Shown here in pieces: positions 1 through 44,080 of a stretch of 44,080 nucleotides of DNA. Source of the DNA: Bacteroidota bacterium (GTDB taxonomy: Bacteria > Bacteroidota > Ignavibacteria > Ignavibacteriales > Melioribacteraceae). The DNA is taken from assembly GCA_021801605.1 (NCBI GenBank), contig JAJYXU010000090.1, positions 1 through 44,080 on the forward strand. The letters run 5' to 3'. The notes under the pieces were generated by a model. That model did no database searches. It worked only from the letters and a program-made list of their open reading frames with translations, and was not told where the DNA came from. Position numbers and translations under genes: made by a program. Positions within the stretch are counted from its first letter, which is position 1, and each line of letters opens with the position of its first letter.

Positions 1-16
1 TCTTTCTAATTTGAGT

Positions 17-102
17 GCTAATGAACAGAATAAAATTCTGTTCTACAAGTAGCGCAGATTTTTAATCTGCGCATTAGTGAGCAGATTAAAAATCTATTCT
101 AC
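17..102. repeat. Cluster of three GTAG-foot REP-like palindromes
   Basis: Three related units of about 30 nt lie at 17-46, 49-77 (inverted) and 73-102. Read in the sense that starts with GTAG, each is GTAG followed by a palindrome of about 21 nt. Unit 1 has the stem GAACAGAAT/ATTCTGTTC (23-31 and 35-43). Unit 2 has GCGCAGATT/AATCTGCGC (52-60 and 64-72). The stem differences between units 1 and 2 are compensatory. Unit 3 is less perfect, and its GTAG (99-102) supplies the TAG stop of the nfeD gene. A 5' GTAG next to a hairpin is the known signature of REP sequences recognised by REP-associated tyrosine transposases. No such transposase is in the window. Confidence 0.75.
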
Positions 103-1421
103 TTTTTTAAATCCACCACCACTTTAGAACCCTCAACAAATTTCACAACTATTTCAGAACCATGGCTGATATAATTTCCTTCAGTTACTACATCAACACG
201 TTTTTCATTAATTAAAGCAGCACCCGCTGGACGTAAATCTGTAATTGCTTTTCCCTCGGTTCCAACTAAATGCTCAAATGATGGTCTTGTGGCATAACCA
301 GATTTGATCGCAATATTATCTTGAAGAATCAATTTATTCCATATTGCTGATTTAGGCAAAATTTTTGAAAGAAGAAAAATAAAAATTGCGGCTAAAACAA
401 AAACTGACGCAAGTTGAACTATAGCAACAGAAAGAGTTGAATAGTCGGTCATACCAAAATCGGATACTAATCCAAAAAACAAACCGGCAATCATTAAAAG
501 AATTCCCAGAATTCCAAAAATTCCAAATCCCGGAATTACAAAAATCTCAAGCAGCAAAAGAGCTACACCAATAATAAAAATTACAATTTCAAATGCAGAG
601 GCAAGTTGAAGAATGTATCCTGATCCAAAGAAGAGAGCGAGAGCAATAACAGCTATTGTTCCGGGTAAGCCCCAAACTCCCATTTTTATTTCGGTAAAAA
701 TTCCTAACATACCAATAAGAATAAGTAAAGAAGAAATTATTGGATTGTTTAAAAACGCTACAAATTTTTCCGCCCAGTTCGAAGTAACAATAACATCTTC
801 TGCCTTTTCAAGTCCAAATGCCTTTTTTACTTCAGCTATACTTGTTAAAACTGTGTCTGCTATTTTAAATTTTACAGCTTCTTCCGAAGTTAGTGTGATG
901 AGTTTTTTATCGTCATCATTTAAATCTGCAACAACAACAGTTTCATCTACCATACCTTGAGCAATATCAGTACGTCTTCCATTTTTCTCTGCAGTAGCAC
1001 GCATCTCTGAACGCATATAAGATTGGTATTTCTCAGATTGTTTTTGTCCGGATTGATCTACAACGGTTGAAGCACCAATGGAAGCACCAGGGACCATTAC
1101 AATCTTCTCGCATGAAAGAGCAATTAAAGCACCGGCAGAGATAGCACGCTTATCAATGAAAGCAATCGTTTTAACTTTGCTGTTGAGGATAGCGTCTTTA
1201 ATTTGAGTTGCAGCATCAACTCTTCCGCCAAAAGTATTGATACGAAAAATGATTGCCGCAGCATTATTTTTCTCTGCTTCGTCAACGACTCTTTTTACAT
1301 AAGGCGCAAGACCGAGATCAATTTCACCTTCTATGTTCCCCTGGTAAACCTTTGATTGTTGGGCTAAAATATTTGCGAAAAATGAAAAGCATACAAATAA
1401 GAAGAGTAATCGTTTTTTCAT
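99..1421 (-). CDS. NfeD-family membrane-bound ClpP-class serine protease
   Basis: This is a full-length NfeD protein of 440 aa. It begins with a signal peptide (KKRLLFLFVCFSFFANILAQ) and a periplasmic ClpP/SppA-like protease domain (about 22-220) with the TFGGRVDAA segment and a candidate Ser95 in ISAGALIAL. Lys131 in SEKYQSY is a plausible second member of the Ser-Lys dyad. A hydrophobic block with several membrane segments (about 235-365) and a C-terminal OB-fold-like domain follow. Family members cut hydrophobic C-termini of partners such as stomatins and act in membrane quality control; no stomatin gene is adjacent here. The start at 1421 is chosen over an upstream ATG at 1445 because GGAGG sits 6-7 nt before it and the signal peptide then begins directly. 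The stop codon overlaps the GTAG foot of a REP palindrome. Confidence 0.9.
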   Translation of the reverse strand: MKKRLLFLFVCFSFFANILAQQSKVYQGNIEGEIDLGLAPYVKRVVDEAEKNNAAAIIFRINTFGGRVDAATQIKDAILNSKVKTIAFIDKRAISAGALIALSCEKIVMVPGASIGASTVVDQSGQKQSEKYQSYMRSEMRATAEKNGRRTDIAQGMVDETVVVADLNDDDKKLITLTSEEAVKFKIADTVLTSIAEVKKAFGLEKAEDVIVTSNWAEKFVAFLNNPIISSLLILIGMLGIFTEIKMGVWGLPGTIAVIALALFFGSGYILQLASAFEIVIFIIGVALLLLEIFVIPGFGIFGILGILLMIAGLFFGLVSDFGMTDYSTLSVAIVQLASVFVLAAIFIFLLSKILPKSAIWNKLILQDNIAIKSGYATRPSFEHLVGTEGKAITDLRPAGAALINEKRVDVVTEGNYISHGSEIVVKFVEGSKVVVDLKK

Positions 1422-1509
1422 AAGAGTCCTCCGAACAATAATCATTTGAGACGTGAAAATTTTCCATCAACTACTTACTTAAAAAGAAGAACTATTTCAA
1501 CAAATCTTT

Positions 1510-2400
1510 CTAACGGCATATAAAAGCGTAATTCAAAATTTTATAAACCAATTTAGCGGCGACAAAATTCGATGATGGATGATATTTGTTCGGTGCTAAT
1601 TCAACAACATCAAAACCAACAATATTTTTTTCCTGTCCAATAATTTTCAATAGATTCATAGTTTCATCCCAGAACAAACCGCCCGGTTCAGGCGTTCCGG
1701 TCGCGGGCATGAATGACGGGTCAAAACCGTCCACATCAAATGTAATGTAAACGTTCTCTTTTAAGTTCTGAACAACGAGTTCCTGCCAATTGTCGCCAAA
1801 CATCCCCAACTTAATTTCACGTGCGTAAAATGTTTTAATCTTTTTTTCTTTCCTGAAATCAGATTCATCTTTACACTGTGCACGAATTCCGACTTGAACA
1901 ATATTAGAATTAAATTCGGCAACGCGCGCCATTACACTTGCGTGAGAATATTTAGATCCTTCATAACTTAAACGAAGGTCTGAGTGAGCATCAATCTGTA
2001 AAATAGAAAGATTTGGAAATCGTTCGTTATATGCCATAATAGGAGCGGTTGATAATGAATGCTCTCCTCCTAATGTTACAACAAACTTTCCGGCATCAAT
2101 ATGTTTGGCTACTTCTTTGTGAATTTTATAAAGAGATTTTTCGATTGAAAGTTTTTGAAGATTAAGCGGTTCAAGAGTGCAAATTCCTTTTTCAAAACAG
2201 AGTTCTCTACTTTGTTCTTCATCATAGAACTCAACATAGTGAGAAGCTTTCAATATTTCTTCCGGACCTTTGGCTGTTCCTTTTCCATAGCTGACGGTTT
2301 TTTCTAATGGTGCAGAAACAATTACAATTTCAGAATCATTGTAATTAGAATATTCTTTTTCAATGGCAAGAAAATTTTTCTTGATACCGAGTTCTTTCAT
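1510..2400 (-). CDS. speB: Agmatinase / ureohydrolase (arginase family)
   Basis: This 296-aa protein is a ureohydrolase of the agmatinase branch, which hydrolyses agmatine to putrescine and urea using two Mn ions. The metal ligands are visible in order: GGEHS (111-115), DAHSD (137-141) and DVDGFDP (222-228), followed by the substrate loop ATGTPEPGG. Length and motif spacing are standard. The ATG at 2400 is preceded by a GAGG-containing purine run. The gene lies downstream of tgt-yajC on the same strand, about 150 nt after yajC, with a dispersed palindromic repeat between. Agmatinase is preferred over arginase because of the compact N-terminus and the PEPGG loop, but guanidinobutyrase or formimidoylglutamase activity cannot be excluded from sequence. 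Confidence 0.88.
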   Translation of the reverse strand: MKELGIKKNFLAIEKEYSNYNDSEIVIVSAPLEKTVSYGKGTAKGPEEILKASHYVEFYDEEQSRELCFEKGICTLEPLNLQKLSIEKSLYKIHKEVAKHIDAGKFVVTLGGEHSLSTAPIMAYNERFPNLSILQIDAHSDLRLSYEGSKYSHASVMARVAEFNSNIVQVGIRAQCKDESDFRKEKKIKTFYAREIKLGMFGDNWQELVVQNLKENVYITFDVDGFDPSFMPATGTPEPGGLFWDETMNLLKIIGQEKNIVGFDVVELAPNKYHPSSNFVAAKLVYKILNYAFICR

Positions 2401-2450
2401 CTCTAACCTCTAACCACAACCGTGTCAAGTATGCCTAAATAGAAAGCTTT

Positions 2451-2522
2451 CTCTGTGTCTTAGTGCCTCTGCGGTTCATTTTTTATTCATTCCCAAATCT
2501 TTTACCACAGAGGCGCAGAGAC
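2451..2522. repeat. Dispersed palindromic repeat, family A
   Basis: An intergenic repeat between yajC and the agmatinase gene. The arms GCCTCTGCGGT (2465-2475) and ACCACAGAGGC (2504-2514) pair over 11 bp with one mismatch. The flanking text (CTCTGTGTCTTAG; GCGCAGAGAC) belongs to the same family as sequences at 15301-15356 (inside mod), 17976-18061 and 42147-42175. Confidence 0.6.
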
Positions 2523-2551
2523 TTTTTCGACAGCCAAAGGAGTGGTTCGTT

Positions 2552-2875
2552 TTATTTCTTTTCTACGTTATCTTTAATTACAGCTGCTATTGCAGTGCGT
2601 TCAAATTTAATTTTTACATTGTTGCCGACATCAACAAGGACTGTTTTATCTTCGAGACCGGCAATTGTTCCATGCATTCCTCCGGTAAGAACAACTTTAT
2701 CTCCCTTTTGAACCGCTTCGAGCATTGCTTTCTGTTCTTTAGCTCTCTTTTGCTGAGGACGAATAATCATAAAATAAAAAATAGCGAAGATAGCGCCGAA
2801 CATAATCAGTGTGCTTATCATTGAACCGCCGCCCTGTCCATCAGGTGTTGGTGCCATAGCTAATAAGATTTCCAT
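2552..2875 (-). CDS. yajC: Preprotein translocase subunit YajC
   Basis: A 107-aa protein with one N-terminal membrane helix (about 18-40), the family signature FYFMIIRPQQKRAKEQ just after it, and the GDKVVLTGGMHGTI segment. YajC is the small accessory subunit of the SecDF-YajC complex at the inner membrane. The ATG at 2875 follows AAGAGGAG in the last codons of tgt, which stops only 3 nt upstream, so tgt and yajC are an operon, as in many bacteria. secD and secF are not next to it here. Confidence 0.95.
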   Translation of the reverse strand: MEILLAMAPTPDGQGGGSMISTLIMFGAIFAIFYFMIIRPQQKRAKEQKAMLEAVQKGDKVVLTGGMHGTIAGLEDKTVLVDVGNNVKIKFERTAIAAVIKDNVEKK

Positions 2876-2878
2876 TTA

Positions 2879-4102
<1,224 letters not shown>

Positions 4103-4131
4103 CTACTGATTGAATAGCTTGAAAACTTATT

Positions 4132-4479
4132 TCATCCTTGCTCAGATTTACCACGCCAGCCTATAATACCATTTTTGAGATTGTAAACATTTCCAAATCC
4201 CATCTGCTTCATCTGTTTGCAAGCATTCTTACTTCTAACTCCGGAGCGGCAATAGACAAGGTATGTTTTGTCCCGTCCCAACTTGTCAATCTTATGAGAA
4301 AAATCCGGTTCGTGAATATCAATCAAAATTGAATTTGGAATTCTTGCTTGTAAGTTTTCATGTTTAGTTCTTACATCTAATACAATAACATTATTCCGGT
4401 CAATCATATTCCCGAAAGCAGAGTTATCGAGGTCGCGCGAATCTTCCGTTTTAGAGAAAAGCGCTGAAAAGATGTTCAT
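4132..4479 (-). CDS. Single-domain rhodanese-like sulfurtransferase
   Basis: A 115-aa protein consisting of one rhodanese domain. The catalytic loop is CRSGVRS (77-83) with Cys77, and the family segments VIVLDVRT and GHI-like ARIPNSILIDI precede it. Single-domain rhodaneses of this size carry sulfur as a persulfide in the cytoplasm. No signal peptide is visible. The start at 4479 has GGAG about 7 nt upstream. It lies 47 nt downstream of the CNNM/CBS gene and 56 nt upstream of tgt, so it is probably part of the long minus-strand run. The physiological sulfur donor and acceptor cannot be read from the sequence. Confidence 0.88.
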   Translation of the reverse strand: MNIFSALFSKTEDSRDLDNSAFGNMIDRNNVIVLDVRTKHENLQARIPNSILIDIHEPDFSHKIDKLGRDKTYLVYCRSGVRSKNACKQMKQMGFGNVYNLKNGIIGWRGKSEQG

Positions 4480-4526
4480 TATTTCTCCGATGTTTTCTTT
4501 GGTAACAACTGGATGTGAAAATTAAT

Positions 4527-5765
4527 TCACTCTTGAGGTTCTTGTTCGATGGTTAATTTCAGCAAGTCAATTTTAGTATTGCTCGATTTCAGAATTAGAA
4601 TTGTAAAGTTATCAATCTTAAATGTTTCTCCCTTTTTGGGAATCCGTCCAATTTTGAAAGTTACAAAACCCGCAATAGTTTCATAATCGCCTTCTGCTAT
4701 CTTGAACTTCAACTCATCATTTAAATAATCAATTTCTACTTTACCGCTGAGCAGGTAAGAGTTTGCATCAATTTTTCTAGCAACTTTCTCATTTACGTCG
4801 TCATACTCATCCCGTATTTCCCCAAAAAGTTCTTCAATCAAGTCTTCAACAGTAAGTATGCCTGCTGTACCTCCGAATTCATCCACTACAACCGCAAAAG
4901 AAAATTGTTTGTCCAGAAACTCATTCAGCATTTCCATACTTTTTTTTGTTTCGGGGACAAAGGATACTTCTCGAAGAACAGATTTCAAATCTTTCGGCTG
5001 CTTAAAAATATCTTTTGTAAAAACAGTCCCTTTTATATTGTCAAGGTTTTCATCATAGACAACAATTTTTGAATACCCTGACTCGATAAAAGTATCGAGT
5101 ACTTCTTCCATTGTACTGCTGATTTCAACACCGACAATATCTGTACGCGGAGTCATGGCTTCGTAAACACGCTGCTCTCTAATATCCATCACCTTATTGA
5201 TTATATCGGATTGTTCTTCATCCATCTTCCCGGCTTCGGAACTTTCTTCAAATAGATTTTGCAGATCTTTTTTATCAAAAATATGTAGAATTTTTTCTTC
5301 TTCGTTTCGATTTGTTCTGCTCAACAAAGATGATATGGTGGAAATAGTTTTTACGAAAGGATAGATTATAATTGTGAGAACACGAAGAGGGATTGCAGAA
5401 AACATAACAAGCCGATCCGCCATTTCTCTTCCAAAATACTTTGGGATTAATTCACCAAATAAAAGTATTAATGTTGTTGTGATCAACAGTATTACGAATT
5501 CTTCCAAACCAAAAATTTTAAATAGAAAAATTGAGCTGAGCGAAGCAAAAGTAATATTTACAATATTGTTAGAGATAAGAATTGATGAAAAGAATAGATC
5601 TGGATTGTGCATGAAGTAGTGAGCATTCTTTGCCGATAAATTATTTTTTCTTGCGCGGATTTCAACTTTAATTTTATTCGCAACAACGAATGCAATCTCC
5701 GAAGCGGAGAAAAACGCACTTAAAATCAAAAGTACAAATAATATCAAAAGATCATTAGTCATCAT
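4527..5765 (-). CDS. CNNM/CorC-HlyC family membrane protein with CBS pair
   Basis: This 412-aa protein has an N-terminal DUF21/CNNM membrane domain (about 1-140, opening with NDLLILFVLLILSAFFSASE), a pair of CBS domains (about 190-320) with PRTDIVGVE and a second CBS ending VVDEFGGTAGILTVEDLIEELFGEI, and a C-terminal CorC/HlyC domain (about 330-410). Proteins of this layout take part in Mg/Co transport or its control; in gliding Bacteroidota a related protein is GldE. The hemolysin name is historical. The gene starts 5 nt after the UbiA-family gene stops, with GAGATAG just before the two ATG codons. Confidence 0.88.
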   Translation of the reverse strand: MMTNDLLILFVLLILSAFFSASEIAFVVANKIKVEIRARKNNLSAKNAHYFMHNPDLFFSSILISNNIVNITFASLSSIFLFKIFGLEEFVILLITTTLILLFGELIPKYFGREMADRLVMFSAIPLRVLTIIIYPFVKTISTISSLLSRTNRNEEEKILHIFDKKDLQNLFEESSEAGKMDEEQSDIINKVMDIREQRVYEAMTPRTDIVGVEISSTMEEVLDTFIESGYSKIVVYDENLDNIKGTVFTKDIFKQPKDLKSVLREVSFVPETKKSMEMLNEFLDKQFSFAVVVDEFGGTAGILTVEDLIEELFGEIRDEYDDVNEKVARKIDANSYLLSGKVEIDYLNDELKFKIAEGDYETIAGFVTFKIGRIPKKGETFKIDNFTILILKSSNTKIDLLKLTIEQEPQE

Positions 5766-5770
5766 CTATC

Positions 5771-6688
5771 TCAGAAAAACATCCATGTTTTATAAAAATA
5801 AATAATGAACAAAGCTGAAGCCACATAGAGAATTAAGTTAATAATCATCGGAGGATCCGTAAGAAGAACTTCAATCACGTTCTCACCTCTATCTTTCTTA
5901 TAAACTAAATACATATATCTAAAAATTCCAAAAATGACGAACATAGTAGTAAAGACCAATCGTTCCGTACCAAACGATTCAACGGTTCTTTCCGCAACAG
6001 AATAAAGTGCGTAACTTAAAATCACTCCGCTTCCCGTCATGGCTGCAATTTGGTCAATGAAATTCAGTGAGTAGTCCTTTAATACTGTTCTTTGTCCGGA
6101 AGAATCTGAACTGCTGGCAATTTCCACACGCCGTTTCATTACTGCAAGAAAGAGAGAAAGAAACATGGTTGTTAGAATCAACCATTTTGAAATGTAAACT
6201 GAAACCAGAAGACCACCACCAATCACTCGAAGCATAAATCCCGATGCAATACAAAATATATCAACGATCACTATTTCTTTCAGTAAAGTAGTGTAAAGAA
6301 TATTGATTATTACATACAACCATACAATGATCATGAAAGACGAATTCATCAAAACTGTGATAAGCACCAGTATAAGAAAAAGAAATGTACCAATTATTTG
6401 TGCGTTTAGTTTAGAAATTTTCCCGCTTGCAATAGGACGGTCTTTTTTGAGAGGATGTACCGCATCTTTTGGAGAGTCAACGATATCATTAAGAACGTAA
6501 ACTGCACTCGATGCTATCGAGAAGGTTATAAATCCGATGACGATCATGCGAAACTCGTCCGGGTGGAAAAGTTGTTTTGCAAAAACCGCCGGCACAAATA
6601 CAAAAAAATTCTTCGCCCAGCTGGTTACCCGCAGAAGTTTTAAATAACTGCCAATCTTAGAAAACAGCTGATTCTTCATAGATACCAA
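5771..6688 (-). CDS. UbiA-family prenyltransferase, decaprenyl-phosphate phosphoribosyltransferase-like
   Basis: An integral membrane protein of 305 aa with about eight hydrophobic segments. It has the first Asp-rich motif in [18 protein letters not shown] followed by PIASG, and a second in [17 protein letters not shown]. This pattern fits the branch that moves phosphoribose from PRPP to a polyprenyl phosphate (Rv3806c type, in decaprenyl-phosphoribose-arabinose synthesis) better than the ubiquinone or menaquinone branches. The reading frame overlaps the end of the upstream mutase gene by 32 nt; the second Met (6679) is an alternative start. No arabinosyl epimerase genes are nearby, so the final product is open. 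Confidence 0.8.
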
Positions 6689-8312
6689 AATGTTGTTTTA
6701 ATTCGTCAACCATTTCGCCAAGAGTAACATAATTATTTGCAGCTTGCACAAAGACCGGCATTAAATTCTGTCCATCACGAGCCGCAGCGCCAATCTCCTC
6801 TAAACTTTTTTCAACCGCTTCATTATTACGACTTTGTTTTAATTCAGCAAGACGCTTTCTTTGCCGCGCTTCAACATCGGGTGAGATTTGAAGAATCGGA
6901 ATATCAATTTTTTCATTCTCTTCTACAAAATCGTTAATGCCGACAATTATTTTTTCTTTTCTTTCAAATTCTTTTTGATAACGGTAAGCCGAGTCCGCAA
7001 TTTCTTTTTGGAAATATCCATGTTCTATTGCTTGGACCACGCCGCCAAGCGAATCAATTTCGAAAAATATTCTTTCTGCTTCGGCTTCCATTTTATTGGT
7101 TAGAGATTCTACAAAGTAACTTCCGCCAAGAGGATCAACTGTGTTGGTTACTCCGGTTTCATAAGCTAATAGCTGTTGAGTGCGCAAAGCAATTTTAACC
7201 GCTTTCTCACTTGGTAAAGCAAGAGTCTCATCCATTGAATTTGTATGGAGAGATTGCGTACCGCCAAGAACAGCAGCCATTGCTTGAAACGCTGTGCGCA
7301 CAATATTATTTTCCGGTTGTTGAGCGGTTAGCGTGCATCCCGCAGTTTGTGTATGAAAACGTAACCACCACGAGCGCGGATTTTTTGCACCGTATTTTTC
7401 TCGTAGTCTTTTAGCATAAATTCTTCTCGCCGCTCTGTACTTTGCGATCTCTTCAAAAAAATCTAAATGCGAATTGAAGAAAAATGAGAGCCGAGGCGCG
7501 AAAGAATCAATATCCATTCCTCTTTCCAGGCATGCCTCTATATATGCAAATCCATCGGCTAATGTGTATGCTAATTCCTGTGCTGCTGTTGAACCCGCTT
7601 CGCGAATATGATAGCCGCTGATTGAAACCGGATTCCATTGAGTTACTTCATTGGTGCAGTATTCAATCATGTCGGTGATAATCCGCATTGAAGGACGCGG
7701 TGGAAAAATAAATTCTTTCTGCGCGATATATTCTTTAAGAATATCATTCTGAAGAGTTCCCCGGAGTTTATCAAAACTAACTCCTTGTTTTTGCGCAACA
7801 GCAAGATAGAATGCAAAGATCATTGCCGCCGGAGAATTTATTGTCATCGAGGTAGAAACCTTATCTAACGGAATTCCATCTAACAAAATTTCCATATCTT
7901 GAAGCGATGAGATTGCAACACCACAAATTCCAACTTCACCTTGACTCAACGGCGCATCTGCATCCCATCCCATCAATGTTGGAAGATCGAATGCTACAGA
8001 TAAACCGGTCTGACCGTGCCCTAATAAATATTTGAACCGCTCATTAGTATCTTCGGGCGTTCCGAATCCGGCAAATTGCCGCATTGTCCATACTCTTCCT
8101 CTATAACCAGTCGGATGAATTCCGCGAGTAAACGGATATTCGCCCGGGAAATTTATATCATCTAAAAAATTTTGACCGGCAAGATCATCGGGTGAATAAA
8201 GCGGATTGATTGGTTCTCCGGAAACTGTTGTAAATTTCATTCCGGTTTCTTCTGCCTTTGCAAGTTTATTTTCGTAAGACTTTTTTGCTTTCTTGTATTC
8301 TTCTGAAAACAT
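6657..8312 (-). CDS. Adenosylcobalamin-dependent acyl-CoA mutase large subunit, isobutyryl-CoA mutase type
   Basis: A 551-aa catalytic TIM-barrel subunit of the methylmalonyl-CoA mutase family with no C-terminal B12 domain, so a separate small subunit is required; none is in the window. Family segments include [61 protein letters not shown] and [14 protein letters not shown]. The residues that set acyl specificity are Phe80 and Gln198 (RQFAGF; YIAQKE). Methylmalonyl-CoA mutase has Tyr89 and Arg207 at these places, while isobutyryl-CoA mutase has Phe80 and Gln198. A C4-C5 acyl-CoA without a free carboxylate is therefore the likely substrate. It sits between mutL and the UbiA gene and overlaps the latter. 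Confidence 0.87.
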
Positions 8313-8379
8313 TTTCTCTTCTGCCTTCCTTGATTATTTCAAATACTGATACTGTTTTGTTGAAAAAATACGAAACGCT

Positions 8380-10227
8380 TCAAGTTCTTCCAAATCTCTT
8401 ATCAAATTCCTCTAACGGAATTTTAATTACGATGGGTCTGCCGTGTGGACAAACATACGGCATTGAAGTCGCAAAAAGTTTATCAACTAAAATACGCAGC
8501 TCATTTTCAGTGAGTTTATCGCCCGCTTTAATTGCGGCTTTACATGAATAAGATTTAGCAAGATTATCCCGTATCTCAAGCTGGTTATGCTGTTCATTTT
8601 TTCTGTATTCATGAAGAATGTCTAATAACGTTTCAACTTCATGTTCAACTTTTACATCCGATGGAATACCAACAATAACCAGAACATTTTTAGCTTGGAA
8701 TTTTAATTCAAAACCGAGATTGGTTAGATACGGCTCTAATTCTTTTGCCAGTTGATAATCAGCAGGATCTAAATTAACTTTTTGCGGAAAGAGAAGATGC
8801 TGTGCAAACGGAATGTTTGCTTCAAACGACTGCATTGCCAGTTCGTACAATATACGTTCATGAGCAACGTGAGAATCAATTATCATCAAACCGCTTTTGA
8901 TCTGTGTAAGTATATATTTGTTATGAAGCAGTACAAGGAAAGGAGTTTCAGTATGCTGCATCGTGCCGCTTTCATGATAAACTTCCGTAGTCTGTCTCTC
9001 ATCGAATGGTGTTGTTACTTGCGTATCCGGCGCTGCAGATTTTATCTCCCGGTTAAGATCATCAAACAAACGGTCAACTTCATCTTCACTTAATATGGAA
9101 GGTCTACGCTGCTGATTATTTTGCTGTGATGAAAACGGTCTGTCGGTAAAATCGTTGCGGTCAGTTTGAGTAAAATTCTGAAAACGTAACGACTCTTTTT
9201 CAGCGGGAGTACCGTTAAAAGTTATACTCGGCACAAGATCAAAACTTCCTATAGTTTTCTTAATCACAGCTTGAACGAAAGAATAAATCTCCTTCTCGTC
9301 ATCAAATTTCACTTCCAATTTCGAAGGATGTACATTCACATCAACTTTCTTCTGGTCAATCGTCATAAAGAGAACAAAAAAAGGATAGTCGCCTTTTTCT
9401 AAAACATTTTCGAAAGCAGTAAAGACAGCGTGATTAACAATTTTACTCTGCACATATCTTTTATTCAAGAAAAAGTATTGCTCCCCTTTACTACGGCGTA
9501 AATAAGCCGGCTTAGTTACAAATCCGCTGAGCGATATATAATCGGTAATCTCTTTCACTTCAATAATAGCATCAAGAATATTCTCTGCAAAAACTAATTT
9601 CAGTCTTTCTTGAATTGTGGATTTTGGAAAATCGAATACTACATCGTCATCGTTGTAAAATTTGAAAGCAACTTCGGGATGGCTTAAAGAAATTTTCTTA
9701 AATGTTTCGATTATGTGCTTCAGTTCCGTCTGATTGCTTTTCAAAAAATTGCGGCGCGCCGGAACATTATAAAAAAGATTCTTCACGGAAATTGAAGTGC
9801 CTTTTGAGAAGGAACCTTTTTCTTTTGTGATAACCGAATTGTCGTCAACTTTTATAAATGTACCGAGCTCTTGATCTCTGCGTTCGGTTTTTAATTCAAA
9901 GATACTGACTGCTGCTATCGAAGCAAGAGCTTCACCTCGGAAACCAAAAGTGCCGATTGCTTCAAGATCGTCAATTGTTTCAATCTTGCTCGTTGCATGC
10001 CTCTGTATTGATAATTCAGCATCATCTTCATTCATCCCTTCGCCGTCATCGGCAACCTGAATCAAAGTTTTACCGGCACCTTTGATCATTACATCAATAT
10101 TCTGTGCACCGGCATCAATTGCATTCTCCACCAATTCTTTTACAACAGATTCCGGACGGTTCACAACCTCACCTGCTGCTATTTTATTAGCCAGATTTTC
10201 AGGTAATATTTTAATTCTTTTGTTCAA
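8380..10227 (-). CDS. mutL: DNA mismatch repair protein MutL
   Basis: A 615-aa MutL. The GHKL ATPase domain has ELVENAIDAGA (31-41), DDGEGM and a GFRGEAL lid segment; the transducer domain follows, and the C-terminal dimerisation/endonuclease domain is complete, with SCKAAIKAGD and CPHGRP near the end. The endonuclease motif is DSHVAHERILYE (451-462) instead of the usual DQHAxxExxxxE: the Asp, His and both Glu are kept, while Gln is Ser and Ala is Val. It probably still binds metal. A Gln/Asn-rich linker (about 355-430) separates the halves. No mutS is in the window. Confidence 0.95.
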   Translation of the reverse strand: MNKRIKILPENLANKIAAGEVVNRPESVVKELVENAIDAGAQNIDVMIKGAGKTLIQVADDGEGMNEDDAELSIQRHATSKIETIDDLEAIGTFGFRGEALASIAAVSIFELKTERRDQELGTFIKVDDNSVITKEKGSFSKGTSISVKNLFYNVPARRNFLKSNQTELKHIIETFKKISLSHPEVAFKFYNDDDVVFDFPKSTIQERLKLVFAENILDAIIEVKEITDYISLSGFVTKPAYLRRSKGEQYFFLNKRYVQSKIVNHAVFTAFENVLEKGDYPFFVLFMTIDQKKVDVNVHPSKLEVKFDDEKEIYSFVQAVIKKTIGSFDLVPSITFNGTPAEKESLRFQNFTQTDRNDFTDRPFSSQQNNQQRRPSILSEDEVDRLFDDLNREIKSAAPDTQVTTPFDERQTTEVYHESGTMQHTETPFLVLLHNKYILTQIKSGLMIIDSHVAHERILYELAMQSFEANIPFAQHLLFPQKVNLDPADYQLAKELEPYLTNLGFELKFQAKNVLVIVGIPSDVKVEHEVETLLDILHEYRKNEQHNQLEIRDNLAKSYSCKAAIKAGDKLTENELRILVDKLFATSMPYVCPHGRPIVIKIPLEEFDKRFGRT

Positions 10228-10293
10228 TTGCTGCTCTCATTCCTAAATTAATGCATTCATAATAAAGTCTTTACTAATTCTTTACAACTTGAT

Positions 10294-10373
10294 AGAACGC
10301 AGATAACGCTGATTTTACAGATCAATACAGATTAATCAGTGAAAATCCGTTCGATCTGTTTAATCTGTGTGCT
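10294..10373. repeat. Dispersed palindromic repeat, family B
   Basis: Intergenic repeat between mutL and folA, made of AACGCAGATAACGCTGATTTT near 10296 and an imperfect inverse ending in AAAATCCGTTCGATCTGTT. The same wording (CGCAGATAACG; AATCTGTGT) recurs at 23797-23843 and 42061-42279. No gene or promoter is seen in it. Confidence 0.5.
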
Positions 10374-10399
10374 ATTCTTATATAGCATCTTCCCAAATC

Positions 10400-10876
10400 T
10401 CACCTTCTAATATAATGATGAACCGTGAAATCCGTAAACAATTCATTTGAGTCGAGTTGCCATTTTGTTCCGTCTATCTCAGGGAAGTAAACATCTCCTT
10501 CAGTCTCAAAATTCATTTCGGAAATAATCATCTCATCGGCTTCATTAATAACTTGATTAAATATTTCCCCGCCGCCGATGATGTAAACTTTTTCATAAAT
10601 GCTGGTTTTGCAGAAATCCAATGCGTGTTGAAGTGAATAGAAAATTACGACTTCATGAAATGAAGTTTGAAAATCTTTGTTCCCGGTTACAACTATATTC
10701 AGTCTTCCTTCGAGTGGTTTGCCGATTGCTTCCCAGGTTTTTCTTCCCATAATTACCGGAAAGCCGATTGTATTTTTTTTGAAATGCTGAAGTTCTTCTT
10801 TAGAGTGCCAAGGAATCTTGCCGTCTTTTCCTAATACATTATTTTTTGAGACGGCTGCAATAATTATTTTTTTCAA
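10400..10876 (-). CDS. folA: Dihydrofolate reductase, TTG start
   Basis: A 158-aa dihydrofolate reductase that reduces dihydrofolate to tetrahydrofolate with NADPH. Family segments are IIAAVSKNNVLGKDGKIPWH, FPVIMGRKTWEAIGKPL, RLNIVVTG and VYIIGGGEIFNQ. The start is TTG at 10876: its TTGA overlaps the TGA stop of the upstream PEGA lipoprotein gene by 4 nt, and AGGA lies 8 nt before it, so translation is probably coupled. Its presence beside a ThyX-using genome is mildly unusual because ThyX does not produce dihydrofolate. Confidence 0.94.
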   Translation of the reverse strand: MKKIIIAAVSKNNVLGKDGKIPWHSKEELQHFKKNTIGFPVIMGRKTWEAIGKPLEGRLNIVVTGNKDFQTSFHEVVIFYSLQHALDFCKTSIYEKVYIIGGGEIFNQVINEADEMIISEMNFETEGDVYFPEIDGTKWQLDSNELFTDFTVHHYIRR

Positions 10877-11178
10877 TAATTATTCCTAAAATTAACAGTA
10901 ATGAATCTCTTCTCTCCGGAGTGGATATTTACAATAACGGACTCGTCTGCATATCCGCTTAATCTGAGTTTTATTGTATAACTCCCGGGTAATACGCTTG
11001 TTAAACTGTCTGGAGTAGTTTTTCCGGTTTTATTATTTTCGAAATAAATATCGGCTCCGCCGGGTAATGAACTTAAATAAATTGTACCGGTAGTTATCTC
11101 ATCTTCAAACTCAACAATATTTTCTCTACAGCTCAAAAATGCAACTAACATCATCAAAAGTAGAAAAAACTTTTTCAT
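10873..11178 (-). CDS. Small PEGA-domain lipoprotein
   Basis: A 101-aa protein. The N-terminus (MKKFFLLLMMLVAFLSC) is a lipoprotein signal with a lipobox ending at Cys17. The rest is one PEGA domain: GTIYLSSLPGGADIYFENNK followed by TGKTTPDSLTSVLPGSYTIK and a repeat-like beta ending. PEGA domains are surface beta-sandwiches of uncertain ligand. The start at 11178 is chosen because GGAG lies about 10 nt before it and the signal begins there; the open frame extends 21 residues further upstream without a signal. It is coupled to folA by a 4-nt overlap, though a functional link is not obvious. Confidence 0.8.
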   Translation of the reverse strand: MKKFFLLLMMLVAFLSCRENIVEFEDEITTGTIYLSSLPGGADIYFENNKTGKTTPDSLTSVLPGSYTIKLRLSGYADESVIVNIHSGEKRFITVNFRNNY

Positions 11179-11347
11179 ACCAATTTCTCCACCAATTTTT
11201 TGGCGGAAATAGTAATCTGTTAGCCGAGAATTACAATCCAAAATTTTATCACTAGTATTAAGATAAAGAAAATTATTAAAAGTTTGGTGGGCATGACTAA
11301 GTGTTTTTGTGAGTTAGGCGCTGGGTAGCTGACTTTACCTAAGATGA

Positions 11348-14041
11348 TTACTGTATTAGCTCATCAACCTTTGTAACAGTTTTATACGTTACAGTTGGAA
11401 ATTCTTCGAAATGTTTTTTGCCGCATTTGATTTTATAATTCTCTGATGAATAAAGTTTCTGAGGATCTAAAGAGTATTTGGTTTCTGCAACAAAGTAAAT
11501 CTTTTCATCATTCTTTAGAATTAAAGCCCAGTCGGGATTGTAAGTGCCAATAGGAGTTTTAATAACAAACCAGTGCGGAAGTTTTATGTAGAACTCGATA
11601 TTCTCATTCGATTCACAATCTTTTGCAAACTGTTCTTCGACTTTGGATTGAAATTCAATGTAATTGTATAGAGTTTTGTTTTGGTTTTTAACCTTATGCA
11701 AGTTTTCCCGGTAAGCTTCTATTTCATCTCTAGCAAACAATTCCATTTTGTAATATTCTGTGTCACCAAGTTTCTCGTATTTAATTCCTTCAATCATCAA
11801 ATCAGTAAGAACCGTATTTATTTCTTTAACTGTTTGATCGAGAAAAAGCTGCGGATTCTTTAAGACATCTTTTAATCTGTTAGAAGATTTCAATATGTTG
11901 ATAATTGTAGAGCGTGTGAGTTCGGTTTTATTTTGAATGTAACCGGCGATATCCGGGATTTCATTTGGGAGATCATCAACACGATAAACACCAAAGTTAA
12001 GCTGCTTACCTTCTACACCTTCCTTGACAATACCCACACGAGTCTTAACGGTTTTTATTATTGGTGAACTAATTACCGGCATTTTATTAATAACATCAGA
12101 AGTTTTTTTAATTAATTCTTCTGTTGAGTAATTTACTCTGTAACGGGTTTTGTGTTTTATCTTTTCCCACAGCTCGAGGAAGTTTTTATCAAGCTGAAAA
12201 CCTTTTTTGATATTGACAGTTTCGCGTTTGCGTTTATCTTTTATTTTTCCAGTAAACACAACTCCGCAGTCATCTTCAATTTCTTTTTGAAGTTTTTTGG
12301 CAAAGTCTTCATAGCTCTCATTTGCAATGACTGTTAAGCGGTTGACGTTTTTATCTAAAATTCTTATCCCGGATTGATCAACGCAAAGTCGTAAACCTCT
12401 TCCAATTTCTTGACGCTTCTTCATCTCCGAGTTTGTTTCGTTCAATGTGCATATTTGAAAAACATTCGGATTATCCCACCCTTCGCGTAAAGCAGAGTGA
12501 CTAAAAATAAATCTTAGCGGTTCATCTTTATCAAGCAATCTTTCTTTGTCCTTCATTATCAAATGGTAAGTATCATCATCAGCTTTAGATTCACCGGTGA
12601 AAGAATCTTTGAACTTTCCGGTTTTGTCTTGCGCGAAGTAGCCATTGTGAACGGATTCAACTTGATAATTAAGAGCGGACGGATATTTATTTTTATAAAA
12701 GTTATATGCTTCTTCAAACCAGTTTGAGAATTTACCTTTGACTACATTTCCGGTAGAATCATAATCGCGGTAGTTAGCAACTCTATCAATAAAGAAAAGT
12801 GAAAGAACTTTTACACCGCTTGTTTTCAGTTTTGCTTCTTTGATAAAATGTTCTTCTACAGTTTTCCGGATTTGGATTTTCATTATCTGATCTGTAAGCG
12901 CACCTTGTGTTTCTCCAAGTTGAAGAGTAGTTCCATCGGATAATTCAATCTGACCATCGGCAAAGTTAATTGTTGAAACGAGTAAATTTTTGTATTGATC
13001 GCGGTTGTTTGAAAGCTTGTATAAATCAAAATTTTTTGAATCAACTTTTACGGATTTTCTTTGAACGCCGTTTTCTGTATTGACATCAATTCTGAGTGTT
13101 GCGGTTACTTTTGTTTTTGCCGCTTTTATATCTTCCAACTTGATGAATGCTTTGTTAAAATCGTTTTCCGAAAAGACCGAATCAACTTCGATTTGTTTTA
13201 CCAAACCAAGATCATATGCTTTTACAGGATCAAGTTTGTAAATGAGGTTGTAAATAAACTTGTGAGTTGCAGAATATCTTAAGACGAAAAGAGGATTAAG
13301 ATTTGCAATCGCTTTCTTGCGGATATCAGTCTCCATATTCTGTGGTTCATCTAGAATAACAATCGGTTGAGTGGATTGTATGTATTCAATCGGTCTCTTT
13401 CCGTTTGTGCTATCCCGGTATTGATTAATGATGTTAGAGTCTTTGGCAAAAGAATCTATGCTGATGATAAGAATTTGTATAGCGTTGTTTGTTGCAAAAC
13501 TTTTTAACAGCGGAAGCCGTTTGGAATCATAAACATAATAATTGATTGGAGGACGGTTATAAAGAATTTGGAAATGTTCATCGGTTATTTCGAGATTTTT
13601 TAGAACGCCTTCTCTGATAGCAACACTGGGAACAACAATTACAAATTTTGTAAATCCGTAAACTTTATTCAGCTCGTAAACGGAACGAAGAAAAACATAA
13701 GTTTTGCCGGTTCCGGTTTCCATTTCGATTGTAAAGTTTGGGAAGTTGGTTTCAGATTTGATCTGCTCGTTATTCTCATCGTTATCAGTGTAAGAGATAA
13801 AGTTAAGCTCTGATGAATCATCAATATCGTTTTCTTTCTGAACTGATTTTAGATTGTTAAGAATATCTGTCAGGGTTAATTCAAGCCGGTTGCCAAAACC
13901 AAAATCTGAGAAACCAAGGTCGGAAGAATTTGAGGTGAGTTCAAATTCGCCTTTGTTAATGGTTTGTCCTTCAAACAGTCTTACAACTGAATCGACTGCT
14001 TTTATTTGATAATCTTGTTTAGAATCGAAGTGGAGTTTCAA
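11348..14041 (-). CDS. res: Type III restriction endonuclease Res subunit
   Basis: An 897-aa Res subunit with a superfamily 2 helicase/translocase and a nuclease. Walker A is METGTGKTY (GTGKT 110-114), the DEAD-like box is DEPQ (231-234), motif III is YSAT, and motif VI lies in QEIGRGLRLC. The C-terminal PD-(D/E)XK nuclease is visible as NPDWAL (Asp837) and VAETKYS (Glu853, Lys855), so the enzyme looks intact. Res works only in complex with Mod, cutting near pairs of unmethylated sites after ATP-driven scanning. It is the last gene of a mod, Bro-N, res operon; its ATG overlaps the stop of the Bro-N gene by 4 nt. Confidence 0.95.
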   Translation of the reverse strand: MKLHFDSKQDYQIKAVDSVVRLFEGQTINKGEFELTSNSSDLGFSDFGFGNRLELTLTDILNNLKSVQKENDIDDSSELNFISYTDNDENNEQIKSETNFPNFTIEMETGTGKTYVFLRSVYELNKVYGFTKFVIVVPSVAIREGVLKNLEITDEHFQILYNRPPINYYVYDSKRLPLLKSFATNNAIQILIISIDSFAKDSNIINQYRDSTNGKRPIEYIQSTQPIVILDEPQNMETDIRKKAIANLNPLFVLRYSATHKFIYNLIYKLDPVKAYDLGLVKQIEVDSVFSENDFNKAFIKLEDIKAAKTKVTATLRIDVNTENGVQRKSVKVDSKNFDLYKLSNNRDQYKNLLVSTINFADGQIELSDGTTLQLGETQGALTDQIMKIQIRKTVEEHFIKEAKLKTSGVKVLSLFFIDRVANYRDYDSTGNVVKGKFSNWFEEAYNFYKNKYPSALNYQVESVHNGYFAQDKTGKFKDSFTGESKADDDTYHLIMKDKERLLDKDEPLRFIFSHSALREGWDNPNVFQICTLNETNSEMKKRQEIGRGLRLCVDQSGIRILDKNVNRLTVIANESYEDFAKKLQKEIEDDCGVVFTGKIKDKRKRETVNIKKGFQLDKNFLELWEKIKHKTRYRVNYSTEELIKKTSDVINKMPVISSPIIKTVKTRVGIVKEGVEGKQLNFGVYRVDDLPNEIPDIAGYIQNKTELTRSTIINILKSSNRLKDVLKNPQLFLDQTVKEINTVLTDLMIEGIKYEKLGDTEYYKMELFARDEIEAYRENLHKVKNQNKTLYNYIEFQSKVEEQFAKDCESNENIEFYIKLPHWFVIKTPIGTYNPDWALILKNDEKIYFVAETKYSLDPQKLYSSENYKIKCGKKHFEEFPTVTYKTVTKVDELIQ

Positions 14042-14871
14042 TTTAACTTCCGTTTTTTCTTTTCAGTTAACAGAAGGAAGTTTTCTTTAGATACAACTCT
14101 TTTACCGGTTTCTTTTTCGAGAGCTATTCTTGCGTCGCCGGCAATTTTACCGCCTTTCTTTGCGACAATTTTATTTTCAACAAATCCTTTCGCATCGGTT
14201 TTCTTTGTTATTTCTGTCGTAGATGCTTCGCCCAACATTGTAAAAATCAATTCAAGATCAGTCATATGATCTCGAAGATTTTCACCTTTACCGGGAAGTT
14301 TTTTAACAGTTTTATATTCAGAAGGAGTTAAACCAAATGTAGCTTTGCTTATTTCGGAAGTTAGAATAGCAAACTCAATTTGTTCTTTAACACCGCGTTT
14401 TTTCCACTCATCAGTTAATTCATCTCTAACAGCAATACCGCGTAATCTTTTTTCAATCCATTCATCGCTGTAACCTTTGGCTCTGTAAATTTCTCTAACT
14501 CTTTTTGAGGCAAGCTCGGGGTTTTCGATTTCTTCCAGGCGTTCGTAACCAACTTTGGCAAGCCAGCGTTTGAACGGTTCGGCTTTGGGCGAAGGAATAG
14601 ATTGGATTATTCTAAACAGACCTTCTACAGTTGCCGCTTGAATTTTGCGTTTTTTCCCATCTGCGGCAGTCATTTCAAGGGGGGGACAAATTGTCCCCCA
14701 GTTGAAATTTAATTCGGAGTCTCTTTTACGCATCTTTTTGATGTAGTCTTTTGCGTTAACAGTATCAGTTAATGCCTCAACAACATCTGCTACAGAGAAA
14801 TACCATTTTTGTTCTTCATCGTTCCAAACAGAGCGGATTTTTTTTGATTTGAAGAGTTTTATGTTGCTCAT
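14038..14871 (-). CDS. Bro-N domain protein encoded between mod and res
   Basis: A 277-aa protein with an N-terminal Bro-N domain (about 1-115) of the phage antirepressor/BRO type: KIRSVWNDEEQKWYFSVADV, then FRIIQSIPSPKAEPFKRWLA. The C-terminal half is basic and helical, with SDEWIEKRLRGIAVRDELTD and EISKATFGLTPSEYK, as in DinD/Bro-like proteins of bacteria. Such proteins bind DNA; a role in this restriction system is inferred only from position. It lies 13 nt after mod and overlaps res by 4 nt, so all three are co-transcribed. An inverted repeat with a G7 run on the plus strand (14679-14699) lies inside it. It may regulate the operon or be a third component. Confidence 0.78.
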   Translation of the reverse strand: MSNIKLFKSKKIRSVWNDEEQKWYFSVADVVEALTDTVNAKDYIKKMRKRDSELNFNWGTICPPLEMTAADGKKRKIQAATVEGLFRIIQSIPSPKAEPFKRWLAKVGYERLEEIENPELASKRVREIYRAKGYSDEWIEKRLRGIAVRDELTDEWKKRGVKEQIEFAILTSEISKATFGLTPSEYKTVKKLPGKGENLRDHMTDLELIFTMLGEASTTEITKKTDAKGFVENKIVAKKGGKIAGDARIALEKETGKRVVSKENFLLLTEKKKRKLN

Positions 14872-14884
14872 TAATTATTCTCTC

Positions 14885-16900
14885 TCATACCGTTCTAAAT
14901 TCTATGTTGGCGTCTTTCATTTGTAAAGCTGTATTTGTTTTAAGCTGGTCATTACCGACAAAAAGTTTATCGAGAGCTATTACATTCTTTGGTTGAAGTT
15001 TTAGTATTGCATCAACAATTGCTTGGTCAATCGCTTCCAGAAGAATTATTATTTCGTTGCTGTTTATGGAATAGTAACCACCCTCTTTAGACGGCACGTA
15101 TGCCGTCTCTACGTTAAGCGGATAACCGGATTTGAGGAGAAGTTCGTAAAACATGTTTTCTTTTTCTGCATTTGGTTTTACTTGATCGTGAAAGATATTC
15201 ATCATTTTTTCAAGGTCTTCCGTGTTTTCTATTACGTCACTGCGCCAGATTTTAAAATTGGAGGGAGCCAACTCAAACACCTTGAAACCCATTTTTTCAC
15301 CGCTGAGACTCTGAGACGCAAAGATTTCGCTCTGCGCCTCTGCGTCTCTGCGGTTAATCTTTTCAATTACTCGGCGGATGCGTTCTTTACAAATGTCCGC
15401 TATTGTTTTATAACCAGCTTTGTAAGCTTCACTGTTTTCGTCTGTCTTTTCCGGAAGCTGAACTAAAATAAATTTTCTGTTACCGCCGTCTTCTTTGTTT
15501 AATTCCATTACCGCTTGTGCTGTTGTCCCGGAACCGGCGAAGAAATCGAGAACTATTCCATCATCCTCTAGGACAACTTCAACCAAAAATTTTATTAGTT
15601 CATAGGGTTTTGGAAAATCCATTATTTTTTTACCAAAAATTTCAACTATTTGATCAGTCCCAGTCTTAGTATTACCAATATCATCAGGAAGTACTGTTTT
15701 TGGATGAATTGTTCCTCGTTCTTTTTCGTACCAAAGTATTCCTTGACGATTAAAGAAAAATTTTAAAACTTTTTGACCTTTTGAATCAAATGTTTCTTTA
15801 TTATCCAACCAAGAAAGTATTTGGTTTCTCATTGCCCAACCCGCACTAATTGTCACAGGATGTTTAAGTTTACCCCCAACAAAAATCATTTTACCATTTT
15901 TTATAAATTCCTTTTCTGATCCACCCAGTTCACTTTCAAATTCTGCATTATCACCTTCGAATTCTATTCCAGCTGGAAAAGTAATTTCACTCTCAGGATT
16001 GTCTGCAGAAATTTTCTTTAAAGCACCGTGTCTTATTGTACCACCATTATTATCACTGAAATACTTCAGACTTTCTTTTGATTTTGCAAAAGATAGAATG
16101 TATTCGTGAGAACCCGTAAAGTGACCAGCTTGTGATCCACTTCTTAAATTCCAAATAAGTTGTGCCAAAAAATTTTCTTCACCAAAAATCTCATTCATAA
16201 TCATGCGTAGGTTATGCACTTCGTTATCATCAATAGAAACAAAGATTACACCGTCATCACGCAATAGATTTCTTGCAAGGTAAAGGCGCGGATACATCAT
16301 ACTTAACCAATTGCTGTGGTAGTGTCCACTGTCTTTACTATTTTTTCTAAACATTCCTTCTTTAAGAAGAAAACCTTCTTCGTCTTTATCACCAATGCGT
16401 TTTAGGTATTCATCTTTAGATTCAGCAAAGCGGTCTGGATAAATGAAGCTATCACTGCCCGTATTATACGGTGGATCGATGTATATCATTTTAATCTTAC
16501 CGAAGTAAGATTTTTGCAATACTTTGAGGACTTCGAGGTTTTCGCCTTCAATGAAAATGTTGCCGTTGTTAATATTGGATTGAGATCCTTCTTCCGATAC
16601 TTCGACTTCGCTCAGTATTGCGGGATCAGAATGACAGAATGATGACTGGATTGGATATGATTCTTCAGGAACTGGAATTAAAGTAGCAGAAGTTCTTTGT
16701 TGAAGAATTCTAAATACTTCTGATTTACCAGCCCAATTAAGATGGTAGCGCTCTTGACTAAGATTGATTTGATTGCCAAGAGTTGCTTGTAATTTTTCCC
16801 AATCGATTTGGTCTTCGGTAAAAGCTTCCGGGTATAGCTCTTTTAATTTTGCAAGTTTTTTTGAAAGGATATCTGATGATTGACCGTCCATACCCGCCAT
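14885..16900 (-). CDS. mod: Type III site-specific DNA (adenine-N6) methyltransferase Mod
   Basis: A 671-aa beta-class methyltransferase: the catalytic motif IV (DPPYNTG, 142-148) comes before the AdoMet motif I (LDFFAGSGTT, about 450). It methylates adenine on one strand and provides target recognition for Res. Three stretches do not look like family sequence and match dispersed DNA repeats: residues 88-107 (HSDPAILSEVEVSEEG), 515-534 (RRDAEAQSEIFASQSLSG) and 597-604 (ETAYVPSK). All keep the frame and lie outside the catalytic motifs, so the enzyme may still work. The gene heads the operon, and a half-copy of a MITE end lies upstream of its start. Confidence 0.93.
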   Translation of the reverse strand: MAGMDGQSSDILSKKLAKLKELYPEAFTEDQIDWEKLQATLGNQINLSQERYHLNWAGKSEVFRILQQRTSATLIPVPEESYPIQSSFCHSDPAILSEVEVSEEGSQSNINNGNIFIEGENLEVLKVLQKSYFGKIKMIYIDPPYNTGSDSFIYPDRFAESKDEYLKRIGDKDEEGFLLKEGMFRKNSKDSGHYHSNWLSMMYPRLYLARNLLRDDGVIFVSIDDNEVHNLRMIMNEIFGEENFLAQLIWNLRSGSQAGHFTGSHEYILSFAKSKESLKYFSDNNGGTIRHGALKKISADNPESEITFPAGIEFEGDNAEFESELGGSEKEFIKNGKMIFVGGKLKHPVTISAGWAMRNQILSWLDNKETFDSKGQKVLKFFFNRQGILWYEKERGTIHPKTVLPDDIGNTKTGTDQIVEIFGKKIMDFPKPYELIKFLVEVVLEDDGIVLDFFAGSGTTAQAVMELNKEDGGNRKFILVQLPEKTDENSEAYKAGYKTIADICKERIRRVIEKINRRDAEAQSEIFASQSLSGEKMGFKVFELAPSNFKIWRSDVIENTEDLEKMMNIFHDQVKPNAEKENMFYELLLKSGYPLNVETAYVPSKEGGYYSINSNEIIILLEAIDQAIVDAILKLQPKNVIALDKLFVGNDQLKTNTALQMKDANIEFRTV
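15089..15112 (-). repeat. GTAG-foot REP-like hairpin inside mod
   Basis: On the minus strand the sequence is GTAG followed by the perfect 8-bp stem AGACGGCA/TGCCGTCT with a 4-nt loop. The layout is the same as in the REP-like units at 17-102. It is translated in frame as residues 597-604 of Mod. Confidence 0.6.
15301..15356. repeat. Family A repeat translated in frame inside mod
   Basis: The arms GAGACGCA (15313-15320) and TGCGTCTC (15341-15348) pair perfectly, and the surrounding text (GCGCCTCTGCG; CTCTGCGGTT) matches the intergenic family A repeat at 2451-2522. It encodes residues 515-534 of Mod. Confidence 0.65.
16582..16637. repeat. Dispersed repeat translated in frame inside mod (LSEVE type)
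   Basis: On the minus strand it contains CATTCTGATCCC and CTGAGCGAAGTCGAAG, a widespread bacterial intergenic repeat text whose translation is the familiar LSEVE/SEEG peptide. It encodes residues 88-107 of Mod, between the N-terminal region and the NIFIEGENLEVL segment that normally follows. Confidence 0.6.
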
Positions 16901-16973
16901 AGTTATTTATTGTTTGATATTTTCACAAATAATTTAACACAAATTTCAATTAGATATAAATTGTTTTAAATAA

Positions 16974-16992
16974 TTACTTATGAGACAACCTC
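16974..16992 (-). repeat. Solo copy of MITE terminal repeat
   Basis: TTACTTATGAGACAACCTC matches the terminal repeat of the element at 23763-23872 over 19 nt. No partner end is seen within the 73 nt up to mod, so this looks like a remnant or a single end. Confidence 0.55.
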
Positions 16993-17019
16993 CTACAATT
17001 TAATCAATGATTATAAATT

Positions 17020-17943
17020 TCACTGCCACGGTTTCTGCAATCCAAGTGTAATAAGTTTATTTTCAAATTCTATACGTTCACGGTTCTTAGAGAGCTTTCC
17101 TTCAATCATATTCAGCCATCCGAATTCTTCGGCAAGTTTTTTTGCTTCATGCTGGCTGCCGGCAATAAGTTGCTTCATTATTTGTAATTCAAGCGCAGTA
17201 AAACTCATTGCGTTCATCCGGTAATCTTTGAATGCTTCCCATGTAATCGGGCACCATTTACTAACAATTTCATTACCAATAACATTTGCGTAACTGCGGA
17301 TTTCAAGTTGAGCATGGGCATCCATTCGAAGAGCGAGAAAATTCAGCAAGTTATGCAGATCAATTTTCCAATAAGCTTCGGTATAAGTTGAAAGCGGTAA
17401 ATCTTTTCTTGCTTGCTCGCGTGCAACACCAAGCTGCAAGCGCTCTTGATAAATCTCGCGGGCAAACTGTTGCAATTCTTCTTCACGTTCGGAAAGTTTA
17501 CTGCCGATAGCATTATCAAAAAATCCCTCGCTTCCCTGTTTATTATCTATTGCTTGAAAGCGCCATTCGTTTGGATCTGTCTTTTGAGATGAATCAATTG
17601 CCAAAGAGTAACGGGTTGAATATTCGTTCACATTTGCAGTACGATGCCGGATCCATTGGCGCCACGTGTCCATTGGAACGCGTACGTGCAATTTGATTTC
17701 GCACATCTCAAATGGTGTTGTATGAAAGTTGCGGAGAAGATACCGGATCAATCCCCGGTCTTCATTAACTTTTTTAGTCCCCTTGCCGTAAGAAACCCGT
17801 GCCGCTTGAACAATTGATTCATCGCCGCCCATGTAGTCAATCACACGTACAAAACCGTCATCAAGCACAGGAAATTTTTTACCGAGAATTTCTTCGAGTG
17901 AATCTATTTTAATTTTTTCTAAACCTTCAAATTGATTTTCCAT
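17020..17943 (-). CDS. thyX: FAD-dependent thymidylate synthase ThyX
   Basis: A 307-aa ThyX, which methylates dUMP to dTMP using FAD, NADPH and methylene-tetrahydrofolate and releases tetrahydrofolate. The signature RHR-x7-S is present as RHRTANVNEYS (Arg99 to Ser109), with an upstream TPFEMCEIKLHVRVPMDTWRQ segment typical of the family. At 307 residues it is longer than the common 220-250 aa forms, mainly through a longer N-terminus and a helical C-terminal tail. The start ATG at 17943 fits the family. It is monocistronic as far as can be seen, with a family A repeat upstream. Confidence 0.95.
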   Translation of the reverse strand: MENQFEGLEKIKIDSLEEILGKKFPVLDDGFVRVIDYMGGDESIVQAARVSYGKGTKKVNEDRGLIRYLLRNFHTTPFEMCEIKLHVRVPMDTWRQWIRHRTANVNEYSTRYSLAIDSSQKTDPNEWRFQAIDNKQGSEGFFDNAIGSKLSEREEELQQFAREIYQERLQLGVAREQARKDLPLSTYTEAYWKIDLHNLLNFLALRMDAHAQLEIRSYANVIGNEIVSKWCPITWEAFKDYRMNAMSFTALELQIMKQLIAGSQHEAKKLAEEFGWLNMIEGKLSKNRERIEFENKLITLGLQKPWQ

Positions 17944-17975
17944 TTTAATTCTGTCTTATGATAATAGGATTTAAT

Positions 17976-18061
17976 CTTTGCGCTCTCTGCGCCTTCTTGG
18001 CGTTCTTTGCGTGGAATTCTTTCTCGCAAAGACGCAAAGTTTTTCGCAAAGATCGCAAAGT
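17976..18061. repeat. Dispersed palindromic repeat, family A
   Basis: Intergenic repeat between thyX and the glycerate kinase gene with several CTTTGCG and CGCAAAG words; CTTTGCG (18005-18011) pairs with CGCAAAG (18025-18031). It resembles the repeats at 2451-2522 and 42147-42175. Confidence 0.5.
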
Positions 18062-18075
18062 GAATATCAACATTT

Positions 18076-19254
18076 CTATTTAGTGTTTTTCTTTGTAAAA
18101 AGTTGAATGATTTCTTTGCTGATCTTTCTGCACGCTATTTCAATTCCTTGATCAATCTTCTGAATTGATTCTTCAATCGAATCAAAATATTCGGCAATCT
18201 CAATCACTTTTAAAGTTTCAATTTTGGGCAAGTCGCCGTCGCTGCTTCCGCAAATGAAAGTAATTGGAATATTCTTTTCGGCAAATTCATTAACAACAAT
18301 GAAAGCGCCTTTATTTAAGAATGTTTGAGAATCGAGTTTACCTTCGCCGGTAATAACAAAATCAAGATCGGAAACATCGGCATGAACTTTCAAATCGTTT
18401 CTGATAAATTGATCGGCGTATTTTTCATCTGCATTAAAAAATATTTTCATTGCCGCTGCAATACCGCCGCCGGCACCGCTTAATTTGGTTTGTGTCTCTT
18501 CATCAACTTCCAGTTCATCCAATAAATGAATAAAACCTTTTTCCATTGTAACAGATTCTTCATCTGTAGCGCCTTTTTGTTCGGCAAATAATAAACTTGA
18601 GCCGTCAATTCCCAGCAGCGGATTTTCAACATCAATTATCAGTTCTATCTTGAAAGGAAGCTCTACTTCAGGAACTACAATTTTTTCAACGAGCGAAAAG
18701 TTTTTAGGTAAAACTTCCAGCTTATTATCCTTTGCATCGTAAAACTCTAGACCGAACATTTCCATCATTCCCATACCTAAATCGTTTGTTCCAGTTCCGC
18801 CAATCCCTATAACTATTTTTTCAACATCCATAACTCCAGCATTAACTGAATCAAAGATATGTAAAAGAAGATCTCCCATGCCTTTGGAAGAAAGAGAGAG
18901 CGGTTTTCTAAATTCTTCCGGAATAATTTTCAATCCTAATACTTCTGCGGATTCAACATACAAAGTTTTAGTTTCTTGAAAGTAACCCACTGGACAGAAA
19001 AATTTATCGTCGTTAAAAGAATTTGATATTTCGAAATGAAGGAATTCAACGCCAAAATTTCTTTGACACACCTGTAAAAAGCCGTCTCCTCCGTCTGAAA
19101 TCGGCTTAAGCCAAAAATCAATTTTGGATTTAATCTCATCCGGCAATAATCTGAAAAGAGATCCTTTGATATATTCTGTAATCTCAACTGAATCTGCGCA
19201 TTCTTTAAAACTGTTTGGCGCAATTAAAACTTTGAATTGTTTTTGATTATTCAA
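18076..19254 (-). CDS. Glycerate kinase (GarK/GlxK family), TTG start
   Basis: A 392-aa glycerate kinase that makes 2- or 3-phosphoglycerate from glycerate and ATP. Family segments are VLIAPNSFKECADSVE, ISDGGDGF, GIGGTGTNDLGMGMMEMFG, SGAGGGIAAAM and the C-terminal VITGEGKLDSQTFLNKG. The start is TTG at 19254, 6 nt after the stop of the HIT gene, with AAAAGG upstream, so the two are probably co-transcribed. An alternative ATG start is not available near the conserved N-terminus. Which carbon is phosphorylated cannot be told from the sequence; most bacterial relatives make 2-phosphoglycerate. Confidence 0.9.
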   Translation of the reverse strand: MNNQKQFKVLIAPNSFKECADSVEITEYIKGSLFRLLPDEIKSKIDFWLKPISDGGDGFLQVCQRNFGVEFLHFEISNSFNDDKFFCPVGYFQETKTLYVESAEVLGLKIIPEEFRKPLSLSSKGMGDLLLHIFDSVNAGVMDVEKIVIGIGGTGTNDLGMGMMEMFGLEFYDAKDNKLEVLPKNFSLVEKIVVPEVELPFKIELIIDVENPLLGIDGSSLLFAEQKGATDEESVTMEKGFIHLLDELEVDEETQTKLSGAGGGIAAAMKIFFNADEKYADQFIRNDLKVHADVSDLDFVITGEGKLDSQTFLNKGAFIVVNEFAEKNIPITFICGSSDGDLPKIETLKVIEIAEYFDSIEESIQKIDQGIEIACRKISKEIIQLFTKKNTK

Positions 19255-19260
19255 AATGTG

Positions 19261-19767
19261 CTACCTTTTTAATAATTGTTCAAATGCATTGATTAAATTT
19301 TTCTTTGTTTCCAATAAATCCTGTGAAATTATTTTCACTTCTCCTACAGCAGGCATAAAATTAATATCACCGTTCCAGCGCGGCACAACATGAAAATGTA
19401 GATGGGAATCGATACCGGCACCGGCAGCTTTACCAAGATTTGCACCAAAATTATAACCTTGCGGTTTCATGGTAATATCAAGCGCTTTTATTGAGAGCTG
19501 AACCATCTTCATCATTTCATTCATTTCATTGTCGTTAAGACCGTTCATATCGCTTTGATGACGGTAAGGAATAATTAAAAGATGACCGCTGTTATAGGGA
19601 TATAAATTCAGCATCACATAACATAATTCATTTTTATAGATCAGAAGAGAATCATCATCTTCAAGCGAGAGTTTCGGCGCTTCACAAAAAACACATGCGT
19701 CGGTATCTTTCTTAGTCTTAAAAGAATCTATATAATTTGAGCGCCAGGGCGACCAGAGTTTTTCCAT
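19261..19767 (-). CDS. HIT-family nucleotide hydrolase/phosphorylase (Ap4A-type)
   Basis: A 168-aa HIT protein with the histidine triad HLHFHVVP (His122, 124, 126), CVFC (25-28) and His61/His70, which could form a zinc site as in the Ap4A phosphorylase-like branch. The N-terminus MEKLWSPWRSNYI matches that branch closely, which fixes the start at 19767. There is no ribosome site: the T-run of a terminator-like hairpin (19778-19802) ends just before the start codon. Members act on dinucleoside polyphosphates or nucleoside phosphoramidates; the exact substrate is open. The glycerate kinase gene follows after 6 nt. Confidence 0.9.
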   Translation of the reverse strand: MEKLWSPWRSNYIDSFKTKKDTDACVFCEAPKLSLEDDDSLLIYKNELCYVMLNLYPYNSGHLLIIPYRHQSDMNGLNDNEMNEMMKMVQLSIKALDITMKPQGYNFGANLGKAAGAGIDSHLHFHVVPRWNGDINFMPAVGEVKIISQDLLETKKNLINAFEQLLKR

Positions 19768-19771
19768 AAAT

Positions 19772-19802
19772 AAAAAAGGCGGAAGTTGAAATTACTTCCG
19801 CC
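19772..19802 (-). terminator. Intrinsic terminator after the EF-G2 gene, abutting the HIT start
   Basis: On the minus strand the perfect 9-bp stem GGCGGAAGT/ACTTCCGCC with a 7-nt loop is followed by TTTTTT. It lies 21 nt after the EF-G-like stop. The T-run ends 5 nt before the HIT ATG, leaving no room for a separate promoter or ribosome site. Confidence 0.8.
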
Positions 19803-19823
19803 CGTAATTTAATCAGAATATAA

Positions 19824-21920
19824 TTATTCTGCTTCTTCTTCTTTATGCTTTTGATATTCTTCGATAACCTTAGCTTCGGTATCTTTTGGCACTTCTTCAT
19901 AATGAGAAAAACTCATTGCAAACATTCCCCGTCCTGATGTTAAACTGCGTAGCTGTGTTGAATATTTATGAAGTTCTGCCAAAGGAACTTTTGCCTTGAT
20001 GATCTGGAATGAATTATCGGAATCCATGTTTTGTATTTTTCCGCGTCGTCCCGAAATATCTCCCATAACATCGCCCATATATTTTTCCGGAATCTTTACA
20101 TTGATATCATAAATCGGTTCAAGTAACATTGGTTTTGCTTCAAGAAAACCTTTCTTGAATGCTTGTGAAGCAGCTATCTTGAATGATACTTCATCGGAAT
20201 CAACTGCATGGTATGTTCCGTCGAACAATGTAACTCTAACATCAACCACTTTGCTGCCTGTTAAAATTCCTTTGGTCATAATTTCTTTCAACCCTTTTTC
20301 AACAGCAGGAATGAAACGTCCCGGAACAACACCGCCGACAATTGCATCAACGAATTCATAACCAGTTCCTCTCGGAAGCGGTTCAAGCTTCAGATGAACA
20401 TGACCATATTGACCGCGCCCGCCGGATTGTTTTTTATGTTTGTATTCGGAATCTTCACATTTACCTTTTATAGTTTCTCTGTATGGAATTCTCGGTTCAA
20501 CTAATTCCACATCAACAGCATAACGGTCTTTTAACAATTTAATGGCAAGATTCAACTGAAGTTCACCTTGTCCCGATACAATCGTTTGAGAAATTTCACC
20601 GTCGAATTTTGTTCTAAGAGTTGGTTCTTCTTCGTGAGCTGTATGCAAAGCTGCGGAAATTTTATCCTCATCGCCTTTTGCTTTTGGTTTAACAGCAAAA
20701 CGAATTACCGGCTCCGGGTATTCAATTCCCGGGAGAAGAATAGTGAAATTTTTTGAACATAGAGTATCGCCGGTATGACTGTCTTTCAGCTTAACAACCG
20801 CGCCGATATCACCGGCATTTAATTTTGCAACATCTTTCCTATTGTGTCCGTTAAGAACATAAATTTGACCAAGGCGTTCAACTTTATCTCTGTGTGTATT
20901 TTGAAGATCCATACCGGGCGCGAGCGAACCGGAATAAACTTTGAATATAGATAGTTCGCCAACATGCTGTTCTGATAATGATTTAAAAATTAGAAGAGCA
21001 GGTTCACCTTTTACATCGCAGTTTAATTTAATTTTTTTGCCGCCATCTTTCATTACTGCTTCAACAGGTTCTCTTTCGTTAGGCGCTGGAAAATATTTAA
21101 CAACATATTCTAAAAATGTATTCTGTCCGATGGCTTTTGAACCTGCGAATGCAAATGCCGGGATTAATCCGCCGCTAATGATTGATACCTTAAGACCTTT
21201 TTGAATTTCGTCATCACTTAAATTGCCTTCCTCAAAAAATTTATTCATTAGTTCTTCGTTGGATTCTGCAATTTTCTCAACAAGAATTTCTCTCAGCTTA
21301 TCTGCATGCGGCTTCAAATCGGCAGGGATTTCTTCTTCAGTAATTTTTTTAGAACCTGCATCTTCATATGTAATCATCTTCATCTTAACAAGATCAATAA
21401 CCGAATTGAAATTCAATCCTTCTTTTACCGGAAAAGAAACTACTGTAATATCATGACTCAAACGTGTTTTAGATTGTGCAATTGTTTCAAAAAATTTAGA
21501 ATGTTCGTTATCGCATTTGTTAATTATAACTGCTGCCGGAAGTTTATTTTTTCTAACTACTTCCCATGTTTGTTCTGTTCCAACCTCAACACCTTCAAAG
21601 CTTTTAATAACCGAAATAGCAACATCTGCAACATGCAAAGATGAAATAACCTGACCTATAAAATCCGGAAAACCGGGAGTATCAAGTATATTTATTTTTG
21701 TGTTGTTCCATTCAACATGAAGAGGCGAAGCGGCAATCGAAATTCTTTTTTCAATTTCGTTTGCATTAAAATCTGAAGTAGTATTGCCCTCTTCAACTTT
21801 TCCAATACGATTTATTTCTCCTCCGGTGAACAAAAGAATTTCTGAAATCGTAGTTTTACCACTTCCTCCGTGACCCACAAGCGCTATGTTTCTAATAGCT
21901 TCTGCATTATACTCTTTCAA
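19824..21920 (-). CDS. EF-G-like translational GTPase (EF-G2 type)
   Basis: A 698-aa EF-G paralogue. The P-loop is GHGGSGKT (16-23) rather than the GHIDAGKT of canonical EF-G, G3 is DTPG (80-83) and G4 is NKCD (134-137). Domains II-V follow, including RGQYGHVHLKLEPL and the domain V segment GDISGRRGKIQNMDSD. Proteins with this GHGGSGKT loop form the EF-G2 (FusA2) group; their translocation activity is doubtful and differs between species. It is the last gene of an operon with the YtxH and DUF948 genes (31-nt gap, AAGGAG before the start) and ends at a strong terminator. Confidence 0.9.
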   Translation of the reverse strand: MKEYNAEAIRNIALVGHGGSGKTTISEILLFTGGEINRIGKVEEGNTTSDFNANEIEKRISIAASPLHVEWNNTKINILDTPGFPDFIGQVISSLHVADVAISVIKSFEGVEVGTEQTWEVVRKNKLPAAVIINKCDNEHSKFFETIAQSKTRLSHDITVVSFPVKEGLNFNSVIDLVKMKMITYEDAGSKKITEEEIPADLKPHADKLREILVEKIAESNEELMNKFFEEGNLSDDEIQKGLKVSIISGGLIPAFAFAGSKAIGQNTFLEYVVKYFPAPNEREPVEAVMKDGGKKIKLNCDVKGEPALLIFKSLSEQHVGELSIFKVYSGSLAPGMDLQNTHRDKVERLGQIYVLNGHNRKDVAKLNAGDIGAVVKLKDSHTGDTLCSKNFTILLPGIEYPEPVIRFAVKPKAKGDEDKISAALHTAHEEEPTLRTKFDGEISQTIVSGQGELQLNLAIKLLKDRYAVDVELVEPRIPYRETIKGKCEDSEYKHKKQSGGRGQYGHVHLKLEPLPRGTGYEFVDAIVGGVVPGRFIPAVEKGLKEIMTKGILTGSKVVDVRVTLFDGTYHAVDSDEVSFKIAASQAFKKGFLEAKPMLLEPIYDINVKIPEKYMGDVMGDISGRRGKIQNMDSDNSFQIIKAKVPLAELHKYSTQLRSLTSGRGMFAMSFSHYEEVPKDTEAKVIEEYQKHKEEEAE

Positions 21921-21951
21921 GATAGATTCTCCTTATTTGAACAAGAAAAAA

Positions 21952-22332
21952 TTACCTACGTTTAAATGCATTCCAAAAAGCAGAGGCGCCTTTTGTAAAT
22001 GCCTTGATATTTTTGATAAGATCTTTGGCAGGATACTCAACATCGCGAAAATTCTTTAGAGAAGTGAGACCCGAAATACGTTCTCGTATTTTTTTTATTG
22101 ATATGTCAATTTCATCCCAGTAGTATTCAACTTCCGAAACAATGCGATTTACTTTACTAGTCATTCCTCCTAAGTTTTCTATAATTGGATCGGTTTTTTG
22201 GACAAACTCGTGAACATCTTTACGAACAGCTTCCACATTTTCTGTAATTCTTTTTAAGTAAAGGATAGCAAAAATACATAATGCGGAAGCTGACAGAATT
22301 AAAATGATAAGAAGGAGATCAATTAGACTCAT
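21952..22332 (-). CDS. DUF948-type membrane-anchored coiled-coil protein
   Basis: A 126-aa protein with one N-terminal membrane helix (about 4-26, LIDLLLIILILSASALCIFA) and a helical, coiled-coil tail, as in DUF948 family proteins (ITENVEAVRKDVHEFVQKTD). The family is often paired with YtxH proteins, as here, where the YtxH gene ends 6 nt upstream. No enzymatic motif is seen. A structural or stress-related role at the membrane is only inferred. Confidence 0.7.
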   Translation of the reverse strand: MSLIDLLLIILILSASALCIFAILYLKRITENVEAVRKDVHEFVQKTDPIIENLGGMTSKVNRIVSEVEYYWDEIDISIKKIRERISGLTSLKNFRDVEYPAKDLIKNIKAFTKGASAFWNAFKRR

Positions 22333-22338
22333 AAAATT

Positions 22339-22758
22339 TTACGCATCCTTCTCGGTTTTGTATGCATCCATACCCGCCTTAATTGCTGTTTTCAAACGCT
22401 CGCTTTCTTTCTCAATTTTTTCTTTTCCAAGATGAGCAACGTTACCCGCTTTATCTTTTGCTTCATTCAAAATTTTTTCTGCTTCGCCTAAGAGTGTATC
22501 AACTTTTTCCTTAGTCTCAGCCACCAATTTTTCGGATTTTTTTTTACCCTCGTTTATGAGTTGAGAAGCTTTGTCTTTGGCTTTCGAGATATACTCATCA
22601 GCATCTTCAATTAAATCTTGCGATTTGTTTTTTATATCTTCGCGTAATTCTTTACCGGATTTCGGTGCAAAAAGAAGCGCAATAATTGAACCTACTGCAG
22701 CACCGGTTAAGAAGCCAATCAACAATCCTTTTCCCATTCCACTTTCTTCATTCTGCAT
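22339..22758 (-). CDS. YtxH-domain protein
   Basis: A 139-aa protein starting with a short glycine-rich membrane segment, GKGLLIGFLTGAAVGSIIAL, followed by LFAPKSGKELR, the YtxH hallmark. The rest is a long amphipathic, Lys/Glu/Ala-rich helix with LEA-like repeats (AKDKASQLINEGKKKSEKL). YtxH proteins in Bacillus are general-stress proteins; the role here is inferred. The start at 22758 has GGAGG upstream. It is the first gene of the operon with DUF948 and EF-G2, and a promoter-like pair lies at 22794-22822. Confidence 0.8.
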   Translation of the reverse strand: MQNEESGMGKGLLIGFLTGAAVGSIIALLFAPKSGKELREDIKNKSQDLIEDADEYISKAKDKASQLINEGKKKSEKLVAETKEKVDTLLGEAEKILNEAKDKAGNVAHLGKEKIEKESERLKTAIKAGMDAYKTEKDA

Positions 22759-22793
22759 AATGATCCTCCATCGTTTTTATTTGAACTGGTGCT

Positions 22794-22822
22794 AAAATAT
22801 AAACAGTGGCTTCTAAAATCAA
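22794..22822 (-). promoter_or_regulatory. Candidate Bacteroidota-type promoter of the ytxH operon
   Basis: On the minus strand TTG (22820-22822), an 18-nt spacer, then TATATTTT (22794-22801) match the TTG/TAnnTTTG pattern with one mismatch. It lies 36 nt before the ytxH start. Confidence 0.45.
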
Positions 22823-23019
22823 GGATAGAAAGGTCGAGAAGTTTATTGTTATGAACGAGTGTTAATACAGGAAAAATTGCTATCAAACTTTTCATTACGA
22901 AGATATTTTGTAATCAGTGAAAAGTGAAAGGTCAATAGTTTTTAGTTCATACTTCTCGCCTTTCAATTCTCATCCGTCTTAGATTTTCTCACGTGGAAAA
23001 ATTTAACTAGTTTAATAAC
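22823..23019. other. Intergenic stretch without a gene (ytxH to spoVG)
   Basis: Part of the 334-nt gap 22759-23092. It contains AGTGAAAGG near 22924 and CCTTTCAATTCTC near 22961, another degenerate inverted repeat text resembling 38990-39050. No credible ORF, RNA gene or ribosome site was seen. Confidence 0.4.
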
Positions 23020-23046
23020 ATGGCTCAATAGAAAGCATTGAGCCAT
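23020..23046 (-). terminator. Hairpin downstream of spoVG, probable terminator without U-run
   Basis: A perfect 10-bp stem, ATGGCTCAAT/ATTGAGCCAT, with a 7-nt loop lies 46 nt after the spoVG-like stop. No T-run follows on the minus strand, so it may stabilise the 3' end rather than stop transcription by itself. Confidence 0.5.
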
Positions 23047-23092
23047 AGCTTATTCAAAAACGAATCAGATAAACTAGGATAAAATTTTTCAG

Positions 23093-23347
23093 CTACTTAT
23101 GGGTTTTGTTATACTCCTCGATGGCAAGTCTTTCCAATGAGGATTTCATTTCTTTCGGTAGAATAACAGATTCATAATACTTTCCATCTTTTCCTTTTTG
23201 ATCCGGCGACGAGATGAACAAACCGTTGGCGCCGTTGACAAGACGGAACCCTTTGATAATAATTTCATCGGGTGTTTGAATGTCGAAGAAAGCAGCCATT
23301 TTTCCGCCTTCTTTGTTTTCTAACGGATTCATACGGACAATTTTCAT
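23093..23347 (-). CDS. spoVG: SpoVG-family RNA/DNA-binding regulator
   Basis: An 84-aa SpoVG protein: KIVRMNP, KMAAFFDIQTPDEIIIKGFR, GLFISSPDQKGKDGKYYESV and ILPKEMKSSLE. SpoVG proteins are small nucleic-acid binders that act as global regulators, and they are found well outside spore formers. AAAGGAG lies 8 nt before the ATG. The gene stands alone, with long non-coding stretches on both sides, and a short palindrome (TTCCA CTT TGGAA, 23394-23406) lies 47 nt upstream. The name is by family and implies no sporulation here. Confidence 0.9.
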   Translation of the reverse strand: MKIVRMNPLENKEGGKMAAFFDIQTPDEIIIKGFRLVNGANGLFISSPDQKGKDGKYYESVILPKEMKSSLERLAIEEYNKTHK

Positions 23348-23562
23348 ATTGGACTCCTTTTAATAAAGTTGTTTTGAAAATGATTTAATAACATTCCACT
23401 TTGGAACACAGCAATTAGAAAACGTGCAATTATAAATTCTTCAAATGAAATGAACAGTGATTGAAATATATGTCTCTGTTATCAAATCAGATTCAATAGT
23501 AAAATCATATTTGAACAGCAAGATTTCCGGAGAACCGAAGTGAAGGATTGAGAAGAATAAAC

Positions 23563-23691
23563 TTGAAAAGAATAACTGTAATTAATCCCGCCGAACGTTA
23601 CCCGGTGATTACTAAAGAGAAAACCAACCGCATTAATTACTCGCCAAAAAATGTATTTTATTATTACAGAAAAACACTACTTGTAAATTAA
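23563..23691 (+). CDS. Possible small protein, 42 aa, unrecognised
   Basis: In the 536-nt gap between spoVG and icd an open frame from TTG (23563; another in-frame TTG at 23548) encodes a 42-aa basic, Tyr-rich peptide including INPAERYPVITKEKTNRINY and ending YYYRKTLLVN. Composition is protein-like, but there is no ATG, only a weak AAGGA upstream, and no homologue that I recognise. It could equally be a decayed gene or chance. Confidence 0.22.
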   Translation: MKRITVINPAERYPVITKEKTNRINYSPKNVFYYYRKTLLVN

Positions 23692-23762
23692 CATTTCAAT
23701 TAAAAATATCAAATATTTTTTTTGAATTGTGTGGACTTACGGAGTTTGCGAAATAAAAAGGA

Positions 23763-23872
23763 AGAGATTGTCTCATAAGTAAAATTTTTTAAATAATAGA
23801 CCGCTGATAGACACAGATTAAACAGATTTTCACAGATTTTTTATTTGAATAATTACTTATGAGACAACCTCT
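23763..23872. mobile_element. MITE-like element of 110 bp with 20-bp terminal inverted repeats
   Basis: The ends AGAGATTGTCTCATAAGTAA (23763-23782) and TTACTTATGAGACAACCTCT (23853-23872) pair over 20 bp with one mismatch. There is no ORF inside; the core holds a family B text (ACAGATTAAACAGATTTTCA). A solo end lies at 16974-16992. The end sequence resembles those of IS1182/IS5-like elements, but the family is not proven. It lies 11 nt beyond the stop of icd. Confidence 0.65.
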
Positions 23873-23883
23873 ACAAAAATGTA

Positions 23884-25134
23884 TTACATGTTTTTAATAA
23901 TTGCTTTACCAAAATCCGAGCATCTTAATTCTTTGGCGCCTTTCATCAGACGTGCAAAATCGTAAGTAACGGTTTTTTGTTTGATTGCTTTGCCTATCGC
24001 TTTTTCAATTAGACGCGCGGCTTTAGTCCAACCCATATATTCCAGCATCATCACACCGGAGAGAATAACAGAACCCGGGTTGACTTTATCCAATCCTGCA
24101 TATTTAGGAGCTGTACCGTGTGTTGCTTCAAATACACCGCCGAAATAACTCATGTTCGCACCAGGTGCAATTCCCAATCCACCAACTTGAGCCGCAGTTG
24201 CATCAGATAAATAATCGCCATTTAAATTCGGTGTAGCGAGAACAGAATATTCAGTTGGACGTAACAGAACTTGCTGGAAAATACTATCAGCAATGCGGTC
24301 TTTAATTAATATTTTCCCTTCAGGCATTTTACCGTTGAATTTTTTCCAGAGATCATCTTCAGAAACTGTTACATCGGCAAAATATTTTTTAGCAGTTTCA
24401 TAACCCCATTCCTTAAAAGATCCTTCAGTAAATTTCATAATATTACCTTTATGAACAAGAGTAACGTTTTCACGTTTGTTGGCAATTGCATATTCAATCG
24501 CTTTCTTAACAAGCCGTTCAGTTCCAAACTTGCTCATCGGTTTAATACCAATTCCGGATTCAATGCGAATCTTCTTATCAAACTTTTTATTAATGTATTT
24601 GATAAGATCTGTCGCTTCTTTGGATTCAGCCTTAAATTCTATTCCGGCATAAACATCTTCCGTGTTTTCACGAAAGATCACAACATCTAAATCTTGAGGG
24701 CGTTTTACAGGACTTGGAGTACCGGCATAATATTTAACAGGACGAACACATGCAAACAAATCAAGTTCTTTTCTAAGTGCAACGTTTAAGCTTCTGATAC
24801 CGCCACCAATTGGTGTAGTCAAAGGTCCTTTAATTGCAATAATATATTCTTTGATCACATCAAGCGTTTCAGCCGGTAGCCATTGATTCTTTCCGTAAGT
24901 TTTAACTGCTTTCTCTCCGGCATAAATTTCCATCCAAACAATTTTCTTTTTCCCTTTGTATGCTTTTTCTACAGCGGCATCAAAAACCATTTGGGAAGCA
25001 AACCAAATATCTGGACCAATTCCGTCACCTTCGATAAATGGAATGATGGGATTATCAGGGACTGAAATCTTTCCGTCTTTTATAGAAATTTTTTCACCCG
25101 TAGAAGGAATAACAACTTTTTTGTACTTCGCCAT
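23884..25134 (-). CDS. icd: NADP-dependent isocitrate dehydrogenase, E. coli type
   Basis: A 416-aa dimeric-type isocitrate dehydrogenase that makes 2-oxoglutarate and CO2 in the TCA cycle. The substrate loop [17 protein letters not shown] has the Ser and Asn that contact isocitrate. [16 protein letters not shown] and the coenzyme segment [17 protein letters not shown] have the Lys-Tyr pair that marks NADP use in the E. coli enzyme. The start at 25134 is chosen because GGGAG lies 6 nt upstream; the ATG at 25146 has none. Its presence matters for reading the second, divergent dehydrogenase at 37809-38987, which is then not needed for the TCA step. Confidence 0.95.
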
Positions 25135-25213
25135 TTTTACTCCCATTTTATATTTCTAATTATTGTAAAAACTTTTCATATGAAAAATAATATATCTGAA
25201 AAGAGTAGACAAG

Positions 25214-25792
25214 CTAAAGAACATCAATCAACGATTTATAAATTTTTGCCAACGGAAGACCAACAACATTGTAATAACAACCGTCAATACGTTTAACGAA
25301 GACAGCGCCGAAATCATCTTGGATGCCGTAAGCACCAGCTTTGTCCATAGGACTTCCGGTTTTTATATAATCTCTAATTTCTTTAGGAGATAATTTTTTG
25401 AATGTAACTTCCGTTTTTTCATAATCTGTAACACATTTTTTGTTATCTAAATTCTTTACTACAAATCCGGTATAAACGGAGTGTGTTCTTCCGCTCAGCT
25501 TAGACAAAATTCCAGAAGCATCTTTCTGATTTTTCGGCTTACCTATTACCACTTTATTCAGAACAACAATAGTATCGGCAGTAATCACAATTCCATTTTT
25601 AACTTTGGTTATAGCTGCATCAGATTTATGCAGAGCCAACCGTTTTACAGTTTGAATTGGATGTTCTCCATTCAATATCTCTTCATGTAGATCAACTGAG
25701 AACGAATTGAATTTGAGCCCGAGTTGTTTTAGTAATTTTCTTCTGCGTGGGGATCTGGAAGCCAGATATATTTTTGATTTAGTTATTAGCAT
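25214..25792 (-). CDS. maf: Maf-family nucleotide pyrophosphatase
   Basis: A 192-aa Maf protein with LASRSPRRRKLLKQLGL (substrate loop), TADTIVVLNKVVIGKP (catalytic Asp and Lys) and YTGFVV. Maf enzymes hydrolyse dTTP, UTP or modified nucleotides such as m7GTP to monophosphates and have been linked to septum inhibition. The YhdE or YceF subfamily cannot be assigned confidently; the SRSPRRRKLL and DKAGAYGIQ segments favour the dTTP/UTP pyrophosphatase (YhdE) branch. The start is at 25792. Neighbours are icd (67 nt away) and a secreted protein gene. Confidence 0.92.
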   Translation of the reverse strand: MLITKSKIYLASRSPRRRKLLKQLGLKFNSFSVDLHEEILNGEHPIQTVKRLALHKSDAAITKVKNGIVITADTIVVLNKVVIGKPKNQKDASGILSKLSGRTHSVYTGFVVKNLDNKKCVTDYEKTEVTFKKLSPKEIRDYIKTGSPMDKAGAYGIQDDFGAVFVKRIDGCYYNVVGLPLAKIYKSLIDVL

Positions 25793-25846
25793 GAAATTTT
25801 AAGGATTAGAAATTTGGTTGGATATGAATTTGAGTGAAAAATAATC

Positions 25847-26245
25847 TTAGCGGAACAATGCTTTTATACTTCCCCAAGTTCTTTTAACGCCTGTTGCACT
25901 GTTGTGCGCAACAGTAACTTCGCCCGAGTATGAAGTTGTTCCGTCGTTATCAACTATTTTTAACCTGTAAACATATACTTGTCCGGATGTTTTGAAAGCT
26001 GTTTGGTCAATGTATTCGTAATTTCGATCATTCTTTGGATAAACATTTCCAATTTCTACATATCCGCCACTAACTGTTCTACGCAGAACAACGAAATAAT
26101 TTAGGTTGGTTTCCGAGTTAGTTTCCCAGTTCAATACAACATTTCCACCGGAAGACTTTACAGTAAAACTTCTAAGATCAACTCCGGCAAATATTAATCC
26201 CGCCGTAATTAGAATCAGAAACGATATGAGATATTTTGTCTTCAT
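25847..26245 (-). CDS. Secreted fibronectin III-like protein, short
   Basis: A 132-aa protein with a signal peptide (MKTKYLISFLILITAGLIFA) and one fibronectin type III-like beta-sandwich: NVVLNWETNSETNLNYFVVL, YEYIDQTA and VYVYRLKIVDNDGT. This NWETNSETN pattern is typical of secreted repeats in Bacteroidota and Ignavibacteria surface proteins. The basic C-terminus (GVKRTWGSIKALFR) does not match the usual type IX sorting domain. No catalytic motif is seen. It is probably an exported structural or binding protein; partner unknown. Confidence 0.65.
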   Translation of the reverse strand: MKTKYLISFLILITAGLIFAGVDLRSFTVKSSGGNVVLNWETNSETNLNYFVVLRRTVSGGYVEIGNVYPKNDRNYEYIDQTAFKTSGQVYVYRLKIVDNDGTTSYSGEVTVAHNSATGVKRTWGSIKALFR

Positions 26246-26300
26246 CTTTTTTTACAGATCAAATATATTCTTCAAAGACAACTTTGTCAAGTTATTTATC

Positions 26301-27653
26301 TCAAACATGCTTATACTTTTCCCAGTTGCCAAAACGAAATTTGATAAATATCACCAAAGCATATAAAACGACATAGAAAGGAAGAGCAGACCATGCGCCT
26401 ATTAATCCAAACTTTAAATAGACACCAAAGAAGTAAGCTATAGGAACGAATACAAACCAATTTAATACTACTTCGGAGATCATTACAAAAAGAGTTTGTC
26501 CGATTGCCTGTAATCCATTTGCAAGAACAACTCCGATTGCGTAAAAGATTTGTCCAAATCCCGCAATTCGCAAAGCAGGAGCGGCAATCTCAATTATTCT
26601 TTGATCGTTCGTTAATAATATTAAAATCAAACGGGGCACAAAAATAAAAATTAAACCAATGAAAATTGTGTAGAGCGTTGCAAGCTTACTAGTTTCGAAC
26701 CCATAATGTTTTGCCTGTTGAATATTGTTTCTGCCAAGACTATTTCCCACCAAGGTCTGTACTGCAATTCCAAAACCGAAACAAGGCATTAAAGAAAATT
26801 GTAATGAAGAAAATACAATTGTGCTTGCTGCTTGGCTATCAGTTCCAATATACCCTGTAATGGTAATAAAACTTAAAAAACCTACAAGTATAAAAATATT
26901 TTGAAGTGAGACCGGTAATGAAATTTTGATAATGGATGATGCTATACTTTTAACGAAATGAAAATTTTTGAAATAATGAAATTTATGCCGGAAAGTTGGA
27001 GACATTGATATAGAAAGGTAAAATAATGCATCGCAAAATGTTGCAATAGTTGAACCTAAACCCGACCCAGCCAAACCCATTCCCTGAATTCCAAATCCTC
27101 CATAAATTAAAATGTAGTTGAAAACAATATTCAAAAGATTAATTAGAACTGCCGAATACATAAATATTTTTGTTTTGCCTATTCCAAAGAAAAAACCGCG
27201 GTATGAAACTGTAATAAGAAAAAAAGGAAGTCCCATAAAACGATAATGTAGAAATTGCCCGGCATAAAAGCCGACTTTTGGATCAACGGCAAAAAATCCA
27301 GCAATATCATAAGCGAAGAAAACTACAATGGCAGAAATTAAAATACCGATTAAAAAAGAGATGATTAAAGAAGTGTTCAGCACTCTTCCGCATTCGTCAT
27401 ATTCTTTTGCACCAAATCTGCGCGCTATTAAAACATGTGTACCGGTAGCAAGACTTGAGAACAAGCTGACTACAGCCCACGTTGCAATTACTCCAATGCC
27501 CATGGCAGCCAGATAATATTCAGCATTGTTCAAACGCCCAACCATAGCAGCATCAACTAGCGATACAACCATTTGGGAAGAAAGACCGGCAATTGCTGGA
27601 AGCGCAAGTCTAAGTATGTATTTGCGATCTGCGGAGAACCATTTTAATTTCAT
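26301..27653 (-). CDS. MATE-family multidrug/cation antiporter
   Basis: An integral membrane protein of 450 aa with about 12 hydrophobic segments and the MATE pattern, for example LALPAIAGLSSQMVVSLVDA and VGRL near the start and GIAVQTLVGNSLGRNN in the second half. MATE proteins export drugs or metabolites using Na or proton gradients. The ATG at 27653 begins the conserved MKLKWFSADRKYILRLALP; the longer frame starts with TTG at 27662. No ribosome site is clear. It is divergent from the two-HTH regulator gene at 27932, which makes it a candidate target. Confidence 0.92.
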   Translation of the reverse strand: MKLKWFSADRKYILRLALPAIAGLSSQMVVSLVDAAMVGRLNNAEYYLAAMGIGVIATWAVVSLFSSLATGTHVLIARRFGAKEYDECGRVLNTSLIISFLIGILISAIVVFFAYDIAGFFAVDPKVGFYAGQFLHYRFMGLPFFLITVSYRGFFFGIGKTKIFMYSAVLINLLNIVFNYILIYGGFGIQGMGLAGSGLGSTIATFCDALFYLSISMSPTFRHKFHYFKNFHFVKSIASSIIKISLPVSLQNIFILVGFLSFITITGYIGTDSQAASTIVFSSLQFSLMPCFGFGIAVQTLVGNSLGRNNIQQAKHYGFETSKLATLYTIFIGLIFIFVPRLILILLTNDQRIIEIAAPALRIAGFGQIFYAIGVVLANGLQAIGQTLFVMISEVVLNWFVFVPIAYFFGVYLKFGLIGAWSALPFYVVLYALVIFIKFRFGNWEKYKHV

Positions 27654-27862
27654 ACGCGGCAAAGATATTGAAATATTAGATACTACAAAACTACTATATC
27701 TGTTTTCATTCAGAATTATAACAGTAATTTTTGCTGGGAGTCAACCCTATGAGGCGTATCTAAAAAGGTCTATTCCGTTATTTTGGATTGTGAAAATAAA
27801 CCGAATTCAAAACTTTTCTATAATGATATTACCTTTTTAGAGAAGACTCATCTATATTAAAC

Positions 27863-27892
27863 TTGCCTAGAGTAAACATGTTTACTATTTTG
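27863..27892 (+). promoter_or_regulatory. Candidate promoter with 16-bp palindromic operator
   Basis: AGTAAACATGTTTACT (27871-27886) is a perfect 16-bp palindrome. It lies between TTG (27863-27865) and TATTTTG (27886-27892), which is one nt shorter than the Bacteroidota TAnnTTTG box, and 45 nt before the regulator start. It is a natural site for autoregulation or for control of the divergent MATE gene. Confidence 0.5.
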
Positions 27893-27931
27893 CAATAGTT
27901 AACTGCTTTACAATAGAGGAAATGATTCATC

Positions 27932-28477
27932 GTGACAAAGCAGGAAGAAATAAAATATCTCCTCCATACTCTTGGTATCAAACTGAGTTTGGTGTCAGAA
28001 AAGTTGGATATGAAGGTCCAAACGCTCACTTACCTCTTAAATGACAGCCCCCAATTTGACGACGACCTTTATCATCAGATCAAAAAAATAATTGATGAAT
28101 ACCAGTTCGAATTAAATTTATTTGAAGATTCGCTTCCGGATAATTTAGATTTGTTTAGTGATGAGAAATTGCAGATGGGTGTTGGAGAGCGGATGCGCTT
28201 CTTTGCAAAAAGAAAATATGGTACTCTCAAAAAACTTGCCGATGCAATGGCAATTTCTCCGCAACAATTACAACAATATATCAGCGGAAAAAGAGAGCCG
28301 GGAACCAGAATTTTAGCAAAGTTACTCCGTCTTGGCTGCGATGTTAACTGGCTTCTCGGCGGAAAAGAATCGGTTGAATCGTATAAAATTTACAAACTGG
28401 AATCTGAACTACGGAAGTTACAAAGCAGTTTTTCACAAATTGCTGAGCTAACCAAAAAAGTTGAGAGCGGACACTAA
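27932..28477 (+). CDS. Transcriptional regulator with two HTH domains, GTG start
   Basis: A 181-aa protein with two helix-turn-helix regions: a short N-terminal one (about 8-38, GIKLSLVSEKLDMKVQTLTY) and a classic XRE/Cro-type one (about 95-140, TLKKLADAMAISPQQLQQY followed by ISGKREPGTRILAKLLRLG). The C-terminus (about 150-180) is a predicted coiled coil. The start is GTG, with GAGGAA 8 nt upstream. A palindromic operator candidate lies 45 nt upstream. Tandem HTHs suggest a dimer that reads an extended site. Likely targets are its own promoter and the MATE gene; this is inference. Confidence 0.8.
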   Translation: MTKQEEIKYLLHTLGIKLSLVSEKLDMKVQTLTYLLNDSPQFDDDLYHQIKKIIDEYQFELNLFEDSLPDNLDLFSDEKLQMGVGERMRFFAKRKYGTLKKLADAMAISPQQLQQYISGKREPGTRILAKLLRLGCDVNWLLGGKESVESYKIYKLESELRKLQSSFSQIAELTKKVESGH

Positions 28478-28506
28478 ATAGTATTTTGTAACAAGTAATT
28501 AATAAA

Positions 28507-28526
28507 AAAGCGACTTACATCGCTTT
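28507..28526. terminator. Bidirectional terminator between regulator and tRNA-Ala
   Basis: The stem AAAGCGA/TCGCTTT with a 6-nt loop is flanked by a run of As on the left and TTTCTT on the right. On the minus strand it is followed by TTTTTT, so it ends the tRNA transcript, and on the plus strand it can end the regulator transcript. Confidence 0.75.
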
Positions 28527-28531
28527 CTTAG

Positions 28532-28604
<73 letters not shown>

Positions 28605-28643
28605 GGAAATATTTGAGAATTTCTAATAAGAAATTTTCTGAAA

Positions 28644-28674
28644 CAAAACTAACTATACGAAATCTTTTTGTCAA
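28644..28674 (-). promoter_or_regulatory. Promoter of tRNA-Ala
   Basis: On the minus strand TTGACA (28669-28674), a 17-nt spacer and TAGTTTTG (28644-28651), which matches TAnnTTTG exactly. Transcription would start about 33 nt before the mature tRNA. Confidence 0.65.
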
Positions 28675-28870
28675 TCATTAATCCGATCACTAATGCATTT
28701 ATTCTTCAAATCATTCTCATTGATCGAGTAAGAATATTGTAATAAAATTTTTCATTGGAACATCCGGCTTTTTCTTTAGTAAGATAATTAATAATTTTAG
28801 ACAGACAAATAAATGAATTGAATTAGACTTCGAACAGAAATATCTTTGAAATAAATAAAATAAGATAAAG

Positions 28871-29281
28871 ATGAAATACCAACTTCCAATCGCCTTTTTT
28901 TTTATTTCTGCTTTTGTCGCAACGTGTTTTATCTCAGCATGCGATGATACATCAAACATAACGAATATTGATAGCGTAGTTATTCCAGCGCAAAATGTTA
29001 GTTACTCCCAACATATTCAGCCGGTATTAACAGCTAAATGTGCCCGCTCTGGCTGTCACGATGATCAAACACACGTCAGCAATTTAAGTTTGACTTCATA
29101 TTCAAACACGACTGCCGATTATTTAGTTGTAGCTCCAGGACTTCCCCAAAACAGTTTACTCGTGTTATCAGTTCAAGGATTGACAACCAGTCCAATGCCG
29201 CCGATTGGTTATCCACCATTAACAAAAAATCAAATTGATGGAATAAAAACCTGGGTAAAAGAAGGTGCTAAAAATAACTGA
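28871..29281 (+). CDS. Lipoprotein with cytochrome c-like CX4CH haem site
   Basis: A 136-aa protein. The N-terminus is a lipoprotein signal with lipobox ISAC (Cys24). The mature part starts like small cytochrome domains, SYSQHIQPVLTAKC, and has CARSGCH (Cys57, Cys62, His63), a CX4CH spacing instead of CXXCH, and a downstream SPMPPIG whose Met may be the distal ligand. This layout is common in Bacteroidota cytochrome-like lipoproteins. Covalent haem attachment is inferred and has not been shown for this spacing here. It overlaps the next gene by 17 nt. Confidence 0.72.
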   Translation: MKYQLPIAFFFISAFVATCFISACDDTSNITNIDSVVIPAQNVSYSQHIQPVLTAKCARSGCHDDQTHVSNLSLTSYSNTTADYLVVAPGLPQNSLLVLSVQGLTTSPMPPIGYPPLTKNQIDGIKTWVKEGAKNN

Positions 29282-29729
29282 TATCAATTCGGGTGTTTAT
29301 CTACTGGAGATTTTTGCTTCTGAACCGTTCAAAGTTGAGATTGACAATTTCAAAGAGAAAATTTTTCAGCCAGGGTACTATTACTATTCCGGAAGCGCAC
29401 AAAAAAACTTAGAACAGAGAGTGGAGAGGCATCAGCAAGAATCTAAAAATGTTCACTGGCATATTGATCATATCACCTCAATCCCCTCAAACAAAATAAA
29501 AGCAATCTTTCTTTTTGAAGGAGCAAACAAAAATTTTGAATGCGAAGTTATTAGAGAATTGACAGAAAATTTTAAATTGAAGATTGCCGCAAAAGGATTT
29601 GGCAATACCGACTGCAAGCGTTGTTTGTCTCATCTATTATATTGCAAACAGAGAATGACTCACAGCCATTTCATTGCACGGTACCAATCTACCGTTCGCT
29701 TAATGCCATCTTCTAATGAAACAGTTTGA
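29265..29729 (+). CDS. DUF123 GIY-YIG-like nuclease family protein with extended C-terminus, GTG start
   Basis: A 154-aa protein of the DUF123 family: GVYLLEIF, FQPGYYYYSGSAQKNLEQRV and ESKNVHWHIDHITS, then CKRCLSHLLYC, where family members usually end. The last 25 residues or so (RMTHSHFIARYQSTVRLMPS) lie on the strand opposite the 3' end of the reductase gene (29660-30652). The stop therefore seems to have been lost and the frame read on, or the extension is neutral. The start GTG at 29265 lies within the cytochrome-like gene. Family members are proposed endonucleases; the function is not established. Confidence 0.75.
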   Translation: MLKITDINSGVYLLEIFASEPFKVEIDNFKEKIFQPGYYYYSGSAQKNLEQRVERHQQESKNVHWHIDHITSIPSNKIKAIFLFEGANKNFECEVIRELTENFKLKIAAKGFGNTDCKRCLSHLLYCKQRMTHSHFIARYQSTVRLMPSSNETV

Positions 29730-30652
29730 CGATATCCTAAATCGCGTACCGCTTTTGAAACATCGCAAGTCCACGCTTTTTGAACAAAGTCCCTTGCTTT
29801 CTCCAAATTAAATGTAGCTGCTTTCGAACTGAACATAGCAAAAAACTGCGCTACTGACGCAATTGTGTAAACTGTAAAATGAGGGATCTTTATAGTGAAT
29901 GCTTTTTTACCAATTGCGCGATGGCTAACTTTGCCTATTTGTTGCCAGTCGTAATACTGTTCAGTGCCAATAAAATAGGTCTGTCCAATTGCTTTTTCAG
30001 AAATTGCAGCAAGGTATATGCCTTGAACCAAATCTTCAACATGAACCAGACTTAATTCTTTTCTATCAAGACCGATCACTCCCATCAGACCTTGCTTGTA
30101 TGTCTTAAAGAAAAGATAAATCTCCGTATCTCGCTCTCCAAATACGGCAGGTGGACGAATAATTGTGATCCGAAGCTTATTCATATATTTCTTAGCGAGT
30201 TGTTCTTGGGCTAATTTACTTTTCCCATAGCGGGTAATCGGATGTTCGGGAGTCTCTTCATTAACCGGTTTTCCATCAAGAGAAGGACCGCATGCTGTTT
30301 GACTACTAACAACTACAACTTTTTGAATCGTAGGATTCACTTCACACAAAACATCAAGCAACACATTAGTAGTCTCTACATTTCCTTTGAAGTAATCTTT
30401 TTCATCTTTCGCTTTGACAACACCGGCAATATGGAAAAGATAATCGGCATCCTTCAATATTTTTTTGAGAGCGTCTTTATCAAACAAACCGCAATCAAAA
30501 ATTTCCACAGGTTTATTTTCAAGCCAGCGCTTAGAACTTGATCCGCGTAAAATACATCTAACTTCATGACCTTCAGCAAGAAGTTTATCAACAACATGAC
30601 TTCCTACAAAGCCGGAAGCTCCGGTTACAACTGAGATTTTTTTCATAGCCAT
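29660..30652 (-). CDS. NAD(P)-dependent SDR/epimerase, candidate ceramide-pathway reductase
   Basis: A 330-aa extended SDR with the Rossmann motif TGASGFVGSH (Gly11, 14, 17), VSSQTA near Ser117 and the catalytic YGKSK (Tyr142, Lys146). By fold it could be an epimerase, 3-beta-hydroxysteroid dehydrogenase-like protein or reductase. Its place, divergent from a serine palmitoyltransferase-type gene 113 nt away and near a GNAT gene, resembles bacterial ceramide clusters, where an epimerase-annotated protein (CerR) reduces the keto group. That function is inferred from context. The 3' end overlaps the convergent DUF123 gene by 70 nt. Confidence 0.7.
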   Translation of the reverse strand: MAMKKISVVTGASGFVGSHVVDKLLAEGHEVRCILRGSSSKRWLENKPVEIFDCGLFDKDALKKILKDADYLFHIAGVVKAKDEKDYFKGNVETTNVLLDVLCEVNPTIQKVVVVSSQTACGPSLDGKPVNEETPEHPITRYGKSKLAQEQLAKKYMNKLRITIIRPPAVFGERDTEIYLFFKTYKQGLMGVIGLDRKELSLVHVEDLVQGIYLAAISEKAIGQTYFIGTEQYYDWQQIGKVSHRAIGKKAFTIKIPHFTVYTIASVAQFFAMFSSKAATFNLEKARDFVQKAWTCDVSKAVRDLGYRQTVSLEDGIKRTVDWYRAMKWL

Positions 30653-30765
30653 TCTATTAATTAATAATTTATTTTCTTTATATTGCTAAACGAAATTCAA
30701 TTAATCCAATTTCATTCAAGTCAAAAATAGAAAATTTCACTATAGAAAAATAATCCGGAGGTGTT

Positions 30766-31959
30766 TTGGACTTATTTAAGAAATGTCATGACTTTACACG
30801 CGCAGACGAAGTTAAAGCATTAGGGCTATATCCCTACTTTCGTGCTATCGAAGAAAATGAAGGTCCCGTTGTTCAAATCGAGGGGAAAAAGGTTGTTATG
30901 GCGGGCTCTAATAACTATCTTGGACTTACTGCTCATCCAAAAGTTAAAGAAGCATCATTAAGTGCTGTAAAAAAATATGGAACAGGTTGCTCAGGTTCAC
31001 GGTATTTAACCGGCACATTAGATCTACACATCGAACTTGAAAGCAGACTTGCAAAATTTTTTGGTACCGAAGCTGTTCTACTGTACAGTACCGGTTACCA
31101 GACTGCTCAAGGTATTATTCCAACTCTTGTACAAGGGAAAAATGAATATGTTGTTTCTGATAAAGACAATCATGCTTGTATTGTTGCCGGACAAGTAATG
31201 GCTAAAGGATTAACAGCAAATCTTGAACGTTACAAACACAACGATATGGCTGATTTAGAAAGAGTTTTAAGCAAACTTCCTATGGATGCTCCTAAATTAA
31301 TTGTTAGCGATGGAGTTTTCAGCACTGGTGGTGAGATAGTTAACCTGCCCAAATTGGTTGAACTTGCCAAAAAATATAACGCACGTACTCTAATTGATGA
31401 TGCCCATTCTGTTGGAGTAATTGGAAAAGGTGGAAGAGGAACTGCAAGCGAATTCAATTTGGAAAAAGAAGTTGATCTTACAATGGGAACGTTTAGTAAA
31501 ACATTCGCATCTTTAGGTGGTTTTGTTGCCGCTGAAGAACGCGTGATAAATTATTTGAAGCATCATTCATCCGCTTTGATTTTTAGCGCATCTCCTACGC
31601 CAGCTTCTGTTGCCGCGGCACTTGCAGCATTAAATATTCTTGAAGAGGAACCTTGGCGCGTTGAAAAACTTATTAGAAATGCGAATAAAATGCGTAAAGA
31701 ATTATCTGAAGCCGGTTTCAAAATAATTGACGGAAGAACTGCAATTGTTCCGGTTATTGTTGGTAATGATGAGTTGGCTTTTGCAATGTGGCGTAAACTT
31801 TATGACGCAGGAGTATTCGTAAATGTTTTCATTTCACCCGGCGTTCCGCAAGGAAGACAGATGATGAGAACAAGTTATATGTCAAGCCATGAAGATGAAC
31901 ATCTCGATTTCATAATAAATGCTTTTAAGACAGTCGGAAAAGAAATTGGTTTGATATAA
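30766..31959 (+). CDS. Serine palmitoyltransferase-like alpha-oxoamine synthase, TTG start
   Basis: A 397-aa PLP enzyme of the alpha-oxoamine synthase family with the PLP lysine in [12 protein letters not shown] (Lys245), DDAHS (211-215), SDKDNHAC (His136) and [14 protein letters not shown]. The N-terminal LYPYFRAIE and the [11 protein letters not shown] segment match bacterial serine palmitoyltransferase more than AONS (bioF) or Kbl, so it probably condenses serine with an acyl-CoA or acyl-ACP as the first step of sphingolipid synthesis. The start is TTG at 30766 after CCGGAGG; no in-frame ATG lies upstream of the conserved region. A strong terminator follows. Confidence 0.82.
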
Positions 31960-31977
31960 TCAATCACACTTAATTTC

Positions 31978-32009
31978 AAAAGCATACTTTATGCGGGTAT
32001 GCTTTTTTT
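31978..32009 (+). terminator. Intrinsic terminator after the serine palmitoyltransferase gene
   Basis: A perfect 10-bp stem AAAAGCATAC/GTATGCTTTT with a 9-nt loop runs into a seven-T tract, 18 nt after the stop. It separates the gene from the GNAT gene on the same strand. Confidence 0.85.
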
Positions 32010-32028
32010 ATAGATGTCCGGAGAGAAT

Positions 32029-33150
32029 ATGTCGGAAGTAAAAATTAAAATCGTTCAATCGAAAAAAGATATTGATACTTTCATAAAATTTGCATGGAAG
32101 ATTTATGCAAACGACCCGTATTGGGTTCCACCTATAATTTACGATAAGAAAAAAATATTAGACCGTAAAAAAAATCCATTCTTCAAACACGCAGGAATGG
32201 AAATGTATCTTGCCGAAAAAAATGGCGAACTTGTTGGAAGAATTGCAGCAATCAAGAACGACCTTCACAATAAATATCATAACGACAACGTTGGTTTCTT
32301 TGGATTTTTTGAATGTATAAATGATCAGGAAGTAGCCAACAAACTTTTTAATACGGCTAAAGATTGGCTTATCAAACAGGGTTGTAACGCAATGCGCGGA
32401 CCGGCTAATCCATCATCTAACGATGAGTACGCTATGCTGCTTGAAGGATTTGATGATGAACCAAGATTATTAATGACATACAATCCTCAGTATTATCTGA
32501 CTCTCTGCGATAATTACGGACTTCAAAAAGCAAAAGACCTTTACGCTTACAAACTCGAAAATCCAAAAGTAGTTGGTTCGGAAAAATTAAGAAGAGTTGC
32601 GGAGATAGCTCAGAAACGTTCGGGCATAAAAATTTATTCTATGAACATGAAAGAGTTCAATAAAGAACTCGACAAGGTAAAATTTGTTTATAATAAAGCT
32701 TGGGCACCCAATTGGGGTTTTGTACCATTTACTGAAGAAGAAATTGATTCGATGGCAAAAGATCTTAAACCGCTCGTTGAACCATCGCTTGTTTTGTTTG
32801 GAGAGATTGACAATAAGCTTGTCGGCTTTGCACTTGTTATGTTGGATTACAATCAAATCTTTAAATCCATGAACGGGAGACTTTTCCCATTCGGCTTCTT
32901 AAAACTGTTTACACAGAAGAAAAAAATAACATGGTCTCGTATTTTGACTCTAGGAATAATCCCCGAATATCAGAAGCGCGGACTCGATGCAGTGTTCTAT
33001 TGGGAGATAGTTAACCGTGCGGCAAACATTGGTATTTTATTAGGTGAAGCGAGCTGGATTTTAGAAGATAATGAAATGATGAATCGAGGCGCACAAGTTA
33101 TGAACGGCGAGATTTATAAAAAATATAGAGTTTATCAAATTGCAATCTGA
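32029..33150 (+). CDS. GNAT-fold N-acyltransferase, candidate ceramide synthase
   Basis: A 373-aa protein with a GNAT-type acyltransferase fold: KIVQSKKDIDTFIKFAWKIY near the start, the family-typical segment DPYWVPPIIYDKKK, NAMRGPANPSSNDEYAML, and a C-terminal GIIPEYQKRGLD that resembles the acyl-CoA-binding R/Q-x-x-G-x-G/A loop. Relatives are usually listed as hypothetical and often lie beside serine palmitoyltransferase genes. In Caulobacter the bacterial ceramide synthase is likewise an acyltransferase of this kind. The role here is inferred. The start at 32029 is chosen because GGAGAG lies just upstream; ATG at 32014 is an alternative. Confidence 0.72.
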   Translation: MSEVKIKIVQSKKDIDTFIKFAWKIYANDPYWVPPIIYDKKKILDRKKNPFFKHAGMEMYLAEKNGELVGRIAAIKNDLHNKYHNDNVGFFGFFECINDQEVANKLFNTAKDWLIKQGCNAMRGPANPSSNDEYAMLLEGFDDEPRLLMTYNPQYYLTLCDNYGLQKAKDLYAYKLENPKVVGSEKLRRVAEIAQKRSGIKIYSMNMKEFNKELDKVKFVYNKAWAPNWGFVPFTEEEIDSMAKDLKPLVEPSLVLFGEIDNKLVGFALVMLDYNQIFKSMNGRLFPFGFLKLFTQKKKITWSRILTLGIIPEYQKRGLDAVFYWEIVNRAANIGILLGEASWILEDNEMMNRGAQVMNGEIYKKYRVYQIAI

Positions 33151-33189
33151 TCAATTACTGCTAATACTTAATACCAACTTTTTAGATTT

Positions 33190-34083
33190 TTATTTTAGCG
33201 CATCATCATACTTGGATATATGAGAAGGATCCACCTTCTTAAGAATTGAGAAAACTGATTTATCAGGATAACCTTTTAGAATTTCGACAAACTCACCGGC
33301 TTTAGCATCAAAAAAAACTTTCATCAAGACACTACGCGTGTCAATTTGGTCTTTCATCTTTTCCAGGTCTTTTATCAGCTTAAGAATATTATTGTAGGCA
33401 AATTGTCTCTGATCTTTGTCGGATAATAAATCCAAGCCATTATAGTGATAATCAAAGTAATCTTGACGGAATAACTGATACTTCGTATTCAACAGATTTT
33501 CAATTAAAGCACGTCTGTTATAAGCAGTGCTCTCTAACTGCCATCCTTTGGAAGATGAACTTCCCGCACCTTTTATTGTAATATCCAAAGCTTTCTGAAA
33601 ATACTCCGTACCATCCAAAGGCCCAAATGAATCGGCATCGAAACCAATCATAAGATATGCGTAAAAATCCAGTAAACTTGTTAACGGGTCAAAATCGGTC
33701 TGGTTGAAATACATTGCTTGATTCTTCTGATATTTGAACTGCCAGCTATTATCCATTATACTCATCATAAGAGAGTTTAATTGTGATCCATGAATTGGAC
33801 GCTGGCTTGCTACAACTAATTGTGCGCTATAACTTGTTTCATCGGATGAGCTATTGAAAAAAATATTGAAAGAGCATTTAATACGTTCCCCTTCCCACGC
33901 TTTGTTTGTAAACTTTGAATTATTCAAATAATCTTGAACCTGATTCTTAAAATTGTCTAACCGATCCCGTGCCGAAGTTTCAAGTTGTTCAACATTCACT
34001 ATAATTGTTGCATCCAACTCCTGAGCAGAAACAAACATCGGCAAAACAAATAAACAGATAATTGAAAGAACTGTTTTTTTCAT
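33190..34083 (-). CDS. DUF4835 family protein, PorD-like (type IX secretion-associated)
   Basis: A 297-aa exported protein: signal peptide KKTVLSIICLFVLPMFVSAQ, then ELDATIIVNVEQLETSARDR, IFFNSSSDETSYSAQLVVAS and FYAYLMIGFDADSFGPLDGT, which are DUF4835 hallmarks. NCBI lists this family as type IX secretion PorD; direct functional data are sparse. The start at 34083 (ATG, with GGAG 8 nt before it) is preferred over GTG at 34092. It is divergent from the PorV-like gene. The other type IX genes (porK-N, sov) are not in the window, so the assignment rests on family alone. Confidence 0.72.
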   Translation of the reverse strand: MKKTVLSIICLFVLPMFVSAQELDATIIVNVEQLETSARDRLDNFKNQVQDYLNNSKFTNKAWEGERIKCSFNIFFNSSSDETSYSAQLVVASQRPIHGSQLNSLMMSIMDNSWQFKYQKNQAMYFNQTDFDPLTSLLDFYAYLMIGFDADSFGPLDGTEYFQKALDITIKGAGSSSSKGWQLESTAYNRRALIENLLNTKYQLFRQDYFDYHYNGLDLLSDKDQRQFAYNNILKLIKDLEKMKDQIDTRSVLMKVFFDAKAGEFVEILKGYPDKSVFSILKKVDPSHISKYDDALK

Positions 34084-34160
34084 TATCCTCACTCCAGGTT
34101 TTTTCTTAATTCAAGATATAGATTTGGAAAAAATTAAACAATGATTTAAGTTGTAGCCAT

Positions 34161-34976
34161 ATGAAAAGAGTTTTAGCAACTTTGTTTGTTTTACTCTTCT
34201 TATTCTGTAATTGTTTCGGGCAAATAAGTTCTGGCGCGAGACAAATTGCTTTAGCCCGCTCTGATCTATCTTCTTCAAATGATGTTTTTACACTTTTTAA
34301 CAATCCAGCCGGACTATCATTAATTAAAGTTAGAGAAGCTGGTTTATTTTACTCACCTGCTCCCTATGGTTTAACTGAACTTTCTAATGCGGCTGCTGTC
34401 TATTGTGAACCGACTTCCCTCGGTTCATTTAGCGTTGGTTTTGGGATCTATGGTTTCGATCTATATAAAGAGACTAAAATAACTCTAGGTTTTGGAAGAA
34501 AATTGTCAAAAAATTTTTCAGTTGGACTAACTTCTATTTTCCATAATGTCTCAATCAAAAATTACGGAAGCAAAGGAATTCTGATTTTCAATATAGGTTC
34601 AATTGCAAGATTGAATGATTTAATCGGAATCGGTTTTTTAATTGAGAATGTTACACGTTCAACAATGGGCAATGAATCTAACCAGATTCCAACTGTAATC
34701 TGGCTTGGAACAGATCTACATTTCACAAATGAATTTTCATTTAATGCCGCTATTCAAAAAGAGATAGGATACAATCCTTCGCTCCGATTAGGAACAGAAT
34801 ATTCCATTATGGATTTTTTAATAATTCGTATTGGTGTATCAAATGAACCTGATACTTACTCCGGCGGTTTTGGAATTGTTTATAATTTTATACAAGCCGA
34901 TTATGCAGTTTTATCCCATCCCGATCTTGGCTTAACTCATCAGTTCGGATTGATTTTACGATTTACCAAAGACTAA
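34161..34976 (+). CDS. PorV/PorQ (UPF0164)-type outer-membrane beta-barrel
   Basis: A 271-aa barrel protein with a signal peptide (KRVLATLFVLLFLFCNCFGQ) and the N-terminal hallmark GARQIALARSDLSSSNDVFT followed by LFNNPAGLS, typical of the PorV/PorQ/UPF0164 family. Alternating beta strands and a Phe-rich C-terminus (QFGLILRFTKD) fit an outer-membrane barrel. Family members anchor or hand over type IX secretion substrates. There is no clear ribosome site. The next gene starts 2 nt after its stop, so the two are translated together. It is divergent from the DUF4835 gene. Confidence 0.7.
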   Translation: MKRVLATLFVLLFLFCNCFGQISSGARQIALARSDLSSSNDVFTLFNNPAGLSLIKVREAGLFYSPAPYGLTELSNAAAVYCEPTSLGSFSVGFGIYGFDLYKETKITLGFGRKLSKNFSVGLTSIFHNVSIKNYGSKGILIFNIGSIARLNDLIGIGFLIENVTRSTMGNESNQIPTVIWLGTDLHFTNEFSFNAAIQKEIGYNPSLRLGTEYSIMDFLIIRIGVSNEPDTYSGGFGIVYNFIQADYAVLSHPDLGLTHQFGLILRFTKD

Positions 34977-34978
34977 AA

Positions 34979-36955
34979 ATGAAATTTGTATTCATAATAT
35001 TTTTTTCATTTTCACTTACACTTTACTCACAAGTTGATTCCACAACTTTTCAGACAGATCTAGATGACGTTCTAGAAGATGCCACGGTTGATAATGAAGG
35101 AACCGGATATTTCGATCTTGTAGAATACTTACTTCAAAATAAAATTCCTCTAAATCAAACCTCAATTAACGAATTGATGAAAGTTCCATTTCTCGATAGA
35201 CAAACAGCAACCGCTATAATACGCTATAGAAATTCATTAGGCGGAATCAGTTCCGCGAAGCAGTTAAAAGAGATTAATGGGGTTAACTCCGATCTCATAG
35301 AAAGAATTCTTCCTTACCTACGCTTCGAAGATACCGATAGATCGGCTTTCTTTGATCCTATCTCTAAGAAATTTGAGAATGTTGATATTTCTTTTCGTAC
35401 AAGAGGAATAAGAAAGTTTCAAGAGGAACAGGCTTATAAAGAAGGTAAATTTGATGGCTCAAGCTGGAAAATTTATAATCGCTTAATAATCAACAAAGAT
35501 CAAAATATTCGTTTTGGCATTCTGACTGAAAAAGACGCAGGCGAAAAATCCTTTAATGACTTTACAACATTTCATTTTTATGCAGAAAATATTGGAATAA
35601 TTAAAAAATTTGTAGCCGGTGATTTCTTGTATGAATTTGGACAGGGTCTTGCACTCTGGAGCAGATACTCAATTAGAAAAGGAGTTGAAACAGTTGGAAT
35701 TCTCCCCAGGAATGGAAGGTCAATTATTCCATATTTAAGTTCGGATGAAAACATGTTCCTTCGCGGAGTTGCTGCACAAATAAATTTTAATGAATTCAAG
35801 GTGAGTTCATTTTTTTCTTCAAGGCAAATGGACGGTTCTATTGATCCGGCAACAAATCAAATCACTTCTATTCGAATAGACGGTTTTCACCGTAATGAAA
35901 ATGAAATTGCACATAAAAGAATCATAAGCGAAAAATTATTCGGGATATCAGCAGACTATATCCTGGGCGAGATCGGTTCATTCGGTTTTCTCTATTACAA
36001 TTCAATTTTCGGAAATGATTTTCAAAATGAATCTGTGTTCGATCCGTCGGGAAATAGATTTGACTATTTTTCAACGAGCTATAATTTTATTGCTAACAAA
36101 CTTACTTTCAGCGGTGAGACTTCTTACAATATGAAATCATTTGCAACAATTAACAGTGTTGAGTTCTCCGTAAATAAAAATTTAACTCTCCTATTCTCTT
36201 ACCGGAATTATCCAAGAGATTACTGGGGATTGCATGCAAACGGTTTTGGTGAAAAGGACGGAACACAAAACGAAGTTGGTCTTTATTCCGGTCTGAAACT
36301 AAGATCCAATTTTGGAGTCATCTATTTTTATTATGACCAAATTGAATTTCCATCCACAAGCGATAAGCTGTTGTTTGCATCGAAAGGAAATGAATTCATG
36401 GTTTATTACACGGTCTCGCCCTTTGTTAATACCGAATTCCGTCTGCGGTACATCAATAAAAACAGCGAAGTATCGGATATCGTAAACGATGAATACGGAC
36501 TCACCAGGAGAAAAACTGAAAGTATAAGAGGAGAATTGACCTATAAAGTTTCAAAATACATTCAACTTCGCTCTCGAATAAATATGGTTGGTGTTTCCCC
36601 TTCCTCAAATTCATCATCAGAAAAAGGTTTTCTGCTTTTTCAAGATGTTAAATATTCCCCTACTCCATCACTCAACATTTCCGCAAGAATAGTCTTCTTT
36701 AGAACCGATTCTTACGATTCCCGGGTTTATGAATTTGAAAATGATCTAACAGGTGTAATGACAAATCCTCCATTATATGGGGAAGGCACACGTTGGTATC
36801 TATTGGCACAATACAAAACCTCGTTTGGTCTAACTCTCTCAATGAAATACTCAGAACTTTTCAAACCTGCCGAAAGAACACTTAGTAGCGGTGATACGGA
36901 AATTCAAGGTAACATTGACAATCGCTTAAGTTTTCAATTAGACTTTCAGTTTTAG
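34979..36955 (+). CDS. Outer-membrane protein with N-terminal helix-hairpin-helix domain
   Basis: A 658-aa exported protein. After a signal peptide (KFVFIIFFSFSLTLYSQ) comes a ComEA-like helix-hairpin-helix segment (about 45-110, KIPLNQTSINELMKVPFLDR, then KEINGVNSDLIERILPYLRF). The remaining 540 residues are a long beta-rich barrel ending in SFQLDFQF, with a C-terminal Phe as in outer-membrane barrels. This layout is recurrent in Bacteroidota and Ignavibacteria but has no assigned function. It starts 2 nt after the PorV-like gene without its own ribosome site. Confidence 0.7.
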   Translation: MKFVFIIFFSFSLTLYSQVDSTTFQTDLDDVLEDATVDNEGTGYFDLVEYLLQNKIPLNQTSINELMKVPFLDRQTATAIIRYRNSLGGISSAKQLKEINGVNSDLIERILPYLRFEDTDRSAFFDPISKKFENVDISFRTRGIRKFQEEQAYKEGKFDGSSWKIYNRLIINKDQNIRFGILTEKDAGEKSFNDFTTFHFYAENIGIIKKFVAGDFLYEFGQGLALWSRYSIRKGVETVGILPRNGRSIIPYLSSDENMFLRGVAAQINFNEFKVSSFFSSRQMDGSIDPATNQITSIRIDGFHRNENEIAHKRIISEKLFGISADYILGEIGSFGFLYYNSIFGNDFQNESVFDPSGNRFDYFSTSYNFIANKLTFSGETSYNMKSFATINSVEFSVNKNLTLLFSYRNYPRDYWGLHANGFGEKDGTQNEVGLYSGLKLRSNFGVIYFYYDQIEFPSTSDKLLFASKGNEFMVYYTVSPFVNTEFRLRYINKNSEVSDIVNDEYGLTRRKTESIRGELTYKVSKYIQLRSRINMVGVSPSSNSSSEKGFLLFQDVKYSPTPSLNISARIVFFRTDSYDSRVYEFENDLTGVMTNPPLYGEGTRWYLLAQYKTSFGLTLSMKYSELFKPAERTLSSGDTEIQGNIDNRLSFQLDFQF

Positions 36956-37018
36956 CCAACTACATTTCTTAATTCTTCTTCCTTTTGAAAGAGGGAGTGA
37001 GGCAAGTGTGGGAGCGGC

Positions 37019-37054
37019 TTGACAAATTGAAATAATGATGTATATTTATACATC
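37019..37054 (+). promoter_or_regulatory. vapBC promoter with overlapping palindromic operator
   Basis: TTGACA (37019-37024), a 16-nt spacer and TATATTTA (37041-37048), a TAnnTTTG-like box. The inverted repeat GATGTATA/TATACATC (37037-37054) covers the -7 box, 15 nt before the vapB start, which is the expected place for autorepression by a ribbon-helix-helix antitoxin. Confidence 0.7.
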
Positions 37055-37068
37055 AAAAATGAGAAGAC

Positions 37069-37314
37069 ATGAAACGAACGCAAATATATATTGATGACGA
37101 GCTTCATCGAATTTTGGTTTTGGAAAGCAAGCATAAACGAAGGAGAATGTCGAACTTAATTCGAGAAGCTCTTCGTGAAAAATATATGAATCAAGAAAAA
37201 CGGCTTCATCTGCTTGATTCAATTGTGGGAATCTGGAAAGACCGCAATTTTAATGTTGATCAATTCATTCGTGATTTGAGAAAAGACAACAGACGAAAAA
37301 GAATTTATGAATAA
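37069..37314 (+). CDS. vapB: Ribbon-helix-helix antitoxin (VapB-like)
   Basis: An 81-aa protein with an N-terminal ribbon-helix-helix domain (KRTQIYIDDELHRILVLESK and RRMSNLIREALREKY) and a basic C-terminal tail (LRKDNRRKRIYE) that would wrap the toxin. The start ATG has GAGAAG just before it. It overlaps the PIN toxin gene by 8 nt. A palindrome over the promoter (37037-37054) fits repression by this protein, alone or in complex with the toxin. Confidence 0.85.
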   Translation: MKRTQIYIDDELHRILVLESKHKRRRMSNLIREALREKYMNQEKRLHLLDSIVGIWKDRNFNVDQFIRDLRKDNRRKRIYE

Positions 37315-37684
37315 GAATATTCTTTTGGATTCCGACGTTATCATCTGGCTTCTGCGTGATAAGAATGAAATAGTTGAAAAGTTTAGAACGGTAATTTTAA
37401 ACAACACGCTATTTGTTACGCCGGTAACTGTTGCAGAAATATTTTCGGGCGCCCGCAAAGACGAATTGAGAAAGATCCATGAATTCTTTGAACTCGTGAG
37501 AGTAATAGAAATCAATTTCGAAATTGGAAAACTCGCAGGTGAATTTATTCAACAATTCAGTAGATCTCACTCCGTTGAAATTGCCGATGCACTGATTGCC
37601 GCTTCATCAAAATATTATGAACTAAAGTTATGGACGCTTAACACCAAACATTATCCAATGCTGAATAAGACCAGTCTTTTCTAG
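37307..37684 (+). CDS. vapC: PIN-domain RNase toxin (VapC-like)
   Basis: A 125-aa PIN-domain protein. The acidic residues are Asp8 (LLDSD), Glu44 (VAEIFSGA) and Asp94 (EIADALIAAS); at the fourth place the sequence is TLNTKHYP, with Asn112 instead of Asp. That is seen in many active VapC proteins. It cleaves RNA, in studied members initiator tRNA or the sarcin-ricin loop; the target here is unknown. It is coupled to vapB by an 8-nt overlap. Confidence 0.88.
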   Translation: MNKNILLDSDVIIWLLRDKNEIVEKFRTVILNNTLFVTPVTVAEIFSGARKDELRKIHEFFELVRVIEINFEIGKLAGEFIQQFSRSHSVEIADALIAASSKYYELKLWTLNTKHYPMLNKTSLF

Positions 37685-37808
37685 CATTCTTTCAATTTTT
37701 TCTCTTCGGCTGCAAAATAAACTACTAACAGATATGCCTCTGTGTTGCCAAATTGTACTTTACTCTCTAAGTTGCATATGAAAATTTTCTAACTATTAAG
37801 GTCATTCT

Positions 37809-38987
37809 ATGAGAACTATCGTTTCACTTCCCGGTGATGGAATCGGAAAAGTTGTATTACCGGAATCAATCAGATTACTTGAAGCAGCCGGATTCAAAGC
37901 GAATTATGTTCACGGAGATATTGGATGGGAATTTTGGTGTAAAGAAGGTAACGCACTTCCACAGCGTACTATCGATTTAATTGCCGAGCATAAGATTGCA
38001 CTCTTTGGGGCAATTACCAGCAAAGCAAAAGACGCTTCTGAAAAAGAACTCGATCCAGAATTGAAAGGAAAAGGATTTGTTTACTTTTCACCTATCGTCA
38101 GTTTACGACAGAAATTTAATCTTGATATTTGTATCCGTCCATGCGTTTCATTAAAAGGAAATCCGCTAAACTTCATCAGAAGAAGCGCTGATGGCGGATT
38201 TGAAGAACCGATGGTAAATGCAGTCATATTCAGACAAAATACAGAAGGACTTTATGCCGGAGTTGAATGGACAAATCCGCCTAAACAAGTTCGTGATGCA
38301 CTTGAGACACATTCTAAAATGAAATTCTTCAAAGATACTCCAAGTGAAGAGATGGCAGTCTCAACCCGAATAGTTACAAAGAAAGCAAGTGAACGAATCA
38401 TCCGTTCAGCTTTTGAATACGCAAAGAAATTTGGTTATACCAATCTTACTCTTTGTGAAAAACCAAATGTCTTAAGAGAAACTTCCGGTATGATGTTTAA
38501 GATTGCGAAAGAAATTGCGAAAGAATATTCGAACATTGCATTGTGGGATACAAATATAGATGCTCAGATGATGTGGCTTACAAAAAATCCGGAAGATTAC
38601 GGAGTAATTGTTGCTGAAAATATGTTCGGTGATATTATCAGCGATGGATTTGCCGGATTAATTGGCGGACTTGGTTTTGCATGCAGTGCAAACATCGGAG
38701 AAGAAGTCGCAGTATTTGAACCAACGCATGGCTCGGCTCCAAAATATGAAAAAATATATCCGTCAATCGTTAACCCGATTGCAATGTTTATGAGCGCGTG
38801 TATGATGTTAGATCATATTGATGAGAAAGAGATCGCAACAAAAATTCGCAAAGCAATTGCAAAAGTTGTTGAAGAAGGGAAAGTTCGTACTTACGACATG
38901 TTGAAACTGCGCGGCGGTGCAGATGTTTTTAAAAAAGGCGCCGCAACAACTCAACAAATGACAGATGCAGTAATTTCAAAATTGTAA
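37809..38987 (+). CDS. Isocitrate/homoisocitrate/isopropylmalate-type dehydrogenase
   Basis: A 392-aa beta-decarboxylating dehydrogenase. It begins with IVSLPGDGIGKVVLPESIRL, has the substrate loop FSPIVSLRQKFNLDICIRPC, then VIFRQNTEGLYAGVEW, the metal-binding DGFAGLIGGLGF region and the coenzyme segment FEPTHGSAPKYEKI. The loop SPIVSLR resembles SPIVALR of fungal homoisocitrate dehydrogenase (LYS12) more than SLNVALR of isocitrate dehydrogenase, and the window has a separate E. coli-type icd. With the LYS4-like hydratase 1.1 kb downstream, homoisocitrate to 2-oxoadipate is a plausible reaction. Isocitrate or isopropylmalate remain possible. Confidence 0.78.
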   Translation: MRTIVSLPGDGIGKVVLPESIRLLEAAGFKANYVHGDIGWEFWCKEGNALPQRTIDLIAEHKIALFGAITSKAKDASEKELDPELKGKGFVYFSPIVSLRQKFNLDICIRPCVSLKGNPLNFIRRSADGGFEEPMVNAVIFRQNTEGLYAGVEWTNPPKQVRDALETHSKMKFFKDTPSEEMAVSTRIVTKKASERIIRSAFEYAKKFGYTNLTLCEKPNVLRETSGMMFKIAKEIAKEYSNIALWDTNIDAQMMWLTKNPEDYGVIVAENMFGDIISDGFAGLIGGLGFACSANIGEEVAVFEPTHGSAPKYEKIYPSIVNPIAMFMSACMMLDHIDEKEIATKIRKAIAKVVEEGKVRTYDMLKLRGGADVFKKGAATTQQMTDAVISKL

Positions 38988-39055
38988 AAAGCTAGAAGCA
39001 AGAAGTAAGTGGTTTTGTTCTAACCTCTCGCTTCTCGCCTCTTACGGAGGTACAA

Positions 39056-39589
39056 ATGAAAGATAAAATAAAAAAGCTATGGCCTGAAATTGATTGGATT
39101 AAAGATAATTCTTTACGTGAAAAAACTTTGAATGCCTGGATCTATGCAATAGAAAGTTCTGTTCTTACTCCTGAAGATTTGGAAATTATCCCATTCTCTC
39201 TTCTAGTCAAAGATTGTAAAATTTCTTTTATGAATCACAAGCGTACCTGTGTTCAACTTGCTGTTGAAATTGCCAACACAATGAATAAAAACTTTGGTGA
39301 CGCTATAAAAATAAACATGGACATTCTAATCTCAGGAGCAATTCTAATTGATGTTGGTAAATTGATCGAATATGAAAAAGTTGATGGGAAAATAAAAACC
39401 AGCAAAGCCGGCGATCTCGTTCGTCATCCATTTAGCGGACAAGCAATTGCAGCACGTTTCGATCTACCTTTTGAAGTCCAGCATATTATTGCTACTCATT
39501 CGAAAGAAGGAGATCTTGGCAAACGTACAGTTGAGTCAATCATTGTTCATCATGCGGATTTTGTATCCTTCGAACCGTTTAAAGTATAA
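39056..39589 (+). CDS. HD-domain protein with altered HD dyad
   Basis: A 177-aa protein of the HD phosphohydrolase superfamily: MNHKRT (His61), the helix ILIDVGKLIEYEK where the HD dyad should be, RHPFSG (His124), ATHSKEG (His148) and VHHADF (Asp168). The dyad His is replaced by Ile98 (Ile-Asp), so metal binding may be altered or absent; the other ligands are kept. The start has a clear GGAGG. It lies between the dehydrogenase and the four-helix-bundle pseudogene, in line with the carboxylic acid genes. Its substrate is unknown. Confidence 0.75.
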   Translation: MKDKIKKLWPEIDWIKDNSLREKTLNAWIYAIESSVLTPEDLEIIPFSLLVKDCKISFMNHKRTCVQLAVEIANTMNKNFGDAIKINMDILISGAILIDVGKLIEYEKVDGKIKTSKAGDLVRHPFSGQAIAARFDLPFEVQHIIATHSKEGDLGKRTVESIIVHHADFVSFEPFKV

Positions 39590-39596
39590 ATCACAA

Positions 39597-40042
39597 TTTC
39601 CAAATAACAAATAACAGTGAATTCTCAATGAACAATGCACAAAGTAATTTTGATTTGGAAGAAAGGACTTTTCAATTCGCGAAAAAAGTTGCTCAATATG
39701 TTTCCAAACTTCCAAAAACAACATCAAATATTGAATACTCAAAGCAAGTCATTAGAGCTTCTTCTTCGGTAGGGGCAAATTATAGAGAAGCAAATGAAGC
39801 TTTGGGCAAAAAAGATTTCAATATGAGATTGAAAATTTCACGGAAACAAGCCAAAGAATCATCCTTCTTTTTGTGATTAATTATTGAAACAAATGATGAT
39901 TCCTTTAAAAAAGGAAGGTCTTGAATTGTTTGATGAAGCCGAACAATTAAAAAAAATATTTTCAGCGATTCTCTTAAAAACAAATTGAGATTTGGTTTTT
40001 GGTATTTAACTGTAATTTGGATTTTGTTATTTGATATTTATT
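39597..40042. repeat. Imperfect inverted flanks around the S23 pseudogene
   Basis: The left flank (39602-39636: AAATAACAAATAACAGTGAA) and the inverse of the right flank (39990-40042) share AAATAACAAA, a nearly identical ACAGT-AA block and CAA-rich text, with a small gap. Together they bracket the four-helix-bundle pseudogene like the ends of a cassette. Confidence 0.4.
39628..39988 (+). pseudogene. Broken four-helix bundle (S23-like) protein gene
   Basis: The first 82 codons encode a typical four-helix bundle protein: FDLEERTFQFAKKVAQYVSK, then EYSKQVIRASSSVGANYREA and KISRKQAKESSFFL, followed by TGA (39874-39876). The protein family continues with W(L/R)L at this point, and the DNA after the stop encodes LIIETNDDS in the same frame. 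After one extra base in the A/G run (39904-39915) the frame +1 encodes EGLELFDEAEQLKKIFSAIL and ends at 39988. A nonsense change (TGG to TGA) plus a one-base insertion therefore broke the gene. The family often moves between genomes and sits in 23S rRNA insertions. Confidence 0.8.
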
Positions 40043-40079
40043 CATTCTTCTAAAAAGATTAATAAGATTGGAGTAAAAT

Positions 40080-42059
40080 ATGTCCCAAACTCTAATAGAA
40101 AAAATTGCACAACGATATGCAGTTGGATTACAAGCAAATCATACTGTTAAAGCCGGAGATTATATTTCGATTCGACCTGCTTATGTAATGACTCATGATA
40201 ATACCGGAGCCGTCATTCCAAAATTTAAAAGTATTGGCGCGACTAAACTAGCCAATCCGCGTCAAGTTGTTCATACACTTGATCATGACATTCAAAACAA
40301 AGACGAAAAAAATTTAGCGAAGTATAAAAAAATTGAAGAGTTTTCAAAATCAATGGGCGCTGATTTTTACCCGGCGGGACGCGGCATAGGTCACCAAATA
40401 ATGATTGAGGAAGGTTACGCCTGGGCAGGTACTATGTCGGTTGCATCAGATAGTCATTCAAATATGTATGGCGGAATCGGATGTTTGGGAACACCGATTG
40501 TGAGAACAGATGCCGCGGCTATCTGGGCGACTACAAGAACCTGGTGGCAAGTTCCTCCAATTGCTAAAGTTGAATTAAAAGGAAAACTTAAGCCAGGTGT
40601 GACAGGTAAAGATATTATAATTGCATTGTGCGGATTTTTTAATCATGATGAAGTTTTAAACCATGCAATCGAGTTTACCGGCGACGGAATTAAAGAATTA
40701 GCTATTGATCAACGACTCACAATTGCCAATATGACAACAGAATGGGGAGCTATGGCAGGTGTCTTTCCAATTGATGAAATCACAATCAATTGGTTGAAGA
40801 GTAGAGCGAGATTTATCTCGCTCCGTGGTTTGGAAGGAGTAACTTCCGACGTTGACGGTAATGGAATTCATCCACGTATCAATGAAGCAAGAATTTCCGA
40901 ACTGGAAAAAGATTTACAAAATTTGAAAGCTGATCTTAATGCTTTTTACGCAAAAGAATTAATAATAGATCTTTCATCAATCGAGCCGCATGTTTCAGGA
41001 CCGAATACAGTTAAGACAATGACTTCAATTTCGGAGATTAAACAGAAGAAAGTAAAGATCAATAAAGCATATCTGCTCTCTTGTGTTAACTCACGTGTTG
41101 ACGATCTTGCAGAAGCTGCATCAATCATTCGTGGTAAAAAAATTTCAGATCATGTTAAATTTTATATTGCCGCCGCATCGAGTGAAGTTCAAGCTGAAAG
41201 CGAGAAACGTGGCGATTGGAAAACTCTTTTGGACGCCGGTGCAATTCCTCTTCCGCCAAGTTGCGGACCTTGCATAGGACTCGGAACCGGGTTATTAGAA
41301 GATGGTGAAGTGGGAATCTCTGCAACAAACAGAAACTTCAAGGGAAGAATGGGTTCTCCCAATGCACAAGCTTATCTCGCTTCACCTGGAGTTGTGGCTG
41401 CATCTGCCGTTTCCGGTTTTATCAATTTTGATTCTGAAAATTTATCTGGAAAAATTTTAGGTGAAATAAAAACAAATGTAAAATCAGAAATAACGAAAAG
41501 TGCTGTTAGAATAATTGATGGCTTTCCATCTCAAGTTGAAGGTGAATTAATCTTTTGTTATCAGGATAATTTAAATACCGACGGAATCTATCCAGGCAAA
41601 TACACATACAACGATGATATGACTCCGCAAGACCAGGCAAAAGTTGTTATGGAAAATTACGATCCGGAATTTGGGAAAATGGTTAACGATGGAGATATAC
41701 TCGTCGGCGGTTTCAATTTTGGAACGGGAAGTTCACGTGAGCAAGCTGCTACTGCACTGAAGTATCGCGGAATCCGTTTGGTTGTTGCCGGTTCATTCAA
41801 TGAAACATACAAACGCAACGCTCTCAATAACGGTTTCCTTGTTATCGAATGTCCTGAACTCGTAAATGATCTGAAGTTAAAATTCGGGAAAGAGAAACTA
41901 TCCGTGAAAACTAAGATAATTGCAAAGATGGATTTCCAAAATTCTGTGTTGGTCACAAAAGAAAAATCTTATTCGATTGATCCGGTTGGTGAAGCCGCAC
42001 AAGAATTAATTGTTACCGGTGGATTGGAAGAATGGGTAAAAAGGAATTTAAATCAATAG
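40080..42059 (+). CDS. LYS4-type homoaconitase (aconitase-superfamily hydro-lyase)
   Basis: A 659-aa single-chain aconitase-superfamily enzyme with an N-terminal [4Fe-4S] domain and a C-terminal swivel domain. The cluster cysteines are Cys335 (LLSCVNSR), Cys395 and Cys398 (PSCGPCIG). Long stretches read like yeast homoaconitase LYS4, for example SDSHSNMYGGIGCLGTPIVR, LTIANMTTEWGAMAGVFPID and GISATNRNFKGRMGS. The swivel loop ETYKRNALNNG also has the RNA/RNS-N pattern of homoaconitase rather than the aconitase SFARIHETN pattern. The likely reaction is cis-homoaconitate to homoisocitrate; serving as the cell's aconitase is the main alternative. GGAG precedes the start. Confidence 0.85.
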   Translation: MSQTLIEKIAQRYAVGLQANHTVKAGDYISIRPAYVMTHDNTGAVIPKFKSIGATKLANPRQVVHTLDHDIQNKDEKNLAKYKKIEEFSKSMGADFYPAGRGIGHQIMIEEGYAWAGTMSVASDSHSNMYGGIGCLGTPIVRTDAAAIWATTRTWWQVPPIAKVELKGKLKPGVTGKDIIIALCGFFNHDEVLNHAIEFTGDGIKELAIDQRLTIANMTTEWGAMAGVFPIDEITINWLKSRARFISLRGLEGVTSDVDGNGIHPRINEARISELEKDLQNLKADLNAFYAKELIIDLSSIEPHVSGPNTVKTMTSISEIKQKKVKINKAYLLSCVNSRVDDLAEAASIIRGKKISDHVKFYIAAASSEVQAESEKRGDWKTLLDAGAIPLPPSCGPCIGLGTGLLEDGEVGISATNRNFKGRMGSPNAQAYLASPGVVAASAVSGFINFDSENLSGKILGEIKTNVKSEITKSAVRIIDGFPSQVEGELIFCYQDNLNTDGIYPGKYTYNDDMTPQDQAKVVMENYDPEFGKMVNDGDILVGGFNFGTGSSREQAATALKYRGIRLVVAGSFNETYKRNALNNGFLVIECPELVNDLKLKFGKEKLSVKTKIIAKMDFQNSVLVTKEKSYSIDPVGEAAQELIVTGGLEEWVKRNLNQ

Positions 42060-42060
42060 A

Positions 42061-42279
42061 ACACGGATAACGCAGATTCATCCCGTGGAATAAATTGATA
42101 ATTAAATTTAGGGTAGTTCCAAAAACTATCTTTTGTAAAAAATTTAACGCGGAGAACGCAAAGTTCGCAGAGGATATTGAAGTTTTTGGAACTACCCTTT
42201 ATTACAAAAGATAAAATGTTATTCCATGGGGTAAGCGGATTTTCACAGATAAATCCGCGCAAATCTGTGTTATCCGCGT
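42061..42279. repeat. Nested inverted-repeat stack (three levels)
   Basis: Three inverted repeats lie inside each other. Outer: ACACGGATAACGCAGATT (42061-42078) with AATCTGTGTTATCCGCGT (42262-42279), 16 of 18 pairs. Middle: CCCGTGGAATAA (42082-42093) with TTATTCCATGGG (42219-42230), 11 of 12. Inner: the perfect 17-bp ends of the element at 42111-42197. A separate hairpin GCGGATTT/AAATCCGC lies at 42235-42258. Outer and middle belong to repeat family B. The stack starts 1 nt after the homoaconitase-type stop. Confidence 0.7.
42111..42197. mobile_element. 87-bp MITE-like element with perfect 17-bp ends and TTTA duplication
   Basis: GGGTAGTTCCAAAAACT (42111-42127) and AGTTTTTGGAACTACCC (42181-42197) are perfect inverted ends. 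TTTA at 42107-42110 and again at 42198-42201 fits a 4-bp target duplication. The core holds a family A text (ACGCGGAGAACGCAAAGTTCGCAGAGG split over 42147-42175). There is no ORF. Confidence 0.7.
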
Positions 42280-42500
42280 CTATTTCATACTTTTTTTTGA
42301 ACCGGCAAAACAATAATTTTACATCAGAAATAATTCAGTCAGATAACTTATTATGCTAAAGAGAAAATCAAACACTTCTAAGCAACTCTTCCCCTGGCTT
42401 AACTTCCCAAAGGTTTTCGAAACCAACTGGCAAAATAAATAGTCTACTTCCCTTTCTTTTTCTTCTTTCGAATCAAAATAAAAATACAAGGTAAACAAAT
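42280..42500. other. Intergenic leader region of the PrpD-like gene
   Basis: The rest of the 441-nt gap before the MmgE/PrpD gene. A short imperfect palindrome GGTTT TCG AAACC (42412-42424) is the only structure seen. No ORF or RNA gene; AAGG lies 10 nt before the downstream ATG. Confidence 0.4.
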
Positions 42501-43982
42501 ATGGGAAAATCCATTTCACGAGTAATCTCGGAATTTGCAGTAAAGCTCAAATATGAAGATTTACCGGACGAAGTAATTCACGAAGCAAAAAGATATTTGT
42601 ATGATTCGATTGGATGTGCTTACGGCGCATACACAACTAAAGATGTAAGCATCATCCGCAATATTTATAAAAAGATGGGCGGTAAATCGGAAGCTACAGT
42701 CTTTGCTTTCGGCGAAAAGATACCTGCTGTAAACGCGACACTTGTAAATTCATTGATGATACGATCTCTCGACTTTAATGATATTTACTGGAAAGAAGAT
42801 CCATCACATCCATCAGATATTATTCCGGCAGCGCTTTCGGTTGCTGAAATGATCGGGGCAAACATGAAAGATGTGATCGTTGCCATCGTTCTCGCTTATG
42901 AGTTTGAACAAAGAATGTGCTTATTTGCAAAACCAGGTGCGCGTGAACGTAAATGGCATCACGCTACACTTACTCAGTTTGTATCTCCTATTATTGCCGG
43001 TAAAATCCTTGGGCTAACAGTTGATCAGATGGTCAATGCAATCGGCATCAGCGGTTCACACAATCATACAATCGGTTGCCCGACAGCAGGCAAACTTACA
43101 ATGATGAAAAATACAGTTGACCCGATGGCAGTTCAATCCGGAGTTTTTGCAGCTTTAATGGCACAGAAAGGTTACAGCGGAACGGAAAAAGTATTTGAAG
43201 GAAAAGAAGGATTTATGGATTGCTTCGGCGGATGGGATCCTATAAATGAAATGATTAAACCGGTAGTTATGAAAGGACGTGATGGTGAATCCGAATGGTC
43301 TTGGAATATAGATGCGTTAATCGGTGGATTAGGTAAGAACTGGAAAATTCTAGAGTGCAGCATGAAAGCATTTCCAACCGAAGCATTAACTCACACTCAC
43401 ATTTCGGCAACACTCAAAACAATCGTCACTCATGATATCAAATATGATGAGATAGAAACCGTAACAATTACAACCATTGCGAGAGCTTGTGATATTTTAT
43501 TTGATACACACAAATACCGTCCCGAATCGCGTGAAACTGCCGATCACTCACTTCCTTATTGTATTGCCGCTGCGATTGTTGATAGAAAAATTACAACTCA
43601 ATCTTTTACCGATGAAAAAATGAAAGATCCTAGAATTTGGGAAGTGATTGATAAAATTAAAGGTGTAGCTTCACAAGAATTTGAAAGTATGTTCCCGGCA
43701 AAACAGCCATCAAAAGTCGTTATCAAAACAAAAGACGGCAGAGAATTTTCAGAATATTTAGAATACCCGAAAGGTGATCCACGCGAACCGATGACAATGG
43801 AAGATCTCGAGAATAAATTCAATGCTCTTTCCGAAAAAATACTTTCCAAAAAACGTCAGCAAGAAATCAAGAATATGATTTTTGATTGTGATAAATTGAA
43901 TGCAAGACATTTTATGAACATGCTGGCGCTAAAACAAAAATATCAAAAGAAAAAGCCGAGAATAACTAAAAGAGACCTCTGA
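42501..43982 (+). CDS. MmgE/PrpD-family (2-methylcitrate dehydratase-like) protein
   Basis: A 493-aa MmgE/PrpD protein: VIHEAKRYLYDSIGCAYGAY, then the active-site segment SLDFNDIYWKEDPSHPSDII (DFND 91-94, HPSD 103-106), HHATLTQFVSPI and SMKAFPTEALTHTHISA. Family members include 2-methylcitrate dehydratase (PrpD) and cis-aconitate decarboxylase. No prpB or prpC is here. Because a LYS4-like hydratase lies 0.4 kb upstream, dehydration of a homologous tricarboxylic acid (homocitrate or citrate) to its cis-aconitate form is a reasonable guess. Substrate identity is not shown by the sequence. Confidence 0.8.
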   Translation: MGKSISRVISEFAVKLKYEDLPDEVIHEAKRYLYDSIGCAYGAYTTKDVSIIRNIYKKMGGKSEATVFAFGEKIPAVNATLVNSLMIRSLDFNDIYWKEDPSHPSDIIPAALSVAEMIGANMKDVIVAIVLAYEFEQRMCLFAKPGARERKWHHATLTQFVSPIIAGKILGLTVDQMVNAIGISGSHNHTIGCPTAGKLTMMKNTVDPMAVQSGVFAALMAQKGYSGTEKVFEGKEGFMDCFGGWDPINEMIKPVVMKGRDGESEWSWNIDALIGGLGKNWKILECSMKAFPTEALTHTHISATLKTIVTHDIKYDEIETVTITTIARACDILFDTHKYRPESRETADHSLPYCIAAAIVDRKITTQSFTDEKMKDPRIWEVIDKIKGVASQEFESMFPAKQPSKVVIKTKDGREFSEYLEYPKGDPREPMTMEDLENKFNALSEKILSKKRQQEIKNMIFDCDKLNARHFMNMLALKQKYQKKKPRITKRDL

Positions 43983-44040
43983 AAGAGTAAAACACAGTAC
44001 CATGAAGAAGAATAATCGTTAAATAATAATATTTTTCCCC

Positions 44041-44071
44041 TTTGCTGATGATTTTACATTCATTAAATTTG
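44041..44071 (+). promoter_or_regulatory. Candidate Bacteroidota-type promoter at the window edge
   Basis: TTTG (44041-44044), a 19-nt spacer and TAAATTTG (44064-44071) fit the -33/-7 pattern exactly. It would drive a plus-strand gene beyond the window. Confidence 0.5.
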
Positions 44072-44080
44072 TGCCAGTAT

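Follow-up and report, generated by a model that had tools for sequence, protein, structure and literature searches.

A lysine-metabolism enzyme of fungal type, predicted to be a homoaconitase, lies inside a conserved gene set that includes citrate-lyase-like genes in a Melioribacter-related bacterium. This gene set suggests that the carbon backbone of lysine is joined or split via homocitrate by a route not yet described. The set comprises six genes, encoding a dehydrogenase, an HD protein, the homoaconitase, an MmgE/PrpD dehydratase, a CitD-CitE fusion and CitF. On balance we lean, not strongly, towards a module that interconverts 2-oxoadipate and homocitrate and in which a citrate-lyase-like enzyme splits homocitrate, i.e. 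the fungal route reversed and used for lysine breakdown.

Layout of the locus

Four of the six genes are found in the window (the whole stretch of 44,080 nucleotides that was analysed); the other two are on a contig that overlaps its end. The features are as follows.

37809..38987, + strand: dehydrogenase of the Iso_dh family (392 aa; PF00180, 259 bits), proposed homoisocitrate dehydrogenase with NADP-type residues
39056..39589, + strand: HD-domain-type protein, between the dehydrogenase and the homoaconitase; its family is conserved beside the homoaconitase
40080..42059, + strand: predicted homoaconitase of fungal type (LYS4-like; 659 aa; TIGR00139, 881.5 bits)
42501..43982, + strand: MmgE/PrpD-family dehydratase (PF03972, 246 bits; PF19305, 159 bits), proposed homocitrate dehydratase
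43876..44080: end of the window's contig, overlapping the start of contig C31 (matches L063:1-192 save for one 13-base indel)
L063:784-2004 on contig C31, beyond the window's end: CitD-CitE fusion
L063:2501-4057 on contig C31, beyond the window's end: CitF
Contig C31, after the overlap with the window's contig: antitoxin/toxin pair
23884-25146, - strand: isocitrate dehydrogenase (TIGR00183, 686 bits, cut-off 567)

The preliminary description of this DNA had missed the HD-type gene between the two enzymes, the MmgE/PrpD gene just 3' of position 42059 and the citrate-lyase-like genes. The separate isocitrate dehydrogenase that it mentioned is real, as the TIGR00183 score shows.

Family assignment of the enzymes

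The 659-aa protein had been read as a fungal-type homoaconitase, and the family scan agrees: it passes the TIGR00139 homoaconitase equivalog (cut-off 529.9 bits) and, among the 25 of 26 matching models that are listed, none of the remaining 24. Putative aconitate hydratase (TIGR01342) was considered and rejected (275 bits, cut-off 719). The swivel loop YKRNALNNG is there as had been claimed, and the catalytic motifs are intact (DSH, SSRE and three cluster-motif cysteines). The protein is identical to yeast LYS4 at 376 of 644 aligned positions; the sequence taken as LYS4 scores 1395 bits across the full length of TIGR00139, which makes it at minimum a member of the family. Identity is 184/575 to the genome's own LeuC plus LeuD and 167/634 to its own 832-aa aconitase-like protein (the names of this protein, LeuB and LeuA were given on inspection and gene context rather than on a family scan). 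The best solved-structure match is the homoaconitase large subunit 4kp2 (237 bits). In a tree with fungal LYS4 and the bacterial group long branches meet, and LYS4 may lie inside or outside this group. The sequence evidence supports the assignment of the 659-aa protein as a probable homoaconitase.

The dehydrogenase had been described as LYS12-like, about 1.1 kb upstream and carrying SPIVSLR. Position and motif are both confirmed (the two frames share the + strand with ~1.09 kb between them), and the PF00180 match places the protein in the isocitrate/homoisocitrate/isopropylmalate superfamily; the more specific claim of a homoisocitrate dehydrogenase did not carry over to the family models. 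No named NCBIfam subfamily is passed, the best being AksF_Meth (273 bits, cut-off 500). Scores against the homoisocitrate dehydrogenase models (AksF models and NF040855) are 273 of 500, 264 of 540 and 137 of 680 bits, and against the isocitrate dehydrogenase models 177 of 567 (TIGR00183) and 191 of 432 bits (TIGR00175). SPIV.[LM]R, APKY and [TS]YDM are present in 37 of 37 aligned family members; SPIV in all of these compares with SxNV in both isocitrate dehydrogenases aligned. APKY and TYD are common to the dehydrogenase and the window's NADP isocitrate dehydrogenase. The module enzyme, with its NADP-type residues, would probably use NADP. Among solved structures, NAD isocitrate dehydrogenase 6lky (205 bits) scores above Thermus homoisocitrate dehydrogenase (187 bits).

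The window's HD-type protein has no Pfam match at E 0.001; a relative scores 37 bits with PF01966, above the cut-off of 22. The window protein's structure model has a pLDDT of 90, and at E 0.001 or better a structure search matched YhaM (9h3f) and nothing else. The MmgE/PrpD protein matched three PrpD equivalogs and passed none of them (95 of 575, 85 of 950 and 75 of 458 bits). A methylcitrate cycle was rejected for the module because the PrpD models fail and because oxidation by such dehydrogenases requires a secondary alcohol, which excludes the tertiary alcohol of 2-methylisocitrate.

With the alpha equivalog of citrate lyase CitF scores 515 bits (cut-off 501) and passes it; the CitE part of the fusion does not pass the citE equivalog (294 bits, cut-off 443). 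All 35 aligned members of the CitD-like domain carry a Ser-Asp pair, one column off serine 14 of E. coli CitD. A search for CitG, which makes the prosthetic group of citrate lyase, gave no match at E 1e-5 in any of 80 genomes, of which 42 have CitF; the same search gave matches in 5 of 14 control genomes, E. coli included. In E. coli K-12, citG, citX and citC are found beside citDEF.

Proposed route and the citrate alternative

In the favored route, the dehydrogenase would convert 2-oxoadipate, CO2 and NADPH to homoisocitrate, which the homoaconitase would dehydrate to homoaconitate. The MmgE/PrpD protein would hydrate homoaconitate to homocitrate, CitF would turn homocitrate into an activated thioester, which the CitE part would split into 2-oxoglutarate and acetate; the whole would be fungal aminoadipate chain elongation in reverse. 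According to excerpts of PMC3556520, fungal homoaconitases interconvert homoaconitate and homoisocitrate only, the homocitrate half-reaction not having been seen, and hence a second dehydratase is needed; the same excerpts liken the situation to methylcitrate dehydratase. The term 'homocitrate lyase' is not mentioned in the literature searched, and no paper there mentions homoaconitase together with Ignavibacteri (few subscription journals were covered in either search).

The main rival stays in the citrate series: 2-oxoglutarate would be turned via isocitrate and citrate into acetate and oxaloacetate by a true citrate lyase, in a reductive half-cycle or in glutamate fermentation. Since CitF passes the citrate lyase model, citrate itself is a possible substrate, and both the APKY and TYD motifs and the best structure match of the dehydrogenase point to isocitrate dehydrogenases. 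Excerpts of PMC3556520 give 7.5 U/mg on homoisocitrate, 0.99 on citrate and 1.88 on isocitrate for A. fumigatus LysF, i.e. a fungal enzyme that acts on citrate and isocitrate too, and M. roseus is without ATP citrate lyase according to an excerpt of PMC3534657. We nevertheless consider this rival unlikely, as an isocitrate dehydrogenase over cut-off and a further aconitase-like gene are already present outside the module, the module's aconitase-family gene passes homoaconitase and not aconitase, SPIV replaces SxNV in all 37 aligned dehydrogenases of the family, CitE fails citE, and a separate dehydratase would be superfluous were an aconitase doing both halves.

Lysine synthesis and co-occurrence across genomes

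Of the genes that the preliminary description proposed to look for, LysW and LysX are found on contig C45, where an operon encodes LysW (77 bits of 53), LysX (351 of 276) and LysZ (242 of 223), together with a homocitrate-synthase-like gene that is below cut-off (best model TIGR02146, 344 bits, cut-off 413.55) and was named from this rank and its gene context. LysA is also over cut-off (345 bits, cut-off 298). Three Iso_dh genes were found in the genome: the module dehydrogenase, the isocitrate dehydrogenase of the window and a gene called LeuB-like because it sits in a leu operon. The other relatives of the homoaconitase found there are LeuC/LeuD and the aconitase-like protein on contig C18. 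Given this inventory, the homoaconitase and the dehydrogenase are natural candidates for the two steps absent from the LysW operon, and may supply it with 2-oxoadipate in this genome. In excerpts of PMC5317091, a single Caldithrix abyssi locus holds LysWXZYJ and Hcs, and the remaining genes are left to further analysis.

The panel searched covers 61 genomes from the class, i.e. all 35 homoaconitase carriers and 26 of the 114 non-carriers in listing order, with G025 (contamination 7) passed over. The homoaconitase is over the TIGR00139 cut-off in 34 of 149 genomes of the class; the 35 carriers include G078, whose fragment is below cut-off (445 bits). CitF (E up to 1e-30) is found in 32/35 carriers versus 0/26 non-carriers and LysW, which marks lysine synthesis by the aminoadipate route, in 13/35 versus 1/26. 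Genomes of the same family are not independent in these counts (a Fisher test ignores this kinship). A further 19 homoaconitase carriers complete the 80-genome set; in these, LysW is over cut-off in one (with three weaker matches), and CitF was not found in nine, while of the ten CitF found, the one in G152 shares only 33% identity with the module CitF.

These counts bear on the alternative that the module serves lysine synthesis only, with the homoaconitase and dehydrogenase completing the LysW pathway and the remaining genes being unrelated neighbors. The passing LysW, LysX and LysZ models, the adjacent homocitrate-synthase-like gene, the short list of other candidates in this genome (LeuB-like, LeuC/LeuD and aconitase-like genes) and the Caldithrix locus (PMC5317091, excerpts) are consistent with it. 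We find it rather improbable, since so few carriers have LysW over cut-off, and since among the 22 class carriers without LysW 20 have CitF and 16 have LysA over cut-off. Synthesis as the sole role of the module was demoted on this LysW panel. The preliminary description's proposal of a lysine route thus holds for the homoaconitase family and the LysW operon but not as the whole answer, as CitF tracks the homoaconitase better than LysW does.

The gene set is found in several phyla, in part broken into separate loci. Among 53 loci, the dehydrogenase family is present in 36, PrpD in 35, HD in at least 32, CitDE in 27, CitF in 26 and CstA in 13 (presence anywhere in the locus; families are single-linkage clusters, and many loci are cut by contig ends). 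Where gene calling took the longest frame, opposite-strand frames hid CitF and homoaconitase genes in some loci; these genes were recovered by direct genome searches. HD-homoaconitase-PrpD is separate from dehydrogenase-CitDE-CitF in G001 and G012, and G156 has PrpD-dehydrogenase-HD-citryl-CoA-lyase-like together with CitF; these rearranged sets retain the same parts.

Possible link to lysine breakdown

In G096, genes for the steps from lysine to aminoadipate lie on the opposite strand 4-8 kb beyond CitF. They are an LKR-like gene, a saccharopine dehydrogenase gene of yeast type (336 bits) and a gene for a pip6C dehydrogenase, which scores 818 bits against a cut-off of 730 and has antiquitin (535 bits) among its top matches in solved structures. 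A relative of the LKR-like gene in G117 matches human AASS (241 bits). G096 is the one genome in which this proximity to the module was observed, and three other genes intervene. The LKR-like and saccharopine dehydrogenase genes adjoin in 10 of 14 loci taken from carriers. A long saccharopine dehydrogenase is found in 20/35 class carriers and 4/26 non-carriers ('long' by thresholds of 195 and 245 bits, chosen by eye once scores were seen). PF16653 (saccharopine dehydrogenase C-terminal domain) has 0 matches at E 1e-10 in the window's genome, and with these 20 of 35 carriers a universal partnership of saccharopine dehydrogenase with the module was rejected. Some neighbors were scanned in loci of Zixibacteria, Calditrichota, Marinimicrobia, Planctomycetota and Acidobacteria, with no further lysine clue.

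In relatives without LysW, the module would end lysine breakdown, which would run from lysine through saccharopine, aminoadipate semialdehyde and aminoadipate to 2-oxoadipate. We tentatively put forward, at a little under an even chance, a widespread undescribed bacterial pathway that continues from 2-oxoadipate via homocitrate to acetate and 2-oxoglutarate, in which CitF and CitD-CitE would form a homocitrate lyase and the MmgE/PrpD protein would be a homocitrate dehydratase; the carrier would be armed without CitG or bypassed by free CoA, and the core would serve synthesis in LysW-bearing species. Several 2-oxoacid elongation pathways share these enzyme families, and the module might instead shorten or extend a different acid, e.g. 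a branched analogue, its substrate being deduced from the genes; the LYS4-type family and the saccharopine genes near the G096 module point to the C6 dicarboxylate, and we give the option of a different acid little credence.

If the homocitrate reading is correct, several phyla known largely from metagenomes would gain a further way to degrade lysine, with homocitrate lyase as a new lyase, and could convert lysine carbon to acetate and 2-oxoglutarate. This reading would also provide candidates for the two enzymes absent from this genome's LysW operon, whose Caldithrix abyssi counterparts are left open in the excerpts of PMC5317091.

Comparison with known systems

Animals convert 2-oxoadipate to glutaryl-CoA. 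The module resembles saccharopine breakdown (AASS, ALDH7A1) in that G096 has LKR-like, saccharopine dehydrogenase and pip6C dehydrogenase genes near it, and differs from the animal pathway in that it would send 2-oxoadipate through homocitrate and in that the window's genome is without a PF16653 match. As in the methylcitrate cycle, an MmgE/PrpD enzyme and an enzyme of the aconitase family would share the isomerisation; unlike there, a dehydrogenase follows and the PrpD protein fails the PrpD models. Like Thermus/Deinococcus-type LysW synthesis, this genome has a LysW operon and a homocitrate-synthase-like gene, whereas the homoaconitase here is one LYS4-type chain instead of split HacA/HacB and LysW is over cut-off in only 13 of the 35 class carriers.

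The module shares with citrate lyase CitDEF (E. coli and others) a CitF that passes the alpha-subunit model and a CitD-like Ser-Asp pair; unlike in E. coli, CitD and CitE are fused, CitE fails citE and CitG is found in none of the 80 genomes. With the fungal alpha-aminoadipate pathway (LYS4, LYS12) it has in common the homoaconitase family, the proposed intermediates and the need for a second dehydratase, which would be an MmgE/PrpD protein here and is an aconitase in fungi; the attached citrate-lyase-like pair and the NADP-type residues of the dehydrogenase also set it apart. If the assignment is right, LYS4 of fungi would gain close relatives among bacteria that are not of the HacAB type of Thermus and archaea.

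Gene content of the window and the overlapping contig

The draft genome (3.24 Mb) is in 189 contigs, one of which, C39, makes up the entire window. The module genes found there, together with the PF05635 (23S rRNA intervening-sequence-type) proteins found inside the cluster at varying positions in several genomes, are listed below.

Module genes in the window and PF05635 proteins in the window and in fetched loci (L-numbers)
37809 to 43982, all + strand: module genes (dehydrogenase, HD-type, aconitase-superfamily, MmgE/PrpD)
+ strand: dehydrogenase, 392 aa
+ strand: HD-type protein, 177 aa
+ strand: aconitase-superfamily protein (homoaconitase, TIGR00139), 659 aa
+ strand: MmgE/PrpD protein, 493 aa
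window 39628-39876: PF05635 protein, a short copy of 82 aa
L045:2821-3177: PF05635 protein
L054:9550-9909: PF05635 protein
L007:14961-15359: PF05635 protein

The window ends just 3' of the MmgE/PrpD gene, and the first 192 bases of another contig, C31, match its end sequence save for a 13-base indel; C31 continues with a toxin-antitoxin pair and then, at the expected positions, a CitD-CitE fusion (CitDE) and CitF. Given this overlap, the source genome carries the complete six-gene module, spread over C39 and C31. The 13-base insertion (window 43969-43981, against 93-94 of L063, the C31 locus) falls in the last MmgE/PrpD codons and alters the C-terminus; strain variation or a fork in the assembly probably accounts for it.

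The pair between MmgE/PrpD and CitDE (L063:216-769) consists of a Phd/YefM antitoxin and a YoeB/ParE-type toxin, and L022, L025, L033 and L041 have related small genes in this position. A PIN-domain gene (window 37307-37684) lies directly upstream of the dehydrogenase, and further upstream are a helix-hairpin-helix protein (34979-36955) and a DUF4835 protein (33190-34092), both kept in the loci of several relatives.

Identity of the homoaconitase

The 659-aa protein passes the TIGR00139 homoaconitase equivalog by a wide margin, is below the cut-off for the other 24 models among the matches listed, and has all catalytic motifs intact, which bears out the homoaconitase assignment of the preliminary description. 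For the fungal comparison we used a presumed LYS4 sequence, checked by its 1395-bit score only. In a tree, the bacterial group and LYS4 are set apart with full support from the genome's own aconitase-like protein and LeuCD; the joining point of LYS4 is not settled by the tree.

The closest relatives come from Ignavibacteria/Melioribacter genomes (best identity 92%), and by these relatives the source genome would itself belong to the class Ignavibacteria. Relatives were collected from 52 loci (two with identical proteins) titled Ignavibacteria, Zixibacteria, KSB1, Calditrichota, Marinimicrobia, Planctomycetota and Acidobacteriota, with one genome each titled Caldisericaceae and Ectothiorhodospiraceae; these genomes are metagenome-assembled, and some titles may come from mis-binned contigs.

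Conservation and co-occurrence of the module

Across 53 loci the conserved order is dehydrogenase (sometimes followed by a CstA-type transporter), HD protein, homoaconitase, MmgE/PrpD, and then proteins of ~406 aa and ~519 aa. Pfam identifies the former as a fusion of an ACP/CitD-like domain with a CitE-type lyase and the latter as the alpha subunit of citrate lyase, CitF. In two genomes of another family (G001 and G012), HD protein, homoaconitase and MmgE/PrpD are apart from dehydrogenase, CitDE and CitF. In G156, one locus holds MmgE/PrpD, dehydrogenase, HD protein, a citryl-CoA-lyase-like gene and a divergent CitF, the homoaconitase is on a separate contig (L040), and the locus as retrieved showed no CitDE. 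Since the parts stay together in a genome through such splits, they likely serve one pathway. The citryl-CoA-lyase-like protein of G156 (L086:3756-4637) is over three subfamily cut-offs.

The homoaconitase was found in 35 of 149 genomes of the class (34 over the cut-off), and our panel comprised all 35 carriers and 26 of the 114 genomes lacking it. CitF is present in 32/35 carriers as compared to 0/26 non-carriers, and LysW is over the cut-off in 13/35 as compared to 1/26. Of 19 additional carriers, which belong to other groups, 10 have CitF (one only 33% identical to the module CitF) and one has LysW over the cut-off, with three weaker matches. By these distributions, the homoaconitase tracks the citrate-lyase-like enzyme more than LysW lysine synthesis. 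Of the 22 class carriers without LysW, 16 have LysA over the cut-off, so these probably make lysine from diaminopimelate.

Possible roles in lysine synthesis and lysine breakdown

In the source genome, contig C45 has LysW, LysX and LysZ over the cut-off together with a homocitrate-synthase-like gene. A 214-aa gene in this operon (L064:2749-3393) resembles, by eye, class II glutamine amidotransferase. LysA is over the cut-off as well, and the dapA search gave DHDPS-family matches at two contig ends, each below the cut-off with dapA as best model, which look like the two halves of a single split gene. Only three Iso_dh genes were found, which makes the homoaconitase and dehydrogenase of the window the leading candidates for the two reactions missing from the LysW operon. 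In this genome, the proposed role in lysine synthesis may therefore be one function of a core that can run both ways; the cleavage function to which CitDE and CitF point was not part of that proposal.

The source genome has no PF16653 (saccharopine dehydrogenase) match. By domain search, with a threshold chosen by eye, a long (~450 aa) saccharopine dehydrogenase form is found in 20/35 carriers as compared to 4/26 non-carriers; a stricter form is found in 12/22 LysW-less as compared to 1/13 LysW-bearing carriers. G096, a genome with a complete module and without LysW, has three lysine-related genes at a distance of 4 to 8 kb beyond CitF, on the opposite strand with three other genes between: a piperideine-6-carboxylate dehydrogenase (passing its equivalog and resembling antiquitin), a yeast-type saccharopine dehydrogenase and, at the end of the stretch, an LKR-like gene. 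The G117 relative of this last gene has a match to the LKR portion of human AASS. Of 14 saccharopine loci retrieved, every one of them from a carrier, 10 have an LKR-like gene next to a saccharopine dehydrogenase gene. The three enzymes encoded near the G096 module would convert lysine to aminoadipate, from which a transaminase would give 2-oxoadipate.

Predicted chemistry of the module enzymes

SPIV.[LM]R, APKY and [TS]YDM occur in 37/37 aligned members of the dehydrogenase family, including the window's. The two aligned isocitrate dehydrogenases have SxNV at the SPIV position. The NADP isocitrate dehydrogenase of the window reads APKY and TYDF at the other sites, and APD is found in Thermus homoisocitrate dehydrogenase. 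By analogy with E. coli Icd, these would be substrate and NADP positions; a predicted dependence on NADP would fit an enzyme working reductively. The CitE part has CoA-dependent lyases (e.g. CLYBL, malyl-CoA lyase) as closest solved structures. The CitD-like domain has a Ser-Asp pair in 35/35 members, one alignment column off E. coli CitD serine 14, the attachment site. A search of 80 genomes, of which 42 are CitF-bearing, gave CitG in none; either the carrier domain would be armed some other way, or the acyl group would be borne by CoA itself.

It is possible that the module works on the citrate series, since CitF passes the citrate lyase model, the best solved-structure match of the dehydrogenase is NAD isocitrate dehydrogenase (205 bits, vs 187 bits for Thermus homoisocitrate dehydrogenase), and fungal LysF is also active on citrate and isocitrate (PMC3556520). 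The same paper reports that fungal homoaconitases interconvert homoaconitate and homoisocitrate, with no action on homocitrate seen, and that a second dehydratase is needed, which its authors liken to methylcitrate dehydratase of the methylcitrate cycle (PMC3556520). The MmgE/PrpD gene beside the LYS4-type gene fits this need, and its product would be the second dehydratase.

Comparison with known systems

In the literature searched (mostly without subscription journals) we found no "homocitrate lyase" and no paper combining homocitrate with citrate lyase and lysine degradation, 2-oxoadipate with homocitrate and lysine catabolism, or homoaconitase with Ignavibacteri. Unnamed as a combination in those papers, the module is made up of enzyme families that are, every one, already known.
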